DNA from: Haladaptatus salinisoli
Lineage (GTDB): Archaea; Halobacteriota; Halobacteria; Halobacteriales; Haladaptataceae
NCBI RefSeq assembly: GCF_020614375.1
Contig: NZ_CP085330.1
Location: 124,001-188,000 of the forward strand
Length of the DNA: 64,000 bases
Direction: 5' to 3'
The notes beneath the pieces are model-generated. The model was not told the origin of the DNA, made no database searches, and saw only the letters and a list, made by a program, of their open reading frames with translations. The translations under genes were made by a program, and so were the position numbers. The first letter of the stretch is position 1, and each line of letters opens with the position of its first letter. This document shows, in pieces, positions 1 through 64,000 of the stretch.

Positions 1-748
1 TCCGCACCGACGCGACGATGGTGTCCGAATCGAGCGGCGAGACGGTTCGGGGGTCGACGACTTCGACGCTCGCGTCCGTCCGCGCCGCCGCGTCCAGCGC
101 CGCCCGGCGCATCGACCCCCACGCGACGAGGGTCACGTCGTCGCCCGACCGCACGACCTCCGCCTCGCCGAGGGGCACGACGTGGTCGCCGTCGGGAACC
201 GACTCGCGCATCGCGCGGTAGAGCCGAGTCGGTTCGAAGAACACGACGGGGTCGGGGTCTCGTATCGAGGCCGTCAACAGTCCCTTCGCGTCCGCCGGGG
301 TCGACGGAACGACCACCTTGAGACCGGGTACGTGCGCGAACCCCGCCTCGAAGCTCTCGGAGTGGTGTTCGAGCGCCCGAATGCCGCCGCCGTAGGGCGT
401 CCGAACCGTCATCTGGCAGTTGTACCGGCCGCGGGTGCGACTGCGAATCCGCGCGGCGTGCTGCTGTAACTGGTGAAACCCCTGGTAGATGAAACTCTGA
501 AACTGTATCTCGGGTACCGGGTTCATCCCCGCCGCCGCGAGTCCGACGCCCGTTCCGATGATCGCCGACTCGGCCAGCGGAAAGTCGTGTACCCGCTCGG
601 GGAACTCGTCGATGAGGTCCTGCGTCGCCCGGAAGACGCCGCCGTCGACGCCGACGTCCTCGCCGTAGACGATCATCGTCTCGTCGCGCTCCATCTCCTC
701 GCGCAGGGTCGTCCGAATCGCCTCCACGAGGCGCAGTTCACTCGCCAC
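1..748 (-). CDS. pdhB: 2-oxoacid (pyruvate-type) dehydrogenase E1 beta subunit, 3' end cut by window
   Basis: Beta subunit of the thiamine-diphosphate E1 component, which decarboxylates a 2-oxoacid and passes the acyl group to lipoyl-E2. About 249 codons are visible and the frame runs off the left edge. The N-terminal pyrimidine-binding domain shows the family pattern: VYGEDVG, GGVFRATQDL, then RVHDFPLAESAIIG. The start is taken as GTG at 746-748, which overlaps the end of the alpha-subunit gene by 11 bases and puts the usual ASELRLVEAI-type N-terminus first. Such overlap implies translational coupling of alpha and beta. E2 and E3 genes, if present, lie beyond the edge. The true substrate (pyruvate or a branched-chain or other 2-oxoacid) cannot be told from sequence. 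Confidence 0.9.
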   Translation of the reverse strand, partial: MASELRLVEAIRTTLREEMERDETMIVYGEDVGVDGGVFRATQDLIDEFPERVHDFPLAESAIIGTGVGLAAAGMNPVPEIQFQSFIYQGFHQLQQHAARIRSRTRGRYNCQMTVRTPYGGGIRALEHHSESFEAGFAHVPGLKVVVPSTPADAKGLLTASIRDPDPVVFFEPTRLYRAMRESVPDGDHVVPLGEAEVVRSGDDVTLVAWGSMRRAALDAAARTDASVEVVDPRTVSPLDSDTIVASVR

Positions 749-1799
749 GCTCGAACGCCTCCCGCTGTCGCTGGATGGTCGGCGGCGTCTCCGCGAAGAC
801 GAACTCGAACATGTCGGCGTACTCCACGGTCGCCTCACGCACCGCCTCGATGGCGTCGGCGAGTTCCTCCTCGATTTCGGCGTCGATTTCCTCGACGTCG
901 TCCTCGGAGAGGACGCCCTCGCTTTCGAGGTACCGCTCGAAGCGCAGGATGGGGTCGAACGTCTCCCACTCGCGTTCCTCGTCCTCGGTCCGGTAGATGG
1001 ACGGGTCGTCCGCCGTCGTGTGCATCGACCGCCGGTAGGTCATCGCCTCCACGAAGACGGGGTCGCCGCGCCGCGCGCTCTCGACGGCGTCGGCGACGAC
1101 CGAGTAGACCCCCAACGCGTCGTTCCCGTCGACCTGCACGCCTTCGATACCCGCGGCTATTGCCTTCTGCGCCAGCGTCTCGGCGCGGGTCTGTTTCGTC
1201 CGCGGCGTCGAGATGGCGTACTGGTTGTTCTGGCAGACGAAGACGACCTGCGCGTCGAGCGCGCCCGCGACGTTCGTCGCCTCGTACACGTCTCCCTCGC
1301 TCGTCGCCCCGTCGCCGAAGAACGTGAGCGCGACGGCGTCCTCCCCGCGAATCGTCTCCCCCCAGCCGATTCCCGCGGCGTGGAGCGCCTGGCTCCCGAC
1401 CGGAATCGACGGCGGCAGTTCGCGGTGTCCCTCCGGAATCTCCGCCCCCTCTTCCATCCCCATCGCGTACCTGAGAATCGCCTCGGGAGGTATCCCCCTC
1501 GCGAGAAACGCGGCCTGCTCGCGGAACGAGGGGACCAGCCAGTCCCGCTCGGCGAGCGCGACGGCGCTCGCCACCTGCGTTCCCTCCTGCCCGATGCCCG
1601 GCGCGTACGTTCCGATTTCCCCGCGACGCTGGAGGGCGATGGCTCGCTCGTCCAGTCGCCGCGCGCGCTTCATCTGTCGGTACATCTCCCGAAGCCGGTC
1701 GTCGCCGACGTCTGGCACGAAATCCGTATCGACCGTCCCCTCCGCGTCTAGCGCTTGGACGAAATCGACCTCGAACTCCGCGACCCGATTTCGCGGCAT
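738..1799 (-). CDS. pdhA: 2-oxoacid (pyruvate-type) dehydrogenase E1 alpha subunit
   Basis: Alpha subunit, 353 residues, normal for the family. The thiamine-diphosphate motif is clear: FFGDGATSEGD begins it and CQNNQYAIS ends it. Further on, GVQVDGND and the phosphorylation-loop-like stretch YRRSMHTTADDPSIYRT are typical. An N-terminal QMKRARRLDERAIALQRRG region matches the usual MYRxM..R..DE pattern. It is the first gene of a minus-strand unit and overlaps the beta gene. Family membership is certain; pyruvate as substrate is the default inference only, since haloarchaea carry several paralogous 2-oxoacid dehydrogenase clusters, some of unknown substrate. Confidence 0.93.
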   Translation of the reverse strand: MPRNRVAEFEVDFVQALDAEGTVDTDFVPDVGDDRLREMYRQMKRARRLDERAIALQRRGEIGTYAPGIGQEGTQVASAVALAERDWLVPSFREQAAFLARGIPPEAILRYAMGMEEGAEIPEGHRELPPSIPVGSQALHAAGIGWGETIRGEDAVALTFFGDGATSEGDVYEATNVAGALDAQVVFVCQNNQYAISTPRTKQTRAETLAQKAIAAGIEGVQVDGNDALGVYSVVADAVESARRGDPVFVEAMTYRRSMHTTADDPSIYRTEDEEREWETFDPILRFERYLESEGVLSEDDVEEIDAEIEEELADAIEAVREATVEYADMFEFVFAETPPTIQRQREAFERGE

Positions 1800-1825
1800 G
1801 ACACCGTCGTACGACGGCCTCCCAC

Positions 1826-3178
1826 TTAGGTCGAACTGTCGCCTCCGCCCTCGTTGCCCTCTCCCTCGGTCGGGGGAATCAAATCGGCACCGTCGCCGTT
1901 CTTCCCGTCTTCTCCCTTCTCGCCCTCGTCTCCCGCTCCGACGCCGGCGTCTTCCGTCCCGTCCTCCCCCCCGGTCCCTCCGCTTCCGACTCCTCCGCTC
2001 CCCCTTTCGGCCGGTTCGTCCGATTCGACGGCGCCGGGTGCTTCCTCCGTTCCGTCGTCCGTCCCGGACGCCTCCCCCCGTCCGGAAGGCGTCGAAATCG
2101 GCTCGCCCCGCATCAGTTTCGGGAGGACGACGCGGCCGAACTGGACGAGCAGGACGAGCAACAGCGGGCCGAGGAAGATGCCGTACCAGCCGAACAACAG
2201 CGGCCCGAAGATGTACGCGAACAGCATCAGTCCGACGTGCAGTTGGCGGTCGCCCAGGTACGGTCGAACGGCGACTTCGGTCACGCGGTCGACGACGACC
2301 GCCAAGACGAGGACGACCGCGAGCGGAAACCAGAGCAAGGCGACCCCCCGGCCGAGCGCGCGGGCGGCGAGGTACGCCGTCACCGGGAGGTAGACGAGTT
2401 TCGTCCCGACGACCGGGACGAGGCTGGCGATACCCGTGAGCAGGCCGAGCAGCGTCGGGAGGGGGACGGAGAGTCCCGGCGGCGCGACGAAGTCGGCGAC
2501 GTTGAACGCCACGGCGGCGACGAGCGCGACGACGAACGCCCGCAGGATGCTCCCGAAGTACACCGTGCGGAGGTTGCTATCGACCGCCGCCGCGTAGGCG
2601 TATGCGGTGCTCCGCTCGTCGGCGATGTCGCGGACGAACCACCGGGCGAGCCTATCGTCGTCTCTGAGGAGGTAGAACGCGAGCGCCAGCGCGACGAACA
2701 ACTGCAGGAGCGCGTTTCCGAACGCGCTCGCCACGTTCACGACGCGACCGAGCAGCTCCGGGCCGCCGAGGCGAACCCACTCGTCCCGGTTCTCGCGGAC
2801 GAAATCGAACACCCGCTCCGGGCGCAACCGCAGCGAGGAGAGGTCGAGGTAGGGTCGGAGGACGCCCTCGTACTCCGCCAGCGATTCGCCCGCGATGGCG
2901 GCGACCTCCGACGCGCTGACCGCGACGGCGAAGGCGACGAGGACGACGACGGGGAGCGCCACCGCCAGCAGGGCGGCGGCCGCGGCCACGCTCGGATAGC
3001 CGAGTCGCCGCGCCGCCCGCTCGTACACCGGCCGCGTCGCGTAGTACATGAACAGGCCGAGCACGACCGTTCCGACGAACGAGTAGAGCACGAACAGCAC
3101 CGCGATACCCAAGACGCCTCCGACGACCCACCACGCGAGACGCGACCGACTCCGCGGCAGTCCCAGTTCCCCGCCCAT
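1826..3178 (-). CDS. AI-2E family transporter (UPF0118) with acidic tail
   Basis: Polytopic membrane protein of 450 residues. Several hydrophobic segments are seen: two near the N-terminus (residues about 15-45), a pair around 60-90, one near 155-175, and a cluster at about 215-340. The central loop and the segment PLPTLLGLLTGIASLVPVVG are typical of the AI-2E/UPF0118 family, whose members export small solutes or ions. The last 90 residues or so are low-complexity, rich in Gly, Glu, Asp and Ser, and probably disordered in the cytoplasm. It lies 26 bases upstream of the E1 alpha gene in the same direction but no functional link is evident. The solute is unknown. Confidence 0.85.
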   Translation of the reverse strand: MGGELGLPRSRSRLAWWVVGGVLGIAVLFVLYSFVGTVVLGLFMYYATRPVYERAARRLGYPSVAAAAALLAVALPVVVLVAFAVAVSASEVAAIAGESLAEYEGVLRPYLDLSSLRLRPERVFDFVRENRDEWVRLGGPELLGRVVNVASAFGNALLQLFVALALAFYLLRDDDRLARWFVRDIADERSTAYAYAAAVDSNLRTVYFGSILRAFVVALVAAVAFNVADFVAPPGLSVPLPTLLGLLTGIASLVPVVGTKLVYLPVTAYLAARALGRGVALLWFPLAVVLVLAVVVDRVTEVAVRPYLGDRQLHVGLMLFAYIFGPLLFGWYGIFLGPLLLVLLVQFGRVVLPKLMRGEPISTPSGRGEASGTDDGTEEAPGAVESDEPAERGSGGVGSGGTGGEDGTEDAGVGAGDEGEKGEDGKNGDGADLIPPTEGEGNEGGGDSST

Positions 3179-3326
3179 ACCCTCCGTACGCGATTCGAAG
3201 GTAAATCACTCGGGGCGGACTCGTCGGGGTCGCCCGGAACCGAACTCCGATTCGCCGCTCCTCGGCGAGCCGTCGCCCCGACCGCGAGAGGGGGATTTTT
3301 ACCCCGCCCGCGCGACGTGACAGCCG

Positions 3327-4439
3327 ATGCCGAACGTCTTCGCGGAACGAACCCGACGGTGCCGACGCCGACTCCGCGCTGTCGACGCGGACGCGCTCGT
3401 CCTGTTTCCGAGCACGAACCTCCTCTACCTCTCCGGATTCCGGGAGGACCCCGGCGAACGACACCTCCTCCTGTTCGTCCCGGCCGACGGCGACCCGGTG
3501 TTCGTCGTTCCGGATATGTACGGCGAGCAGATAGCCGACGAATCGCGGGTGACGGACGTGCGCACGTGGAGCGACGGCGACGACCCCCTCGAACTCGTCG
3601 CCGCCGTCGCCGACGACCTCGACCTCCGCGGCGGACACCTGCTGGTCGACGACACGATGTGGGCGCTGTTCACACAGGACCTGCGCCGCGCCCTGCCGGA
3701 GGCGACGTTCGGCCTCGCCGGCGAGGCGCTCGAACCCCTCCGGATGCGGAAGGACGAAGCGGAGGTCGAGGCGCTCCGCCGCGCCGGCGAACTCGCGGAC
3801 GAGGTCTGCGTCGAGATTCGAGAGCTCGGCGAGGACGCCGTCGGGATGACCGAGCGCGAACTGGCAGGGGAGATCGAAACTCGACTCGCCGAGGGGGGCG
3901 GCGAGGAACCGGCGTTCGACACCATCGTCGGCTCCGGTCCGAACGGCGCGAAACCCCACCACGGCCACGGCGATCGGCGAATCGACTACGGCGACCCCGT
4001 CGTCCTCGACTTCGGCGCGTTCGTGGACGGCTACCCCGGCGACCAGACCCGGACCGTCGTGTTCGCCGGAACGCCGCCCGAGGAGTTCGACAGGGTTCAC
4101 CGCGCCGTCCTCGAAGCGCAGCGCGCGGGCGTCGAGGCGGTCGAACCCGGCGTCACCGCCGAATCGGTCGACCGCGCCGCGCGCGAGGTCATCGAATCGT
4201 ACGGGTACGGCGAGCGGTTCATCCACCGAACCGGCCACGGCGTCGGGCTGGACGTGCACGAGGGGCCGTACATCGTCTCCGGTAACGACCGCGAACTCGA
4301 ACCCGGCATGGTGTTCAGCGTCGAACCCGGCGTCTACCTCCCCGGCGAGTTCGGCGTTCGAATCGAGGACCTGGTGGTCGTCACGGAGGACGGCCGCGAG
4401 CGACTGAACGATTCGCCGCGGACGTGGCGGGCGCTGTAG
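3327..4439 (+). CDS. M24 family Xaa-Pro peptidase (prolidase/aminopeptidase P-like)
   Basis: Metallopeptidase of 370 residues, the usual length for archaeal Xaa-Pro dipeptidases, expected to cleave peptides with proline in second position. An N-terminal creatinase-like domain (residues about 1-130) precedes the pita-bread catalytic domain. The five dinuclear metal ligands can be placed: Asp in VVLDFGAF (about residue 228), Asp in GDQTRT, His in TGHGVGLDVHEG, Glu in FSVEPGVY and Glu in GVRIEDLV. It is a single gene, convergent with the lamin-tail gene downstream. The cytoplasm is the likely site because no signal peptide is present. Confidence 0.92.
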   Translation: MPNVFAERTRRCRRRLRAVDADALVLFPSTNLLYLSGFREDPGERHLLLFVPADGDPVFVVPDMYGEQIADESRVTDVRTWSDGDDPLELVAAVADDLDLRGGHLLVDDTMWALFTQDLRRALPEATFGLAGEALEPLRMRKDEAEVEALRRAGELADEVCVEIRELGEDAVGMTERELAGEIETRLAEGGGEEPAFDTIVGSGPNGAKPHHGHGDRRIDYGDPVVLDFGAFVDGYPGDQTRTVVFAGTPPEEFDRVHRAVLEAQRAGVEAVEPGVTAESVDRAAREVIESYGYGERFIHRTGHGVGLDVHEGPYIVSGNDRELEPGMVFSVEPGVYLPGEFGVRIEDLVVVTEDGRERLNDSPRTWRAL

Positions 4440-4493
4440 GTTCGACTACCGCTTCGTTCGGTGTCGTTCACCGCTATCACGACGGTTTTCGGT

Positions 4494-4499
4494 AAAAAA
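4494..4499 (-). terminator. Oligo-T tract after the lamin-tail gene
   Basis: Read on the minus strand this is a run of six T following a GC-rich stretch, 22 bases beyond the stop of the lamin-tail gene. Oligo-T runs are the usual archaeal transcription stop. The plus strand has a weaker TTTT at 4485-4488 that could serve the convergent peptidase gene. Confidence 0.45.
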
Positions 4500-4521
4500 G
4501 CGTACGAGCGGACGAACGCCG

Positions 4522-5121
4522 TCAGCAGCCGTCCGAGTCGCTCTCGTCCGAGTCGTCCGTCGCGTCTCCGTCGCTCGATTTACCTTCGGAATCGTCGGTG
4601 CTACCCGAGTCGGAGTCGTCACCGCTTTCGGAGTCGTCGGACGTGTCTTCGTTGCTCGATTCGTCGCCGTCCGAGTCGGTGGTCGAATCGTCGTCGCTCT
4701 CGTCCGAAGTCGAATCGTCGGTGTTCTCATCCGCGCTCGATGCGACCACCGCGTCACCGTCGAGAAGTTTGACGGTGTCCGGATCGTCGTTGTTCAGTAG
4801 GTGACCCTCGTATCCGGCGTCGTAGTCCGCGTCGATTTCGGTTTGGTCGCCAGTGCCGACCGTGACGCTTTCACCCGCGCCGAGCGTCACCCCGTCGCCG
4901 AAGGTGAACCCGGTCTGACCGTCGTCGAACGAAAGCGTCAGTCCCGAGAGGTCGTAGGGTTCGTTCCCCGTGTTTTCGATGGTGACGTACTCCCCTTTTG
5001 CATTTACGTCGATGGTCAAGCCACTGCTCGCCTCTTGCGCACTCACGAGGTGGAATCCCACGGCCGATACGACCAGTATCAGTACTACGCCGATTGCCGC
5101 TTCGCGTCCCGTTCGTCTCAT
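4522..5121 (-). CDS. Exported lamin-tail-domain protein with Ser/Asp-rich tail
   Basis: Protein of 199 residues. Residues 1-29 form a signal peptide or anchor (MRRTGREAAIG followed by a hydrophobic stretch to about VSAQ). Residues about 33-110 look like a lamin-tail (LTD) beta-sandwich: GEYVTIENTGNEPYDLSGL, then a TLGAGESVTVGTG turn, LLNNDDPDTVKLLD and VVA. The last 80 residues are an almost pure Ser/Asp/Glu/Thr repeat, presumably a disordered, charged stalk on the outside of the cell. LTD domains occur in secreted nucleases and surface proteins; a second one is found here in the nuclease gene near 18.2 kb. Function unknown. The upstream region (5122-5353) is AT-rich; a possible TATA sits in the palindromic stretch at 5188-5202. 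Confidence 0.75.
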   Translation of the reverse strand: MRRTGREAAIGVVLILVVSAVGFHLVSAQEASSGLTIDVNAKGEYVTIENTGNEPYDLSGLTLSFDDGQTGFTFGDGVTLGAGESVTVGTGDQTEIDADYDAGYEGHLLNNDDPDTVKLLDGDAVVASSADENTDDSTSDESDDDSTTDSDGDESSNEDTSDDSESGDDSDSGSTDDSEGKSSDGDATDDSDESDSDGC

Positions 5122-5187
5122 GTTTATTGATGCATCTGGAGAGCTATCGTTTCCGGCTATCCAGCGATACCATCGTTAGTGCTGTTC

Positions 5188-5202
5188 GTATTTATAAAAT
5201 AC
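5188..5202. promoter_or_regulatory. AT-rich palindrome with TATA character
   Basis: GTATTT-ATA-AAATAC is a perfect 6-base inverted repeat within an AT-rich block (about 5157-5225) that stands out against the GC-rich surroundings. It lies about 70 bases before the lamin-tail start and could be the TATA region for that gene. Confidence 0.4.
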
Positions 5203-5353
5203 TGGCTATTAAACAGATTATTCAGAATGGAAATACATCCGTTACTTGTCCGATCGAGACGAGCGGTAGTCGAACGGTGGCCGCATCCGTACTCCCGAGC
5301 GTGGCGTTCGAATCGGGAACGCGGCGGTCGTCGGGCCGGAGCGACGACTCGGT

Positions 5354-6553
5354 TCATCGGGTTCGAAGCGCCCACAGCGCGGCGACGCCCGCACCGAGCG
5401 CGAGCCCCGCCGCGACGAGGAACGTCGTCGACCAGCCGACGTCGAGGACGAGGACGCTCGTCACGGTTCCGCCGAAGATTCCACCCCACAGCTTCGCCGT
5501 GAGGAGCACCGCGTAGTTCTCCGACGAGTACGTTTCGCCGTAGTACTCGCCGACGAGCGCCGGCATGATGGAAAAGGAAGGGCTCCGGAAGAACATCGTG
5601 ATTCCCGCGAACGCGACGAACGCCCATTCGAACGCGAGTCGCCCGGCGACGACGGTCGCGGCGAGCGAGATTCCGCAGAGCACCAGCGAGACGACCAGCG
5701 TTCGCTCGCGTCCCAACCGATCGGAGACGGTTCCGAGGGCGAGGACGCCCAGCGCCTGACCCAACGCGACGAGCGACGCCGCGGCGGTCACGGCCGTCGG
5801 CGAGAGTCCGAGTTGGTTCGCGTACGAGACCACCTTCTCGATGAGCATGAGTCCGACGCCGTTCGCGACGACGAACACGGCGTAGAGAAACCAGAACCGA
5901 CGCGTCCGAATCATCGTCCGCCACGTGATAGCGGAATCGACCGCGCCGTCCGTCCGGGACGCCCGCGGTCGGTTCGGCGCGTCGGTCTCCGGGTCCCTGA
6001 GGACGACGGCGGCGACGAGCGATGAGCCGCCCGCCGCCGCGGCCAACACCAGCAACGTCGGGACGTACGCCGATTCGGCCCCCCGCCGCACGAACGGAAT
6101 CAGCACGAAGCTCACCCCGCTGAACGCCATGCTCACCGCGCCCGTCGCCATCCCCCGTCGCCTATCGAACCACCGCGAGGGCGTGTTCACCGCGATATCG
6201 TACGCGATTCCGACGCCGGCACCGCCGAGGGCGAACCAGAGGTACAGCGCGGGGAGCGACGGCGCGAGGGCCGCACCGACGAATCCGGCGAGGAGCAGCG
6301 CGCTACCGACGAGGAGCGGAATTCGCGGTCCCCGACGGTCGCGTACCCATCCCCCGGGGAACGCGGCGAGCGTCTGCGCGACTATCAGTACCGAAAAGAT
6401 AGTCCCGGTGGCCGTCTCGGAAGCGCCGGACCGCGCGCTAAGCGGGCCGCGGATGACCGGCCACGCGTACTGGTACGTCCCCGCCGTCCCGACGGCGACG
6501 ACGACGACGGCGACGAACGTCCACCGGGAGAAACGGAGACGATCTCGAGCCAT
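5354..6553 (-). CDS. MFS transporter (OFA/oxalate-formate antiporter-like)
   Basis: Twelve-helix carrier of 399 residues. It has the motif-A-like loop GGWVRDRRGPRIPLL after helix 2 and a second copy, GTVSDRLGRERTL, in the middle of the protein. GIAYDIAVNTPSRWFDRRRGMATG resembles the OFA subfamily, suggesting an organic anion as substrate, though this is only inference. I chose ATG at 6551-6553: the frame stays open further upstream, but a TATA-like element at 6586-6594 places the transcript start about 10 bases before this ATG, so an earlier start would not be transcribed. It is a single gene. Confidence 0.83.
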   Translation of the reverse strand: MARDRLRFSRWTFVAVVVVAVGTAGTYQYAWPVIRGPLSARSGASETATGTIFSVLIVAQTLAAFPGGWVRDRRGPRIPLLVGSALLLAGFVGAALAPSLPALYLWFALGGAGVGIAYDIAVNTPSRWFDRRRGMATGAVSMAFSGVSFVLIPFVRRGAESAYVPTLLVLAAAAGGSSLVAAVVLRDPETDAPNRPRASRTDGAVDSAITWRTMIRTRRFWFLYAVFVVANGVGLMLIEKVVSYANQLGLSPTAVTAAASLVALGQALGVLALGTVSDRLGRERTLVVSLVLCGISLAATVVAGRLAFEWAFVAFAGITMFFRSPSFSIMPALVGEYYGETYSSENYAVLLTAKLWGGIFGGTVTSVLVLDVGWSTTFLVAAGLALGAGVAALWALRTR

Positions 6554-6585
6554 GTGTATCGCCTGCGACGTGTACTCCGTCGACG

Positions 6586-6594
6586 AAAATATAA
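6586..6594 (-). promoter_or_regulatory. TATA element of the MFS gene
   Basis: TTATATTTT on the minus strand, about 35-40 bases upstream of the ATG at 6553, the spacing expected for a very short leader. It also supports the shorter start of the MFS gene. Confidence 0.55.
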
Positions 6595-6695
6595 CGCGGG
6601 GTACGATTACCGACTCCGTCCGTTCCGAACCGCGTCGGTCAAACGATCGTTTCAACTTACCGAAGGGTTTTCACGGTGGCCGGAGACGCGGAACC

Positions 6696-7010
6696 ATGCG
6701 CCGCCGTCGCCTCCTCGCCCTGTTCGGTTCGCTCCCGGTCGTCGGCCGTCTGGGTCGGGCGACCGGAAATCACCGGGGCGTCGCCTACGGCGACCTGTCC
6801 GCCGAGGCGCAGAAAGAGGTTCGAATCGCGTACGAGCGGGGCGAGTACACGACCTGCGGCTCGCTCGCGCTGCTGGACGAGTTCGAGAACCTCGACGACG
6901 CCGTCGTCCGGTACGACGGTCGGGCCTGCGAAGTCGTCGTCGCCGTCGGCGACCGCGGGCCGAACGCCGAGTGCGATTCCACCTCCACCCTCGAACTCGT
7001 CCCGGCCTGA
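6696..7010 (+). CDS. Small exported protein of unknown function
   Basis: Protein of 104 residues starting at ATG 6696. The N-terminus MRRRRLLALFGSLPVVGRLG is a basic and hydrophobic leader, possibly a signal sequence. The rest, with VAYGDLSAEAQKEVRIAYERG, then YTTCGSLALLDEF and VVRYDGRACEVVVAVGD, contains three cysteines and looks like a compact alpha/beta domain. The codon use is typical of the genome. I do not recognise the family. It ends 12 bases before the iron-transport ATPase gene, which is convergent. Confidence 0.6.
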   Translation: MRRRRLLALFGSLPVVGRLGRATGNHRGVAYGDLSAEAQKEVRIAYERGEYTTCGSLALLDEFENLDDAVVRYDGRACEVVVAVGDRGPNAECDSTSTLELVPA

Positions 7011-7022
7011 GTTCTCCCCGGC

Positions 7023-7886
7023 TCAGAGCGGTCGTCGCGGGGTCACGACCGGCCCCTCCGGCCCGACGCCGACGGCCGCTTCGACGCCGAACACGTCGGC
7101 CAGCAGCTCCTCCGTCACGACCTCGCCCGGCGGTCCCCAGTCGTAGGGTTCGCCGTCGCGCAGGGCGACGAGATTGTCGGCGTAGCGGGCCGCCTGCGCG
7201 ATGTCGTGCAGGACGATGGCGATGGTCAGCCCTCGCTCGCGCGCGAGCGTCCGGACGACCTCCAGCACGCGGAGTTGGTGGCGCAGGTCGAGGTACGTGG
7301 TCGGTTCGTCGAGCAACAGCACGTCGGTGTCCTGCGCGAGCACCATCGCTATCCACGCCAACTGTCGCTGCCCGCCGCTGAGACTGCCCATCTCCTCGTC
7401 CCGGAGGTGCGAGACACCCGCGAGTTCGAGGGCGCGCTCGACCGCCTCGTGGTCGTCCTCGGTTCTCGAATCGAAGAACCCGCGGTGCGGGTAGCGCCCG
7501 TGGTGGGTGAGCTCCTCGACGGTCAGGTTCCCGGGCGACTCGTTCTCCTGCGAGAGCAGGCCGAGTTTCCGCGCGAGGGCCTTCGTTCCGAGCGTCTGCA
7601 CGTCCTCTCCGTCGAGTCGAACCGTCCCGTTCTCGGGGTCGAGTTCCCGGGAGAGCGCCTTGAGCAGGGTGCTCTTTCCGCTCCCGTTCGGCCCGACGAG
7701 GGCGGTTATCTCGCCCGCCGGGACGACGATGGACTCGCACTCGACGACCGGTTCGTCGGTGTCGGGGTAGCCGATTTCGAGCTCCTTCCCGAGCAGTTCG
7801 CTGGAGTCCACCTCCCGTTCCTTTCGTTCCCGTCCTTCCGCGTCGCGTTCGACGACGATTCCGCCGTCCGAGATTCGTTCCGTCAT
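7023..7886 (-). CDS. ABC transporter ATP-binding protein, iron/siderophore uptake (FecE-like)
   Basis: Nucleotide-binding subunit, 287 residues, energising import through the FecCD-type permease. Walker A is GPNGSGKST (residues 65-73), the signature is LSGGQRQLAWIAM, and Walker B is VLLLDEPTTYLDL followed by the switch His in VLHDIAQAARYAD. About 30 charged residues precede the ABC domain, an extension not essential to the fold. Its ATG overlaps the stop of the FAD reductase gene by 4 bases, so it is translated as the last gene of a three-gene operon (permease, reductase, ATPase). The substrate class (ferric siderophore rather than cobalamin or heme) is inferred from the iron box ahead of the operon. 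Confidence 0.92.
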   Translation of the reverse strand: MTERISDGGIVVERDAEGRERKEREVDSSELLGKELEIGYPDTDEPVVECESIVVPAGEITALVGPNGSGKSTLLKALSRELDPENGTVRLDGEDVQTLGTKALARKLGLLSQENESPGNLTVEELTHHGRYPHRGFFDSRTEDDHEAVERALELAGVSHLRDEEMGSLSGGQRQLAWIAMVLAQDTDVLLLDEPTTYLDLRHQLRVLEVVRTLARERGLTIAIVLHDIAQAARYADNLVALRDGEPYDWGPPGEVVTEELLADVFGVEAAVGVGPEGPVVTPRRPL

Positions 7887-8677
7887 GGTTCTGTCTCCTC
7901 CACGTGTTTGTGAACGAGGCGTCGCCCGCGCTCCGCGCGCCGCTCCCGTTCCGCGTCGTCTATCTCCAGCGCGAGGTGTTCGCGCCGGAGTCGCTCGCGC
8001 ATCCGCCGTTCGTCCGCCGCCGTCGCGTCCGAGGGGGCGCTGTCCGCGACGAGTTCGGCGATGCCGTCCTCGAACGCCGCGCCGCCGTACCGACCTTCCG
8101 GAACCGTCCAGTCGTAGTAGTAGTCGGCGATCTCCTCCCAGAGCCCCTCCTCTTCCCGGCGAACGTCGCGGACGAGCGCCAGCGCCGCCCGCGCGCCGTC
8201 GCCGGCGTTCACGATGGCCTGGTGCTCCGCCTCGTCCGCGAGCCAGCCCGTGACGTACAGGCCGTCGACCGCGGTGCGACCGTCACGGCCCGCGTCCAAC
8301 TCGCCTTCGAATCCCGACAGGTACTCGTCGTCGTAGACGGAGGCGGCCACGAGCCGCCTCGTTTCGACCTCCCGCCCGTCGCGCGTCTCGACCCTGAAAC
8401 CGTCGTCGGTTCGCGCCACGTCGACGACCGAATCCTCGACTATCTCGCACCCGGCCAGTTCGGCCTGTTCGCGACCGAGCGCGAGGAACGTCTCCGGGGG
8501 GACGCCGCCGGGGAAGCCGAGGAAGTTTTCGAGGTGCGCGCACTGGCGGAGCGCAGCGCACCCCCCGTCGAACACCAGCGCGTCGAGGTCGTACCGCGCG
8601 ACGAATATCGCGGCGGAGAGCCCGGACGCCCCTCCGCCGACGATTACCACGTCCCGCTTCGTCGTTCGCTCCGTCAT
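7883..8677 (-). CDS. FAD-dependent pyridine-nucleotide oxidoreductase in the iron-uptake operon
   Basis: Protein of 264 residues with an N-terminal Rossmann FAD motif, VIVGGGASGLSAAIF, and a thioredoxin-reductase-like N-terminal half. The stretch CAALRQCAHLENFLGFPGG has two cysteines six residues apart, but the CxxC active site of true thioredoxin reductases is absent. The C-terminal part (DVRREEEGLWEEIADYYYDW onward) is helical and charged. It is sandwiched between permease and ATPase genes with overlaps of 1 and 4 bases, so it is certainly co-translated. That context suggests a role in releasing iron by reducing imported ferric siderophore. The reaction itself is not shown by sequence. Confidence 0.78.
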   Translation of the reverse strand: MTERTTKRDVVIVGGGASGLSAAIFVARYDLDALVFDGGCAALRQCAHLENFLGFPGGVPPETFLALGREQAELAGCEIVEDSVVDVARTDDGFRVETRDGREVETRRLVAASVYDDEYLSGFEGELDAGRDGRTAVDGLYVTGWLADEAEHQAIVNAGDGARAALALVRDVRREEEGLWEEIADYYYDWTVPEGRYGGAAFEDGIAELVADSAPSDATAADERRMRERLRREHLALEIDDAERERRAERGRRLVHKHVEETEP

Positions 8678-9774
8678 CAGAGTTCACCCAGTTTCTTTCG
8701 CTTTCGCATGAGATAGAGGAAGTACGGACCGCCGAGGAGTCCCGTCACGATTCCGACCGGAACCTGCACCGGACTCAGCGCGAGTCGCGCGCCCACGTCC
8801 GCGCCGACCACCAGCGCGGGACCGACGAACAGACAGCCGAGCACGACCTTCCGGTAGTCGCTTCCGACGACGTTCCGGACGATGTGCGGGACGATGAGGC
8901 CGACGAAACTGACGATTCCGGCGACCGAGATGGCGGCGCTCGCGGCGAGGATGGCCAGCGCCGAGAGGGCGAACCGGACGCGTTCCACCGACATCCCGAG
9001 CGAGCGGGCGGTTCGCTCGCCGAGGAGGAGGAGGTTCAACTGGCGCGACGCCAGCAGGCCGACCGGGACGACGAACAGCGTCGGGATGAGTACGATTCGC
9101 ACCTGTTCCCACCCGACCCCGGTGAGCGATCCGGTCGTCCACGCGAGGGCGGTCTGCACGACGCCGATGTCCTGCGCGAAGAAGAACAGTCCACGCTGGA
9201 ACGAGTAACAGATGGTGCCGACGATGAAGCCCGCCAGCACGAGCCGAATCGGACTCGTCCCGCCCTTCCACGCGATGGCGTAGACGACCAGAAACGCGGC
9301 GATGCCCCCCAACGCGGCGAACAGCGGCAGGAAGAGCGACAGTCCGCTGAAGACGACGAGGGTGAGCAACACCGCGAGGCCGGCCCCGTGGCTCACGCCG
9401 AGGATGTACGGACTCGCCAGTTCGTTTCGCGTCACGGCCTGGAAGATGGCCCCCGAGATGGCGAGGTTCGCGCCGACGAGTACGGCGACGAAGACGCGGG
9501 GGAGCCGGATGCTCCAGATGATCGTGGTCTCGTCGCTCAGGGTGACGTTCTCGGGCAGTTCGTTCCCGAACAGGAGCGCCGACAGCACCTCGGGATTCGT
9601 GACGACCTTTGGGTCGAACACCGCGTTCCACGCTTGCGCGAGCGTCGTGGAGTACGCTCCGAAGCTGACCTGCACCAACGCGCCGAGAACGACGATACAA
9701 GTACTCGCGAGTACGAGCGCCGCGAGCGACCCGTCGAACGTCTTCCTGATTCCCGTCTCGAAATCCTCCATCAT
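8677..9774 (-). CDS. FecCD family ABC transporter permease
   Basis: Membrane subunit of 365 residues with about nine or ten helices. Family hallmarks are WSIRLPRVFVAVLVGANLAISG, then FQAVTRNELASPYILGVSHGAG, and near the C-terminus ISVAGIVSFVGLIVPHIVR with RKVVLG after it, which form the coupling region for the ATPase. One gene is present, so the permease is probably a homodimer. It is the first gene of the operon; an iron box lies about 70 bases upstream. Confidence 0.93.
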   Translation of the reverse strand: MMEDFETGIRKTFDGSLAALVLASTCIVVLGALVQVSFGAYSTTLAQAWNAVFDPKVVTNPEVLSALLFGNELPENVTLSDETTIIWSIRLPRVFVAVLVGANLAISGAIFQAVTRNELASPYILGVSHGAGLAVLLTLVVFSGLSLFLPLFAALGGIAAFLVVYAIAWKGGTSPIRLVLAGFIVGTICYSFQRGLFFFAQDIGVVQTALAWTTGSLTGVGWEQVRIVLIPTLFVVPVGLLASRQLNLLLLGERTARSLGMSVERVRFALSALAILAASAAISVAGIVSFVGLIVPHIVRNVVGSDYRKVVLGCLFVGPALVVGADVGARLALSPVQVPVGIVTGLLGGPYFLYLMRKRKKLGEL

Positions 9775-10080
9775 GTGTCTCGTGTCGTCGCTTCGAATCC
9801 GACGCCGGAGCGTCGATTCGACTTCGCGTTACGACCCTTCGGGTTTTAGGTCGCCCTAACTCTGAATAAGAGCTTTGGTTTTGCCACCGGATTCTGGATA
9901 CCTCCGCCTCGCGCGCCGTCGAAGGGAAACGCCGGTTCGTTTCGCCGCCGAGACCTCCGAACCGATATCGGCGGCGCTCGGCGGTGAACCGTCGGAGGAC
10001 CGCTACCGACGCGGGCGAGATGCCTACCGTGCCCGCGCCGTTCGAGAGTCGATTCGCCGGTCGCCGACGACCGTCGTCGG
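9775..10080. other. Intergenic region between iron permease operon and binding-protein gene
   Basis: A stretch of 306 bases with no convincing gene. It carries the promoter region of the permease operon, including the iron box at 9844-9860. The rest is GC-rich and shows no repeats. Confidence 0.6.
9844..9860. promoter_or_regulatory. DtxR-type iron box before the FecCD operon
   Basis: TTTTAGG, four bases TCGC, then CCTAAC: an inverted repeat of the TTAGGnnnnCCTAA kind bound by DtxR/IdeR/SirR-family regulators (Idr1/Idr2 in haloarchaea). It lies about 70 bases before the permease ATG. Confidence 0.7.
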
Positions 10081-11241
10081 TCAGAAGTTGCCCTTTACGA
10101 TGTCGCCGACGCGCTTGCGGTCGAACAGCGACTTCGAGACGCCGTACACCTGCTTCGCCGCGCGCTCGGTGACGACGAGGTTCGTGATGGGGCCCTGGTA
10201 GAGCGGACCGCCGCGGTACACGTCGCCGTTCTTCACCGCCGTGAGTTTACTCCCGACGGTGTGGTTCTCCATGAACGAGACGACGGTGTTCCGGAACTCC
10301 TTTCTCGTCTGCTGTTCGTGCCCGCGAAGCAGGAGCACGTCCGGGTCGATTTCGAGCAGGGTCTCGAAGTCGACCTTCCCGCGATTGGCGTGGAAGTCCC
10401 GAACCGACGTGTTGGCGAGCGCGTCGCGGACCTTCAGGTCGCGCCACTGCTTGAAGCTCGTTCCCTTCGAGATGAGGTACGGCGAGAAGGATTCCGGCTG
10501 GTTCCCGCTCGCCCACAGGATGGCCACCTCCGGACGCTCCTGCTTTTTCGAAGGGACGATAGACTTCAGCTTCGACTGGAACTCCCCGTGCAGCGAGTCG
10601 AACGCTTCGTACCGGTCGGTGCGCTTGAAAACCTTCGCCAACTTTCCGAACGCCTCGTAGAGGGAGTAGTAGCGGTAGTTCTCGTGCCACTTGTACCCCC
10701 GCGAGAAGATGCTGTTCCCGAAGAAGGGGCCGACTCGATTGCCGACTTCGTCGACGTCGGACTGATTCCACCCCTTGAACCGGTTCATCAGGAAGTTCGG
10801 GTCGATGACGTGCACGTCCGCGCCCAGTTCGTAGAACAACTCCTTGCTGACGCCGTCCTGATAGAGGTCGGTCATCTTGCCGGCGTCGACCGAGACGCCC
10901 GGAATCTCGTCGTAGTACTGCGTGTGGTACCGGCTCGTCAGCCACACCGCTTTGGGCGGTTCGACGCCGAGCGCGACGCCCATGTCGGCCCAACTGCCGT
11001 TGTTGGCGACCCACTTCTTCGGCACGGACTCGAACTCGACCTTCCCGACCGGCTCCATCGACACCGAGTACGACCCAGATTGGGAGGTCGTACCGCCGGT
11101 TTCGCTCGTCTCGGTTCCGTCGGTGTTCGGTTTCGATCCGCCGGTCCCGCCGGTACAGCCGGCGAGCAGCGACGCACCCGCGACGCCGCACCCCGTGAGC
11201 AAGCGCCGTCGGGTGACGGTTTTCGACTCGTCTGCGACCAT
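10081..11241 (-). CDS. Tat-exported iron/siderophore ABC binding lipoprotein
   Basis: Periplasm-equivalent binding protein, 386 residues. It starts MVADESKTVTRRRLLTGCG, a Tat twin-arginine signal, followed by the lipobox LLAGC, so it is exported folded and lipid-anchored. A Ser/Thr/Gly-rich linker (to about residue 55) precedes the two-lobed TroA/BtuF-like domain, in which DADVHVIDPNF-like and FETLLEIDPDVLLLRG segments are typical of class III binding proteins. ATG 11241 is chosen over the GTG two codons upstream because it begins right after the iron box at the expected leaderless position. The gene is transcribed towards the permease operon but has its own promoter. Confidence 0.9.
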   Translation of the reverse strand: MVADESKTVTRRRLLTGCGVAGASLLAGCTGGTGGSKPNTDGTETSETGGTTSQSGSYSVSMEPVGKVEFESVPKKWVANNGSWADMGVALGVEPPKAVWLTSRYHTQYYDEIPGVSVDAGKMTDLYQDGVSKELFYELGADVHVIDPNFLMNRFKGWNQSDVDEVGNRVGPFFGNSIFSRGYKWHENYRYYSLYEAFGKLAKVFKRTDRYEAFDSLHGEFQSKLKSIVPSKKQERPEVAILWASGNQPESFSPYLISKGTSFKQWRDLKVRDALANTSVRDFHANRGKVDFETLLEIDPDVLLLRGHEQQTRKEFRNTVVSFMENHTVGSKLTAVKNGDVYRGGPLYQGPITNLVVTERAAKQVYGVSKSLFDRKRVGDIVKGNF

Positions 11242-11248
11242 GTTCACG

Positions 11249-11266
11249 TTTTAGGCTCACCTAAAG
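11249..11266. promoter_or_regulatory. DtxR-type iron box on the binding-protein promoter
   Basis: TTTTAGG-CTCA-CCTAAAG, nearly perfect inverted repeat. It starts 8 bases before the ATG of the binding-protein gene and lies between a TATA-like TTTACGTAT (about 11267-11276, minus strand) and the predicted transcript start, the position where a repressor blocks polymerase. Confidence 0.8.
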
Positions 11267-11284
11267 ATACGTAAATCTTCCTAT

Positions 11285-11302
11285 TTTTCGGCGGCCCTAA
11301 AA
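11285..11302. promoter_or_regulatory. Second, weaker iron-box-like palindrome
   Basis: TTTTCGG-CGGC-CCTAAAA matches the same TTTTAGG-N4-CCTAAAA pattern with one mismatch in the left half. It lies upstream of the TATA region of the binding-protein gene, 36 bases from the first box. Confidence 0.5.
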
Positions 11303-11409
11303 CCTCCCGGGAGACGGGTCGATAATTTTTCCGGTCATCCGAAGAACGTGACGGTCTACGTTCAAGTGGCTCCCCGTCGTACGACCGGCGGGAACGGGGA
11401 AACGAGACG

Positions 11410-12573
11410 ATGGGGGAACAAGACGACATCGGAAAGCGACCAGCGGTGCGCTCGGCTATCGACAGGCGACTCTCGACGATGGGGCGGCGGCGGTTCGTTT
11501 CGACGCTCGCCGGGGCCGGTTTCGGCTCGATGGCCGGCCTGCTCGCGCCCGAGGACGCGCTGGCGGCGGGCCGCGACGAAGTTCCGCTCGCGTACGCACG
11601 CGTCAGCGCGCAGGACGGCGGTTCGAACGGCCTCGAATCGCGGACGACGACCGTTCCGGCGGACTGGTTCGCGGATCTGCGCGCCGCGTTCGACGCCCAC
11701 CGGCGACTCGCCCCGCGCTCCCGCTCGGGCGTCGTCGGAAGCGCCGTCGTTCCGGGCGAGTTCGGCGGCCGAAACGCCGCGGTGGCAGTGGACGTGACCG
11801 ACGACGAGGCCGGCGGGGCGGTTCCGGAGTCCGTGGGCGACGTGCCGGTCGAAGTGAACCGCGTCGAACCGGGGACTCCCGAATCGACCGACCGCTTTCC
11901 GGGCGCGACGGTCGCGGGAAAGCGCGTTCCGGGCGGCGTCACGTGCGCCAACCGAGACGCCGAGGGGACGCTGGCTCCCGCGATGTACGACGGCGGGACG
12001 CCGTTTTTCGCCACGTCGAACCACGTCTACGGCGGCGACGGGGAGCGATTCCGGGGCGAACCGTTCTTCCTCTTCGAGCGCGGCGCGCGGAAGATAGGCG
12101 AGGTTCGGCGGGGCTACCAACTCGACGACTTCGTTCGCATCGACCCGCTGAACGGCTTTCGACCGACCAGCGAGATTCGAGGCGCGTCGCCGTCGGCGGT
12201 CGTCGGACAGTTCACCCGCGAGGGACTAGCCGAACTCAAAGCTCGCGGCGCGAAACTGGAGAAGGTCGCGCCCAACACCGGCCACACGTCCGGCGCGATT
12301 CAGGCCGTCGACGGGATGACCTGCGCCTACGGGAAGGTGTGCAAGCGCGGTCAGCTGAAGTGGGGGTCGCAGTCGGACATGGTCGACGGCGACAGCGGGA
12401 GCGTCAACTACCGGCCCGACCCCGAGAATCCCGAATCGGGCGTCCTCGTCGGCGGGTTGAACAACGCCCGGACGTGGTGGCCCGGCGAGGATTACATCTG
12501 GGGGACGGCGGCCTATCGAATCGCGAACCGGCACGGATTCACGTTCGCGCCGCCGACCGCTGGCGCTCCGTGA
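11410..12573 (+). CDS. Tat-exported trypsin-like (S1-fold) serine protease candidate
   Basis: Protein of 387 residues. A Tat signal lies at about residues 22-50 (GRRRFVSTLAGAGFGSMAG with ALAAG as a likely cleavage region). The second half has chymotrypsin-fold marks: His205 in FFATSNHVYGG, where trypsins have TAAHC, and Ser329 in DGDSGS, the classic catalytic serine motif. Asp239, Asp240 or Asp245 in LDDFVRID could complete the triad. Four cysteines at most are visible (TCAN, TCAYGKVC). The roughly 150-residue N-terminal part may be a propeptide. It overlaps the convergent TIGR00341 gene by 35 bases. Protease activity is inferred from motifs only. Confidence 0.72.
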   Translation: MGEQDDIGKRPAVRSAIDRRLSTMGRRRFVSTLAGAGFGSMAGLLAPEDALAAGRDEVPLAYARVSAQDGGSNGLESRTTTVPADWFADLRAAFDAHRRLAPRSRSGVVGSAVVPGEFGGRNAAVAVDVTDDEAGGAVPESVGDVPVEVNRVEPGTPESTDRFPGATVAGKRVPGGVTCANRDAEGTLAPAMYDGGTPFFATSNHVYGGDGERFRGEPFFLFERGARKIGEVRRGYQLDDFVRIDPLNGFRPTSEIRGASPSAVVGQFTREGLAELKARGAKLEKVAPNTGHTSGAIQAVDGMTCAYGKVCKRGQLKWGSQSDMVDGDSGSVNYRPDPENPESGVLVGGLNNARTWWPGEDYIWGTAAYRIANRHGFTFAPPTAGAP

Positions 12574-13816
12574 ACTCCACTTCGACCACCGTCCGCCCGC
12601 CGAGCCGCTTCGATATCTTTTCGGCGAGATTCCGCGACAACTGGGGATAGGACGCGTCGGCCGGCCGACTCACGAGCACGGTGACGTGTTGGCTGTCGTC
12701 CACGAGTCCCATGTCGTCGAACTCGACTTGCACCTTGACGAGTTCGAGTTCCCGATACCGATCTTGTTGGAGCACCTTCTGTACCTCCTCGTTGACCGTG
12801 TTCTCCGTCCGCATCTGTTGGGCCATCAGCCCGCCCGCCCCCACGAACGAGACGAGCAGGACGCCGACGGCGACGAGCGTCGGCGCGGCCTCGCGGAGCG
12901 TCGGTCCGCCTTCGGGGCGATAGCCGAGCGACCAGAGCGCGCTCCCGCCGGTGACGTTGATGGAGATGGCGTTCACGACCAGCAGGACGAACGCGCCGAA
13001 CGAGACGACGGGCGACCCCCACGCGAGACCGATGCCGACCGCCGCCGCGGCGGGGATGAGCGCCGCCGCGATCATCACGCCGACGAGCGAGACGGGTAGG
13101 GCGGTCGCGAGGCCGAGCGCGCCCGCCGCCCCCGCGCAGAGGCCGACGACGAGCGAGAGGAAGCCCGGCGAGATGCGCTGGCTGATCTGGTTCACCGTCA
13201 CCACGTCGAGGGCCGGCGGGATGAACTGCGCCGATTTCAGCGCCCATCCGAACGCAGTCGCGCCGACGATGGCGACGGCGAGACCGAGCACCTGCGAGCG
13301 CAGGCCGTCGCGTATCATGTGGCTGTCGTTCAACACGAGGCCGACGCTCGTCGTCATCGCCGAACCGACCTGCGGGGCGATGACCATCGACCCGACCACG
13401 AGGGCGGGCGAGTCGAGGAGCAGTCCCGCCGTCGCCACGATGGCCGACAGGACGGTCATCGTGTAGTAGGTGACCGGACTCGGGTTCATGCCGATAGCCT
13501 TCGTTCGAATCTCCTCGGTGGCGATGCTATCGTCCTGGTCGTTCCCCTTGACGAACCTGTTCTCGAGTTCGTCGATGTTGGGCGTCTTCGCCGTCTCCAC
13601 GCTTCCGACGACGGTGTAGCTGTCGTCCAGTCCGGCCTCTCGAAGGTCGGAGAGTACGCCGTCCACGGCCTGCGTCGGCAGGGGGAACTGCACGACGGCG
13701 GAATCGCCCCCGTCGCTTTCCTCGCGCGTGAGCACGTAGTCGATGTGCTCGTCGTCGAGGACGGAGAGCACCTCGTCCCGACAGTCCCCCGGGACGAGAA
13801 CTTGGATAAGACGCAT
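12539..13816 (-). CDS. TIGR00341/DUF389 family membrane protein
   Basis: Protein of 425 residues. The N-terminal soluble domain (residues 1-130) starts MRLIQVLVPGDCRDEVLSVL and is followed by about six or seven helices (residues 130-340), with the family-typical stretch DSPALVVGSMVIAPQVGSAM. The C-terminal 90 residues are a second soluble domain. ATG 13816 is used because the longer reading would need a TTG start. Members are common in haloarchaea; their function is unknown. Its last codons overlap those of the convergent protease gene. Confidence 0.85.
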   Translation of the reverse strand: MRLIQVLVPGDCRDEVLSVLDDEHIDYVLTREESDGGDSAVVQFPLPTQAVDGVLSDLREAGLDDSYTVVGSVETAKTPNIDELENRFVKGNDQDDSIATEEIRTKAIGMNPSPVTYYTMTVLSAIVATAGLLLDSPALVVGSMVIAPQVGSAMTTSVGLVLNDSHMIRDGLRSQVLGLAVAIVGATAFGWALKSAQFIPPALDVVTVNQISQRISPGFLSLVVGLCAGAAGALGLATALPVSLVGVMIAAALIPAAAAVGIGLAWGSPVVSFGAFVLLVVNAISINVTGGSALWSLGYRPEGGPTLREAAPTLVAVGVLLVSFVGAGGLMAQQMRTENTVNEEVQKVLQQDRYRELELVKVQVEFDDMGLVDDSQHVTVLVSRPADASYPQLSRNLAEKISKRLGGRTVVEVEFTERQRSAART

Positions 13817-13951
13817 GGGCGGAGACAACCGACCGCCCGTTGAAAAACGTTCCGTGCGGTTTTCGGTAACGTACCGACGAGCGACGTTCGTTTCTCGCCA
13901 CGCTTTGGGCGAACGGGAATCGTTAAGAGTGGTGCGCGATAGCCGACAGGT

Positions 13952-15679
13952 ATGAGGTTGGAGGACTACTGGGGGGTCGGGCCGAAGACGAGCGAACTGC
14001 TCGAAGCCGAACTAGGGGTCGAACGAGCGATACGGGCCATCGAGTCGAGCGACGTTCGCGCCCTGACGGACGCCGGCCTGACGCGGGGGCGAGCGACGCG
14101 CATCCTCCGACAGGCCAACGGCGGGGAGGGGATGGCGGTATTGGCGACCCGCGACACGCGCTCCGTCTACAAGACGCTGCTCGACCTCGCCAGCGACCGC
14201 GCGGTCACCCCCGACGCCGGCGACCGGATTCGCGTCATGACGCCGGTCCGCTCCCGCGCGGAGGCGGACGAACGGCTCGGCTCCGTGATGGAAGCCGTCG
14301 AGTCGTGGCGCGGCGTGGACGACGCGACCCGCGAATCCGTCCTCGCCGCCTACGAGGAGTACGACGGAAACGAACGAACCGCGGTCGAGACGGCCCTCGC
14401 GCTTCAGGCGACCGGAGCGACCGACGGCGCGTTCGCCCCCGTCGCGGACATCGACGCCGACGCGCTCGACGCCGCGGTCGGCGCGCTCGGCAAGTTGGAC
14501 GGCGACCGGGTCGCGGAGGGCGCGGACGACGAACTCGACCGACTTCGGGACGCGCTTGCGGGCGTCGAACGGCTCGAAAGCGGCGCGCTCGACGTGCTCG
14601 AATCGGTGCAGTCCGGCGACGTGCGCAATCCGGAGGAGTTCCGCGAGAGCTACGTCGAGTACGTCTCCCGCGAGGCCGACGTCGAACCGCAGCGCGTCCG
14701 CGACGCGACGGTCGGGGAGGCGACGGACGCCACGGATTTCGTCGGCGGGTCGCTCCGCGAACTCGTCGCCGAACAGCGCGCCGCGGTCGAGGAGCGCGAG
14801 GAGCGGGTGGCAGAGGAGCTCGAAACCCGCATCGAGGAGGCCCGCGACGCCATCGACGCCGCCGTCTCGGCGGTGAGCGACCTCGCGGTTTCGCTGTCGC
14901 TCGCCCGCTTCGCCGACGAGTTCGACCTCGTGCGCCCCGAGTTCGTCGAGCAGGGGTTCGCGGTCGAAGGGTCGCGGAACCTCTTTCTCGCCACCGGGAG
15001 CGGGGACGTCCAGCCCGTCACCTACGGCGTCGGCGACCACGCGGTCGCGGGGCCGCCGAAGGGCGACCGCGTGACCGTCCTGACGGGGGCGAACAGCGGC
15101 GGGAAGACCACCCTGCTCGAAACGCTCTGTCAGGTCGCCCTGCTCGCCCAGATGGGCCTCCCCGTCCCCGCGGAGCGCGCGCAGGTGTCGATATCCGACG
15201 CCATCGTCTTCCACCGCAGGCACGCCAGCTTCAACGCCGGGGTGCTCGAATCCACGCTCCGGAGCATCGTCCCGCCGCTCACCGACGACGGGCGCACCCT
15301 CATGCTCGTCGACGAGTTCGAGGCCATCACGGAGCCGGGAAGCGCCGCCAACCTCCTCCACGGACTCGTCGGTCTGACGGTCGACCGCGGCGCGCTCGGC
15401 GTGTTCGTCACCCACCTCGCGGACGACCTGAATCCGCTCCCCGCTCAGGCCCGGAAGGACGGCATCTTCGCGGAAGGGCTGAACGAGGACCTCGACCTCC
15501 TCGTGGACTACCAGCCCAGATTCGAGACGGTCGGCAAGTCCACCCCCGAGTTCATCGTCTCGCGGCTCATCGCCTCCTCGAACGACCGCGCCGAACGCGC
15601 CGGATACGACGTGCTCGGCCGAGCGGTCGGCGAGGCGCTGGTGCAGGAGACGCTGGACTCGTGGGCGGAAGTCGATTAA
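13952..15679 (+). CDS. MutS-like ATPase with N-terminal helix-hairpin-helix region
   Basis: Protein of 575 residues. Residues 1-50 (YWGVGPKTSELLEAELG and LTDAGLTRGRATRIL) resemble tandem helix-hairpin-helix DNA-binding motifs. Residues about 100-340 are charged and helical, probably the lever or clamp. The C-terminal MutS ATPase domain has Walker A GANSGGKTT (379-387), a Walker B region MLVDEFEAITEPGSA and a HLADDLNPL segment. The mismatch-recognition domain (with its Phe-x-Glu) of canonical MutS is missing, and the length is far below MutS1 (about 850), so it belongs to the MutS2/MutS5-type ATPases of archaea. A role in recombination or structured DNA is more likely than mismatch repair; this is inference. 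Confidence 0.82.
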   Translation: MRLEDYWGVGPKTSELLEAELGVERAIRAIESSDVRALTDAGLTRGRATRILRQANGGEGMAVLATRDTRSVYKTLLDLASDRAVTPDAGDRIRVMTPVRSRAEADERLGSVMEAVESWRGVDDATRESVLAAYEEYDGNERTAVETALALQATGATDGAFAPVADIDADALDAAVGALGKLDGDRVAEGADDELDRLRDALAGVERLESGALDVLESVQSGDVRNPEEFRESYVEYVSREADVEPQRVRDATVGEATDATDFVGGSLRELVAEQRAAVEEREERVAEELETRIEEARDAIDAAVSAVSDLAVSLSLARFADEFDLVRPEFVEQGFAVEGSRNLFLATGSGDVQPVTYGVGDHAVAGPPKGDRVTVLTGANSGGKTTLLETLCQVALLAQMGLPVPAERAQVSISDAIVFHRRHASFNAGVLESTLRSIVPPLTDDGRTLMLVDEFEAITEPGSAANLLHGLVGLTVDRGALGVFVTHLADDLNPLPAQARKDGIFAEGLNEDLDLLVDYQPRFETVGKSTPEFIVSRLIASSNDRAERAGYDVLGRAVGEALVQETLDSWAEVD

Positions 15680-15727
15680 CGACCCGAGGGGGACCCGTTG
15701 CGGGTTACGGAGCCCCGCTCGGCGGCC

Positions 15728-15931
15728 TCACTCCTTCGGGCGTTTGAACACCAGCGCGCTCGTCTCGCTCTTCGGTCGACCGCCGAGGCTTCGGCTCGAC
15801 CCCGTCAGCGACGCGGCGAGTTCCCAACCCCGTCCGCCCAGTTCGTTGAGGTCCGCCTCGGTCGGTTCGTCGCTGTTACTGAACAGTCCGTCGCTCGACA
15901 GGTCGACGATCTTGTACTCCCACTCGGTCAT
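15728..15931 (-). CDS. DUF4177 small protein
   Basis: Protein of 67 residues. The pattern MTEWEYKIVDLS, then LNELGGRGWELAASL and ALVFKRPKE is that of the DUF4177 family, a small beta-alpha-beta fold of unknown function. Convergent with the MutS-like gene. Confidence 0.8.
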   Translation of the reverse strand: MTEWEYKIVDLSSDGLFSNSDEPTEADLNELGGRGWELAASLTGSSRSLGGRPKSETSALVFKRPKE

Positions 15932-16015
15932 GCTTCGTATCGGTGCGGTTATCGGTATATGCTTTCCGCCGAACGACGCGGCAGACGATTCGACGATGTT
16001 CGTCCGCTAGTATGC

Positions 16016-16031
16016 TATATGATGACATATA
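16016..16031. promoter_or_regulatory. Palindrome TATATG-ATGA-CATATA
   Basis: Perfect 6-base inverted repeat with a 4-base spacer, about 90 bases before the flavin monooxygenase gene and in the only AT-rich part of this intergenic region. It may combine a TATA box with an operator. Confidence 0.4.
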
Positions 16032-16119
16032 TCGATGTGCGCGTCGTCGGGGAAAGTGTAGTCACCGCGAACTCCGTCGAGGGGGCGGAGAGCGATGACG
16101 GTACCGGAGGAACGAGACA

Positions 16120-17229
16120 ATGACGTCGGTACGCACGACGGCGGAGAGCGAGGGGGACAGCTACGAGACCATCGTTATCGGCGGCGGTCAGGCCGGACTG
16201 GTGACCGGTTACCACCTGCGAGAGCGCGGGCGCGAGTTCGTCATCCTCGACGCGGGCGAGCGAATCGGCGACGCCTGGCGAAAGCGCTGGGATTCGCTGC
16301 GTCTATTCACCCCCGCCCGGTACAGTGGACTTCCGGGGATGGCCTTCCCCGCTCCCCCGCACTCGTACCCGACCAAAGACGAGGTCGCGGACTACCTCGA
16401 AGCGTACGCGGAGCGCTTCGAGTCGCCGGTCAGATTGAATTCTCGGGTGGATCACCTCGAGAAGCGGGGGAGACGGTTCTCGGTACGAGCGGACGACCGG
16501 CGCTTCGAGGCCGAGAACGTGGTGGTTGCCATGGGATCCCACCAGGTTCCCTCGGTACCCGACTTCGCCCGGGCGGTCGATCCGGACGTCGTTCAACTGC
16601 ACTCCGGCGACTACCGCAACCCCTCTCAACTGCAGGAGGGCGGCGTTCTCGTCGTGGGCGCGGGTAACTCCGGGGCCGAAATCGCCTTGGAGGCCGCGCG
16701 CGAGCACCCCACGTGGCTCTCGGGTCGGGACGTCGGCCACGTTCCGTTTCGCATCGACTCGTTCGTCGGCCGGCACCTCGGCGTCCCGTTCGTCCTCCGC
16801 GTTCTCTTCCATCGCGTGTTGACGACGGACACGCCCGTCGGCCGGAGGATGCGACCGAAAATGCTCTCCCAAGGCGGCCCCTTGGTTCGGGTCAAACCCG
16901 CGGAGTTAGCGGCCGCGGGGATAGATCGGATTCCGAGGATAGACGGAGTGCGGGACGGACTGCCCGTGACGGAAGACGGGCGGGTCGTGGAGGTGGCGAA
17001 CGTCGTCTGGTGCACGGGGTTCCGCCCCGACTTTTCCTGGATCGACATCCCGGTCTTCGGGGGGGACGAACCGGTCGAACCGAGACACGAGCGCGGCGTC
17101 GTCGCCGACGAACCGGGGTTGTACTTCGTCGGATTGTTCTTCCTCTACGCGGCATCGTCGGAGATCCTTCCGGGCGTCGGGCGGGACGCGAAACACGTGG
17201 TCGAGCACCTTGCGGCCCGGACGAACTGA
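16120..17229 (+). CDS. Flavin-containing monooxygenase-like NAD(P)/FAD oxidoreductase
   Basis: Protein of 369 residues. FAD motif IGGGQAGLVTGYHLRERG near residue 20, then RIGDAWRKRWDSLRLFTPARY, typical of FMO/Baeyer-Villiger-like enzymes and of ArsO-type flavoproteins. The NADPH motif is VVGAGNSGAEIALE (about residue 180). The C-terminal VVWCTGFRPDFSWIDIP matches the conserved ATG-like motif of the group. The start is supported by a Shine-Dalgarno GGAGG at 16106-16110, unusual among the mainly leaderless genes here. It probably oxygenates a soft nucleophile or halogenated/aldehyde substrate, but the substrate is unknown. Cytoplasmic. Confidence 0.85.
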   Translation: MTSVRTTAESEGDSYETIVIGGGQAGLVTGYHLRERGREFVILDAGERIGDAWRKRWDSLRLFTPARYSGLPGMAFPAPPHSYPTKDEVADYLEAYAERFESPVRLNSRVDHLEKRGRRFSVRADDRRFEAENVVVAMGSHQVPSVPDFARAVDPDVVQLHSGDYRNPSQLQEGGVLVVGAGNSGAEIALEAAREHPTWLSGRDVGHVPFRIDSFVGRHLGVPFVLRVLFHRVLTTDTPVGRRMRPKMLSQGGPLVRVKPAELAAAGIDRIPRIDGVRDGLPVTEDGRVVEVANVVWCTGFRPDFSWIDIPVFGGDEPVEPRHERGVVADEPGLYFVGLFFLYAASSEILPGVGRDAKHVVEHLAARTN

Positions 17230-17262
17230 GTTCCGCGTTCGTCTCCTCGACGATGGACCGAC

Positions 17263-17706
17263 TCACTCCCGCTCTCGAAGTCGCTCGCGTTCGCGCTCGC
17301 TGAACCGGTCTTCGACGTCCTCCACGGTCTCCGTTTCGAGGAGGCGTTCCAACTTCCGTTCGAACTGCTCGTCCGTGAGTTCCCCCCGCGCGTACCGGTC
17401 TCTGAGCGTTTCGAGGGCGTCCCGGTTGTTCGGTTCGCTCGTCTCGTTCGTCGCCTCCTTCTCGCCGAGTCCGCCGAAGCCGTGCCACCAGTCCTCGTCG
17501 GTCCAGTCGTTCCACCACTCCTCGCGGTCGTCCTCGTCGCCGAACAGCAGGGCGACGAGGGGAATCACGACGACGTAGCCGATGAGGAGCGCCGCGAGCC
17601 ACCAGCTCTGGCCGGTGAAGAGGGCGGCGAGCCAGAACCCCGTGACGAGTACCGACGCGATTTCGGTCGCGTTCTCGGCGAGGCGTTCACGGGGCGTTTC
17701 GCTCAT
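17263..17706 (-). CDS. Membrane protein with C-terminal SHOCT domain
   Basis: Protein of 147 residues. Two hydrophobic segments (about residues 15-35 and 38-55) are followed by an acidic linker rich in Trp and Asp, and a C-terminal short helical SHOCT motif, RYARGELTDEQFERKLERLLETE, then a basic-acidic helix ending RERERLRERE. This architecture is very common in haloarchaea, where several paralogues occur per genome. Function unknown; SHOCT probably mediates oligomerisation. Confidence 0.8.
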   Translation of the reverse strand: MSETPRERLAENATEIASVLVTGFWLAALFTGQSWWLAALLIGYVVVIPLVALLFGDEDDREEWWNDWTDEDWWHGFGGLGEKEATNETSEPNNRDALETLRDRYARGELTDEQFERKLERLLETETVEDVEDRFSERERERLRERE

Positions 17707-18169
17707 GGTCGTTGGTTTGACCGCTATCGCTTATAAACGGTCACCTTTCGTACCCGGACGTTTCGAATCCGGTAACCGTTCGCCGGAGAGGGCGCGACCG
17801 TTCCTTTTCGCCCGAAGAAATCGAATAGGGTGCTGCAATCGTGGTCGGGCGCGGTGGACGTACAGGTGCGGGAGTGGGTCGCGCGAAAAGCGATCGTTTT
17901 TCGCGTTTCGCGTGGCAACGACGCTGACGCTCTTCGCTTTGCGTTCTCTTCCCGCGTTCCCGCCTCTCCGCCCCGATTTGCCGCGTAACGTTCTCTACGG
18001 CGTCTCCGGGTTGGTGCTGATTCCGACGTCCTGCTTCGGCTGGAAAGACCGGCGCACCGGCGACTCGTAATCGTCGGCTGCGTCCCGTTCGCTCGCGATT
18101 CCTCGTCGGAAATTGCGGTATCGCGTGGCGGAGCATAGATTTAATCCTCGAGAAACCATTGCCGATATC
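17707..18169. other. Intergenic region before the nuclease gene
   Basis: About 460 bases with no convincing gene in any frame. It contains the TATA element TTATAA near 17731 for the SHOCT gene (minus strand) and ATTTAAT at 18139-18145 for the nuclease gene. Confidence 0.5.
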
Positions 18170-19165
18170 GTGTCTCTCAGGTCTTCGTTTTTCGTCTGGA
18201 TGATCGTCTTGGGAGTCGTTCTCGCCGGCTGTTCGTCTCTGGGCCCCGATTCGACGCGAACCGCGGGGACGACATCGCCGAGCGAAGGCGAAGGGGCGAC
18301 CGGGGAGCGGTGGACGGTCACGATCACCGAAATCGTCGACGGCGACACCGTGAAGTTCCGCTATCGGAACGGAACCAGCGACACCGGACGACTGCTCGGC
18401 GTCGATACGCCCGAGGTTCACACCTCCAACGACCCGGCGGAGTTCGAGGGCGTTCCGACCAACGACGCAGGAGCCAGTTGTCTCCGCGATTGGGGGCACA
18501 AGGCGAGCGAGTTCGCGCGGGCGGAACTCGCGGGCGAGCGGGTGGCCATCGCCCTCGACGCGAACGAAGGACCGCGGGATAGGTATGACCGCTTGCTGAT
18601 TTACGTCCGCGACGACGGGAAGCTGTTCAACTACCGATTAGTCTCGCAGGGGTACGCGCGGGTGTACGACAGCGAGTTCACGAAGCGCGACCGATTCTAC
18701 TCCGCCGAGTCCACCGCGCAGCGGAACGGCGTCGGTCTGTGGGAGTGCCGGAACGCCCGGGGGACGACCCAACCGTCGCCGGGCGGCGGCGGTGACGGGA
18801 ACGGTGATGGTGGCGAGGGCGACGGGAACGGCCAACTCGCCGTCGCTCGGATTCACGCGGACGCCGACGGTAACGACCACGACAACCTGAACGGCGAGTA
18901 CGTCGTCTTCGAAAACACCGGCGATTCTGAGCTCGACCTCTCGGGGTGGACGATTTCGGACGCGGCCGACCGCACCTACCGCGTTCCGTCGGGAGCGACC
19001 CTCGCGCCCGGCGAAACGGTGACCCTCTACACCGGCGGCGGGTCGGACTCCGAGTCGGAACTGTACTGGGGGTCGGAAAGCGCCGTCTGGAACAACGGCG
19101 GCGATACGATCATCGTCACGAACGCCGACGGGACGGTCGTCCTGCGGAAGGAGTACTCGGGTTAA
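18170..19165 (+). CDS. Secreted thermonuclease-like lipoprotein with lamin-tail domain
   Basis: Protein of 331 residues from GTG 18170. This start lies about 27 bases after a TATA (ATTTAAT at 18139-18145), so the mRNA is leaderless, and it gives a clean lipoprotein signal: hydrophobic stretch then VLAGCSS. Residues about 40-200 are a staphylococcal-nuclease domain: EIVDGDTVKFRYRN, then GRLLGVDTPEVH with the catalytic Arg and Glu, and GPRDRYDRLLIYV with the second catalytic Arg. After a Gly/Asp linker, residues about 225-331 form a lamin-tail domain (GEYVVFENTGDSELDLSGW, TLAPGETVTLYTG, WNNGGDTIIVTNADG). It probably degrades extracellular DNA at the cell surface for nutrition. Confidence 0.9.
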   Translation: MSLRSSFFVWMIVLGVVLAGCSSLGPDSTRTAGTTSPSEGEGATGERWTVTITEIVDGDTVKFRYRNGTSDTGRLLGVDTPEVHTSNDPAEFEGVPTNDAGASCLRDWGHKASEFARAELAGERVAIALDANEGPRDRYDRLLIYVRDDGKLFNYRLVSQGYARVYDSEFTKRDRFYSAESTAQRNGVGLWECRNARGTTQPSPGGGGDGNGDGGEGDGNGQLAVARIHADADGNDHDNLNGEYVVFENTGDSELDLSGWTISDAADRTYRVPSGATLAPGETVTLYTGGGSDSESELYWGSESAVWNNGGDTIIVTNADGTVVLRKEYSG

Positions 19166-19411
19166 TTCGGGTCGTCGTTTTCTCGTCCCGGGTAGCGAAC
19201 GGGACGCGCCGGCAGTTCGACGGGACCGCCGTGCGCTTCGCTCTCGCCGTCCGCGCCGGGAGTCGGTCCGCCCTCTCCCGGAGTCCGTCCCTCGAATCGT
19301 CCGTCGTCCCGGCCGACGCGGAATCGACGCGTAACCGCGACCGATGCGAAGCGAACGCGGCGGACTGCCCGTTTCCGGACGTTTACCTACTTGGATGCGG
19401 TTGAGTCGCAC

Positions 19412-20377
19412 ATGGAGTACAGAAACCTCGGCTCCACCGGCACGAAAGTTTCCGAACTGTGTTTCGGCACGTGGCGATTCGCCAAAGAGTCGAACGGCAC
19501 CGTCGAGACCGACAGGAGCACGGCCCACGACCTGCTCGACGCGGCGTGGGAGCACGGCATCAACTTCATCGACACCGCGAACGTCTACGGCGATCCGAAC
19601 GGCACCAGCGAGGAGTGGATCGGCGACTGGCTGGCGGGCCACGACCGGGAGGACTTCGTCATCGCCTCGAAGGTGTACTTCCCCTTCGACCGCGAAAATC
19701 CGAACGGTCGCGGCCTCTCGCGCAAGCACATCCGAAAACAGATTCGGGGCACGCTCGACCGCCTCGGCACCGATTACATCGACCTGTACTACATCCACCG
19801 CTGGGACGAGACGACGCCCGTCGAGGAGACGCTCTCGACGCTGACCGACCTCGTCCGCGAGGGGACGGTGAACTACCTCGGCGCGAGTTCGATGGCGGCG
19901 TGGCGGTTGACCAAGGCGCTCTGGAAGAGCGACGCGAACGACTTCGAGCGATTCGAGGTCACCCAGCCGATGTATCACGCGGCGGCGGGCGAGGAGGTGC
20001 GGGACTACCTCGACGTGTGCGCCGACCAGAACCTCGGCGTCTGCCCCTACTCGCCGCTGGCGGGCGGCTTCCTGACCGGGAAGTACGAGCGCGAAGGGGA
20101 CTCCCCGGAGGGGTCGCGCGCCGACCTCACGGACTCGTTCGAGGAGTACTACGTCTCCGAGGAGGGCTGGCAGGTGCTGGACGAGATTCGGTCGGTCGCG
20201 GACGAACTCGACGCGACGCCCGCGCAGGTCGCGCTCCGGTGGCTGATTCAACAACCGGACTTCGCCTGCACACCCATCGTCGGCGCGCGGACGGTCGAAC
20301 AGTTGGAGGAGAACGTCGGAGCCGCCGAAATCGAACTCTCCGGCGACCAGTTCGACCGCATCGCGGACGCGAACTAA
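19412..20377 (+). CDS. Aldo/keto reductase
   Basis: NADP-dependent oxidoreductase of 321 residues with a TIM-barrel fold. The catalytic tetrad is visible: Asp and Tyr in FIDTANVYG, Lys in VIASKVYF and His in YYIHRWDE. The C-terminal nucleotide-binding part is PIVGARTVEQLEENV. ATG 19412 is chosen; an upstream in-frame TTG is ignored because a TATA-like TTTACCTA at 19382-19389 fits a leaderless start here. Closest in pattern to the YajO/Tas-type group with open substrate range. It stands alone upstream of the glycerol genes. Confidence 0.92.
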   Translation: MEYRNLGSTGTKVSELCFGTWRFAKESNGTVETDRSTAHDLLDAAWEHGINFIDTANVYGDPNGTSEEWIGDWLAGHDREDFVIASKVYFPFDRENPNGRGLSRKHIRKQIRGTLDRLGTDYIDLYYIHRWDETTPVEETLSTLTDLVREGTVNYLGASSMAAWRLTKALWKSDANDFERFEVTQPMYHAAAGEEVRDYLDVCADQNLGVCPYSPLAGGFLTGKYEREGDSPEGSRADLTDSFEEYYVSEEGWQVLDEIRSVADELDATPAQVALRWLIQQPDFACTPIVGARTVEQLEENVGAAEIELSGDQFDRIADAN

Positions 20378-20489
20378 CGTCGAACCGTCCGCCGGAGGGG
20401 TTGGGAAAACATAATAATTCCCCGTGTTGTCTGTGGTGCGAGGTGCGGCGGGGTGGGGAAAGAGAACCGGCGCACCGACAGGGGAACCA

Positions 20490-22028
20490 ATGACACAAAC
20501 CTACGTCGGCGCGATAGACCAGGGGACGACCGGTACCCGGTTCATGCTGTTCGACCACGGGGGGCAGGTCGTCGCCAGCGCCTACGAGAAGCACGAACAG
20601 ATCTACCCGGAACCGGGGTGGGTGGAACACGACCCCCTCGAAATCTGGGAGAAAACACAGCAGGTCGTCGGGGCGGCGCTCGACGACGCGGGGATCGACG
20701 CCGAGCAACTGGAGGCGCTCGGCATCACAAACCAGCGCGAGACGACCCTGCTCTGGGATAGGGACTCCGGCAAGCCGGTGCACAACGCCATCGTCTGGCA
20801 GGACCGCCGGACGACCGACCGCATCGAGCGATTGGAGGACGAGGGGAAGGTCGAGGAGATTCGGTCGAAGACGGGGCTCGAACCGGACGCGTACTTCTCG
20901 GCGACGAAGGCCGAGTGGCTGCTCGACAACGCCGACCCCATCAAAACTCAGCGCGCTCGCCCCGCAGATTTGCGCGACCGGGCGGAAGACGGCGAAGTCC
21001 TCTTCGGCACGGTCGACTCGTGGCTCGTCTACAACCTCACCGGCGAGCACATCACGGACGTGACGAACGCTTCCCGGACGATGCTGTTCGATATCCACGA
21101 GATGGAGTGGGACGACGACCTCTGCGCGGAATTCGGCGTTCCGCGGGCGATGCTTCCGGAAGTGCGGCCGTCGAGCGACGACGAGACCTACGGTTCGACC
21201 GATCCCGACGGTTTCCTCGGCGCTGAAATTCCGGTCGCCGGGGCGTTCGGCGACCAGCAAGCCGCCCTGTTCGGCCAGACTTGCTTCGACGAGGGCGACG
21301 CGAAAAACACCTACGGAACCGGGAGCTTCTTCCTGCTCAACACGGGCGAGGAAGCGGTCGAAAGTAGCCACGGTCTGCTGACGACGGTGGGGTTCCAGCG
21401 CTCGGGCGAACCGGTCCAGTACGCCCTCGAGGGAGCCATCTTCATCACGGGCGCGGCCATCGAGTGGCTCGTCGATATGGAGTTCATCGACGACGCGGCG
21501 GAGACGGAGTCGATGGCCAGAAGCGTCGATTCGACGGACGGCGTCTACGTCGTGCCCGCGTTCACGGGGCTCGGTGCGCCCCACTGGAACCAGCGCGCTC
21601 GCGGAACCGTCGTCGGTCTGACCCGCGGCACGCGGAAGGAGCACGTCGTGCGGGCGACGCTCGAATCCATCGCCTACCAGACGCGCGACGTGGCCGAGGC
21701 GATGGAGGCCGACAGCGGCATCGAGGTCGAATCGCTCCGCGTGGACGGCGGGGCGGTGAAGAACAACTTCCTCTGCCAACTCCAAGCCGACATCCTCGGC
21801 GCAGATATCGTCCGTCCCGTCGTCGACGAGACGACCGCGCTCGGGTCGGCGTACGCCGCCGGTCTGGCGGTCGGCTACTGGGAGACCGTCGACGAACTGC
21901 GGGACAACTGGCAGGTGGATCGCGAGTTCGAGACCGAGATGGGGAGCGAGGAGGCCGACCGAAAGCACGACCGCTGGCAGGACGCGGTCGAGCGCTCCCT
22001 CGACTGGGCGCGGGAGGGAGGTGGATGA
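20490..22028 (+). CDS. glpK: Glycerol kinase
   Basis: FGGY-family kinase of 512 residues making glycerol 3-phosphate from glycerol and ATP in the cytoplasm. The phosphate loop DQGTTGTRFMLFDHGG is at residues 9-24; GITNQRET, WQDRRT and GAFGDQQAALFGQ are conserved glycerol-kinase segments; GTGSFFLLNTG and VDGGAVKNNFLCQLQADILG complete the ATP site. A run of about 12 extra residues (RARPADLRDRAEDG) lies in a surface loop near residue 155. ATG 20490 follows a leader of roughly 55 bases with a TATA candidate ATAATAATT at 20411-20419. First gene of a run with glpF, a small membrane gene, ptsH and ptsI. Confidence 0.97.
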   Translation: MTQTYVGAIDQGTTGTRFMLFDHGGQVVASAYEKHEQIYPEPGWVEHDPLEIWEKTQQVVGAALDDAGIDAEQLEALGITNQRETTLLWDRDSGKPVHNAIVWQDRRTTDRIERLEDEGKVEEIRSKTGLEPDAYFSATKAEWLLDNADPIKTQRARPADLRDRAEDGEVLFGTVDSWLVYNLTGEHITDVTNASRTMLFDIHEMEWDDDLCAEFGVPRAMLPEVRPSSDDETYGSTDPDGFLGAEIPVAGAFGDQQAALFGQTCFDEGDAKNTYGTGSFFLLNTGEEAVESSHGLLTTVGFQRSGEPVQYALEGAIFITGAAIEWLVDMEFIDDAAETESMARSVDSTDGVYVVPAFTGLGAPHWNQRARGTVVGLTRGTRKEHVVRATLESIAYQTRDVAEAMEADSGIEVESLRVDGGAVKNNFLCQLQADILGADIVRPVVDETTALGSAYAAGLAVGYWETVDELRDNWQVDREFETEMGSEEADRKHDRWQDAVERSLDWAREGGG

Positions 22029-22029
22029 G

Positions 22030-23025
22030 ATGGCCGAAGAGTACTGGGGCGCGAGGTACGTCAACGAACTGGTCGGCACGTTCATCCTCATCCTGCTGGG
22101 CGACGGCGCGGTCGTCGTCTCGGTGCTGACCGGCGGGTTCGACCTGTTCGGCGTGGCCGTCCTGTGGGGATTCGCCGTGATGTTCGCGGTCTACTGGGTC
22201 GGCGGCGTCTCGGAGGGACACATCAACCCGGCGGTGACGATAGCGAACGCGGTCTGGCGGGATTTCCCGTGGAAACACGTCCCGGGCTACGTCGTCGCGC
22301 AGATCGTCGGGGCGTTTCTGGCCGCCGCGACGCTGCTCGTCACGTGGTCGGGCTACTACCGGCAGTTCAGTCAGGCGAACAACGTGGTTCGGGGCCAACC
22401 GGGGAGTTCCATCACGGGCATGACGCTCTGGACGTTCTTCCCGAACCCCGTGTTCGCGGGCGTGAAGGTCGGGGATTTCAACTCGCTCCAGGAGGCGGCG
22501 TTCCTCGTCTCGTTCCCGCAGGCGTTCTTCAGCGAGGTGGTCATCACGGCCATCCTCGTCGCCGTCATCTTCGCGCTCGTCGACGACTGGAATCCGGTGG
22601 GAACGCGGACGACGCCGGGCGTCGCGGCGTTCCTCATCGGCCTGCTCGTAGCCGCGCTCGTCCAGTACGAGGCCCCGGTCAGCATGGCGGCGCTGAACCC
22701 CGCCCGCGACCTCGGCCCGCGAATCCTCGGCTACTTCGCCGGGTGGGGGGAGATAGCGTTCCCCGGCCCGCGCGGGGGCTGGTGGCTCCCCGCCACCTCG
22801 ACCACGGTCGGCGGTATCGTCGGGGGCGGACTGTACGACTTCCTGACGCGGCGGTACGTCAAGCGACTCGAAGAGGAGGACATCGAACCCGAGGAACCCA
22901 GCGTTCACGAGGACGAAGGGCCGGAACCCGAGGAAGCGAGGGTTCGCGGTGGGGAAGGAGGAGGAGCCGAGGAACCGCGCGTTCACGAGGACGATGACAG
23001 CGAACGTCCGACGAGGGGGAGCTAA
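22030..23025 (+). CDS. glpF: Glycerol facilitator (MIP/aquaporin family)
   Basis: Channel protein of 331 residues with six helices and both half-helix signatures: first NPA in HINPAVTIANAV, second in AALNPARDLGPRI, where the Asp after NPAR marks glycerol facilitators rather than water channels. ATG 22030 is preferred over GTG 22021 because a Shine-Dalgarno GGGAGGTGG (22016-22024) precedes it at the right distance. It directly follows glpK and is coupled to it. The last 45 residues are a low-complexity acidic tail with a repeated EEPxVHED/EEARV unit, not needed for transport and probably a salt-adapted cytoplasmic extension. Confidence 0.95.
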   Translation: MAEEYWGARYVNELVGTFILILLGDGAVVVSVLTGGFDLFGVAVLWGFAVMFAVYWVGGVSEGHINPAVTIANAVWRDFPWKHVPGYVVAQIVGAFLAAATLLVTWSGYYRQFSQANNVVRGQPGSSITGMTLWTFFPNPVFAGVKVGDFNSLQEAAFLVSFPQAFFSEVVITAILVAVIFALVDDWNPVGTRTTPGVAAFLIGLLVAALVQYEAPVSMAALNPARDLGPRILGYFAGWGEIAFPGPRGGWWLPATSTTVGGIVGGGLYDFLTRRYVKRLEEEDIEPEEPSVHEDEGPEPEEARVRGGEGGGAEEPRVHEDDDSERPTRGS

Positions 23026-23033
23026 CAATCACC

Positions 23034-23276
23034 GTGACCGACGCTGACGACTCGGCGCACTCGCTGGGCGACTACCTCCGACTCGTGTTCCTCGACCCGG
23101 TGACGCTCGCGGGACTGGTCGTCCTCCTCGCCGGTATCGCGCTCGTCGTCGTTTCGGACCCGAGCGCGCGGGTTCGGACGCCGGTGCTCGGCGGGTCGCT
23201 CATGCTGGTCGGAACGGTGCTGTTCGCCCTCGGATACACGCGGGCGCAGTGGGGGTTGAGACGATGGGGGCGATAG
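23034..23276 (+). CDS. Small two-helix membrane protein
   Basis: Protein of 80 residues from GTG 23034, 8 bases after glpF. After SLGDYLRLVFLDPVTL come two hydrophobic helices (about residues 22-42 and 48-70) and a basic end WGLRRWGR. Family unknown. Its place between glpF and ptsH in one transcription unit suggests a link to glycerol uptake or the phosphotransfer genes, but nothing in the sequence says how. Confidence 0.65.
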   Translation: MTDADDSAHSLGDYLRLVFLDPVTLAGLVVLLAGIALVVVSDPSARVRTPVLGGSLMLVGTVLFALGYTRAQWGLRRWGR

Positions 23277-23307
23277 CATGAAGCGGGTCGCTCGCTAATC
23301 CAAAACA

Positions 23308-23589
23308 GTGAGCCAGATAGAGCGCACCGTGACCATCGTTCCGGAGGCCGGACTCCACGCCCGACCGGCATCTCGATTCGTCGCCGCGGCGAACGAGTTC
23401 GACGCCGACCTCTCGGTCGCCAAGGACGAGGACGAGCCAGTGAACGCTCGAAGTATGCTTTCGGTTACCGCCCTCGACGCCAGACAGGGGGACGAAGTCC
23501 GTCTCGTCGCGGAGGGCGACGACGCCGAGGCCGCACTCGACGCCCTTGAGCGAGTGCTGACGACCCCGGAGGGCGAGGACGAATCGTGA
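23308..23589 (+). CDS. ptsH: Phosphocarrier protein HPr
   Basis: HPr of 93 residues from GTG 23308. The phosphorylated histidine lies in GLHARPASRFVAAAN (His17 or so), followed by the regulatory-site region NARSMLSVTALDARQGDEV, in which Ser replaces or keeps the HPr Ser46 position. It takes phosphate from enzyme I and passes it to a IIA-type domain. Its stop overlaps the enzyme I start by 4 bases. No EIIB/EIIC sugar permease is in the window; the nearest acceptor is DhaM. Confidence 0.96.
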   Translation: MSQIERTVTIVPEAGLHARPASRFVAAANEFDADLSVAKDEDEPVNARSMLSVTALDARQGDEVRLVAEGDDAEAALDALERVLTTPEGEDES

Positions 23590-25265
23590 CCCTCGAACTC
23601 TCGGGGGTCGGCGCGACCCCCCGCGCCGGTATCGGCACCGTCGTCTGGCATCGCGGAACGACCGACCTACCCGAACCGCCGGACCCGAAAACGGTCGACG
23701 TCGACGAGCAACTGGCGGCGTTCGAGGCGGCCCGCGAGCGGGCCCGCGAGCAGTTGGCCGACGAGCGCGAGCGAGCGCGCGAGCGCGTCGGCGACGACGA
23801 AGCCGAAATCTTCGACGCCCACCGGGCGTTCGTGGACGACCCGGAGATTACGGGCGGCGTCGAAGCCGCCATCGAAAACGGACTGCCCGCCCCGCACGCG
23901 GTTCGGCAGGCGTTCGAAGACCCCATCGCTCGGCTCGAAGGACTGGAGGGTTCGACGGCGGAGCGCGCGGACGACCTCAGGGACGTGCGCGATAGACTCC
24001 TCCGAATCCTGACCGGCGGCGACCGCACCGACCTCGGCGACCTGCCCGAGGGTTCGATACTCCTCGCGGAGCGCCTCGCGCCGAGCGACACGGCGCGACT
24101 GGACCCAGACGCGGTCGCCGGGTTCGCCACCGTCTTCGGCGGTCGAACCTCGCACGCCGCCATCTTCGCTCGATCGCTCGGGATTCCCGCGGTCGTCGGC
24201 GTCGGCGACGAACTCGCGCAGGTCGGCGAGGGGCGGGAGGTGCTGGTGGACGGCGACGACGGCGTCGTCGTCGTCGACCCCGACGACGCCGCCCGCGAAC
24301 GCCTCGGGGGTGCCGCCACCGCCGTCACCCGCGACCGCGTCGCGACGACGGACGGTCGCGCCGTCGAGGTCGCGGCGAACGTCGGCACGCTCGCCGAACT
24401 CGACGGCGCGGTCGAGCAGGGGGCCGACGGAATCGGACTCTTCCGAACCGAGTTCCTCTTTCTCGACCGCGACTCGCCGCCGGACGAGGACGAACAGTAC
24501 GACGCCTACGTCGAGGCCGCGTCCGCGTTTCCGGGCGACAGGGTCGTCGTCCGAACGCTCGACGTGGGCGGCGACAAGCCGATACCGTACGTCGACGCCC
24601 CGGGGGAGACGAACCCCTTCCTCGGCGAGCGCGGGATTCGGCGCTCGCTCGGTCCCGACGCCGACCTGTTCGAGACGCAGTTGCGCGCCCTGCTCCGGGC
24701 GGCGGCGGCGGTCGACGAACTCTCCGTGATGTTCCCCCTCGTCGCTCGGGTGGAGGAACTCGACGCCGCGCTCTCGCGGGTCGAAGCGGTCGCCGAAGAA
24801 CTGGCTGACGAAGGGGTGGACCGCGCGATTCCGGAACTCGGCGTGATGATAGAGACGCCGGGGTCGGCGTTCGTGGCGGAGGAACTGGCGGCGCGCGCGG
24901 AGTTCCTCAGCATCGGCACCAACGACCTCGCGCAGTACGTGATGGCCGCCTCCCGGGAGAACGCTCGCGTCGCCGACCTCCACGACCCGCTTCACCCGCC
25001 CGTTCTGCGGGCGATTCGTCGGACGGTCGAGGCGGGTCACGAGGGGGACGCGTGGGTCGGAATGTGCGGCGAGATGGCGGGCGACCCCGACCTGACGGAA
25101 CTGCTGGTCGGCCTCGGGTTGGACGAGTTGAGCATGAGCGCGGTCACGGTCCCGGACGTGAAAGCGCGGGTCGCGGAGTGCGACGCCGAGAACGCCCGAG
25201 AACTCGCGGAGCGCGCCCTCTCGGCGACGACGCGGGACGAAGTGCTGTCGATACTGGAGGAGTAA
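23586..25265 (+). CDS. ptsI: PTS enzyme I (PEP-protein phosphotransferase)
   Basis: Protein of 559 residues, standard for the family. The phosphohistidine motif is GGRTSHAAIFARSLGIPAVVG (His about 188). The PEP-binding barrel has GIGLFRTEFLF, then RTLDVGGDKPIPY and FLSIGTNDLAQYVMAASREN, and the C-terminal Cys in GMCGEMAGD. It starts the relay PEP to EI to HPr. Translationally coupled to ptsH. It ends 42 bases from the convergent dhaM gene, so all partners of the dihydroxyacetone phosphorelay lie together. Confidence 0.97.
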   Translation: MTLELSGVGATPRAGIGTVVWHRGTTDLPEPPDPKTVDVDEQLAAFEAARERAREQLADERERARERVGDDEAEIFDAHRAFVDDPEITGGVEAAIENGLPAPHAVRQAFEDPIARLEGLEGSTAERADDLRDVRDRLLRILTGGDRTDLGDLPEGSILLAERLAPSDTARLDPDAVAGFATVFGGRTSHAAIFARSLGIPAVVGVGDELAQVGEGREVLVDGDDGVVVVDPDDAARERLGGAATAVTRDRVATTDGRAVEVAANVGTLAELDGAVEQGADGIGLFRTEFLFLDRDSPPDEDEQYDAYVEAASAFPGDRVVVRTLDVGGDKPIPYVDAPGETNPFLGERGIRRSLGPDADLFETQLRALLRAAAAVDELSVMFPLVARVEELDAALSRVEAVAEELADEGVDRAIPELGVMIETPGSAFVAEELAARAEFLSIGTNDLAQYVMAASRENARVADLHDPLHPPVLRAIRRTVEAGHEGDAWVGMCGEMAGDPDLTELLVGLGLDELSMSAVTVPDVKARVAECDAENARELAERALSATTRDEVLSILEE

Positions 25266-25307
25266 GGTCGGTTCCGATTCGGTTTCGGAACCGCGACGGA
25301 ACCGACG

Positions 25308-25688
25308 CTACAGCTTCGAGATGTCCGCCGCCTCCTCCGCCGCTTCCACCACCGATTCCATCGAGGCTTTCGGACTGGTCGCGGCGACCGCCGCGTTGAC
25401 CGCGCCTTCGAGAACCGGGGCGTCCGCGATTTTCGCGTCCGCGTCGGACTCCTCGATGGCGATTTCGGCGTTCATCACCGCGCTCCCGAGGTCGACCAGC
25501 ACGACGACGCCGTCCTCGTCGGCGAGCGAATCGAGCGCCTCCCGAATCGCCGGGGCGCTCGTTCCGATGCCGCCGTCGGGGTCGCCGCCCACCGCCTCGA
25601 TGGACGTCTCGTCCGCCATCTCGGCGGCGACCTCGCGGATTCCCTCGGCGGCCCGCCCGCTGTGCGAGACGACGACGAGTCCGACCAT
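25308..25688 (-). CDS. dhaM: Dihydroxyacetone kinase phosphotransfer subunit DhaM
   Basis: Mannose-type IIA domain of 126 residues. The phosphorylated His is His9 in VVVSHSGRAAEG; the typical GTSAPAIREAL and DGVVVLVDLGSAVMNAE segments follow. Enterobacterial DhaM carries extra HPr and EI-like domains; here only the IIA domain exists, so it must be charged by separate HPr and enzyme I, both encoded next door. It phosphorylates the ADP held in DhaL. Its ATG directly follows the dhaL stop. Confidence 0.95.
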   Translation of the reverse strand: MVGLVVVSHSGRAAEGIREVAAEMADETSIEAVGGDPDGGIGTSAPAIREALDSLADEDGVVVLVDLGSAVMNAEIAIEESDADAKIADAPVLEGAVNAAVAATSPKASMESVVEAAEEAADISKL

Positions 25689-26408
25689 TCAGGCCTCCTC
25701 GTCCGCGGTCGGTTCTTCGTCGGGCACGCTCGGCGAAGTCGAGTCGGCTTCGAGGTCGCCGTCGCCGAGGTACTCGACCGCCGTCTCCCGAATCGCTTCG
25801 AGGATGAACAGGGTGCTCGTCGCGCCGGGGTCCTGGTGGCCGACCGACCGCCAGCCGAGGTACGAGGCCCGCCCCTTCGTCGCCCTGATGGGCGTCGTGA
25901 AGTCCACGCCGCGCTCGCAGGCGTCCACCGCCTTCGTCAGGGCTTCGACCGGCGGGAGGTCGTCCTGTTCGACGGACTTCTTGTAGGTGTGGACGGCGGG
26001 CGTCAGGGCGTCGACCATCGTCTTCGCGCCGACCTCCGCGCCCCCGCGGTCTTTCACCTTCTCCAGGAACGCCTCGGCGAACGCCACGGTCGACTCCGCC
26101 GTGAGGCCGTCTTCGAGTTCCGCGCTGGCGGTCATGAACGACCCGCCGTAGAGCGGTCCGGCGGCCCCGCCGACCTCGGAGACGAGCGTCACGCCGACCG
26201 TCTTGACGAGTTCGTCGGGGCTCGCGTCGTCCATCTCCGCCGTCTTCTCGCGGGCCGCCCGAAACCCTCGGTTCATGTTCGACCCGTGGTCGGCGTCGCC
26301 GATGGCCGAGTCGAGGTCGGTCAGGTGCTCCTTCTCGTCGGTCAGTCGCTCCGAGACGCGCTCGATGGCCGCGATAACCGCCTCCCGTTCGATGTCTGTT
26401 GCTCCCAT
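25689..26408 (-). CDS. dhaL: Dihydroxyacetone kinase ADP-binding subunit DhaL
   Basis: Protein of 239 residues. The Mg-ADP site is seen in LDSAIGDADHGSNMNRGF (the Asp triplet ligands), followed by GGAAGPLYGGSFM and RATKGRASYLGWRSVGHQDPGA. It is about 25 residues longer than usual owing to an acidic C-terminal tail (DLEADSTSPSVPDEEPTADEE). Phosphate goes from DhaM to the bound ADP and on to dihydroxyacetone in DhaK. Abuts dhaM without a gap. Confidence 0.95.
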   Translation of the reverse strand: MGATDIEREAVIAAIERVSERLTDEKEHLTDLDSAIGDADHGSNMNRGFRAAREKTAEMDDASPDELVKTVGVTLVSEVGGAAGPLYGGSFMTASAELEDGLTAESTVAFAEAFLEKVKDRGGAEVGAKTMVDALTPAVHTYKKSVEQDDLPPVEALTKAVDACERGVDFTTPIRATKGRASYLGWRSVGHQDPGATSTLFILEAIRETAVEYLGDGDLEADSTSPSVPDEEPTADEEA

Positions 26409-26499
26409 CTGTGTGCAGGTAGCACGCTACGAGGTGGGGTAAACTCTTTCCCTTCGGTCGTTCCTCGCCCCGGGCGGTTGGTTTTCGTCGGACGGGTGT

Positions 26500-26991
26500 C
26501 CGAGGGCGATTCACCGTCTTCGCGGCGGTCGAGGAGCTTCTCCGCGACGGCACGCAGTTCGTCTGCATCGCGCCACTCGAGACGCCGTTCGCCAGTCGAC
26601 AGCGTCTCGACGTGAGAGACGGCCGTCCCGTTTCGTAGCGCTCGCGTTCCGTAACCTCGTCCGCGTACCGTCGTTTCGGCACTCAGACCCTCTCCCGGTA
26701 CGACGGTGGAAGAGCAACCCGAGTTCCCGGACGTGACCCCCACCATCGACGTCTTCGATCACGCCGACGGTGTGCGTCGCGCGCCCGCAGAGGATGTCGA
26801 ATCGCCTATCAAGGGGCAACCGTGGCCTCACCGTAGAGGGGGATCGTGATGAGCAACAGCGCGACCGCACCGAGGGAGAGGGCAACCGTGACTCCCGGCC
26901 GTCCACTTTCGGGGTTCGAAGCGACGACGTATCCCGCGAGCACGAGGAGGGTGTCGGACCATCGTTTAGCGCTCGCGTCGCTACAGACCAC
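26500..26991 (-). pseudogene. Probable decayed gene between dhaL and dhaK (membrane-anchored protein remnant)
   Basis: The 614-base gap between dhaL and dhaK has three consecutive coding-like stretches in three different minus-strand frames. The first, 26991-26809, would encode 60 residues with two hydrophobic segments (TLLVLAGYVVASNPESGRPG, then VALSLGAVALLLITIPLYGE). The second, about 26808-26700, gives DRRFDILCGRATHTVGVIED. The third, about 26660-26500, gives VETLSTGERRLEWRDADELRA. Each has GC-rich third positions. Read together they look like one small membrane protein broken by two frame changes. The first part alone could still be a 60-residue gene. Family not recognised. Confidence 0.45.
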
Positions 26992-27022
26992 CTCGCCGCC
27001 CGAGGCGCAGAAACTTCCGCCA

Positions 27023-28024
27023 CTACCGAACCTTCAAGGCCGGCGTGTCCGCCGGGTGCGACAACAACTCCTTCAACTCGTCGTCCAGCACGAGGACCGT
27101 CACGGAACAGCCCTGCATGTCGAGCGAGGTCATGTAGTCACCGACCCAGGCGTCCCACGTCGTCAGGTCGCGCTCGTCGAGCAGCGACTGGAGTTTGCGG
27201 TTCACGATGTACAACTCCATCAGCGGCGTCCCGCCCATCCCGTTGACGATGGTGGCGACCTCGGCGCCCGACTCGGGGTTCAGGTCGTCCAGCACCCGTT
27301 CGGTCAGTCGCTCGGTTATCTCGTCGGCGGGCATCATCTCCGTGCGCTCGACGCCGGGTTCGCCGTGGATGCCGATGCCGAGTTCGATCTCCTCCTCGCC
27401 GAGGTCGAACGTCGGTTCGCCCTTCTCGGGCGTCACGCAGGAGGTCAGCGCGGTTCCCATCGTCGCGACGTTGTCGATGACCTTCTGGGCGACGCGCTGA
27501 ACCTCGTCCAAGTCCTCACCGCGGTCCGCCATCGCGCCCGCGACCTTGTGGACGAAGATGGTGCCGCAGACGCCGCGTCGTCCCGAGGTGTACAGCGAAT
27601 CCTCGACCGCGACGTCGTCGTTGACGACCACTTCGGCCACTTCGACGTCGCTCTCCATCTCGGCCAGTTCGGCCGCGGTCTCGAAGTTCATCACGTCGCC
27701 CTCGTAGTTCTTGACGACGTTGAGCACGCCCTTCCCGGCGTCACAGGCCTGTATCATCTCGTTCACCTCGTCGGCGGTCGGCGAGGTGAACACCTCGCCC
27801 GCCGCCGCCCCGTCGAGCATCCCCGGACCGAGGTAGCCCGCGTGGGTCGGTTCGTGACCGCTCCCCCCGCCGCTGACGACGGCGACCTTCCCGTCGACGG
27901 GCGCGTCGTTCCGGACGAGGACGTTCGAGTCGGGGAGTCGCCGTACTTCGTCGGGGTGCGCCGCGACCATCCCGTCCAGCATCTCGTCCACGACGTCGGA
28001 CGGTTCGTTGATGAGTTTCTTCAT
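27023..28024 (-). CDS. dhaK: Dihydroxyacetone kinase substrate-binding subunit DhaK
   Basis: Protein of 333 residues starting at MKKLINEPSDVVDEMLDG, the standard N-terminus (ATG at 28022-28024; the open frame upstream is ignored). It binds dihydroxyacetone covalently through a histidine: SGGGSGHEPTHAGYLGPGMLDGA contains the substrate-binding His, and GIGIHGEPGVERTEM the His that forms the hemiaminal. It is the first gene of the minus-strand dha group and is separated from dhaL by a decayed gene, so the three genes may no longer share one transcript. Confidence 0.95.
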   Translation of the reverse strand: MKKLINEPSDVVDEMLDGMVAAHPDEVRRLPDSNVLVRNDAPVDGKVAVVSGGGSGHEPTHAGYLGPGMLDGAAAGEVFTSPTADEVNEMIQACDAGKGVLNVVKNYEGDVMNFETAAELAEMESDVEVAEVVVNDDVAVEDSLYTSGRRGVCGTIFVHKVAGAMADRGEDLDEVQRVAQKVIDNVATMGTALTSCVTPEKGEPTFDLGEEEIELGIGIHGEPGVERTEMMPADEITERLTERVLDDLNPESGAEVATIVNGMGGTPLMELYIVNRKLQSLLDERDLTTWDAWVGDYMTSLDMQGCSVTVLVLDDELKELLSHPADTPALKVR

Positions 28025-28120
28025 GTGTCGTGCTACCATCCACCCGCCACCGCATAAGGATTCCCCTAGGCCGCGCGGGGGTTCACGGGTACGCCCTCCG
28101 TTAGAGACGGACGCCAAATC

Positions 28121-28606
28121 TCACGGGGTGAACGACCGCTCCATCGCCACCACCGGAACCGTCACGCGGCGTCCCTCGTACTCCATCTCGCGCGTTCCTT
28201 GCCGCACCGAGCGATAGCCCCGTCGCTCGTAGAACCCGACCGCGTTCAGCGACGCCCGCAGTTCGAGCCGTTTCGACCCCGTTCCGAGGGCGTACCCTTC
28301 GAGGTGGGCGAGGACGGTCGAACCGACGCCCCGGCGCGCGTGCTCCGGGTGGACGTACACCGCCCTGATTTCGTTCTCCCCCGGAACGACGTGTCCGAAC
28401 CCGACGATGTTCTCGCCCGCCTCCGCGACCGCGACGTGGTGGTCGTCGTCCTCGATGGGAGTGCGGTCGGGTTCCTCGTCTTTCGCCGCCCACGCCGATA
28501 CCTGGGTCTCGTCGTACGCCGCCGGGCCGAACGCGAGCACGGACTCGGTGTGGAGTCGCGAGATTTTCGGCGCGTCGTCGCCCGTCGCGGGACGAATCCG
28601 GGTCAT
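28121..28606 (-). CDS. GNAT family N-acetyltransferase
   Basis: Protein of 161 residues. N-terminal IRPATGDDAPKISRLHTES and the acetyl-CoA loop VYVHPEHARRGVGSTVLAHLEGYALG (about residues 90-115), followed by LRASLNAVGFYERRGYRSV, are the standard GNAT motifs. The acceptor is unknown. Confidence 0.9.
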   Translation of the reverse strand: MTRIRPATGDDAPKISRLHTESVLAFGPAAYDETQVSAWAAKDEEPDRTPIEDDDHHVAVAEAGENIVGFGHVVPGENEIRAVYVHPEHARRGVGSTVLAHLEGYALGTGSKRLELRASLNAVGFYERRGYRSVRQGTREMEYEGRRVTVPVVAMERSFTP

Positions 28607-28737
28607 CTCCGTCTCGACACTCTCGACGGACGGTTATCAGCGGGTCGATGGTGCAGATCCGACTGTCGTTCGAGCGCGCTTCCGCGAACGTATCGCGTCG
28701 AGCACCGTTTCCGAGGGGACGGCTGGACGCAAAACGC

Positions 28738-28762
28738 TTATAAACTATCGAAACCTCGATAG
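28738..28762 (+). promoter_or_regulatory. TATA box with adjoining palindromic operator for the HEAT-kinase gene
   Basis: TTATAAA (28738-28744) is followed at once by CTATCGA-AACC-TCGATAG (28745-28762), a perfect 7-base inverted repeat. The predicted transcript start lies near 28768 and the ATG at 28784, so a protein on the palindrome would sit between TATA and start. Confidence 0.65.
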
Positions 28763-28783
28763 GAAAACGAAATCCCTCGAGAT

Positions 28784-30352
28784 ATGGAGCGGTTCGAATC
28801 GTCCGAACGCGAGTTGCAGGCGAGCGAGCACCGCGAGCGGGTCGGCACCCTCTCGACCCGCGACGTTTCAGACCTCATCGTGTCGCTCGACGCGGACGAC
28901 CCGAAGCGCCGCGCGAGCGCCGCGTGGTCGCTCGCGGAGGTGGCCGCGAGCACCCCCGAGCGCGTCCCCGTCTCCGACCTCGCGCAGGCGGCGGCCGACG
29001 ACGACCGATGGGTTCGGCGCGGGGCGACGTGGGCGCTCGCCGAAGTCGCGCAGGCAGACCCCGCGAGCGCTCGTCCGGTCGTCGAACGCGCCATCGATTT
29101 GATTCCCGACAGTGACCCGCTGGTGCGGGAGAACGCCGTCGTCGCCGTCGCCGGGGTCGCGTCGAAGTACCCGCGGAAAGCGGAACCGGCCATCGTTTCG
29201 CTCGCTGAGCTTCGGAACGCCGACGACGGACTCGTCCGCCGGTACGCGACCGAGGCGCTTCGCCACGTCGTGGACGCGCTCTCGGAATCGACGCTCTCCG
29301 GCGACCCCGTCGTCATCAGCGTGAGCGACCCGCGGTTGGCCGACATCTTGCCCGCCGGGCCGAACGTCGTGCAAGTCGGCGAAACGGGGGGCGACGGGCC
29401 GATTCGCATCGGTCCGGAATCGTCGCTCGAAGTCGACGCGCGGACGACCGCCGAAAACCGACAGAGCCGGATCGGCACCGGCCCGCCGCCGGACGAGGAC
29501 ATCGCTTCGCCGCCCCCGCTCTCGGTCGAGTACGGCGACTTCGAGAAGTTGAACGCCGTCGGCAGGTCGCCGCTGGTGACCGTCCACCGAGCGCGGGCCT
29601 CGACGCCCAGCGAGCAACACGCCGTCGCGACGCTCTCGACGCTGCGCTCCGACCGCCGAGAGGGGACGCTCCCGGCGTCGTTCGGTCGCGCCGTCGAGCG
29701 GTGGTCGACCATCGACGAGCACGACCACGTGCTGGCCGTGCGGGCGCACGGCGACTCGCCCGCGCCGTGGTTCGCCGCGGAGTTCACCGACGGCGGAACG
29801 CTCGCCGACTACTTCGACGCCGGGTTCGACGCGTCGCTCTGGTTCGCACGCGGAATCGCGCGCGCCGTCTCGCACGCGCACGCCCTCGGCGTGATTCACG
29901 GAGGGTTGGCTCCCTCCTCGGTCCGATTCTCGACGACGTTCGGTTCGACGTGGCCCGTCCCGAAGGTCGGCGATTGGGGGTTCGCGGACGTCGCCGCGGA
30001 CGCGCAGCGTCCCCCCGTCCCTCCGGCCTTCGCGGCACCGGAACACGTCGAACCGGAGTCGTTCGGCGTCGTCGACCACTCGACGGACGTGTACGGACTC
30101 GGGGCGCTCCTCTACGCGCTGCTCACCGGACGTCCGCCGTTCGCGGGGGAACCGCACGTCGTCGTCGGACAGTTGACCGCGATCGATCCGCCCGCGCCGA
30201 CGGAGCGCAATCCGGAACTTCCCGACGCGGCGGACGACTTACTCGGCCGCGCGCTGGCGAAGCGGAAACCGGAGCGCTACGAGACGGTGGACGACCTGCT
30301 GGTCGCGCTCGAACGGTGTATCGAGACGCGCGACCTCGAACGGGTCGAATAA
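28784..30352 (+). CDS. HEAT-repeat protein fused to a kinase-like domain, likely pseudokinase
   Basis: Protein of 522 residues. Residues about 25-170 are four or so HEAT/armadillo-type repeats (RRASAAWSLAEVAAS, WVRRGATWALAEVAQ, LVRENAVVAVAGVAS, LVRRYATEALRHVV). A linker leads to a protein-kinase fold at about 245-515. The kinase fold is clear (APEHVEPE and VYGLGALLYALLTGRPPF are the APE and subdomain IX equivalents). Key residues are changed: Thr283 stands where the VAIK lysine should be (AVATL), and the HRD loop reads His372-Gly-Gly, so the catalytic Asp is lost; the DFG Asp remains as DWG (397-399). No signal or membrane segment. Probably a scaffold or ligand sensor. The promoter carries a palindrome. 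Confidence 0.82.
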   Translation: MERFESSERELQASEHRERVGTLSTRDVSDLIVSLDADDPKRRASAAWSLAEVAASTPERVPVSDLAQAAADDDRWVRRGATWALAEVAQADPASARPVVERAIDLIPDSDPLVRENAVVAVAGVASKYPRKAEPAIVSLAELRNADDGLVRRYATEALRHVVDALSESTLSGDPVVISVSDPRLADILPAGPNVVQVGETGGDGPIRIGPESSLEVDARTTAENRQSRIGTGPPPDEDIASPPPLSVEYGDFEKLNAVGRSPLVTVHRARASTPSEQHAVATLSTLRSDRREGTLPASFGRAVERWSTIDEHDHVLAVRAHGDSPAPWFAAEFTDGGTLADYFDAGFDASLWFARGIARAVSHAHALGVIHGGLAPSSVRFSTTFGSTWPVPKVGDWGFADVAADAQRPPVPPAFAAPEHVEPESFGVVDHSTDVYGLGALLYALLTGRPPFAGEPHVVVGQLTAIDPPAPTERNPELPDAADDLLGRALAKRKPERYETVDDLLVALERCIETRDLERVE

Positions 30353-30387
30353 ATTAAGTAATCGTGCGCTCATTTCGAGTCAGGTAG

Positions 30388-31128
30388 ATGACCATCCCAC
30401 TCGCACAGGCCGGCGCCGACGCCGGGACGACGGTCGTTCGGTTCGTCGGTTCCGGTCTCCTCGCGGTCTCCGCCGCCGTCTTCGGGTTCTACGCGCTTCG
30501 GAACCTGCAACTGAATCGGCTGGAGTCCCAGCGCCCGTTCTGGCGCTATCTCGTCTCCATCGGATTCGCCGGCGTGCTGTACGGCGCGCTCGGCGTGGCG
30601 GGGACCCTCTCGTCCGAGCGCTGGTTGGTCGCGCTCGGACACGCGGCGCTCCTCTTTTACACGGTGTTTCTCGCGTTCGCCATGCGCGAACTGTACTACA
30701 ACAGCGCGCTCGCCCCGCCGCCGGACGAGCGCCGGATTCCGCTCTCGCGGCTGCGGCGAATCGAACTGGGGTTCGTGGGTATCATCCTGCTGGAGCTGTC
30801 GGTCGTCCTCCTCCTCGGTCACGGGTCGGTCGTGGCGGTCGTCAAGGGCGTCGGCAGCGTCTCGTTCGCGGTCTACGGCGTCGTCTTCGGCGAACGACTG
30901 GAGTCGCTCACGCGGGGAACGTCGGTCGACACGCTCCGACGACACCTGCTTCCCGTGCTCGTCTGCGCCGGACTCCTCGGGTTCGCCGACCTCGGCGTCC
31001 ACGTCGGTCTCGGCCCGCTCGTCGTCGAGAGTATCGAGAGCGTCTTCGTCGTGATGATCGGCGCGTTCTTGCTCACGGCGACGATTCGACTTCAGCAGAA
31101 CGTGAGTGGGCTCTCCGGCGGTCGCTGA
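30388..31128 (+). CDS. Multi-helix membrane protein of unknown function
   Basis: Protein of 246 residues with about seven hydrophobic helices: residues 14-35, 50-72, 78-98, 128-150, 152-170, 190-208 and 212-232. The loop after helix 1 reads LRNLQLNRLESQRPFW. Such seven-helix proteins of uncharacterised type are frequent in haloarchaea. It starts 35 bases after the HEAT-kinase gene in the same direction and may be co-transcribed, which could make it the membrane partner of the pseudokinase; this is only a context inference. Confidence 0.7.
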   Translation: MTIPLAQAGADAGTTVVRFVGSGLLAVSAAVFGFYALRNLQLNRLESQRPFWRYLVSIGFAGVLYGALGVAGTLSSERWLVALGHAALLFYTVFLAFAMRELYYNSALAPPPDERRIPLSRLRRIELGFVGIILLELSVVLLLGHGSVVAVVKGVGSVSFAVYGVVFGERLESLTRGTSVDTLRRHLLPVLVCAGLLGFADLGVHVGLGPLVVESIESVFVVMIGAFLLTATIRLQQNVSGLSGGR

Positions 31129-31152
31129 CCTGCTCTCCGGAGAGTCACCGAC

Positions 31153-31446
31153 TCAGATTCTGCGTAGCCGTCCGTCCTCGCAGTGGGGACACTCCGCGTC
31201 CGGACCGGGACGGGTGCTGACGCGCCCGCACATCGAACACGCCCTGACCAGTCGCTCGCGTCGCCGACACTCCCGTTCGAGCGACGCCAACCGAACCTCG
31301 GTCTCGGCGAGGTGTCGCCGAAGCGAATCGAGTTCCGCGCGGAGTTCCGCGACCGTCCGAAGTCGATTTCGGTCGATCCGACGCCTCGGTGGGGCGATTC
31401 GCGGGTGCCGATTCGGTGACGCTCGTCCGCGTTCGTTCGTCGGCAT
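31153..31446 (-). CDS. Coiled-coil zinc-ribbon protein
   Basis: Protein of 97 residues. A basic N-terminus is followed by a heptad-rich helix (about 30-65: AELRAELDSLRRHLAETEVR and on) and a C-terminal CxxC...CPHC zinc ribbon (CSMCGRVSTRPGPDAECPHC). Haloarchaea have many such small zinc-finger proteins; role unknown. Confidence 0.65.
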   Translation of the reverse strand: MPTNERGRASPNRHPRIAPPRRRIDRNRLRTVAELRAELDSLRRHLAETEVRLASLERECRRRERLVRACSMCGRVSTRPGPDAECPHCEDGRLRRI

Positions 31447-31527
31447 GGTTCTCGCGGAGGAGAACGACGCGGACGGTTATGAAGCGGTCGCTCGTCGCGC
31501 GGGTGAGGATTACGAGTCGGCCCGACG

Positions 31528-31845
31528 CTATCTCGTCGCGTCGTCGGGCCGGGCGACCGGGAGCGGCGCGTACAGTCGCTTGCGGGCGTCGGGAACGTAC
31601 AGCCGTTCTTCCACGATATCCCGCTCTTTCAGTTTGGTTAGCGCGTCGCGCGTCGTTCGGGCGGGTAACAGGGCGTCTTCGCGCACCTGTCGCTGCGTCA
31701 ACGGTGCGTCATCTTCCAAGACCCGATAGACGAGTTTCGCACTGGGTGGCAGTTCGAGGAGCCGTTCGAATCGCTGCTGTGGAGTCGTTTCACTGCCGGA
31801 GCGCCCGGCAAAAGCGACCACTGGGTTTCGACATACCGGTCCCAT
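31528..31845 (-). CDS. Small winged-helix transcription regulator (MarR/TrmB-like)
   Basis: Protein of 105 residues from ATG 31845 (the longer open frame upstream reads through the AT-rich promoter region and is rejected). Core: LLELPPSAKLVYRVLEDDAPLTQRQVREDALLPARTTRDAL, a helix-turn-helix, then a wing KLKERDIVEERLYVPDARKRLYAPL. Probably a DNA-binding regulator. It is divergent from the HalX response regulator gene across a 177-base AT-rich region and may regulate it or itself. Confidence 0.75.
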   Translation of the reverse strand: MGPVCRNPVVAFAGRSGSETTPQQRFERLLELPPSAKLVYRVLEDDAPLTQRQVREDALLPARTTRDALTKLKERDIVEERLYVPDARKRLYAPLPVARPDDATR

Positions 31846-32022
31846 CTTCGCACTCTTCGCGGTTATTCGTTTCGGTATTTCGAGGGAAAATAGCGCCGGT
31901 CGAACCGCGTACCGAATTCGACCTCCGTCTGACTCTTCAACCACAAGATATAAAGATGCCTTAACGAATGGTTTATTAACAAACTGCTCCAATCGGAAAA
32001 ACCTGAACACTTGAAATCAACT

Positions 32023-32589
32023 ATGGTTGCTGACGAATCAACGATTCTCGTCGTCGACGACGAGGAAGACGTAACGGATCTCTACGCGACGTGGCTAGAG
32101 GATTCCTACGATGTCCGGCGGGCGTACGAGGGCCACTCGGCGTTGGAAAAACTGGACGACGAAGTGGACGTCGTGCTGCTCGACCGCCGGATGCCCGGTC
32201 TCTCCGGCGACGAAGTTCTCGAACAAATCCGGAACCGCGAACTCCACTCCCGCGTGGTGATGGTCACCGCCGTCAAACCGGATTTCGACATCATCGACAT
32301 GGGCTTCGACGACTACCTCGTCAAACCGGTGTCGAAAGACGACCTCTACACCACCGTCGAAGGGATGCTCACTCGCGTCGAGTACGACGACCGGATGCAG
32401 GAGTACTTCTCGCTCGTGTCGAAGAAAGCCGTGCTCGAAGCCGAGAAAGACGAGGAGGAACTCGCCGAGAACGACGGGTATCGAGAGCTGACGGTGCGAG
32501 TCGAGACCCTCCGAGAAACGGTGGACGACGCGCGAGCGAGCCTCCGCGACCACGACGATTTCGTCGGCGCCTTCCAGGACCTCTCTTAA
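32023..32589 (+). CDS. HalX-domain response regulator
   Basis: Protein of 188 residues. Receiver domain (residues 1-120): acidic pair in ILVVDDEEDVTDLY, phospho-acceptor Asp in VVLLDRRMPGLSGDE, Thr in VVMVTAVKP and Lys in DDYLVKPVSKD. The C-terminal 65 residues form the HalX helical domain typical of haloarchaea, with a charged coiled-coil (RVETLRETVDDARASL). ATG 32023 is used rather than an upstream TTG. No kinase gene is adjacent, so the partner histidine kinase lies elsewhere. It overlaps the convergent hdeD-like gene by 4 bases. Confidence 0.92.
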   Translation: MVADESTILVVDDEEDVTDLYATWLEDSYDVRRAYEGHSALEKLDDEVDVVLLDRRMPGLSGDEVLEQIRNRELHSRVVMVTAVKPDFDIIDMGFDDYLVKPVSKDDLYTTVEGMLTRVEYDDRMQEYFSLVSKKAVLEAEKDEEELAENDGYRELTVRVETLRETVDDARASLRDHDDFVGAFQDLS

Positions 32590-33179
32590 ACCCGCGCTTC
32601 CGTGCTCTCTGTCGCGGTTTCGCTCGCCACCCTGCGGCCGCCCATGGCGAGGCCGACCATCGAGAGCCCGCTCGTCAGGAGACTGACGCCGAACAGGAGA
32701 CCGAGCGCCCACCCCGCGCTGGCGGGCCACCCGGCCCAGAGCAGTCCGGCGAGGACGAGCGAGACGACGCCGCTGACGGCGACCCACGCCCAGTTCCGCT
32801 CCGGACGGAGGACGAACCCCATGACGAGTTCGACGACGCCGTTGATCGCGAGGTACGCGATGAGCAGCAGCGTCAGCGTCGCCAACCCGCGTATCGGATC
32901 GAAGACGAGCGAGACCCCCGCGACGGCGTAGACGACCGCGAGGAGCACCTGCCAGAGGACGCCCTTCCAGTCGCCCGCGGAGAACGCGTGAACCGCGTGC
33001 AGTCCCGCTCCGATCAGCAGCGCCGCGCCGATCAGCACCGACAGCGCGACGCCGGTGACGAACGGGAAGAAGATGGCCGCGACGCCGAGCACCGCGAGGA
33101 TGGCTCCGACGCTCAGCAACATTCTCCACGTCGTGTCCGCCGTACTCCGGACGGTCGTGTCTCTAACTTCCGTGCTCAT
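32586..33179 (-). CDS. HdeD/DUF308 family membrane protein
   Basis: Protein of 197 residues with six helices arranged as three repeats, the HdeD pattern: ILAVLGVAAIFFPFVTGVALS in the first, VVYAVAGVSLVFDPIRGLATL in the second, and GWALGLLFGVSLLTSGLSM in the last. Soluble N- and C-terminal tails are short. HdeD aids acid resistance in enterobacteria; in archaea the function is unknown. Confidence 0.88.
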   Translation of the reverse strand: MSTEVRDTTVRSTADTTWRMLLSVGAILAVLGVAAIFFPFVTGVALSVLIGAALLIGAGLHAVHAFSAGDWKGVLWQVLLAVVYAVAGVSLVFDPIRGLATLTLLLIAYLAINGVVELVMGFVLRPERNWAWVAVSGVVSLVLAGLLWAGWPASAGWALGLLFGVSLLTSGLSMVGLAMGGRRVASETATESTEARV

Positions 33180-33312
33180 TTTCCCACCCGTCCCGAGAGA
33201 CGACGGCGACCGTCAAAACCGATTGGGCCGCCCGTCGGTTCGCCGACCGGCGAGGTGCGTCTCCAACCGAGTATCAGAAATAATAAAGTATCGGTCCTCG
33301 CAGAATTCGGAC

Positions 33313-33684
33313 ATGGCTGTCGAGGACACGGACGAGATTCTGGCCGCGCTCGGAGTGGAGGACGAGGAAGTGTTCGGGACGGCGGAATCGCGATACGAAC
33401 GCCGATTGCTCTCCGCGCTCGTGGACGCGCGCCGCGACGACGTGGACTACTGGCGACTGTTCGAACTCACGGAGCGCTTCCAGCGGGCCGCGATTCGCGC
33501 TTCGTTCGCGCGAGGCGAGTTCGGGCCCGACCACGTCGACGTCGGGGAAGAGACGGTGCAGTACTCGCAGAGAGTCCACGCGACGGCGCGGGCCCGCGCC
33601 GCGGGCGCGCCCGAGCGACGACTGCTCGTCAATCTCGCCGGCGCGTACCGGTTGTTCGAGGACGAGTGGTCGGGAGAGCGGTAA
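33313..33684 (+). CDS. Conserved-looking small helical protein
   Basis: Protein of 123 residues from ATG 33313, about 30 bases after a TATA-like AATAATAAAGTA (33276-33287), so leaderless. All-helical and acidic: EILAALGVEDEEVFG, then YWRLFELTERFQRAAIRASFARGE. No known domain is recognised. Codon use fits the genome. Confidence 0.65.
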   Translation: MAVEDTDEILAALGVEDEEVFGTAESRYERRLLSALVDARRDDVDYWRLFELTERFQRAAIRASFARGEFGPDHVDVGEETVQYSQRVHATARARAAGAPERRLLVNLAGAYRLFEDEWSGER

Positions 33685-33781
33685 CTGTCGGTGCAGTTCG
33701 AAAGAAAACCTCGTGTACCCCTACCCGAGGTGGATCCGAATTGTCGGGGATGGGATAAATGCTTTGTGTTCCGCGGTCGCC

Positions 33782-34267
33782 TCAGAACGCGAGCGTGTAG
33801 ACGTTCTCGGCGTACTCGCGACCGCCCAACTCGACCGTCGCCTCGTCGTCCTTCTCGAACCCGAGTCCGAGGTAGAACTCGTTGCCCATCTCGTTGTCCG
33901 CGAGCACCATCGCTCGCATCCGTTTCATGTTGAAGTCCTGTAGATCATCCCGCAGTCGCTCGTGGAGCGCGGTGCCGACGCCCTCCCCCCAATCGTCCGG
34001 GTCGACGTAGAGGCGAAGCACGTCGCCCTCGTCCTCGTGGCAGACGGCGTGACAGAACCCGATGAGTTCCTCGTCCTCGACCGCCACGAGGAAGGCCGTT
34101 CCGGGTTTGTCGAGGGCGTCTGCTAGCGATTCGTTCGAGTACCACGACGCCACAGTCTCCGTGATGGTCTCGTCGTCCAAGATATCGTCGTAGGCTTCGT
34201 TCCACGCGCGGTGGGCGACCCGTCGAATCGCCCCGAAATCGCCCTCGCTCGCTGGTCGAATTTCCAT
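33782..34267 (-). CDS. GNAT family N-acetyltransferase
   Basis: Protein of 161 residues. N-terminal EIRPASEGDFGAIRRVAHRAWNE, then the acetyl-CoA loop LYVDPDDWGEGVGTALHERL and the C-terminal LADNEMGNEFYLGLGFEK. Substrate unknown. Confidence 0.9.
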   Translation of the reverse strand: MEIRPASEGDFGAIRRVAHRAWNEAYDDILDDETITETVASWYSNESLADALDKPGTAFLVAVEDEELIGFCHAVCHEDEGDVLRLYVDPDDWGEGVGTALHERLRDDLQDFNMKRMRAMVLADNEMGNEFYLGLGFEKDDEATVELGGREYAENVYTLAF

Positions 34268-34346
34268 GGCTCTCTCCTCCGTTCCCGTCTTCGCCGTGTT
34301 ACACGGTAACAGTTCCGAACCACCAGTGCGGTTGCAGAAAGGAAGT

Positions 34347-34883
34347 TCAGCTTGCTTCCACGGTCGGGCGCGACCCCCCGAACACCAGTTTCGTTCCCGG
34401 TTCGATGCCCGTCCTGTTGGCGAATCCCTGTCGCATCTCGACGACGTACTTCGCGGGCGCCTCGCTCGTGTAACTCCGGAGTTGGGAGTCGCTCGCCTCG
34501 GGTTGCGGGTCGGCGTGCGCGACGTTGATGACGGTGCCGTTCGCCGAGACGAAGATGATGTCGAGCGGAATGAGCGTGTTCTTCATCCAGAACGACTGCG
34601 TCGTCGCCTCCCCGAAGACGAACAGCATCCCGTGGTTGCGGGGGAGCGACCGCCGGTACATCAGTCCGTGACTCCGTTCGTCCGGCGAATTCGCCACTTC
34701 GAGCGTCACCGACGTTCGGTTTCCGTCGGTGACGAACGCCGCGGAGACGTTCTCCTCGGTGTCGGTCGTCGTGTGCGTCGACTGTCCGTCCGACTGAAAC
34801 GCCCCGTCGTTCCCCAGTCCCATCCCCGCGCAGCCGGCCAGCACGGCGAGGCAGGCGACCAGCAGGGCGGCGGTCACGCGCAT
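34347..34883 (-). CDS. DUF192 lipoprotein
   Basis: Protein of 178 residues. Signal and lipobox: MRVTAALLVACLAVLAGCAG, so lipid-anchored outside the membrane. After a Ser/Thr linker comes the DUF192 beta-barrel: VTLEVANSPDERSHGLMYRRSLP, FVFGEATTQSFWMKNTLIPLDIIFV and KYVVEMRQGFANRTGIEPG. The family is widespread but of unknown function. Confidence 0.9.
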   Translation of the reverse strand: MRVTAALLVACLAVLAGCAGMGLGNDGAFQSDGQSTHTTTDTEENVSAAFVTDGNRTSVTLEVANSPDERSHGLMYRRSLPRNHGMLFVFGEATTQSFWMKNTLIPLDIIFVSANGTVINVAHADPQPEASDSQLRSYTSEAPAKYVVEMRQGFANRTGIEPGTKLVFGGSRPTVEAS

Positions 34884-34966
34884 GACCGGTAACGACGGTA
34901 GCTATCGATAAAAATAGGGGTGTTTTCTCGGCGTTCGCGGCGTCGCTTTCGCTACGGTCCCGTCGT

Positions 34967-35425
34967 TTAGAACTCTCCGCCGAGCCGCACGTTCCCCCGC
35001 ATCGATTTCGGGTGGTACTCGCAGTAGTACTGATTCATCTCCCGCCGTGCGGTGAACGTCACGTGTCGCGTCGCGCCCGGTGTCGACGCCGATTCGGTGG
35101 CGACGAGTTCGTTTCCGTTCGAATCCTCGACGATGAGTTCGTGTTCTTTCCCGTCGACGTTTATCCAGACGAGCGTGTACGTTCGGCCGGCTCTGAGCCG
35201 CAAAGCGGGGTTCTCCTCCCCGTGAATCCGCGACGGTGCGAGACCGAGCCAGTGTTTCACCTCGCCGCCGAGGATTATCGGCGTCCCTTCGACGGAGATG
35301 CCCCGCGTCGTCTCCTGCGCGCCGGCCGCGTCGCTCGCGCCCGCGGCGACCCCCGCGCCGCCGAAGGCTCGCAGTACGGCCCGTCGCGTCGCTCCGCCGT
35401 CGCAGTCTCCGTGTCGGTTTGTCAT
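34967..35425 (-). CDS. Tat-exported cupredoxin (halocyanin-like blue copper protein)
   Basis: Protein of 152 residues from ATG 35425. The leader TRRAVLRAFGGAGVAAGASDAAG is a Tat signal. The cupredoxin fold follows, with type 1 copper ligands visible: His in GKEHELIVE, then Cys, His and Met in YYCEYHPKSMRG near the C-terminus. It probably carries electrons at the outer face of the membrane. No lipobox is present, so it may be soluble or held otherwise. The long upstream open frame is a shadow of the DUF456 gene. Confidence 0.85.
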   Translation of the reverse strand: MTNRHGDCDGGATRRAVLRAFGGAGVAAGASDAAGAQETTRGISVEGTPIILGGEVKHWLGLAPSRIHGEENPALRLRAGRTYTLVWINVDGKEHELIVEDSNGNELVATESASTPGATRHVTFTARREMNQYYCEYHPKSMRGNVRLGGEF

Positions 35426-35558
35426 CGTTTCCCCCGGTCGGCTACCACGGTCTCCGGTAAAGGCTTCGCGCACCGTTCGACGGTTCGCCGGTTCGAATTC
35501 CCAACTTAACACACCCGAGAGGGGTGCGGGGTCGCCGAGCGCGGGCGGAAACGCTCGC

Positions 35559-36035
35559 TTAAAGCACCGCCACGAGGAATCCGACGAGTAGCGACGCCGC
35601 GACGACCACCTGGAATATCGCGGACGCGAGCAGTCCGACCGCGGTGTAAGCGGCGGTTCGGGCACCTCTCCGAGCGTCCCGCGTTCGATAGAACTCGACC
35701 GCGAACGCGGCGAGCGCGACGCCGACGAACATCCCGAGCGGTCCGGTGACCAGCAGGGCCAGCAGTCCGACGACCGCGGCGGCCGCGGCGGTCCAGCGCG
35801 ACCCGCCCCCCGCGCGGGCCGAAACCGCCCCCGCGGCGTACTCCCCGACGATGGCGATGCCCCCCACGACCGTCGCGCCGACGACGAAGAGGAGACTCGG
35901 CTCCGCGAAGTCCGTCCCCCACCAGTAACCGTACACTCCGGCGAGCGACAGGGGAACGCCCGGGAGGAGCGGGAGGACGCTCCCGAGGACGCCGGCGAGC
36001 AGGAGGACGAGGGCGACGAGGAGGGGCCAGTCCAT
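35559..36035 (-). CDS. DUF456 family membrane protein
   Basis: Protein of 158 residues from ATG 36035 (an upstream GTG is not needed). Four hydrophobic segments; GVLGSVLPLLPGVPLSLAGVYGYW is the DUF456 N-terminal signature and GPLGMFVGVALAAFAVEFYRTRDARRGARTA the C-terminal one. Function unknown. Confidence 0.88.
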   Translation of the reverse strand: MDWPLLVALVLLLAGVLGSVLPLLPGVPLSLAGVYGYWWGTDFAEPSLLFVVGATVVGGIAIVGEYAAGAVSARAGGGSRWTAAAAAVVGLLALLVTGPLGMFVGVALAAFAVEFYRTRDARRGARTAAYTAVGLLASAIFQVVVAASLLVGFLVAVL

Positions 36036-36152
36036 ACGGACACGTCGCACCCGACGCGGATAATCGCTCGGGATTCGGGAGCGTCTTCGTTCGCTCCCGT
36101 GGCTGAACTATTTAACTGATGACGGCATACGTCGGAAACAGGATTGGCAGTC

Positions 36153-36542
36153 ATGTCCGACAGCGAACCGTCGTTCTCGATTCCGCACCGCCCGCGTCGG
36201 CGGTATCCGCGACGGGGCGGCGTCCGTTACGAGGGCGAGACCATCTTCCGCCTCTCGCCCAGTCTCGACCGCTCCGAGGAGCGTCTCGTCTCCCTCGTGA
36301 CGGAGATACTGGACGACGACCCGTACACCTTCGGCGACTGGTTCGACCTCCCCGTCCCGATGTACCTCGTTCGCGACCACGACTGCGATACGACGTTCCG
36401 GGTCGTCGTCCGCTACGGATCGGTCGAGCTGCACGTTCTCCCCGACACTCGCTCGTCCGCCCTCCGCGCTCTCTACCGGCGACTCGCGGCGCGGTCGGAC
36501 GTTTCGTGGAGCGTCTCGTGCGAATCGAAGCCGGACGCCTGA
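36153..36542 (+). CDS. Hypothetical protein
   Basis: Protein of 129 residues from ATG 36153; an upstream TTG is disregarded. TATA-like CTATTTAAC lies at 36108-36116. Basic N-terminus (PHRPRRRYPRRGG) then a compact alpha/beta domain with YLVRDHDCDTTFRVVVRYGSVELHVLPD. Family not recognised; coding by codon use. Confidence 0.6.
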   Translation: MSDSEPSFSIPHRPRRRYPRRGGVRYEGETIFRLSPSLDRSEERLVSLVTEILDDDPYTFGDWFDLPVPMYLVRDHDCDTTFRVVVRYGSVELHVLPDTRSSALRALYRRLAARSDVSWSVSCESKPDA

Positions 36543-36592
36543 CGCCGCGCGAGAAGTGCAATATTAAATACCGTTAGTGCGGAACACGAGCA

Positions 36593-37240
36593 ATGGCGCT
36601 CCACGCAGACACCCGCGACCGAACCCTCCGCACCGCCCTGAACCGAGACGAGATGTGGGCGCTCGCGGACGAAGAGGGCGTTCGAGAGGCGCGACAGGCC
36701 TACCCCTCCGGCTGGCTCTTTCTGACCCGCGACGCCGCGACCCGCGAACTGGTTCGGCTCGCCGCGGCGACGGGCGGCGAGTGGGAACTCGACGAACTCG
36801 CGCACGAACTCGACCGGGACCCGGAGAGCGTCGAACGAAGTCTGGACGACCTCGTCTCGCTCGACGCGTTCCGAGAGGCGGACGGAATCTACCGCCCGAA
36901 TCCGGAGAGCGTCGTGGCTCGCACCGCCGAACGACTCCGACGCGCCGCCGACGAACACGGCGCGTCGGACGGCCTCAGCGACCTCGCCACCCCGGAGGCG
37001 GTTCGGCTGATGCTAGATGCGCTGCTCTCCCCGGACGCGGACGAACCCTTCACGCAGGACGACCTCCACGAACTCGTCGGTCTCCCGCGAAAAACGGTTT
37101 GGATGCACGTCGAACGGCTCACGAATCTCGGGGTGCTCGAAGCGTCCGGCGACGGCTACGTGACGAGCGAAACGAATCCGGTCCTCGGACACGTCAGAGC
37201 TCTCGACGCTGCGGTTCTCGGGGCGGCGCTCTCGCCTTAG
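36593..37240 (+). CDS. Double winged-helix DNA-binding protein
   Basis: Protein of 215 residues. TATA ATATTAAATA (36561-36570) fits a leaderless ATG at 36593. Two winged-helix-like parts are seen: residues about 45-95 (RELVRLAAATGGEWELDELA, then RDPESVERSLDDLVSLDAF) and about 140-195 (FTQDDLHELVGLPRKTVWMHVERLTNLGVLEAS). Likely a transcription regulator. Overlaps the convergent PadR gene by 4 bases. Confidence 0.72.
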   Translation: MALHADTRDRTLRTALNRDEMWALADEEGVREARQAYPSGWLFLTRDAATRELVRLAAATGGEWELDELAHELDRDPESVERSLDDLVSLDAFREADGIYRPNPESVVARTAERLRRAADEHGASDGLSDLATPEAVRLMLDALLSPDADEPFTQDDLHELVGLPRKTVWMHVERLTNLGVLEASGDGYVTSETNPVLGHVRALDAAVLGAALSP

Positions 37241-37536
37241 ACGGCCTGCGTCTGGGCGAGGTCTTCGCCGACGTACTGCTCTTCCCACTCGCGGCGCGCT
37301 TCGATCTCCCGCGCCCCCCTGCGGGTGAGCGTGTAGTAGTTCGTCCGGCGGTCGCGCTGGCCCTTCTCGACCAACCCTTTGTCCACCAGCGAGTCGAGAT
37401 TGGGGTAGAGTCGACCGTGGTGAATCTCTTTCTCGTAGTAGGCTTCGAGCTCTTCTTTGATGGCGAGTCCGTGGGGTTCGTCTAACCCAGCGATGACGTA
37501 CAGCAAGTCCCGCTGGAAACCAGTCAGGTCGTGCAT
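37237..37536 (-). CDS. PadR family transcription regulator
   Basis: Protein of 99 residues from ATG 37536, the standard size for the minimal PadR winged helix: LTGFQRDLLYVIAGLDEPHGLAIKEEL, then YPNLDSLVDKGLVEKGQRDRRTNYYTLTRRG. The C-terminal dimerisation helix is short. The next gene in the opposite direction is the lactate/glycolate oxidase; whether PadR controls it is not known. Confidence 0.9.
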   Translation of the reverse strand: MHDLTGFQRDLLYVIAGLDEPHGLAIKEELEAYYEKEIHHGRLYPNLDSLVDKGLVEKGQRDRRTNYYTLTRRGAREIEARREWEEQYVGEDLAQTQAV

Positions 37537-37895
37537 GGTTCTCCCTAGGACTACAGAATCATGCAACAGACAAAAGAGTGATGGCCAAATCGGGCTCTCC
37601 CCGCCGCTTGCTTGCGGTTTATCTCTTTCCCTCTCCGTCCCCTCTGGACGAGCAACCTGTTTCCGAAACGACACCAGACGGCTCTCCCCAGACCGTGAAC
37701 TATCTTCACGGTTCGTCACGTCCTCGCTCCGGCGCTCGACGTCGGTGCGGCGTTCTCCGCCGTCGCGGCGCGAGACTCGAAGCGTCGACGGGCGCCCGAC
37801 GCCTCGAAAACGGTGCGGAACGTGACACGATTCGCGGTGCGGCGATACTTGAATCCGACATCGGATTTAAGCCGATATGTCTGTTTCTCTCTGAC
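37537..37895. other. Divergent intergenic region, padR to the lactate/glycolate operon
   Basis: About 360 bases without a convincing gene. The last 50 bases hold the promoter and near-palindrome of the oxidase operon; the side next to padR has a CCTAGG palindrome (near 37551) and an AT-richer stretch that should include the padR promoter. Confidence 0.55.
37848..37871. promoter_or_regulatory. 24-base near-palindrome over the TATA box of the lactate/glycolate operon
   Basis: Left arm CTTGAATCCGA and right arm TCGGATTTAAG, separated by CA, match in 10 of 11 positions. The right arm contains the TATA (ATTTAAG), whose centre is about 27 bases before the ATG at 37896, so a leaderless start is expected and a bound regulator would mask TBP binding. 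Confidence 0.7.
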
Positions 37896-40871
37896 ATGGC
37901 GACAGGGAACGAGTCCCTCGACTTCGAGACGTACCGTGATTCGCTCGGCCACGAGCCGCCCGATGCCAACCCAGCCCTCGCCGACGACCTGCGCGCCGCG
38001 GTCGACGGAGAAGTCCGCTTCGACGAGTACACGCAGGTGTTGTACGCCACCGACGGGAGCATCTATCAGGCTCGCCCGGCGGGGGTCGTCTTCCCGACCC
38101 GCGCCGAGGACGTGCAGGCCGCGGTTCGCGTGGCGGCCGACCACGACGTTCCCGTCCTCCCGCGCGGCGCCGGGTCGTCGCTCGCGGGACAGGCGGTCGG
38201 ACCGGGCTGCGTCGTCCTCGACCTCACGCGGCACATGGACGCCATCGTGGACGTCGACCCCGAGAACCGCCGGGCGGTGGTCGAACCCGGCGTCGTGCAG
38301 GACGACCTCGACGCCCACCTCGAACGGTGGGACCTGAAGTTCGCGCCCGACCCGGCCTCCTCCAACCGGGCGACCGTCGGCGGCGGCATCGGCAACAACT
38401 CCACCGGGGCGCACTCGGTTCGGTACGGCATCACCGACGCCTACACCGCCGAACTGGACGTGGTGCTGGCGGACGGGTCGCTCGTGCACACCCGCGAGGT
38501 AGTCATCGGTAGCGAGGAGTGGGACGAACTCGTCGGCAAGGACGACCGCGAGGCCGAACTGTACCGCGCCGTCCGAGGGTTGGTCGAGGACAACCGCGAG
38601 GAGATCGCCGACCGTTATCCCACGCTCAAGCGCAGCGTCAGCGGCTACAACCTCCACAAGGTCGTTTACGAGCGCGACGGCGAGACGTGCATCAACCTCT
38701 CGAAGCTGTTCGTCGGGGCGGAGGGGACGCTCGGCGTGGTCGTCCGCGCGACCATCGACCTCGTCAGCCGCCCCGAGGAGACCGCGCTCGCGCTCTACTG
38801 CTACGACGACCTCGTCTCGGCGCTGTCGGCGGTTCCCGAGGCGCTCGAGTTCGACGTGAGCGCCGTCGAGTTGATGGACGACGAGGTGTTCCGACTCGCC
38901 CGCAACTCCACCGAGTTCGCGGAGTACGCCGAACCGATTCCGGAGCGCGCGGAGGCCGCCCTGATGCTGGAGTTCGACTCCGAACTCCACGACGATTTCG
39001 AGGGGGCCGTCGCGGAGACGACCGCTCACTTCGTCGGCGCGGGCGAGGCGTTCGACGTGCTCGAAGCCTACTCGGACGAGGACCGGGCCAAACTCTGGAA
39101 GCTCCGCAAGGCCGCCATCCCGCTCCTGATGAGCATGGAGGGCGACCCGAAGCCGTACCCCTTCATCGAGGACGCGTCCGTCCCGCCCGAGGAACTCGCC
39201 GAGTACGTCCGGGAGTTCATGGGCGTCCTCGAAGACCACGACACCACGGCGGCCTACTTCGCCCACGCGGGGAGCGGCACCCTCCACATCCGCCCCATCC
39301 TGAACCTGAAAGAGGAGGACGGCATCGAGACGATGCACTCCATCGCCGAGGACGTGACCTCGCTGGTGCTCGACCACCACGGTTCCTTCTCGGGCGAACA
39401 CGGCGACGGACTCGCCCGAACCGAGTTCAACCCGAAGATGTACGGGCCGCAGCTCTGGAGCGCGTTCAAAGAGCTCAAGACGACGTTCGACCCCGACTGG
39501 CGGATGAACCCCGGAAAGGTCGTCTTCCGGGACGACGCGGACATGCGCGAGCACCTCCGGTACGGCGCCGAGTACTCCTCCGTCGAGCCGACCACCGTGC
39601 AGGACTTCTCCGAGGAGGGCGGTTTCTCGCACCTCGTGGAACTCTGCAACGGCTGCGGCACCTGCCGCCAGACGGGGAGCGAGACGATGTGCCCCTCCTA
39701 CCGCGGGATGAAAGACGAGATGGCGACCACGCGCGGGCGCGCGAACCTCCTTCGGGCCGCCATCAGCGGCGAGATTCCGACCGAGGAGCTGTTCACCGAC
39801 CGGTTCCAGAACGAGGTGTTGGACCTCTGTCTCGGCTGCAAGGGCTGCGCCCGCGACTGCCCGACCGGCGTCGACCTCGCCAAACTCAAGGCCGAGGTGA
39901 AACACGCCAAGCACAGGAAGGAGGGCGCGAGCCTCCGCGACCGCCTGTTCGCCGACATCGACCGCGTCTCGGCGCTGGGAAGCGCGCTCGCCCCCGTCTC
40001 GAACTGGGCCGCGAAGCTTCCGGGCGCGGACTACGTCGCCGAGAAGGCCTTCGGCATCGCTCCCGAGCGCGACGTTCCCCGATTCCGCAGGGAGACGCTC
40101 GCGGATTGGTTCGACGCGCGGGGCCCCCGAATTCCCGCGGACGTCGCAACCGAGCGCGTCCTCCTCTTCCCGGACACCTTCACGAACTACAGCCACCCCG
40201 CCCCCGGCAAGGCCGCCGTCCGGGTGCTCGAAGCCGCGGGCGTCCACGTCGAGGTTCCGACCGACCTCGCGCCGAGCGGTCGGGCCGCGTACTCGGAGGG
40301 TTTCCTCGATAGAGCGCGCGAGCAGGCCGAGGCGAACGTCGCCGCCCTCGAATCGCGCGTCGCCGACGGCTGGTCGGTGGTGTTCGTGGAACCCTCCGAC
40401 GCCGTGATGTTCCAGGACGAGTACCGCGACCTGCTCGCGGACTCGCCGGTGGCGGGGGCCGTCGAGGAGGTCGCGGCGAGCGCCTTCGGCGTCTGCGAGT
40501 TCGTCGACCGCAGGCGACTGGACGACGACATCGAGTTCGACTCGGTGGACGAGTCGCTCGCCTACCACGGTCACTGCAACCAGAAGGCCCTCCGCCGCGA
40601 CCACCACGCGGTCGGCGTCCTCCGGCGCGCGGGCTACGAGGTCGACCCCCTCGATTCGGGTTGTTGCGGCATGGCGGGAAGCTTCGGCTACCGCGCGGAG
40701 CAGTACGACCTCTCGCAGGCCATCGGTCGAATCCTGTTCGACAAGGTCGAGGAGAGCGACGCGGAGCGCGTCGTCGCGCCCGGCGCGTCCTGCCGGACGC
40801 AACTCGAAGGGTACGAGACCCGTCCGCCCCACCCCATCGAGAAGGTCGCCGAAGCGCTGAACCGACCGTAA
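37896..40871 (+). CDS. FAD/Fe-S lactate or glycolate dehydrogenase (GlcD-GlcF fusion)
   Basis: Protein of 991 residues combining parts that are separate in bacterial glycolate oxidase. Residues about 40-230 are the FAD-binding-4 domain (PRGAGSSLAGQAVGPGCVVLDL; GGGIGNNSTGAHSVRYG), about 280-560 the FAD oxidase C-terminal domain with AYFAHAGSGTLHIRPIL and GSFSGEHGDGLARTE, then two 4Fe-4S motifs (CNGCGTCRQTG and CLGCKGCARDCPTG), and a CCG domain ending GCCGMAGSFGY. It probably oxidises D-lactate or glycolate at the membrane and hands electrons to the respiratory chain. It starts at ATG 37896 behind a TATA. The neighbouring lut-type genes favour lactate; glycolate remains possible. Confidence 0.9.
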   Translation: MATGNESLDFETYRDSLGHEPPDANPALADDLRAAVDGEVRFDEYTQVLYATDGSIYQARPAGVVFPTRAEDVQAAVRVAADHDVPVLPRGAGSSLAGQAVGPGCVVLDLTRHMDAIVDVDPENRRAVVEPGVVQDDLDAHLERWDLKFAPDPASSNRATVGGGIGNNSTGAHSVRYGITDAYTAELDVVLADGSLVHTREVVIGSEEWDELVGKDDREAELYRAVRGLVEDNREEIADRYPTLKRSVSGYNLHKVVYERDGETCINLSKLFVGAEGTLGVVVRATIDLVSRPEETALALYCYDDLVSALSAVPEALEFDVSAVELMDDEVFRLARNSTEFAEYAEPIPERAEAALMLEFDSELHDDFEGAVAETTAHFVGAGEAFDVLEAYSDEDRAKLWKLRKAAIPLLMSMEGDPKPYPFIEDASVPPEELAEYVREFMGVLEDHDTTAAYFAHAGSGTLHIRPILNLKEEDGIETMHSIAEDVTSLVLDHHGSFSGEHGDGLARTEFNPKMYGPQLWSAFKELKTTFDPDWRMNPGKVVFRDDADMREHLRYGAEYSSVEPTTVQDFSEEGGFSHLVELCNGCGTCRQTGSETMCPSYRGMKDEMATTRGRANLLRAAISGEIPTEELFTDRFQNEVLDLCLGCKGCARDCPTGVDLAKLKAEVKHAKHRKEGASLRDRLFADIDRVSALGSALAPVSNWAAKLPGADYVAEKAFGIAPERDVPRFRRETLADWFDARGPRIPADVATERVLLFPDTFTNYSHPAPGKAAVRVLEAAGVHVEVPTDLAPSGRAAYSEGFLDRAREQAEANVAALESRVADGWSVVFVEPSDAVMFQDEYRDLLADSPVAGAVEEVAASAFGVCEFVDRRRLDDDIEFDSVDESLAYHGHCNQKALRRDHHAVGVLRRAGYEVDPLDSGCCGMAGSFGYRAEQYDLSQAIGRILFDKVEESDAERVVAPGASCRTQLEGYETRPPHPIEKVAEALNRP

Positions 40872-40902
40872 CTTTTTATCGGAGAACGCTCCACCTTCGG
40901 CC

Positions 40903-41406
40903 ATGTCAGCCGACACCGTCGCCGCCTTCCGAGAGTCGCTCCGGGAACTCGGCGTCGAGTTCGTCCGGACGACGAGCGCGGACGCGAACGACGCGCTCCG
41001 CGAGCGCGTCGTCGAACCCGCGGTCGGGACGCCGCTTCCCTTCGACGGCGTCTCGCTCCCCGCGTCCGTCACGCGCGACCCGACGCTGGACGAGTTGGAG
41101 CGGGCGCGGACGGGAATCACGCCCGCGACCTTCGCCGTCGCGGACTACGGAACGGTCGTCGTCCAACCGACCGACGCGGGCGAGGACAGCGCCAGCCTCC
41201 ATCCCGACCGCCACGTCGCCGTGGTCGCCGAGAGCGACGTGGTGCCCGGCATGACCGCCGCGTTCGACCGCCTCGCCGACGCCGCGGCGTCGGGCGGGAG
41301 CGCCGTGTTCGCCACCGGGCCGAGCGCGACCGCCGACATGGGCGCGCTCGTCCGCGGCGTCCACGGCCCGAAAGAAGTCCACGTCCTCCTCCTCTCCGAC
41401 CGATGA
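40903..41406 (+). CDS. lutC: LUD domain protein LutC
   Basis: Protein of 167 residues with a single LUD domain: AGITPATFAVADYGTVVVQPTDAGE-like core region and DMGALVRGVHGPKEVHVLLL at the end, the LutC signature. Part of the three-protein L-lactate oxidation complex known from Bacillus and from haloarchaea. A TATA-like TTTTTATC at 40874-40881 lies about 26 bases before the ATG, so lutC may have its own leaderless promoter besides read-through from the oxidase gene. Its stop overlaps the next gene by 4 bases. Confidence 0.9.
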   Translation: MSADTVAAFRESLRELGVEFVRTTSADANDALRERVVEPAVGTPLPFDGVSLPASVTRDPTLDELERARTGITPATFAVADYGTVVVQPTDAGEDSASLHPDRHVAVVAESDVVPGMTAAFDRLADAAASGGSAVFATGPSATADMGALVRGVHGPKEVHVLLLSDR

Positions 41407-43538
41407 GCCGAGCCGACGCCATCCGCGAACTGCTCGCGACCGAGGGCGGGAGCGTCGAGACCAACACCCGGACGTTCAACGAGGGGCGGTACGAGTCGGT
41501 CGCCGACCTCGAGGAGTACGAGGCGCTGAAAGACCGGGCGCGGGAGATAAAGGAGGACGCCATCGAACGCCTCCCGGAACTCGTCGAGCGGGTGCGCGAG
41601 TCCGTCGAAGCAAACGGCGGGACGGTGTACCTCGCCGAGGACGCGGACGACGCGAACCGGTACGTCGCCGACGTCGCCGACGACGCCGAGGTGCTGGTCA
41701 AGAGCAAGACGATGACCGGCGAGGAGATAGCGGTGAACGACCGCCTCGAAGCCGCCGGAGTCGACGTGTACGAGACCGACCTCGGCGAGTTCGTCCTCCA
41801 AGTGGCCGACGAGGCCCCCTCCCACCTCGTCGCGCCCGCCATCCACCGCTCGCGCGAGGACATCGCCCGCCTGTTCGAGGAGCAGTTCGACGCGGACGAA
41901 CCGCTCGAAACCGCAGGGGACTTGACCCGGTTCGCCAGCGACTACCTCGGCGAGCGAATCCGCGAGGCCGACGTGGGATTGACGGGCGCGAACTTCGTCG
42001 CGGCAGAGACGGGGACGCTCGCGCTCGTCACGAGCGAGGGCAACGCGCGAAAGACCGCCTCGGTACCCGACACCCACGTCGCGGTCGCCGGGGTCGAGAA
42101 ACTCGTTCCGACGGTCGCCGACCTCCAACCGTTCGTCGAACTCATCGGGCGCTCCGCGACGGGTCAGGACATCACCTCCTACGTCTCGTTTCTGACGCCG
42201 CCGGTCGAGACGCCGACGTTCTCGGGCGACGACCGGGACTTCCACCTCGTCCTGCTGGACAACGGCCGGACGGCGATGCGCGAGGACGACGTGCTCCGCG
42301 AGACGCTGTACTGCGTCCGCTGCGGCGCGTGCGCCAACTCCTGTGCAAACTTCCAGCACGTCGGCGGTCACGCCTTCGGCGGCGAGACCTACACCGGCGG
42401 CATCGCGACCGGGTGGGAGGCGGGCGTCCACGGACTCGACAGCGCCGCCGAGTTCAACGACCTCTGCACCGGTTGTTCGCGCTGCGTGAACGCCTGCCCG
42501 GTGAAGATCGACATCCCGTGGCTGAACGCCGCCGTCCGCGACCGCATCAACCGCGAGGGGGACGACGGACTGGACTTCGTCTACCGCGGTCTCACGCCGG
42601 ACGACGAACCCTCCGGCCCCGACCGCCAGAAGCGACTGTTCGGCAACTTCTCGACGCTCGCCAGACTCGGCAGTCGGTTCGCGCCGCTCTCGAACTGGGT
42701 CGCGGACTCGACGCCGGGGCGTCGACTGCTGGCGCGGGCGTTCGACGTCGACCCCCGCCGCGAACTGCCCCGATTTCGACGCGAGACGCTGGTCGACTGG
42801 TTCGCCGGGCGCGATCCGCTTCCCGCGGACGTGGCGGAGCGCGAGGCCGTCCTCTACCCCGACCCCTCCACGAACTACATCCACGTCGAACGCGGGAAAG
42901 CCGCGGTGCGGGTGCTCGAATCGCTCGGCGTCGCGGTGCGCGTTCCCGAGTTGCCGCCGACGGGGCGCGCACCGCTCTCGCAGGGGATGGTCGAGACGGC
43001 GCGGGGGCACGCCCGCGACCTCGCGGACGCGCTCTCCCCGCACCTCGACGCGGGGCGGGACGTGGTCGTCGTCGAACCCAGCGACCTCGCCATGCTCCGG
43101 CGCGACTACGACCACCTCCTCGCCGACCCCGACCCCCTCCGCGAGAACAGCTACGAACTGCTGGAGTACGTCTACGGCCTGTTGGAAAACGGCGCGAACG
43201 CGGGGATCTTCTCGCCGCCGGACGGCGAGCGACGGGTCACCTACCACGCCCACTGTCAAGCGCGAACGCTCGGCCTCGAACCCTACACCGTCGCCGTGCT
43301 CGAACGGCTGGGCTACGACGTGGCGACGACCGAGGCGGAGTGCTGCGGCATGGCGGGGAGTTTCGGCTACAAAGCCGACTACTACGAGTTGAGCGTCGCC
43401 GTCGGCGAGTCGCTGGCCGAAGAGATAGCCGACGAAATCGTGCTGGCGAGCGGCGCGTCATGTTCGGAGCAACTCGACGCGCTCCCCGTCGAATCGCCGC
43501 GTCATCCGGTGGAGCTCCTGAACCGCTGCATGGAATAA
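41403..43538 (+). CDS. LutB-LutA fusion: LUD, 4Fe-4S and CCG domains
   Basis: Protein of 711 residues. Residues about 1-290 are the LutB LUD domain (VLVKSKTMTGEEIAVND; GANFVAAETGTLALVTSEGN). Next come two 4Fe-4S motifs, CVRCGACANSCANF and CTGCSRCVNACPVK. The last 250 residues resemble LutA, with a CCG motif near AECCGMAGSFGY and HAHCQARTLG upstream. In Bacillus LutA and LutB are separate proteins; here both are in one chain. Together with lutC it should form an iron-sulfur L-lactate dehydrogenase complex at the membrane. Confidence 0.9.
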   Translation: MSRADAIRELLATEGGSVETNTRTFNEGRYESVADLEEYEALKDRAREIKEDAIERLPELVERVRESVEANGGTVYLAEDADDANRYVADVADDAEVLVKSKTMTGEEIAVNDRLEAAGVDVYETDLGEFVLQVADEAPSHLVAPAIHRSREDIARLFEEQFDADEPLETAGDLTRFASDYLGERIREADVGLTGANFVAAETGTLALVTSEGNARKTASVPDTHVAVAGVEKLVPTVADLQPFVELIGRSATGQDITSYVSFLTPPVETPTFSGDDRDFHLVLLDNGRTAMREDDVLRETLYCVRCGACANSCANFQHVGGHAFGGETYTGGIATGWEAGVHGLDSAAEFNDLCTGCSRCVNACPVKIDIPWLNAAVRDRINREGDDGLDFVYRGLTPDDEPSGPDRQKRLFGNFSTLARLGSRFAPLSNWVADSTPGRRLLARAFDVDPRRELPRFRRETLVDWFAGRDPLPADVAEREAVLYPDPSTNYIHVERGKAAVRVLESLGVAVRVPELPPTGRAPLSQGMVETARGHARDLADALSPHLDAGRDVVVVEPSDLAMLRRDYDHLLADPDPLRENSYELLEYVYGLLENGANAGIFSPPDGERRVTYHAHCQARTLGLEPYTVAVLERLGYDVATTEAECCGMAGSFGYKADYYELSVAVGESLAEEIADEIVLASGASCSEQLDALPVESPRHPVELLNRCME

Positions 43539-43560
43539 TTTTAAATCCGATGACTGAATT
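43539..43560. promoter_or_regulatory. Second copy of the lactate-operon half-site over a TATA
   Basis: Just after the lutB-lutA stop, TTAAATCCGATG is identical over 12 bases to the bottom strand of the 37848-37871 palindrome, followed by the weaker arm TGAATT. TTTTAAAT within it would serve as a TATA for the small membrane gene at 43593. Confidence 0.5.
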
Positions 43561-43592
43561 GTAGTTGACGGATATCGGGGCCGACAGATCAG

Positions 43593-43874
43593 ATGCAACC
43601 TATCGAAATCACCTATATCGTACTCAGCGTCGTCCTCGCGGCGACCGGTCTCACCATGGTGGGACTGGCGATGCGGGCGTACCTCCAGACCTCCCGTCGG
43701 TCGATGCTCGTCCTCTCGGTCGGGTTCTCGATTCTCGTCGCGGCCGCCATCGCCACCACCTTCAGCGCGTTTCTCTACAACTTCGAGAACAGCCGAGTGC
43801 TGTTGACCGTGAACTACGGCGTCTCGACGGTCGGCTACCTGTTCGTCATCTACAGCGTGACGGGTGCCGACTGA
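43593..43874 (+). CDS. Small three-helix membrane protein
   Basis: Protein of 93 residues, hydrophobic helices at about 6-27, 38-58 and 68-88. Contains SRRSMLVLSVGFSILVAAA between the first two helices. It resembles the small DUF7521-like membrane proteins that are frequent in haloarchaea, though I cannot confirm the family. Directly after the lactate operon, with a related operator-like site in front, so it may share its regulation. Confidence 0.65.
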   Translation: MQPIEITYIVLSVVLAATGLTMVGLAMRAYLQTSRRSMLVLSVGFSILVAAAIATTFSAFLYNFENSRVLLTVNYGVSTVGYLFVIYSVTGAD

Positions 43875-43945
43875 CCGAGGAGAAACGACGGGTCGACCGA
43901 ATCGCACCGGGTGGCTATTTTTCCCTCCCGCGCGTTCGACGGCGT

Positions 43946-44707
43946 ATGAGCGAACTGAGACGAGCGGTGCGCGCCGGCGAGTCCGTCGTCGGGACGTGGC
44001 TCTCCGTCGGCCACCCGACGGTCGCGGAGTTGAGCGCCGAACTCGGCTTCGACTTCGCCGTCATCGACGCGGAACACACCTCGATGTCGATGGAGACGGT
44101 CGAGAACCTCGCCCGCGCGGTGGACGCCGCGGGCGGCGAGACGGAACCCGTCGCCCGCGTACCGGACGACGACCCGGCCCGAATCAAGCGCGTCCTCGAC
44201 ACCGGCGTTTCCGGTGTTATCGTTCCGATGGTGGAGACGGTCGAACAGGCCCGCGGAGTGGTCGAAGCGACGCGGTATCCGCCGGACGGGATTCGAGGCG
44301 TCGCCGGCGCTCGGGCCTCGACGTACGGACTCGGACTGGCCGACTACTTCGAGCGGGCGAACGACGAACTCCTCGTCGTCGCGCAGATCGAGACCGCGGA
44401 AGGAGTGGAGAACGCGGCCGCTATCGCCGCCGTGGACGGTATCGACGCCCTGTTCGTCGGCCCGGCGGACCTCTCGGCGTCGGTCGGCCGGTTCGGCGAG
44501 ACCGACTCGTTGGACACCGAGATTTCCGCTGTCTTGGACGCGGGACGAGAGACCGACACGCCCGTCGGAACCATCGCGTTCGACCCCGACGACGTGGCGC
44601 GGTGGGCGGACGCGGGATTCGACTTCCAGGTGGTCGGCGTCGACGTCGGGTACGTCATCGACGGCGCGACTCGGGCGAAGCGAGCGTACGAGGAGGCCAC
44701 GCGATGA
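43946..44707 (+). CDS. HpcH/HpaI-type aldolase
   Basis: Class II pyruvate-type aldolase, 253 residues from ATG 43946. Typical: VVGTWLSVGHPTVAELSAELGFDFAVIDAEHT, then IVPMVETVEQARGVV with the metal-binding Glu, GIRGVAGARAS with an arginine of the active site, and FVGPADLSASVG. It would cleave a 4-hydroxy-2-oxo acid into pyruvate and an aldehyde. The gene shares an ATGA overlap with threonine synthase, so the two are translated together. Confidence 0.88.
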   Translation: MSELRRAVRAGESVVGTWLSVGHPTVAELSAELGFDFAVIDAEHTSMSMETVENLARAVDAAGGETEPVARVPDDDPARIKRVLDTGVSGVIVPMVETVEQARGVVEATRYPPDGIRGVAGARASTYGLGLADYFERANDELLVVAQIETAEGVENAAAIAAVDGIDALFVGPADLSASVGRFGETDSLDTEISAVLDAGRETDTPVGTIAFDPDDVARWADAGFDFQVVGVDVGYVIDGATRAKRAYEEATR

Positions 44708-45933
44708 CGCTGGTTTGCTATCGGTGCGGCCGCGAAGCGGCGGCGGGCGCGCGCTGCGAGTGCGGCGAACCGCTCTGGACAGCGGTCGACGCCGGCGATT
44801 TCTCGTGGCCGGACTCTCGCCAGCGGGGGATGTGGCGCTACGCCGACCTGCTTCCCGCGGGGCCGCCGCCGGGCGTCGGGTCGGCGGCGGGCGGGACGCC
44901 GCTTTTCCGCGCGCCGCGTCTCGACGAGTACGCCGGGTGCGCGCTCTGGGTCAAAGACGAGGGGCGGAATCCGACGGGCAGTTTCAAAGACCGGGGGAGC
45001 GCGGTCGGCGTCGCCCGCGCCCTCGAAGCGGGCGACGACTGGGTCGGCACCGTCTCGCACGGGAACATGGCGATGAGCACGGCCGCCACCGCGGCCGGCG
45101 CAGGGCTGGACTGCCTCGTCCTCGTCCCCGACGACATCCCCCAAGAGCGACCCGCCCACATCGCGCGGTACGACCCCGAAATCGTGCGGGTCGAGGGTGA
45201 TTACGGCCGACTCTACGACGAGAGCTTCGAACTACGGGGCGTCCGGTTCGTCAACTCCGACACCCCCGACCGAGTCGCGGGCCAGAAGACGACGGCGTTG
45301 GAGGTCTGCGAGGCGTTCGCTGACTCCCGCCCCTCGCGGCGTTCGTCGCGCGCCGACTCCGAGGAGACCGACGGGCGCGACGCTCCCGACGCCATCGTCG
45401 CCCCCGTCAGCAGCGGCGGGCACGCGAGCGCAACCTGGAAAGGACTGCGCGAACTCCGCGAGGCCGACTTACTCGACACCGTCCCGCGCTTCTACCTCGT
45501 GCAGGCGGCGGCCTGCGACCCCATCGCGCGGGCGTACCGCTCCGGCGCGAAGGAGGTGACGCCGGTCGACGGGGGCGAGACGGTGGCGTACTCCATCGCC
45601 AACGCCGACCCGCCGAGCGGTAATCGCGCGCTGGCGGCGGTTCGCGAGACGGGCGGGGCCGCCCTCTCGGTGTCGGACGACGCCATCCTCGACGCGAAGC
45701 GGCGATTCGCCCGCCGGGCGGGTCTCAGCGTCGAACCGGCCTCGGCGACGACGCTGGCCGGAATTCGTCGTCTCTCGGAGCGCGGCGAAATCGCGCCCGA
45801 CGATCACGTCGTCGCGGTCGCGACCGGCACCGGCTTCCGCGAGCGGTCCGACGCGTCCGCGACTCCGCGAGAGGCTCGGATGGAGGACCTCTCGAGGCTG
45901 GTTCGGTCGCTCGTCCCCGGGTCGTCCGGATAG
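44704..45933 (+). CDS. Threonine synthase family (PLP-dependent)
   Basis: Protein of 409 residues. N-terminal CYRCGREAAAGARCECGE forms a small zinc-ribbon found in archaeal threonine synthases. The PLP lysine lies in NPTGSFKDRGSAV, the phosphate loop in APVSSGGHASATW, and VVAVATGTGFR is near the end. It would convert O-phosphohomoserine to threonine. A Ser/Arg/Asp-rich insertion (SRPSRRSSRADSEETDGRD, about residues 215-235) is unusual. The coupling with an HpcH aldolase is not seen with ordinary ThrC, so a threonine-dehydratase-like or other beta-elimination role is possible. The 3' end overlaps the convergent gene by 130 bases. Confidence 0.85.
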   Translation: MTLVCYRCGREAAAGARCECGEPLWTAVDAGDFSWPDSRQRGMWRYADLLPAGPPPGVGSAAGGTPLFRAPRLDEYAGCALWVKDEGRNPTGSFKDRGSAVGVARALEAGDDWVGTVSHGNMAMSTAATAAGAGLDCLVLVPDDIPQERPAHIARYDPEIVRVEGDYGRLYDESFELRGVRFVNSDTPDRVAGQKTTALEVCEAFADSRPSRRSSRADSEETDGRDAPDAIVAPVSSGGHASATWKGLRELREADLLDTVPRFYLVQAAACDPIARAYRSGAKEVTPVDGGETVAYSIANADPPSGNRALAAVRETGGAALSVSDDAILDAKRRFARRAGLSVEPASATTLAGIRRLSERGEIAPDDHVVAVATGTGFRERSDASATPREARMEDLSRLVRSLVPGSSG

Positions 45934-46286
45934 CAGCGCGCCGGGAGGTAGCCGGTCTCGATGCTCGCGCCGTTGCTCACCACCTCGACGCTCGTGAACA
46001 CGAACTCGGGGCCGTACGGCTCGGTCACCGTCCCGTTCATCGGCCCGACCAGCGCCTTCCCCTCGTCGCCCGTCGCGGTGTCGCGGTAGGTGACGACGAG
46101 GCTGTAACTAACCCATTTCGGCTCGACCGACACGGTCACGTTTCGACAGGTGTAGTCGACGTCGGCCGTCGGCGAGACGACGTCGGGTTGGTTCGTCGCC
46201 GCGAGCGCGGAACCGAACCCGACCCCCGCGGCCGCCCCCACGGCCGCCACGACCAGCAGCGTCAGCGTCGCTCCCCCGGGTTGCAT
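45804..46286 (-). CDS. Small exported or membrane-anchored protein, read-through end
   Basis: Protein of 160 residues. A hydrophobic N-terminal segment (residues about 7-30) acts as signal or anchor. Residues 40-117 are a beta-rich domain with two cysteines (YTCRNVTVSVEPKW; YLPARCYPD). The last 43 residues, SDRTSLERSSIRASRGV and on, lie entirely within the antisense of the threonine synthase gene and look like shadow-frame sequence, so the original stop has probably been lost. Family not recognised. Confidence 0.55.
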   Translation of the reverse strand: MQPGGATLTLLVVAAVGAAAGVGFGSALAATNQPDVVSPTADVDYTCRNVTVSVEPKWVSYSLVVTYRDTATGDEGKALVGPMNGTVTEPYGPEFVFTSVEVVSNGASIETGYLPARCYPDDPGTSDRTSLERSSIRASRGVADASDRSRKPVPVATATT

Positions 46287-46353
46287 ACCGCTAGCACGGC
46301 GCGAACGCAGTTAGCGATTGTTGCCGGTTCGGTCGGCGTCGGCTGCGACGTCG

Positions 46354-46581
46354 CTACTCGTCGGCGTAGCGAATCTCATCGACGACGCGGCGCTCGCCGT
46401 CCTCGTATCGGTAGACGACCCCCTCCTCCTCGTCCCTCGTCGCGCGGTGCGTTCCGTCGCAGAAGGGGTAGTCGTCCGAGAGACCGCACAGGCAGAGCGC
46501 GACGTTCCCTTTCTCGTCGTCGAAATCCTCCTCGTCGAGTTTCAGCGGACCGGTCGCGGCGTGCCGGACTTCGCGGGCCAT
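46354..46581 (-). CDS. CDGSH iron-sulfur protein
   Basis: Protein of 75 residues. The 2Fe-2S motif is CLCGLSDDYPFCDGTH, with the three cysteines and one histidine of the CDGSH (mitoNEET) type. The rest is acidic. A soluble redox or cluster-transfer protein; partner unknown. Confidence 0.93.
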   Translation of the reverse strand: MAREVRHAATGPLKLDEEDFDDEKGNVALCLCGLSDDYPFCDGTHRATRDEEEGVVYRYEDGERRVVDEIRYADE

Positions 46582-46641
46582 GGTCCGGATTGTATCCCTC
46601 GGTACTTCAAACTCGCCGGACGCCGACCGGGTCGCGGGCGC

Positions 46642-48486
46642 TCAGTCCTCGGCGACCGCGTCTTCCGAAACGTCGTCCGCGACCGTTTCGTCCGCGACCG
46701 CCTCCTGAACCCTGATTCCTTTCGAGGCGAGGTGGCGCAACTGCCGGCGGGCGAACTCCTCCTCGCGGGTGCCGCGCGTGGCGAGCACGTACATTCTCGC
46801 GCGGCCGGCGGGTCGCATGGTTCGCCCGGCGCGCTGCGCCCCCTGCCGCCGGGAACCGCCGAGACCTGACGCGACGATGGCTAACTCGGCGTCCGGCAGG
46901 TCGATTCCCTCGTCGCCGACGCGGGAGACGACGAGGGTGTCGAGGCGGCCGTCGCGGAACGCCTGCAGGTGACGCTCGCGCTCGGCGTGGCGCATCTGCC
47001 CGCTGACGAAGGGGACGTCCAGCGCTTCGGCGATGTCGTTCCCCTGCTCCAGGAACTCCACGAACACCAGCGCCTTCGCGGTCGGGTGTTCGGCCAGCAG
47101 GTAGCGAATCTCGTCCACCTTCGCTGGGTTCGACGCCGCTATCTGGCGCTTACCGTGCTGGGTGGCGCTGGCGTACTCGCCGTGATACGCCTCGTCGTCC
47201 CAGCCGACGTACCGAATCTCGACTTCGGGTTCGGCGACGAAACCGGCCTCGAACAGGGCGTCCCAGTCCGTCCCGATGGGCGGGCCGACGAGCGTGAAGA
47301 TGTCCTTCTCCCTGTCGTCCTCCCGGACCGGCGTCGCCGACAGTCCGAGTCGGTGTTTCGTCTGGAGGTCCGCGCTCCGGCGGAAGACCCGACTCGGAAT
47401 GTGCTGGCACTCGTCGTAGACGATGAGCCCCCAGCGCCGCTGGTCGAACAACTGGCGGTGTCTGTCCATCCCTGCGGTCTGGTAGGTTGCGACGGTCACC
47501 GGTCGCACGTTCTTCTCGCCGCCGTGGTACTCGCCGACCTGTTCTCGGGAGAGGTCGGTGTGCGCGAGCAGTTCGTCGCGCCACTGCCCCGCGAGTTCTC
47601 GGCTCGGCACGAGTATCAGCGTCTCCCCGGAGACGGCTTCGAGGACGCCCATCGCGGCGACGGTCTTCCCGCTTCCCGGCGGGCCGACGAGGACGCCCGA
47701 TTTCGCGTCGACGAACTCCTCGACCCACTCGCGCTGGTAGTCGCGCAGGTCGAGGCGGAGTTCGACGGGGAGTTCGTCGCCGGCGTCGAGGTCGCGCTCG
47801 TCCCGCACGGGGTAACCCGCCTCGTAGAGGATTCGCTTGACCTCGGCGACCTTCTCCTCGGCGACCCAGCTCTCGTCGTCGGCGATGGCGGCGCGCAGGT
47901 GGCTCTCGTCCAGTTTCTGTCGCGCGACGTTCCCCATCAGGTCGTCGCTCGCGGCCTGCAGGACGACGTAGCCGTCCTCGTGGGTGTAGAGGCGGAACTG
48001 TCTGGCGCGCTTCCACTGCTGTTCGACGAACGCCTCCAGGTCCGGCGACTGCTCCGGGAGCACCTGCCGAACCGTCCGCATCAGTTCGTCGAGCGAGTCG
48101 TAGGGGGCGGACCAGACGTCCTCCTGTCGGATCTCGTAGGAGTACCCCCCGGTCCGCGTCGTGTCGGTGAGGTGCGCGAACTGCGATAGCTGCGCGCGGG
48201 TGAACTGCCGAGGCTGGTCGGCGATTATCTCGCGGCGCTTCGGGAAGACGACGATTCGCTCGCGGTCGGCCAACTTCTCCCACTCTGTCGGGAACCAGAC
48301 GACCGGGTCGCGCTCCACGTCGAGACGGGCCACCTCGCGCTCGTCGGCCAGGCGCTCCAGCGCGCGATTCGCCGCCTCGTGCGAGCAGTCGAGGGCGCGC
48401 GCCACCTCCTCGGCGGTGAGCACCGGTCGCCCGATCTCCTCGACGGCGTCGTAGAAGTCCGAAATCTCGTAGTCCTCGTCGGTCAC
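46642..48486 (-). CDS. XPB/Rad25-type DNA helicase
   Basis: Superfamily 2 helicase of 614 residues from GTG 48486. N-terminal helical region with an HTH-like ARALDCSHEAANRALERLADERE (about 25-50) and a DRD-like domain; helicase core: LRDYQREWVEEFVDAKSGVLVGPPGSGKT (Walker A about 265-272), VYDECQHIPSRVF (DECQ box, in place of DEAH), SATPVREDDREKD, and in the second RecA domain VFVEFLEQGNDIAEAL, VVSRVGDEGIDLPDAELAI and QRAGRTMRP. Archaeal XPB acts in nucleotide-excision repair, in company with Bax1; no bax1 gene is next to it here. Confidence 0.93.
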   Translation of the reverse strand: MTDEDYEISDFYDAVEEIGRPVLTAEEVARALDCSHEAANRALERLADEREVARLDVERDPVVWFPTEWEKLADRERIVVFPKRREIIADQPRQFTRAQLSQFAHLTDTTRTGGYSYEIRQEDVWSAPYDSLDELMRTVRQVLPEQSPDLEAFVEQQWKRARQFRLYTHEDGYVVLQAASDDLMGNVARQKLDESHLRAAIADDESWVAEEKVAEVKRILYEAGYPVRDERDLDAGDELPVELRLDLRDYQREWVEEFVDAKSGVLVGPPGSGKTVAAMGVLEAVSGETLILVPSRELAGQWRDELLAHTDLSREQVGEYHGGEKNVRPVTVATYQTAGMDRHRQLFDQRRWGLIVYDECQHIPSRVFRRSADLQTKHRLGLSATPVREDDREKDIFTLVGPPIGTDWDALFEAGFVAEPEVEIRYVGWDDEAYHGEYASATQHGKRQIAASNPAKVDEIRYLLAEHPTAKALVFVEFLEQGNDIAEALDVPFVSGQMRHAERERHLQAFRDGRLDTLVVSRVGDEGIDLPDAELAIVASGLGGSRRQGAQRAGRTMRPAGRARMYVLATRGTREEEFARRQLRHLASKGIRVQEAVADETVADDVSEDAVAED

Positions 48487-48519
48487 TGTCGGGTGGTTGG
48501 GGCTCCCGCCGAATACCCG

Positions 48520-49884
48520 TTACGACTCCTCACGGTCCTCCGGTTCCGCTCGGCCGGACGCCTCCGCTCGGTCGTAGGCGCCCGCATCGCGGAGCGCCCC
48601 GCGCTCTTCGAGGACGCTCGGGGTTCGGCACACGCCGCGCGCGCCGGCCGCCTGCGGGACGGTGCAGTTGTTGCAGTTCTCGCAGACGACGGCGGTTTCG
48701 CGGGTTTCGGCTCCCCCGCCGAGGATTCGGGCCGGAAGCCGCGGTTCGGCGTAGAACGGCCGTCCCATCCCCACCGCGTCGCAATCGCCGGCGGACAGCA
48801 GGCGGTCGATTTGACTCCGGGTTCGAACGCCGCCCTCCGCGAGCACCGGCACCGAGACGCGCTCCGCGACCCGCCGGGTGTACTGACGGTTCCACGCCGG
48901 TTCGAAGTCGTACGCCTTGGACTGTATCCAGTTGAGCAGGGCGACCAAACCGGTTCGCGCCCGACTCCCGAACGCGTCGGCGTAGCCCGCGCGGAATCGG
49001 TCGTCGCGCCACGCGCGGTCGGGAAACTCGCCACGGACGATGCTCGCGTCCCAGAACACCGACACCTGCACCGGGACGAGGGCGTCGAACCCCGCTTCGG
49101 CGAGTCGCTCGCAGGTTCGCACGCCGTCCGCGAGCGAGATGCGCCGCCGGACGAACGGCGGCGCGGCCGTCTCGGCGGGCACCTTCGTCACGACCGGCAC
49201 GTCCCGTCCCGCTCGGCTCCGTATCTCCTCGAGGACGAGTTCGAGGAACCGGGTTCGCGCGGCGAACGAGCCCCCGAACTCGTCGTCCCGTCGGTTGTAG
49301 AACGGCGACAGGAACTGCTGGACGATGCCCGCGTTCGCCCCGGCGATGTGGATTCCGTCGTACCCCGCCGCCACGGCGTACTCGGCGCTGCGCCCGAAAT
49401 CGGCGGCGAGGTCGTACACCTCCTCGGTGTCGAGGACGCGCGGGTCGTAGTCGAGAAAGCCCACGCGGTCGAGCGCGCGAAGCGCGCGCGGCGGGCGCGA
49501 GACGGCGAGTTGCGTCAGGTGAGGGTGTTCGGCGCGGTAGCCCGCGTGCCACGTCTCCATGCTCCGCAGGCCGCCGTGTTCGAGTTGCAGGAAGATTCGA
49601 CTCCCGTGGTCGTGGACGGCGTCGGTCAATCGCTCCAACCGCGCGACGAACGCGGGGTCGCTGACGCGGGTCATCCCGGGCGCGGCGCAGCCGCCTTCCT
49701 CGCGGACGACGGTCGCACCCTGGCATATCAACCCCGCCCCCGCCTCCGCGGCGGGTTCGAGCTCTCGAATCAGCGTGTCCACCGCGTCGGAGCCGTTTCC
49801 GGCGCATTCGAGAAGCGGCGCGCGATAGAGCCGATTTCGAAGTTCGACACCCCCGACGTCGAGCGGGTCTTCGAGTGCGGGCAC
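48520..49884 (-). CDS. Old-yellow-enzyme family NADH:flavin oxidoreductase
   Basis: Protein of 454 residues from GTG 49884. FMN-binding TIM barrel: RLYRAPLLECAGNGSDAVDT at the N-terminus, IFLQLEHGGLRSMETWHAGY, then GYDGIHIAGANAGIVQQFLSP with the active-site His/Asn region and NRRDDEFGGSFAARTRF, a hallmark of the group. VGMGRPFYAEPRLP closes the barrel. A CxxCNNC motif (CENCNNCTVPQ) with one further cysteine (GVCRT) suggests a 4Fe-4S cluster as in 2,4-dienoyl-CoA reductase-like members. The FAD/NAD domain of those enzymes is absent. Substrate, probably an unsaturated carbonyl, is unknown. Confidence 0.9.
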   Translation of the reverse strand: MPALEDPLDVGGVELRNRLYRAPLLECAGNGSDAVDTLIRELEPAAEAGAGLICQGATVVREEGGCAAPGMTRVSDPAFVARLERLTDAVHDHGSRIFLQLEHGGLRSMETWHAGYRAEHPHLTQLAVSRPPRALRALDRVGFLDYDPRVLDTEEVYDLAADFGRSAEYAVAAGYDGIHIAGANAGIVQQFLSPFYNRRDDEFGGSFAARTRFLELVLEEIRSRAGRDVPVVTKVPAETAAPPFVRRRISLADGVRTCERLAEAGFDALVPVQVSVFWDASIVRGEFPDRAWRDDRFRAGYADAFGSRARTGLVALLNWIQSKAYDFEPAWNRQYTRRVAERVSVPVLAEGGVRTRSQIDRLLSAGDCDAVGMGRPFYAEPRLPARILGGGAETRETAVVCENCNNCTVPQAAGARGVCRTPSVLEERGALRDAGAYDRAEASGRAEPEDREES

Positions 49885-50007
49885 TACGGATACACGTTCG
49901 GCGCGTTCGGGCGTAAAGGTTCGTGATAGTACGATACGATAGAGAATCCTCGCGCCGCCGATTCGTCGCCGACGGTCGCGCCCCTGCGGTGCTCCCCGAC
50001 CTTCGTC

Positions 50008-50256
50008 TCACTCGCGAGCGATTCCGGCCACCGCGCCGTACAGCCACCGGAAGGGAACGAAGAGGAGGGCGGCGACGTCGACCAGCGCGACGACGAACGC
50101 GTCGCCGGCGACGTCGAAGGGAACGGTGACCGCGACGGCGATACCCAGCGTCAGCAGCAGGTAGGCGGTGAACAGCAGCGCTCGACCGGACCGCCCTTTC
50201 GTCGGGAACGCCGTCGACGCACACACCACGCTCCCGTCTTCGGGGCGAGACCGCAT
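50008..50256 (-). CDS. Small two-helix membrane protein
   Basis: Protein of 82 residues starting at an internal ATG at 50256 (the longer frame has no hydrophobic or conserved content before it). Helices at about 28-48 and 55-75: LLFTAYLLLTLGIAVAVTVP and FVVALVDVAALLFVPFRWLY. Unknown function. Confidence 0.55.
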   Translation of the reverse strand: MRSRPEDGSVVCASTAFPTKGRSGRALLFTAYLLLTLGIAVAVTVPFDVAGDAFVVALVDVAALLFVPFRWLYGAVAGIARE

Positions 50257-50357
50257 CAAGGTGACTCTCGCGTGCTCCGCCGCCAACGGTGTTTCGCGCG
50301 TATCGAACGCCGAGCGCTGCGAGTGCATTTATCCGTCTCGAAGTCGAGTTACCCTGT

Positions 50358-50588
50358 ATGCGCTCCGTTCGCTTCCAACGCGCGTTGAGCCGTGCCCGTC
50401 ACGCCGCCATCGGCGCGGCGATAGGCGGTGCCGTGGGTGGATTGATCAGCCGAGACGCCGCGAGCACCGGCGGTGCCGTCGGTGCGCTCGTCGGCGCGAC
50501 GATCGGCGAGAAACGGGCGACCGCCCGCTCCCGTTTCGAGCAAGCGAAAGAACGCGGGCAAGTACGAATCGAACGGGTCCGCAGATAG
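50358..50588 (+). CDS. Glycine-zipper small membrane protein
   Basis: Protein of 76 residues from ATG 50358. AAIGAAIGGAVGGLISRDAAS followed by GGAVGALVGATIGEKR is a glycine-zipper, with a basic tail. Such proteins insert or oligomerise in membranes. Unknown function; divergent from the preceding small gene. Confidence 0.65.
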   Translation: MRSVRFQRALSRARHAAIGAAIGGAVGGLISRDAASTGGAVGALVGATIGEKRATARSRFEQAKERGQVRIERVRR

Positions 50589-50621
50589 AATCCGGAGCGG
50601 ACCGCCGCGGTTGACGAAACC

Positions 50622-51020
50622 CTACTTCTTTCGCTCCCCGATTCCGAGGAACGCGAGGGCCGCACCAGCGAGCGCGGCGTTCTTGAGGAAGTGGTTTCGC
50701 TCGTTCTGTCGCTGCTGGCCCTCGTGGCTCCAGAAGTCGTGAATCGTCGGCGTGACGCCGACGAAGAAGGCCACGACGGAACTGGCCGCGAGCGCGGGAT
50801 AGCGCCACAGGCTGATACCGACGCCGCCGACCAACAACAGCCAGTGCGACGCGACGACGGAGAGTTCCGGCTTCGGTATCCCCTTCGACTCGGCGTACCC
50901 GCTCTGGGCGTCGACGTTTCTGAACCCGGAGATTCCCGTCAGAATGAGCACGCCGCCGTAGAGCAGTCGAGCTATCCTGAAGGCGGTCGTGTCTGATACT
51001 TCGTCGTTCGTCTCGGACAT
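50622..51020 (-). CDS. DoxX-like membrane protein
   Basis: Protein of 132 residues with four helices. IARLLYGGVLILTGISGFRN at the N-terminus and FLKNAALAGAALAFLGIGE at the end, with FVGVTPTIHDFWSHEGQQRQNERNHF between, are typical of DoxX-family proteins that associate with quinone-reducing or thiosulfate-oxidising systems. Specific role unknown. Confidence 0.85.
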   Translation of the reverse strand: MSETNDEVSDTTAFRIARLLYGGVLILTGISGFRNVDAQSGYAESKGIPKPELSVVASHWLLLVGGVGISLWRYPALAASSVVAFFVGVTPTIHDFWSHEGQQRQNERNHFLKNAALAGAALAFLGIGERKK

Positions 51021-51080
51021 GCGGATGCCGGTTGTCCGCGCTCGCGTAAAGGAGGCTCACAACCGGTCCGATTTACCGCC

Positions 51081-51638
51081 TCACTTCCACTTGATAGAAC
51101 AGCCTCGCGAGGGCATGAACTCCAGGTCCACGTCCTCGCCCGCCAGCACCGAATCGATGGCGTCGCGGACGTAGAACTCGGTGGGTTCGTCGTCCGGATT
51201 GAGCGCGTCGTCCAGTCGCCCGTGGTACGCGAGGGTGAACGCGTCACCCTCGTTTCGCAGGAGGAAGGGGTCGGGCGTACACACCGCGCCGTACGCCTCC
51301 GCCACTTCCTGCGTCTCGTCGCGGAGGTAGGCGTCGTACCGGATGCGACCCTCCTCGACCCACTCCCGCATCGTCTCGAACGAGTCGTCGGGGTACTCCT
51401 CGGCGTCGTTCGGGTTGACGCCGACCACGGCGACGTCGTCGTACTCCGCCGCCACGTCGTTCAGCAGGTCGAACTTGGCCTGCGCGTAGGGACAGTGGTT
51501 GCAGGTGAACACGAGCAGCACCGCGTCGTACTCGGCGAAATCGGCGAGCGTGTACGTCTCCTCGTCCGTGCCTCGAAGTTCGAAGTTCGGCACCGGGTCG
51601 TCGCGCCCGATCTCCGCCTCGGACTCTTTCATAACCAT
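51081..51638 (-). CDS. Thioredoxin-fold redoxin (AhpC/TSA-type)
   Basis: Protein of 185 residues from ATG 51638, placed by a TATA-like TATTTTTAC near 51662-51670 for a leaderless message. Thioredoxin fold: VPNFELRGTDEETYTLADFAEYDAVLL, then the redox CxxC motif CNHCPYAQAKF, and GAVCTPDPFLLRN containing the cis-proline. Resembles the ResA/redoxin group that reduces disulfides or peroxides, without a signal peptide, so cytoplasmic. Confidence 0.88.
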   Translation of the reverse strand: MVMKESEAEIGRDDPVPNFELRGTDEETYTLADFAEYDAVLLVFTCNHCPYAQAKFDLLNDVAAEYDDVAVVGVNPNDAEEYPDDSFETMREWVEEGRIRYDAYLRDETQEVAEAYGAVCTPDPFLLRNEGDAFTLAYHGRLDDALNPDDEPTEFYVRDAIDSVLAGEDVDLEFMPSRGCSIKWK

Positions 51639-51840
51639 ACCAGAAAGTTCCCCCCGAGCGTAAAAATACGTTGTCCCGACCCCGCGGTCGCTCCCGGTCG
51701 TGTTCCGCCCCAAGTCGAGTCTCGGTCCCTCGAGACGATTCGCTTCGGGTCGCCTTCGCCGCGAACCGTCGGCTCCACAGCCTCTCTTCCGAAACTCGAC
51801 CGATGCAGAGTTCGGAGGGTTTCGTCGGTAGAACCGGACA

Positions 51841-51888
51841 GAAATCTCTCCAGATAGCTTTTCGGATATCTCTTCGGATAGCTTTTCG
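51841..51888. repeat. Four tandem 12-base repeats
   Basis: Units read GAAATCTCTCCA, GATAGCTTTTCG, GATATCTCTTCG and GATAGCTTTTCG. Units 2 and 4 are identical; 1 and 3 are variants. The block is AT-richer than its flanks and lies in the space between the redoxin and ArsR-like genes. Confidence 0.7.
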
Positions 51889-51969
51889 GGAACCGCCGCG
51901 AATGCCCTCTCGGACCGGTGTTTTCGGTCCGTAGCGATCGGGCGCTCGAACCGGTCTTCTAGTCCCGTG

Positions 51970-52872
51970 CTACGGGTCCCGTGAACCGTCGCTACGCGCT
52001 CCGAACGACGACCGGTCGATTTCGCGGGCGCGCATCTCCTCGTCGAGCGATATCGTCACGGTGTCTCCCGACTCCTCGACGGTCAACAGCACCTCCAGCG
52101 GGTCCTCCGAGACCAGTTCCACGCCCTCGTCGGACGTGCAAAAATCGAGTTCCCAGTGCGGTATCTCGGTGATATCGACGCCTCGTTCGTAGAAGAACGC
52201 AACGACGGCGGGATGGTCGACGACGTTCTCGCCCGCGGTCGTTCGAAGGAACCCCCCGCAGCGGTCGCACGCGTGGGTGATGCGAACGGAGCGCGGAGAA
52301 CCGTCGGTCGAATCGGTCGATAGTTCGTGGGTTACCGTGCTCGCACACCACGGACAGACGCCGTCGCCGAGGAGTCCTATCAGCCGCCGCGTCCATCGGT
52401 CGAACGCCCGAAGCCGCCCCTCGTCCGTTCGATTTTCGAGTCCCGCCGGGGGAAACGGCGAACTCAACACCGTCTCGCCGCACGCGGAACAGCGCGCGTA
52501 GAACACCTGATTCTCGTACGCCAGTTCGAGTTCTTCGTCGCACGCGGGACAGACGTCGCCGAGCGGAATCGAGTCGACGGTCTCCGGCCCCGCGACGCTT
52601 CCGAGCATCGCTCTGTAGAGGGCGATTCCCCCGGCGAGGTGGGCGTACCCGTCCTCGGTTCGGCGGACGAACGTTCCGGTCAGTTCGTTCAGGTGATACT
52701 GAAACTGGCCGCTGTCGCGCATCCCGACGGCCTCTTTCAACTCCGAAAACGTCGCCGTCCACTCCGGCGCGTTCCAGAGAGCGTGGAGAATCTCGAGCCT
52801 GGTTTCGCTCGCGAGGAGTTGAAAGGCGGTCCGAAGGCGCTCGTCGGTCGGTTCGGGCGTCGTTTCGTCCAT
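51970..52872 (-). CDS. ArsR-type helix-turn-helix regulator with zinc ribbons
   Basis: Protein of 300 residues from ATG 52872. Winged helix: LRTAFQLLASETRLEILHALW and GMRDSGQFQYHLNELTGTFVRR (about residues 10-75). The remainder has three CxxC pairs (CPACDEE, CSACGET, CPWCAS and CDRCGG), two or more zinc ribbons. This matches the haloarchaeal DUF7351-type ArsR-like family, though I identify it by pattern only. It is divergent from an MFS gene across 231 bases that contain two GAAC/GTTC inverted repeats, so it may control that transporter and itself. Confidence 0.8.
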   Translation of the reverse strand: MDETTPEPTDERLRTAFQLLASETRLEILHALWNAPEWTATFSELKEAVGMRDSGQFQYHLNELTGTFVRRTEDGYAHLAGGIALYRAMLGSVAGPETVDSIPLGDVCPACDEELELAYENQVFYARCSACGETVLSSPFPPAGLENRTDEGRLRAFDRWTRRLIGLLGDGVCPWCASTVTHELSTDSTDGSPRSVRITHACDRCGGFLRTTAGENVVDHPAVVAFFYERGVDITEIPHWELDFCTSDEGVELVSEDPLEVLLTVEESGDTVTISLDEEMRAREIDRSSFGARSDGSRDP

Positions 52873-52974
52873 CCTGAGCGGGGACGCGACGACCCGAACA
52901 AAAGGTATCGTATCGGCTTCGAGAACGACGCCGGAAACTGTCGACAATACAACTGAACGGATGTTCTACGAACC

Positions 52975-53019
52975 GTTATTAACTCCCGGAACTCGTGTTC
53001 GACCGCGAACTTCGTGTTC
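52975..53019. promoter_or_regulatory. TATA and two GAAC/GTTC inverted repeats before the MFS gene
   Basis: TTATTAA near 52976-52982 (plus strand) is followed by GAAC-TCGT-GTTC (52989-53000) and GAAC-TTCGT-GTTC (53007-53019), two direct copies of an inverted repeat. The second lies at the predicted transcript start. Confidence 0.45.
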
Positions 53020-53103
53020 GCGATTCGACATCCATGAATCGGAAAGAATCGTCTCGATGCGACGTATCGGAGAGCGAGCCGTATCGGCGTGCTCGGGTGT
53101 GAG

Positions 53104-54297
53104 ATGACGCGTCTCCGTTCCCTACGCCATCGGTTTTACGGGTATCGCGGACTCACCTCCGAGGGGTTCGTATTCCCCATCATCACGGTTCACGCGCTCG
53201 CGCAGGGACTCGACCTCGCGGGCGTCGGACTCGCCGCGGGGACGTTCTTCGCCGGAACCCTCCTCGGAGAGGTTCCGACGGGGTACGTCGGCGACCGAAT
53301 CGGACGAAGAAACGGCCTCGTCGTCGGTTCGGTGCTCGTCTCCGTCACGCACTTCGGCTTCGCGTTCGCCGATTCGTTGTCGGCGTTCGTCGTCCTCTGG
53401 GGCTTCTGGGGCGTCGCCGCGACGTTTCGCTCGGGCAGCGTCGACGCGTGGCTCTACGATACGCTCGTCGACCACGGCGCGACCGATTCGTACGCTCGCG
53501 TCCGCGGTCGCGCGACCGCCGCGTTTTACGCTTCGGCGGCGGCGTCCGCCCTCGTCGGGGGTCTGCTCTACGAGCGCTGGGCCGCCCTGCCGTTCCTCGC
53601 GGCCGGAACGCTGACGCTCGCCGGCGCGTTCGTCGTGCTCTCGCTACCGGAACCCGAAGCCGCGCACTCGAACGAGGGTTTCTCGGTCGCCGAAGCGCGG
53701 CGCGCGCTTCGGGCGGTCGTTTCGAACCGACGCGTTCGGTCGTTCGTGCTCCTTTCGGGGGTCATCCTCGCGGTTCCGGAGACGGTCGACGTGTTCGTTC
53801 AACCGATCGCCCTTTCGATAGGATTCGATCCCTCCTCCCTCGGCTTGCTGTACGCGGGTCTCATGCTGGCCGCCGCTGTCGGTTCGGCGGTCGCCGCGCC
53901 GGTCGCTCGCCGGGTCGGAATCGACCGGTGGTTTACGCTCGGTCCGACGGTGCTCGCGGGCGTTCTGTTGGCCGCCAGCGCGACTCCCGTCGTGGCGCTG
54001 CCGGCGTTCTTCCTCTCCCGAGGGACGAACAGCGTCACCGATACGCTCGGGAGCGCGTTTCTCAACGACCGCGTCGCCTCGCACGGTCGGGCGACGACGC
54101 TCAGCGGCGTGTCCATGGTCCACGCGGTCATCTTCCTCCTCGCCCGAACCGCGGGGGGTGCGGTGGCGAACGCCACGACGCCGCTCTCCGCGCTCGCGGG
54201 GTTCGCCTGTATCGCGGTCGGGGCCGTCTTCTGCGTTCGGACGATGGCGAACCCGTTCGGGGAACGTTCGAAGGTGGCGGCCGGAGAAGTCCGATGA
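53104..54297 (+). CDS. MFS transporter
   Basis: Protein of 397 residues with twelve helices, from ATG 53104 (an upstream GTG is less likely). Motif A: GEVPTGYVGDRIGRRNGL. RHRFYGYRGLTSEGFVFPIIT is the first helix. Helix pairs with SGSVDAWLYDTLVDHG and FFLSRGTNSVTDTLGSAFLNDRV are typical of the group often annotated as drug or sugar-cation exporters. Substrate unknown. Likely controlled by the divergent regulator. Confidence 0.85.
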   Translation: MTRLRSLRHRFYGYRGLTSEGFVFPIITVHALAQGLDLAGVGLAAGTFFAGTLLGEVPTGYVGDRIGRRNGLVVGSVLVSVTHFGFAFADSLSAFVVLWGFWGVAATFRSGSVDAWLYDTLVDHGATDSYARVRGRATAAFYASAAASALVGGLLYERWAALPFLAAGTLTLAGAFVVLSLPEPEAAHSNEGFSVAEARRALRAVVSNRRVRSFVLLSGVILAVPETVDVFVQPIALSIGFDPSSLGLLYAGLMLAAAVGSAVAAPVARRVGIDRWFTLGPTVLAGVLLAASATPVVALPAFFLSRGTNSVTDTLGSAFLNDRVASHGRATTLSGVSMVHAVIFLLARTAGGAVANATTPLSALAGFACIAVGAVFCVRTMANPFGERSKVAAGEVR

Positions 54298-54348
54298 ACG
54301 AGGGGCGGAGCGCGGTGGCCGACGGTCGGTCTACCCGACTTCGGGGTT

Positions 54349-55197
54349 CTACTCGTCTTCCGGTCGCGGGAGCGCGACGAACGACACCTGCTCGATGGAG
54401 AAGGGGTCGTACACCGACTGGTGGCACGGACAGTAAATCTCGTCCGCGGCGTTGAACTTCGCGCTCGTCGGGTCGGCTTTGAACAGCGGGACGCAACAGA
54501 AGTGCGTACACTTGTCCATGATGGCGATGAAGCCCTCCTCGGTGCTCGCTTGGAGCCACTGGTTGTTGTTCGCCATCTGCTTGACTTGCTCGCTTCTGAT
54601 TATCTGCACCGGAATCGTCCCGCTGGCCGGGACGTCCTGCGAGCGCCACGTCGCCATCGCGGGTTTTCCGAGCCCCGATTTGCCGATACCGTTCCCCCAC
54701 GACTGGTAATCGTCGAAGTCGGAGACGTTCACCCTGCTCCCGCCCGAAACTTCCTGCGACTGCCACTCGTACTGCGACGACGTCGTGTAGCGGAAGTAGT
54801 TGTCCTGGTCGGCCTCGGGGTCGACGCCGGGATACGTCTGCACCCCGCAGTACTGGAACCACTCCGAGGAGTAGGTGACGCCGCCGATCTCCTGTTCGGC
54901 GACGGTGACGGTTCGACCGCCCTGCTCTTTCTGTTGTACCTTCGGCCAGACCCCGCGGAGGTTGCCCTGGTCGTCTATCTCGATCGGAATCTGCGGCATC
55001 GGTCGCGGTGCGGGCCCGGCGACGTTCTCGACGCCGAAGTACTGGACGATACCCCCGCCCGCACCCGACGGTGCGGTGGCCGTGTTCAGCATCGCCGCCG
55101 TTCCCGTGCCGATTCCCGCCAGCGCCGCGCTTCCGACGACGCCCTTGACGAAGCGACGACGCGACGTGTCCTCCGGATACTTGTCCGCCTCTGACAT
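54349..55197 (-). CDS. Tat-exported Rieske iron-sulfur protein
   Basis: Protein of 282 residues from ATG 55197. Tat signal TSRRRFVKGVVGSAALAGIG and hydrophobic stretch, retained as an anchor. The Rieske 2Fe-2S motifs are CTHFCCVPLF (Cys, His) and CPCHQSVYDP (Cys, His), at about residues 225-265. The intervening region has an unusually long Gln/Ser-rich insertion (residues 100-200: SSQYEWQSQEVSGGS and on). It resembles the Rieske subunit of haloarchaeal cytochrome bc-type complexes, but no cytochrome b gene is next to it, so its partner lies elsewhere. Confidence 0.9.
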   Translation of the reverse strand: MSEADKYPEDTSRRRFVKGVVGSAALAGIGTGTAAMLNTATAPSGAGGGIVQYFGVENVAGPAPRPMPQIPIEIDDQGNLRGVWPKVQQKEQGGRTVTVAEQEIGGVTYSSEWFQYCGVQTYPGVDPEADQDNYFRYTTSSQYEWQSQEVSGGSRVNVSDFDDYQSWGNGIGKSGLGKPAMATWRSQDVPASGTIPVQIIRSEQVKQMANNNQWLQASTEEGFIAIMDKCTHFCCVPLFKADPTSAKFNAADEIYCPCHQSVYDPFSIEQVSFVALPRPEDE

Positions 55198-55513
55198 TGT
55201 TCGTTCACCCTCGCGCGACGAGGTGCGGGCGCGTCGTCCGCACCGTCCGCGCGTCGATTCGGCTAGGGAGGCACCGTTCTTTGTTATTCGTCGGCCCACT
55301 CGGCGGATTGCCCGGCTTACTTCCCGCCTCCGCCGGGAAATCGGACGTTTACCGGGCGCGACTTCTGTTCGGACCGACTGCCGCCGGACGAACGACGGCG
55401 AGCGACTTCACGATTTTTTACACTTCGACGCAACCCCGATACCTCGCACGTCCGCGATTCCCGCTCTCACGCCCAATAGAGATATATGCCGAGTGTGGCG
55501 ACATTGTACTAGT
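55198..55513. other. Divergent intergenic region, Rieske to first ATPase gene
   Basis: A 316-base region with no convincing gene. It carries the first cassette promoter near 55476-55502 and, on the other side, the Rieske gene promoter. Confidence 0.55.
55476..55502 (+). promoter_or_regulatory. Promoter of the first KaiC-like cassette
   Basis: ATAGAG-ATATA, then five bases TGCCG and AGTGTGG. The same order, ATAGAA-ATATA, five bases and AGGGTGG, stands before the second cassette, so both share the TATA and a downstream AG-K-GTGG element. Confidence 0.6.
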
Positions 55514-56983
55514 ATGAGCCACGATCCCCCGGCGAGGATATCGAGTGGCGTGTCCGGACTGGACGAGATACTACAGGGCGGGCTCATTTCAGGCCGGAGT
55601 TACCTCGTTCGCGGCGACCCGGGAACCGGGAAGACCATCTTAGGGATGAACTACCTCACCGCCGCCGACGCGGACGAGACGGCGCTGTTCGTCAATCTGG
55701 AGGAATCCGAGGACGATATCCGCGCCAACGCGGCGGCGGTCGACATCGACCTCTCCGACATTCGCTTCTTGGATTTGAGTCCGGACTCCGACGTCTTCAC
55801 CGAAGAACAGTCCTACGACGTCTTCGCGCCGAGCGAAGTCGAGCAGGAACCGCTGACGCAGGCGATCACCGACCGCGTCGAATCGCTCGACCCCGACCGC
55901 GTCTTCATCGATCCGTTAACGCGACTCCGCCATCTCACGTCCGACGAGTACCAGTTCCGAAAACAGGTCATCGCGTTCATGCGCTACCTAAAAGAGCACG
56001 GAACGACCGTCCTGCTAACCTCCGAGAACACCGCGCTCTCGCCGGACGACGACCTCCAGTACATGACCGACGGCACCATCGAACTCGAACGCGCGGAGGC
56101 GGGTCGCACCGTCACCGTCCCGAAGTTCCGCGGGTCGTCCATCCGCGAGGGAAGCCACTCGATGCGAATCGGCGCGGGCGGCATCGAGATACACCCGGAA
56201 CTCGAACCGGGCGGACGAGGGGGCGGGTTCGCGGCCGAACCGACGCCGTCCGGCGTCCCCGAGATGGACGAACTGCTCCACGGCGGACTGGATCGCGGGA
56301 CGGTCACGGTGATAAGCGGGCCGACCGGCGTCGGCAAGACGACCACCGGCACCCAGTTCATGAAGGAGGCGGCGGGCCGCGGCGAACGCTCGGCCATCTA
56401 CATGTTCGAGGAAGCGACCGAGACGTTCATGCGCCGGAACGAGGCCATCGATATCCCCGTCGAGAAGATGCTCGAACAGGGGACGCTGTCGGTTTCGGAG
56501 GTCGAACCCCTCGACCACACCGCGATGGAGTTCGCCCGAAACGTGCGTCGGGAGGTCGAGGAGAACGACATCGGCATCGTCATGATAGACGGATTACAGG
56601 GGTACAAACTGTCCGTCCGGGGGGAGGACGAGGAAACGTTGGTCCGCAAACTCCACACGCTCTGTCGCTACCTGAAGAACGCGGGCGTCACCGTCATCCT
56701 CGTCGACGAAATCGACACCGTCACCGGCGAGTTTCGAGCGACCGAGGCCGGCATCAGCTACCTCGCCGACAACATCGTCTTCCTCCGCCACCTCGAAATC
56801 GCCGGCGAGATGCGGAAGGCGGTCGGCGTCCTGAAGATGCGAACCAGCGACTTCGAGCGCACGCTCCGGGAGTTCCGCATCACGGAACGCGGAATCACCG
56901 TCGGCGAACCGCTCACCGGTCTTCGCGGCGTCCTCACCGGGTCTCCGGAGTGGACGCCCGCCGCGGAACCGAGTGATGGCTGA
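55514..56983 (+). CDS. Double-domain KaiC/RadA-like ATPase, copy 1
   Basis: RecA-superfamily ATPase of 489 residues with two KaiC domains. Domain 1 (about 8-240): Walker A GDPGTGKT, then the catalytic Glu pair in FVNLEESEDD, Walker B VFIDPLTRL and LRHLTSDEYQFRKQV. Domain 2 (about 255-480): Walker A GPTGVGKTT, Glu pair in YMFEEATETF, Walker B IVMIDGLQGY, then VILVDEIDTVTGEF and a C-terminal arm. It ends in a small tail. The two domains are the KaiC double-RecA layout, but no KaiA/KaiB genes are here and the autophosphorylation Ser/Thr pair of cyanobacterial KaiC cannot be confirmed. Its stop overlaps the receiver gene by 8 bases. Copy 2 lies 6.1 kb downstream. Confidence 0.88.
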   Translation: MSHDPPARISSGVSGLDEILQGGLISGRSYLVRGDPGTGKTILGMNYLTAADADETALFVNLEESEDDIRANAAAVDIDLSDIRFLDLSPDSDVFTEEQSYDVFAPSEVEQEPLTQAITDRVESLDPDRVFIDPLTRLRHLTSDEYQFRKQVIAFMRYLKEHGTTVLLTSENTALSPDDDLQYMTDGTIELERAEAGRTVTVPKFRGSSIREGSHSMRIGAGGIEIHPELEPGGRGGGFAAEPTPSGVPEMDELLHGGLDRGTVTVISGPTGVGKTTTGTQFMKEAAGRGERSAIYMFEEATETFMRRNEAIDIPVEKMLEQGTLSVSEVEPLDHTAMEFARNVRREVEENDIGIVMIDGLQGYKLSVRGEDEETLVRKLHTLCRYLKNAGVTVILVDEIDTVTGEFRATEAGISYLADNIVFLRHLEIAGEMRKAVGVLKMRTSDFERTLREFRITERGITVGEPLTGLRGVLTGSPEWTPAAEPSDG

Positions 56984-57344
56984 CCGCTCGCTCGTCCTCG
57001 CGCTGGGCAAGAACGAGCGGAACCTTCAGCTACTCGCCGAGCTGGTGGACGAGGAGGGCTGCGAGACGTACGTCGCCTCGACGGTCGACGAGTTCGACGC
57101 CGTCCTCCGGCGACGCGACGACGTCGCCATCGCCGTCCTCGACGCCGAAGGCTTCTCCGAAACCCTCTGGAAACGCTTCGAATCGCTCGACACGCGGGAC
57201 GTTTCGACCGTCGTACTCACCGCCGCGACGCCCGCCCGCCTTCGGCGCGAGGCCATCAGTCGGGGCGTCCGCGCCATCCTCGAAAAGCCGGTCGAGCGGG
57301 CGGACCTCCGAGCGACGATTCGCGGAATGCTCCGAGAGGGATGA
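56976..57344 (+). CDS. Receiver-like protein without the acidic pair, copy 1
   Basis: Protein of 122 residues from ATG 56976, a CheY-like fold. The phospho-acceptor Asp56 (VAIAVLDAEGF), a Thr/Ala end of strand 4 (VVLTAAT) and the Lys in ILEKPVE are present, but the N-terminal acidic pair that binds Mg is replaced by Leu-Gly in the signature LALGKNERNLQLL. That suggests it is not phosphorylated in the usual way and acts as a stand-alone regulatory or binding domain. Translationally coupled to the ATPase, and overlapping the MFS gene that follows by 4 bases. Confidence 0.8.
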   Translation: MADRSLVLALGKNERNLQLLAELVDEEGCETYVASTVDEFDAVLRRRDDVAIAVLDAEGFSETLWKRFESLDTRDVSTVVLTAATPARLRREAISRGVRAILEKPVERADLRATIRGMLREG

Positions 57345-58651
57345 GCACGCCCCGCGCCGGGACGGCGGCGTTCGAGACGCCCCGGCGCGCGCTCGCGACC
57401 GTGGTCGCCGTCGTCTTCATCGACCTGCTCGGATTCGGCATCATCATCCCCATCCTCCCGTTTTACGTCCGGAGCTTCGGCGTCAGCGACGTGTACATCG
57501 GGCTGCTCGCGGCGTCGTACTCGCTCGCGCAGTTCGTCTTCGCACCGATTCTGGGACGCCTCTCCGACGAACGCGGACGCCGACCGGTGTTGCTCCTCTC
57601 CATCGCCGGAAGCGCGGTAGCGTGGACGCTGTTCGGCGTCGGCGGGTCGATACTCGTCCTCTTCGCCTCCCGGATACTCGCGGGGGCGATGGGCGGCAAC
57701 ATCGCCACCGCGCAGGCCTACGTCGCGGACGTGACGCCGCCGGAGGAGCGGGCGAGCGCGCTCGGCCTCATCGGCGCTTCGTTCGGGCTGGGGTTCGTCT
57801 TCGGTCCGGCCCTCGGCGGTCTGTTCGCCAGCGAACCGGTCGTCTCGGCCGCCCGGAGCGTCCTCCCGGCCTTGGTTCCGGCGACCGCGTTCTCGCTCCC
57901 GAGCTTCGCCGCCGCCGCCCTCAGCCTGCTGAACCTCGCGTTCGCCCTCGTCTTCCTCGACGAACCGAACGCGCGGCGAACCGGGCCGACCCGGAGAACG
58001 TCGTTCGTCGGCCAGTTCGAAACCGCGCTCCGCGACGCGCGGCTTCGAGGACTGGTCGTCTCCTTTTTCGTCCTCTCGGTGGCGTTCTCGGGCGTGCAGG
58101 TCATGTTCATCCCGTTCGCGGCGGACGCCTACGGTTACACCGAGAGCCAGACCGCCATCCTGCTGACCTACGTCGGCGTCTTCGGCGCGGTGAATCAGGG
58201 GGTGGTGGTCGGAAGGCTCGCGCGCCGCTACGGCGATACGCGGCTCGCCATCGCGGGCGTCGTCTGCCTCGCCCTCGCGCTCGCCGCCATCCCGTTCGCG
58301 CCCGAACTCGGCCGAACCCTCGTTCCGTCGCTCCCCGATTCGGCGCTCCCCCGCTCGCTCCCCGTCCCGGCGTTCTTCACCCCCGAACTGCTCGGGCTGC
58401 TCGTCGTCCTCCCCGTGCTCTCGTTCGGCAACGGGACGCTCTCCGTGGCGCTCACGACGCTCGTCTCGAAGGAAACGAGCGACGAGACGCAGGGGAGCGC
58501 CTTCGGCGTCACCCAAGGCGCGGGTAGTCTCGGGCGAACGGTCGGGCCGCCGGTGATGGCGAGCGGCTACGTCCTCGCCCGCTGGTCGCCGTTCGTCGCG
58601 GGCGCGACCCTGCTCGTCCCGGTCCTCCTCATCCTCGCGCGCCGGCGGTGA
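57341..58651 (+). CDS. MFS transporter (TetA-like drug/H+ antiporter type)
   Basis: Protein of 436 residues. FIDLLGFGIIIPILPFYVRSFG is the first helix; motif A GRLSDERGRRPVLLLS; motif C-like GASFGLGFVFGPALGGLFA marks drug antiporters of the 12-helix group. NIATAQAYVADVTPPEERASALG is typical of the TetA(41)-like family. It is read from an ATGA overlap with the receiver gene, so it belongs to the first cassette operon. Substrate unknown. Confidence 0.88.
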   Translation: MSTPRAGTAAFETPRRALATVVAVVFIDLLGFGIIIPILPFYVRSFGVSDVYIGLLAASYSLAQFVFAPILGRLSDERGRRPVLLLSIAGSAVAWTLFGVGGSILVLFASRILAGAMGGNIATAQAYVADVTPPEERASALGLIGASFGLGFVFGPALGGLFASEPVVSAARSVLPALVPATAFSLPSFAAAALSLLNLAFALVFLDEPNARRTGPTRRTSFVGQFETALRDARLRGLVVSFFVLSVAFSGVQVMFIPFAADAYGYTESQTAILLTYVGVFGAVNQGVVVGRLARRYGDTRLAIAGVVCLALALAAIPFAPELGRTLVPSLPDSALPRSLPVPAFFTPELLGLLVVLPVLSFGNGTLSVALTTLVSKETSDETQGSAFGVTQGAGSLGRTVGPPVMASGYVLARWSPFVAGATLLVPVLLILARRR

Positions 58652-59818
58652 CGGGTTCGCCCGCGGTCGCCGGTCTCGCGCCCGGCGATCACTCGGTGGC
58701 GTTTCGGCTCGTGAACGGGTCCGGCCCGTTCCCCCACGAGTCGGCGTTCGACGCCGCGACCGTGACGGTGGACGTCGAACCGCCGGAACTCACCGTCGAG
58801 GCCGGTCGAGAGCAAGTGCGCCCCGGAACTCCGCTGCGCGCAATCGTTTCCGACACCGCGATTTCCGATGTTTCCTACCGGACGAATCGGAGCGAGAGCG
58901 GTTCTCTCGCCGTTTCAGAGACGCTCGACGAGCGGCGCTCGTTCTACGAAATCGACACGGCGGGGTGGCCCGCGGTCCCGACCGAACTCGTCGTCACCGC
59001 CCGCGACAGGTCCGGGAACGTCCGAACCGAGCGCGTCGTCTTCGACTTCGGCGGTGCGGGCGGCAAGGGACGCGAAGTCGGTGCGGACGTTGGCGGAGGT
59101 GGCGGCGGCGGTCGGAGCCGAACCGTCGTCCAGGTCGCGCCGGGCGACGACGGCGTGGCCGTCGACCTGCTCAACGGACGCGACGGCGTGGGCCGACCTC
59201 GGCGGTGCGAGCGCGAGCGGCGTCCGGTTCTCGGCGTTCGGCGTCACCTTCGACCGGAACGACGCCAACGCCGCGGTCACGCTCTCCGCCCGGACGCCGC
59301 CGAGCGACTCCCCGGCGGCGCCCTCGCCGCTCTCCGCGTCGAGAAGCGCTACGTCCGAACCGGGGACGTGGCGTCCGCGACGCTTCGATTCTCGCTCGGG
59401 GCGGACGCACTCCCGTCGGGCGCGTCGCCCGCCGACGTGGCGCTCTACCAGCGACGAGACGGCGGGTGGCGGCGACTCGCCGTTTCGCGGGAGGGGCGGA
59501 ACTTCTCCGCGACCGTCTACGACCTCTCGACGGTCGTCGTCGGGGTCGAGCGGGGCGGAGCGGACTCCGCGGCGTCGGGTGCGGGGAACGCTTCGACCGG
59601 CGAACGGGGAGGAGACGGCGGCGGAACGGACGACCGTGAGACGACCGAAACGAGCGTCGGACCCGCGACCGCGACCGACCGACCCGCGCCGACGACCGAG
59701 GGGTCGACCCCCGCGGCCCGAGACGGAGGGCGTCAGGAGCGACGGCCAGCCGGGCTTCGGATTTCTCGCCGCGCTCGTCGCGTTGATTCATCTCGTCCGT
59801 AAGAGACAACGCATTTAA
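58648..59818 (+). pseudogene. Broken PGF-CTERM surface protein
   Basis: A surface-protein remnant read through three frame changes. Frame A (from 58648) gives GDHSVAFRLVNGSGPFPHES and on to about 59185, frame B then gives SGVRFSAFGVTFDRNDANAA to about 59335, frame A again gives the PGF-pre-PGF domain (VEKRYVRTGDVASATLRFSL, ALYQRRDGGWRR), and frame B the terminal sorting signal GQPGFGFLAALVALIHLVRK at 59735-59818. No signal peptide precedes it, so the N-terminus is missing too. A Thr/Asp-rich linker lies before the sorting signal. Three frame changes could be genuine decay or base-call errors. Confidence 0.75.
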
Positions 59819-59841
59819 CCCTCTCGCGGTATCCTTCGGCA

Positions 59842-60588
59842 ATGCGAATCGAGAACAGTTTCATTCCCGTCCGCGGCGTGGGCGAGAAGACGGAACGAAA
59901 ACTGTGGCGGAACGGGGTCACGCACTGGGACGAGTTCGACCCCTCCTTCGTCGGGAGCAAGACGGGCGACCGAATCGAGTCGTTCATCGCCACCGCCAGC
60001 GAGCAGTTGGACGACGGCAACTCGCGTTTCTTCGCGTCGGAGTTTCCGAGCGGCGAGAGCTGGCGACTCTACGAGAACTTCCGCCCGAACACCTGCTTTT
60101 TCGACATCGAGACGACCGGCCTGAGCCACCACTCCAGCGTCGTCACCACGGTCAGCCTCCACCGCGACGGCGAGACGAAGACGCTCGTCCGCGGCGACGA
60201 CCTCACGCGGGACGCCCTCCGGCGCGAACTCGACGGGGCCGACCTGCTCGTCTCGTTCAACGGGAAGCGATTCGACCAGCCGTTCCTCGAATACGAGTTC
60301 GACCTGTCGTTCGACACGCCCCACGTCGATCTCATGTACCCCTGCAAGCGCCTGGGGCTGACCGGCGGGCTGAGCGCGGTCGAATCGGAACTCGAAATCG
60401 GCCGCGGCGGGATGGACATCAGCGGCGAGGACGCGGTTCGACTCTGGTATCGGTACGAAGCCGGCGACGAGGGCGCGCTCGATACCCTCGTTCGGTACAA
60501 CCAGTACGACACGCGGAATCTGGAGACCATCTTGGACCACGTCTGCGACACGCTCCACGAGGACGTGTTCGCCCGTCACCTGCCCTGA
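59842..60588 (+). CDS. DEDD-type exonuclease (RNase H-like, YprB-like)
   Basis: Protein of 248 residues. N-terminal region GVGEKTERKLWRNGVTHWDEF resembles a helix-hairpin-helix. The exonuclease core has the acidic residues in FFDIETTGLS, LLVSFNGKRFDQPFLEYEF and LVRYNQYDTRNLETI, matching the DEDD pattern of the RNase_H_2/YprB-like family. Acts probably on single-stranded or structured DNA or RNA; substrate unknown. Confidence 0.85.
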   Translation: MRIENSFIPVRGVGEKTERKLWRNGVTHWDEFDPSFVGSKTGDRIESFIATASEQLDDGNSRFFASEFPSGESWRLYENFRPNTCFFDIETTGLSHHSSVVTTVSLHRDGETKTLVRGDDLTRDALRRELDGADLLVSFNGKRFDQPFLEYEFDLSFDTPHVDLMYPCKRLGLTGGLSAVESELEIGRGGMDISGEDAVRLWYRYEAGDEGALDTLVRYNQYDTRNLETILDHVCDTLHEDVFARHLP

Positions 60589-60621
60589 GTCGGTTCGACA
60601 GCTGAATTTTCGACGGCAGAA

Positions 60622-60807
60622 TTACTCGGGATTCCACTCCCCTTCGAGGAACGTGGCGAGGGCGAAGAACGCGACGAAGAACAGACACGCCACGGAGATG
60701 GCGTCGCTCCCCGCCGCGTCGACCGCAATGGCTCCGAGCAACGACGCGATGACGGCGAGAAAGAAGACGACGAAGTTCAGTCGAATCCGGAGGGCGGTTT
60801 CGTCCAT
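60622..60807 (-). CDS. Small two-helix membrane protein
   Basis: Protein of 61 residues, ATG at 60807. Two helices (residues 11-30 and 36-54) and an acidic end EGEWNPE. Recognisably haloarchaeal in composition; function unknown. Confidence 0.65.
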   Translation of the reverse strand: MDETALRIRLNFVVFFLAVIASLLGAIAVDAAGSDAISVACLFFVAFFALATFLEGEWNPE

Positions 60808-60831
60808 ACCTTCACTGCGAAAACGAGCGCG

Positions 60832-61500
60832 TCAGTCCGGCGATTCGGTCGCGTCATCGCCGTCTCGGAACTCCGCCACCGCGCGAACCGGCGCGCCGTC
60901 GACGCCGCCGACCGACAGCGGGAACGCGTACAGCGCGAACCGCTCCGGCAGGCCGGCGAGGCCGGTCAGGTTCTCCACGATGAGGCGGTCCGCTCCGAGG
61001 AGTTCGCGGTGGGCGGGCAGGCCCTCCGGTTCGTCGCCGCCGGCGTTCTCGGTCGGCGTGGGGTCGACGCTCGGGGCGTCGACGGCGACGTGGTAGTCGT
61101 GGTCGGCGCACCACGCGGCGGCGTCGCTCGCGAGGTACGGGTGGTCGAAGTAAGCGTCCGTTCCCCAGCGGGCGTCCCATCCCGTATCGAAGACGAGCAT
61201 GTCGTCCTCGGTCGGTTCCGGAAGGGCGTCGCGCTCGATTGCGTCCCGCGCTCCCTTCCCGCGGCAGTCCACCAGCAGGGCGTCGAAGGAGAACGTCCCG
61301 ATGGGGAACGAATCGAGCGGCCGCCCGTCGGGTTCGATGTGACGGGGGGCGTCGACGTGCGTGCCGCTGTGGGTTCCAAGTCGGAGGCGGGAGACCCGGT
61401 ACCCGTCCGTCTCGTGGGTCGCGTGAGGTTCGATTTCGACCGAAGGGTCGCCGGGGTACGCCGTCGTCGTCTCCAGCGGGTGCGAGAGGTCGCGGTACAT
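60832..61500 (-). CDS. Cyclase family hydrolase (kynurenine-formamidase-like)
   Basis: Protein of 222 residues. The metal-binding motif HSGTHVDAPRH is the signature of the cyclase/kynurenine-formamidase family. DLSHPLETTTAYPGDPSVE at the N-terminus and the acidic loop ENLTGLAGLPERFALYAFPL at the C-terminus complete it. Probably an amide or lactone hydrolase with Zn or Mn; substrate unknown. Confidence 0.9.
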   Translation of the reverse strand: MYRDLSHPLETTTAYPGDPSVEIEPHATHETDGYRVSRLRLGTHSGTHVDAPRHIEPDGRPLDSFPIGTFSFDALLVDCRGKGARDAIERDALPEPTEDDMLVFDTGWDARWGTDAYFDHPYLASDAAAWCADHDYHVAVDAPSVDPTPTENAGGDEPEGLPAHRELLGADRLIVENLTGLAGLPERFALYAFPLSVGGVDGAPVRAVAEFRDGDDATESPD

Positions 61501-61604
61501 CCCGTCCCCCTACTCGCGTCGGCGCGATAAATCCCGGCGCTCGAGCGTCGATTTATAAATCCCTTTACCATTACCGTCGAATCCGCCGTCGGGCTTCCTA
61601 CTCC

Positions 61605-61632
61605 GATAGAAATATACTCTCAGGGTGGTCAA
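61605..61632 (+). promoter_or_regulatory. Promoter of the second KaiC-like cassette
   Basis: GATAGAA-ATATA, five bases CTCTC and AGGGTGG, the counterpart of the first cassette promoter. The ATG is at 61650. Confidence 0.6.
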
Positions 61633-61649
61633 ATACGGCAACGTCGCAC

Positions 61650-63131
61650 ATGACTGATGATTCACTGACGAGGATATCCACGGGAACGCCGGGACTGGAC
61701 GAGATCGTGCACGGTGGGTTCATCGCAGAGCGAAGCTATCTTCTCCGCGGCGACCCGGGAACCGGGAAGACCATCTTGGGAATGAACTACCTCACCGCCG
61801 TCGACGCGGACGAGACGGCGCTGTTCGTCAATCTGGAGGAATCCGAGGACGACGTCCGCGCCAACGCGGCGGCGGTCGACATCGACCTCTCCGACGTCCA
61901 CTTTCTCGATTTGAGTCCGGACTCCGACGTCTTCACCGAAGAGCAATCCTACGATATTTTCACGCCGAGCGAAGTCGAGCAGGAACCGCTGACGCAGGCG
62001 ATCACCGACCGCGTCGAATCGCTCGACCCCGACCGCGTCTTCATCGATCCGCTGACGCGACTCCGCCATCTCACGTCCGACGAGTACCAGTTCCGAAAAC
62101 AGGTCATCGCGCTGATGTACTATCTGAAAGAACAGGGTGCGACCATCCTCTTCACGTCGCAGCACAGCGACGAAACGTCGGACGACGACCTCCAGTACAT
62201 CACCGACGGCACCATCGAACTCGAGCACGCCTCCTACGGACGAACCATCACCGTCCCGAAGTTCCGCGGGTCGTCGGTCAACGACGGGGTACACGCGATG
62301 CGAATCGAATCGGGCGGTATCTCGGTGTCTCCCGGACTCTCTCTGGACGCCTCTTCGCGCTCGTTCGACCTCGAACCGCTCTCGTCCGGCGTTCCGGAGT
62401 TGGACGAACTGCTCCACGGCGGCATCGAACGCGGCACCATCACCATCCTCAGCGGGCCGACCGGCGTCGGCAAAACCACCGTCGGCACGCAGTTCATGAA
62501 GGAGGCGGCGGGCCGCGGCGAACGCTCCGTCATCTACATGTTCGAGGAGACGAGCGCGACGTTCTTCGAGCGCAGCGAGGCCATCAACATCCCCGTCAGC
62601 CGGATGCAAGAGCAGGATTCGCTCACGGTCGAGGAAGTCGAATCGCTCGACCGCTCCGCGACCGAGTTCGCCGATACGGTTCGGCAGGAGGTCGAAGCGA
62701 ACGACACCAGTATCGTCATGATAGACGGTATCGACGGCTACAAACTCTCGCTCCGGGACGACGACGAGCGCATGCTGATCAGCAAACTCCACACGCTCTG
62801 TCGCTACCTGAAGAACGCGGGCGTCACCGTCATCCTCGTCGACGAAATCGACACCGTCACCGGCGAGTTCCAGGCGACCGAGGCCGGCATCAGCTACCTC
62901 GCCGACAACATCGTCTTCCTCCGCCACCTCGAAACGACGGGCGAGATGCGGAAGGCCATCGGCGTCCTGAAAAAGCGCACGAGCGACTTCGAGCGCACGC
63001 TCCGGGAGTTCCGCATCACGGAGCACGGTATCATGGTCGACGAACCGTTGAACGAGCTCAGCGGCGTCCTCACCGGTTCACCCGAGCAGGCATCGGAACA
63101 ACCTGCGACGCGGCCGGGAGACGCTCGATGA
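61650..63131 (+). CDS. Double-domain KaiC/RadA-like ATPase, copy 2
   Basis: Protein of 493 residues, same domain plan as copy 1: Walker A GDPGTGKT and GPTGVGKTT, Glu pairs in NLEESEDD and MFEETSATF, Walker B VFIDPLTRL and IVMIDGIDGY. The N-terminal domain runs almost base for base with copy 1 (start offset 6136 bases), while the region after residue about 165 (QHSDETSDDDLQYI) and the domain 2 entry are more diverged, then the block around VILVDEIDTVTGEF is identical again. It starts at ATG 61650 and overlaps the receiver gene by 4 bases. Role as for copy 1. Confidence 0.88.
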   Translation: MTDDSLTRISTGTPGLDEIVHGGFIAERSYLLRGDPGTGKTILGMNYLTAVDADETALFVNLEESEDDVRANAAAVDIDLSDVHFLDLSPDSDVFTEEQSYDIFTPSEVEQEPLTQAITDRVESLDPDRVFIDPLTRLRHLTSDEYQFRKQVIALMYYLKEQGATILFTSQHSDETSDDDLQYITDGTIELEHASYGRTITVPKFRGSSVNDGVHAMRIESGGISVSPGLSLDASSRSFDLEPLSSGVPELDELLHGGIERGTITILSGPTGVGKTTVGTQFMKEAAGRGERSVIYMFEETSATFFERSEAINIPVSRMQEQDSLTVEEVESLDRSATEFADTVRQEVEANDTSIVMIDGIDGYKLSLRDDDERMLISKLHTLCRYLKNAGVTVILVDEIDTVTGEFQATEAGISYLADNIVFLRHLETTGEMRKAIGVLKKRTSDFERTLREFRITEHGIMVDEPLNELSGVLTGSPEQASEQPATRPGDAR

Positions 63132-63508
63132 GCGACGCGGCTCTCATCTTCGCGCTGGGAAAACAGGAGCGCAACCTCGAACTGCTCGCCGACCTCCTCA
63201 AAGACGGCGGTTACGACGTGGAGATAGCGACCTCCATCACGGAGTTCGACCGCCTCCTCGAACGGCGGGACGACGTCACCATCGCCGTCCTCGACGTGGA
63301 CGGGTTCACCGAGGATATCTGGAAGCGGTGCAAGCAACTCAACGACCGCGACATCTCCATGCTCGTTCTCGCCGCGCAGATTTCTCCTCACATGCGTCAG
63401 AAAGCCATCAGTCGGGGCGCGCAGACGCTCCTCGAGAAACCGATCGAGAAGGCGGACCTGCAGGCGACGATACGGGGACTGATGGAGTACATCCGGATGA
63501 ACCGATAA
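63128..63508 (+). CDS. Receiver-like protein without the acidic pair, copy 2
   Basis: Protein of 126 residues. As in copy 1 the signature ALGKQERNLELLADLL replaces the acidic pair, while Asp56 (TIAVLDVDGF) and the Lys in LLEKPIEK are kept. The C-terminal helix continues MEYIRMN. Overlaps the ATPase gene by 4 bases (ATGA). Confidence 0.8.
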   Translation: MSDAALIFALGKQERNLELLADLLKDGGYDVEIATSITEFDRLLERRDDVTIAVLDVDGFTEDIWKRCKQLNDRDISMLVLAAQISPHMRQKAISRGAQTLLEKPIEKADLQATIRGLMEYIRMNR

Positions 63509-63697
63509 ACGACCTCGGTTTCGTTCGGCGGGGGGACCGATGACGAGTAGGCGACCGTCCGAGGGGGGCGGCGCGGAGAGGGCCGAAGCGGTGCGGGGGA
63601 CGGGACGGTGTTCGCTACGTCGTCATCGATTAGTGATTCTCCGACGGGGTAATTCAGTACTACCCGAAAACTATCGATAGTATAGAAACTAACCGTA

Positions 63698-64000
63698 CTA
63701 TTCAGACCGTCGGAGTTTGTGTCGGAACGCCCGGAGCACGTCCCTCCCCGTCTCGGTCAGCGTCACCTGTTTCTGTCGACCCACCTTCCGGACTTCGACG
63801 TATCCGTCCTCGGTCAGCGGGTCGACGATGTTCGCGTTGAGCAGGGCGAACTTCGCCTTGTCGTTCGCGGGGTTGCTGTCCGCGATGAACGCCAACCCCG
63901 ATTCCTCGGCGAACTCGATGATGTCCTTCTTCTTCGGCGTGTACACGTCCGTATCAGCCTCGTCGAGGTAGTCCATCGCGGCCACTTGGTCGCGCGTCGG
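63698..64000 (-). CDS. Winged-helix regulator, 5' end possibly cut by window
   Basis: At least 95 residues from a GTG at 63985, but the frame stays open to the right edge, so the true start may lie outside. DKAKFALLNANIVDPLTEDGYVEVRKVGRQKQVTLTETGRDVLRAF is a winged-helix fold of MarR/PadR-like type. The palindrome CTATCGATAG (63671-63680) and AT-rich stretch are just downstream of its stop. Function unknown. Confidence 0.6.
   Translation of the reverse strand, partial: PTRDQVAAMDYLDEADTDVYTPKKKDIIEFAEESGLAFIADSNPANDKAKFALLNANIVDPLTEDGYVEVRKVGRQKQVTLTETGRDVLRAFRHKLRRSE

Follow-up and report, generated by a model that had tools for sequence, protein, structure and literature searches.

A pseudo-receiver paired with double KaiC-domain ATPases in Haladaptatus and other haloarchaea is a candidate KaiC-docking domain

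To our knowledge, homologues of KaiC are numerous in archaea and their outputs are largely undefined. In their 2017 mBio paper, Makarova, Galperin and Koonin reportedly presented KaiC-like ATPases as hubs of archaeal signal transduction, and they are said to have found that KaiC paralogues have expanded in archaea and are linked to signalling domains; the view of KaiC as an archaeal hub is already published. A literature search, outside which that paper lay, found no published description of the pairing of KaiC with a pseudo-receiver (PsR) that we report here. As to the closest described systems, a pseudo-receiver is defined as a receiver without at least one of the five pocket residues, and the 2025 review that gives this definition knows, in the passage concerned, of no publication addressing what archaeal pseudo-receivers do (PMC12632262). 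In archaeal kinases of the REC-PAS-HisKA-HATPase type, up to 40% of the REC domains may escape phosphorylation, and the relevant section of the source counts none as characterised; the Bat-type proteins (REC-PAS-GAF-BAT-HTH_10) have a divergent REC domain whose role is called obscure, and the KaiC part of the iKaiC-REC fusions of Methanosarcinaceae is listed as inactivated (PMC5847659). The double KaiC of Haloferax volcanii is encoded by cirC, which adjoins fixL, as was noted in 2014 (PMC3941300).

The window analysed here is a stretch of 64,000 nucleotides from Haladaptatus salinisoli (contig NZ_CP085330.1, positions 124,001 to 188,000). Its preliminary description, made from the letters alone, claimed a duplicated two-gene unit, consisting of an ATPase gene and an overlapping gene for a small receiver-like protein, with the copies about 6.1 kb apart in one orientation and with the same promoter layout. 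The analysis bears this out: the units occupy 55514-57344 and 61650-63508 (Table 1), the KaiC starts lie 6136 bases apart on the same strand, the two genes overlap by 8 nt in cassette A and by 4 nt in cassette B, and the pattern C[AG]ATAGA[AG]ATATA is common to the elements upstream of both. No site in the window other than these two elements comes within one mismatch of CSATAGARATATA, and they are two of the three exact sites of CNATAGARATATA in the whole genome, where the reversed control has none. Counting those of the window, the element stands upstream of all seven KaiC-A copies of Haladaptatus, one with a single base change, and of all eight KaiC-B copies, three of which have GGTAG for GATAG.

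Table 1. Features of the two cassettes and of the adjoining transporter gene in the window
Feature	Position	Strand	Remarks
Upstream element of cassette A, CAATAGAGATATA	55474..55486	+	kept before A copies; probable basal promoter region
KaiC-A, double KaiC-domain ATPase, 489 aa	55514..56983	+	two PF06745 stretches; A clade in KaiC tree
REC-A, free-standing pseudo-receiver, 122 aa	56976..57344	+	Pfam 24.2 bits; row 2 of PsR alignment A1
MFS transporter, outside conserved cassette	57341..58651	+	shares 4 nt with the end of REC-A
Upstream element of cassette B, CGATAGAAATATA	61604..61616	+	kept before B copies of Haladaptatus
KaiC-B, double KaiC-domain ATPase, 493 aa	61650..63131	+	two PF06745 stretches; conserved active-site columns
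REC-B, free-standing pseudo-receiver, 126 aa	63128..63508	+	Pfam 32.7 bits; AlphaFold2 fold; Foldseek

Both ATPases match PF06745 over the whole protein (E = 8.4e-76 for KaiC-A and 3.3e-76 for KaiC-B), and they are identical in 370 of 493 aligned columns. KaiC-B has both Walker A motifs (G34-T41 and G269-T276) and both catalytic Glu pairs (E63-E64 and E299-E300), all conserved across the KaiC alignment, and the presence of two P-loop domains, Walker A motifs and paired Glu places these proteins in the two-domain type of the KaiC superfamily. As in the iKaiC-REC fusions of Methanosarcinaceae, a KaiC-type protein and a REC domain are linked, but they are fused there and encoded by separate genes here, and, unlike what is listed for those fusions, both ATPase halves here keep their motifs (PMC5847659). 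The proteins are not canonical circadian KaiC as judged by the NCBIfam equivalogs, since the best scores are 268.1 bits against a cut-off of 408 (NF006799) and 168.3 bits against a cut-off of 546.25 (TIGR02655). Nor do they have Ser431-Thr432, which we take to be the phospho-site pair of canonical circadian KaiC: in the corresponding region of KaiC-B Thr410 and Ser415 are kept, and the residue after Ser415 is Tyr416, in a column with Tyr in 119 alignment rows and two other residues once each. KaiB was found in none of 28 Haladaptataceae genomes, by a search that in the control set gave a match in 6 of 14 genomes, including Synechococcus, and exceeded the cut-off in one. On the absent KaiB, the low equivalog scores and the different phospho-site, we reject membership in a KaiABC-type clock. 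It should be noted that the cyanobacterial system likewise contains both KaiC and pseudo-receivers, those of KaiA and CikA (PMC12632262); it differs from the present one in that here KaiB is missing, one phospho-site position is Tyr and the PsR gene is paired directly with KaiC.

The small protein has the fold of a receiver. REC-B scores above the Pfam receiver cut-off of 30.2 bits (PF00072) and REC-A below it (Table 1), the two being identical in 63 of 126 columns. The AlphaFold2 model of REC-B has the beta-alpha-5 receiver fold (pLDDT 88.5), and its best Foldseek matches are receiver domains; the one PsR domain of a larger (fused) protein that was modelled also has a receiver fold by model and Foldseek, with the second helix unformed. 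The profiles of free and fused PsR align with an hhalign probability of 97.5 (E 6.7e-12), and the two forms are one family. With the pocket positions mapped through an alignment to PleD, the Asp is kept in all 79 domains, the position of the first metal-binding acid (DD1) is acidic in none of the 79, and all 23 free forms have Lys or Arg in place of the second. The pocket Lys is present in 22 of the 23 free and 0 of the 56 fused forms, whose pocket alignment is uncertain by one residue, such that at best one of their two acids is kept. Thus, the full set of pocket residues of a receiver (DD, D, T, K) is not present, and all 79 domains fall under the definition of a pseudo-receiver (PMC12632262), which makes an ordinary phosphorelay unlikely. 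The invariant Asp, together with the Lys of the free forms, leaves room for some phosphorylation chemistry. In combination with the predicted fold, these two residues are also what would be expected if the small protein were a working response regulator, phosphorylated on its Asp by a histidine kinase encoded elsewhere and regulating KaiC in its phospho-form; the loss of the first acid throughout and the basic residue in place of the second argue against this, and we consider it unlikely.

The pairing with KaiC is widespread. Among 108 genomes of Halobacteriales, PsR lies within 3 kb of 60 of the 68 double KaiC genes, the figure being 48 of 51 by genome and 24 of 27 by genus, and the remaining 8 KaiC genes have no PsR inside that distance. 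Conversely, a double KaiC gene is found no more than 3 kb from 68 of 80 strong PsR matches (E<=1e-13) and from 1 of 34 weaker receiver matches, with a strong/weak limit chosen after the gap between 3.4e-14 and 7.3e-12 had been seen. Because the PsR profile (A1) was itself built from KaiC neighbours (70 of the 79 domains, near-copies dropped), the count was repeated without the matches that overlap the profile-building loci, and 39 of 51 strong matches were still within 3 kb of KaiC. Two of the 12 strong matches without such a KaiC adjoin KaiC remnants, which indicates that PsR can outlive its KaiC; in genome G003 the PsR reading frame is open and its KaiC is broken. The proposition that ATPase and receiver-like protein form one genetic unit, found side by side in other genomes too, has therefore held up, and both copies in the window belong to the group of KaiC-PsR pairs that we propose (a PsR-first gene at most 3 kb from KaiC).

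The two genes are not always overlapping, as had been asked: 22 of the 23 free PsR genes overlap the KaiC stop, but overlap is not universal, since PsR is divergent in 34 of 129 KaiC loci, downstream in 85 and neither in 10. These loci are the best-scoring KaiC matches, including near-identical copies, and are not independent; one locus without KaiC (L176) was dropped, and five of 15 loci first scored as neither (against 80 downstream and 34 divergent) were moved, as they have a same-strand PsR at the KaiC end. Of 14 loci fetched from outside Halobacteriales, 6 have a single KaiC-type domain followed, after 3 to 154 nt, by a gene that begins with PsR, and in the other 8 no KaiC was found by profile in the fetched stretch; in one family there (f19) the PsR matches are weak (E 5.5e-15 to 9.1e-13). 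No natural KaiC-PsR fusion was found among 8 odd-ended loci inspected. Gene order alone can be compatible with mere co-regulation, as the divergent loci illustrate. KaiC and PsR might thus have only a promoter region and a pathway in common, with no contact, PsR acting inside its own kinase or elsewhere; the dispensable overlap and the 12 PsR without a nearby KaiC would fit this. It is an improbable reading given that PsR stays constant while the outputs are swapped, and that the pairing recurs with a single KaiC domain outside Halobacteriales.

This constancy is evident from the downstream partners of KaiC, of which 56 of 79 are larger proteins with PsR as their first domain, the free form being the minority. 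HATPase was found in 41, BAT in 11 and HTH_10 in 8 of the 56, numbers that are lower bounds as some fused proteins run past the fetched stretch. PsR is the constant part, and the output behind it varies. The earlier idea of the receiver as the partner of the ATPase thus stands in terms of gene pairing, but with the amendment that the partner is a pseudo-receiver and mostly the first domain of something larger. The fused partners have the same architectures as the REC-PAS-HisKA-HATPase and Bat-type proteins, for whose REC domains the sections concerned name no partner (PMC5847659); here the gene neighbour is KaiC. Similarly, a double KaiC lies beside a sensor gene in the cirC-fixL arrangement of Haloferax volcanii, an account that in the part cited describes no shared receiver domain (PMC3941300), whereas here PsR is common to the partners. 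In the source genome, 12 of 40 BAT loci were scanned and gave no PsR match at E 1, with flanks that perhaps fall short of the N-terminus.

The prevalence of larger proteins, and the restriction of REC-B-like matches to 19 of 392 genomes (E 1e-10), could also mean that the free receiver is decaying and of no importance, all that is left of a KaiC-linked kinase whose other domains have been lost. This is very unlikely: REC-B and REC-A are under purifying selection (median dN/dS 0.061 and 0.220), 7 of the 8 other Haladaptatus genomes have at least two REC-B-like matches, and in G003 the PsR remains open despite its broken KaiC. The corresponding medians are 0.070 for KaiC-B and 0.147 for KaiC-A, each based on 15 comparisons among six copies per gene, other copies being left out; judged from these sequences, constraint is parallel within each KaiC-REC pair. 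That the first copy drives the MFS carrier behind it, as proposed earlier, is hardly credible and is rejected on synteny: the gene does overlap REC-A (Table 1), but it stands over a broken gene, is absent from the five A loci (L227-L231) of four relatives, and has no match at E 1e-5 in the fetched loci other than the window's own.

Based on the pairing in 60 of 68 cases and on PsR fronting varied larger proteins, PsR is most likely a dedicated KaiC-docking domain, and each cassette is probably a KaiC-PsR pair whose members make contact. The data suggest that PsR is the part that reads the KaiC ATPase. KaiC, with its motifs intact, is predicted to be an active P-loop ATPase of two tiers that probably forms a ring, and PsR would be controlled by its binding to KaiC instead of by ordinary phosphorylation of its aspartate. 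In many haloarchaea PsR forms the N-terminal part of a histidine kinase or of a Bat-type regulator, so that the attached output would be switched according to the nucleotide or phosphorylation state of KaiC, with signals presumably running from KaiC to that output. In Haladaptatus, where PsR is a small protein of its own and has two diverged versions, it may assist KaiC as a cofactor or adaptor, or compete with kinase-borne PsR. More tentatively, and with less than even confidence, we envisage that euryarchaeal KaiC has a reader of its own, a single PsR family mostly under Pfam detection, which would bind the KaiC ring and relay the ATP or phospho-state of that ring to kinases or transcription regulators that are interchangeable, or to nothing, along a route evolved apart from KaiA, KaiB, SasA and CikA, and with the free copies as tunable competitors.

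The pairing joins two puzzles, the output of archaeal KaiC and the function of archaeal pseudo-receivers, and offers KaiC as a candidate partner for the uncharacterised N-terminal REC domains of archaeal kinases. KaiC and PsR are a short protein pair that can be tested directly, the free PsR of Haladaptatus is of a size suited to binding assays and structure determination, and specificity can be tested on the naturally occurring A and B versions. In the KaiC tree (110 of the 129 loci, after exclusion of rows with fewer than 420 aa behind their last stop and thinning of near-copies; the label 'none' also takes in divergent loci), A and B form separate orthologous clades across Haladaptatus, so that the duplication is old and a recent tandem duplication is rejected. 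Within the source genome, the cores of KaiC-A and KaiC-B look recently homogenised by gene conversion, and the receivers do not.

In line with the preliminary description, which had reported a duplicated unit of an ATPase gene and a receiver-like gene with a common promoter layout, the window contains two two-gene copies on the plus strand, each with a double KaiC-domain ATPase (see table). The same element, C[AG]ATAGA[AG]ATATA, precedes both KaiC start codons and ends 27 bases (cassette A) and 33 bases (cassette B) from them. CNATAGARATATA has one exact match in the genome besides the two cassette sites; this third copy lies on another stretch of the genome (C1:304673-304685, locus L241), ahead of an open frame that appears to be unrelated.

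Genes of the two KaiC cassettes (window positions)
Gene	Position	Strand	Domain assignment
KaiC-A	55514-56983	+	two KaiC domains (Pfam)
REC-A	56976-57344	+	below Pfam receiver cut-off
KaiC-B	61650-63131	+	two KaiC domains (Pfam)
REC-B	63128-63508	+	above Pfam receiver cut-off

The small REC protein is a pseudo-receiver. When the metal-binding acids were mapped to REC-B positions 11 and 12 by profile alignment to PleD, position 11, the first of these acids, was acidic in none of 79 domains of the pseudo-receiver family (PsR), and position 12 was Lys or Arg in all 23 free forms, which are stand-alone small proteins, and acidic in 25 of the 56 fused forms, in which PsR is the first domain of a larger protein. 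The acceptor Asp is retained in 79/79 domains, and the pocket Lys is present in 22/23 free forms versus 0/56 fused forms. AlphaFold2 models of REC-B (pLDDT 88.5) and of a fused form (pLDDT 91.4, second helix not formed) both have a receiver fold, and nearly all of the best 50 PDB matches listed for each model are receiver domains or response regulators. Of 70 PsR domains, only 14 reach E 0.01 against the Pfam receiver model. Free and fused PsR domains are homologous (hhalign E 6.7e-12). Elsewhere in the window, a 192 aa receiver protein (32011-32589) that retains the acid pair in its sequence matches the PsR profile weakly (E 3.5e-9).

A search by position in other genomes found that adjacency of the ATPase and the receiver is common. 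Of 129 loci taken from the best KaiC matches, 85 carry PsR downstream of KaiC in the same orientation, 34 have it upstream in divergent orientation and 10 lack it, as determined by a profile scan (80/34/15) plus inspection of odd loci. Of the ten PsR-less loci, one is truncated by a contig end, three contain a broken KaiC, two hold a KaiC gene from a back-to-back pair whose sister KaiC has the PsR, and four are left. In a second count, covering 108 genomes, PsR was found within 3 kb of 60/68 KaiC genes, in 48/51 KaiC-bearing genomes and 24/27 genera. Strong PsR matches lie near KaiC in 68/80 cases (39/51 once those overlapping the profile-building loci are removed), versus 1/34 for weaker receiver matches. 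Whether the two genes always overlap has a divided answer: 22/23 free-form genes overlap the KaiC stop codon, but the 34 divergent loci do not fit such a rule. A second PsR occurs within 3 kb of 8/68 KaiC genes, and two PsR places at most 3 kb behind KaiC were noted in G094:C4, G089:C28, G018:C3, G019:C2, G073:C2, G119:C2, G047:C6 and G037:C1. Two genomes of a neighbouring genus (G015:C4:13043-19435 and G027:C3:160378-166770) have back-to-back KaiC genes with one PsR kinase behind one of them.

The 79 downstream partners first collected comprise 23 free, 3 middle-length and 53 long proteins, and among the 56 larger ones a kinase ATPase domain occurs in 41, a BAT domain in 11 and an HTH_10 domain in 8. 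Mapped on a KaiC tree (110 proteins, quick method), the downstream arrangement requires 9 changes versus 47.6 in shuffles. The free rows fall in a 28-row clade that also includes 5 fused rows; switching between the two arrangements, in one direction or the other, has therefore happened. Across the phylum, 69 of 294 sampled genomes have PsR matches at E 1e-12, and 31 of the 69 lie outside the order. One locus was taken from each of 14 of these 31 genomes: KaiC was not found in 8; in three, 3 nt separate the end of a single KaiC domain from a PsR-first gene (442 to 451 aa) behind it; and in three more a KaiC-type gene, one of them a partial match only, lies 57 to 154 nt ahead of a PsR protein (285 to 302 aa).

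PsR can also persist after the loss of KaiC, as it stands beside KaiC remnants or broken KaiC genes in three cases: an orphan PsR kinase on another contig of the window genome (C7:141358-141708, L181) follows what is left of a KaiC N-terminus (aa 4-48); in G027 a C-terminal piece of KaiC precedes a free PsR; and in G003 KaiC-B is broken and the PsR that follows it is open. A PsR without a KaiC of its own may perhaps use another KaiC. The sequence upstream of the orphan kinase resembles the window cassette element.

KaiC retains both ATP sites and keeps Thr and Ser at two of the known phospho-site positions, the position after these being Tyr, and KaiB was found in none of 28 family genomes. 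These features lead us to read the pair as an ATPase, KaiC, for which PsR would be the dedicated reader; the output behind this reader varies by lineage, and in Haladaptatus the reader is a free protein. We infer a KaiC-PsR contact, the ring state and the direction of signalling. As far as the available parts of the sources go, cirC adjoins fixL (PMC3941300), REC-first kinases without known partners have been described (PMC5847659), the authors of one paper are unaware of functional work on archaeal pseudo-receivers (PMC12632262), and in H. volcanii deletion of cirA or cirD, other KaiC-like genes, alters motility, that of cirA also altering cell shape (PMC13286277). The titles and abstract beginnings listed in literature searches gave no description of the KaiC-PsR pairing.

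The duplication of the KaiC cassette is old. In the KaiC tree, A-type and B-type proteins separate into two clades, each with 8 rows (support 98 and 99), and both types are present in 7/8 other genomes of the genus, which includes G003, G004, G005 and G008; among these seven, the A copy of G007 is fragmented and the B copy of G008 has a stop, and the remaining genome, G003 (the record of L227), has both types in broken form. With the free receivers as query, 16 loci were matched, of which the 7 from Haladaptatus were closest. In the window genome, the ATPase cores appear to have been homogenised recently by gene conversion, and the receivers have not: the third-position agreement between KaiC-A and KaiC-B is 0.87 to 0.97 in four windows spanning roughly codons 31-150, and 0.93 in one later window, whereas the mean for KaiC-A against its orthologues over those windows is only 0.52 to 0.67. 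The longest exact A/B tracts are 89 and 88 nt, versus at most 62 in the six other genomes compared, and REC-A and REC-B are identical in 63/126 columns. Homogenised cores with receivers that are still distinct fit a common KaiC engine with different receiver partners. Selective constraint is parallel within the pairs, tight for B and looser for A, on rough values with synonymous differences near 0.5 per site. The contig of the window cassettes carries a third double-KaiC gene (C4:376551-377956; L017 3546-4963), which is split over two frames, covering aa 8-92 and 114-485, and has no PsR nearby. Its probable relatives in G001, G002 and G004 have uninterrupted frames, again with no PsR.

The MFS transporter gene behind REC-A had been proposed as an output of the first copy. 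It is absent from the A loci L227-L231, which come from four relatives and in which the fetched sequence extends as far as the MFS position (five loci, with L228 and L229 belonging to one genome), and has no match at E 1e-5 in any other fetched locus. In Haladaptatus litoreus (L231) its slot is occupied by an 879 aa gene, the end of which survives behind the MFS gene in the window as two broken pieces in two frames (58652-59815). The absence from the relatives and the broken gene make it most likely that the carrier arrived late and is no conserved cassette output. The MFS gene stands in place of the front of the broken gene; the H. litoreus protein looks secreted and has a PGF-type tail at its end.
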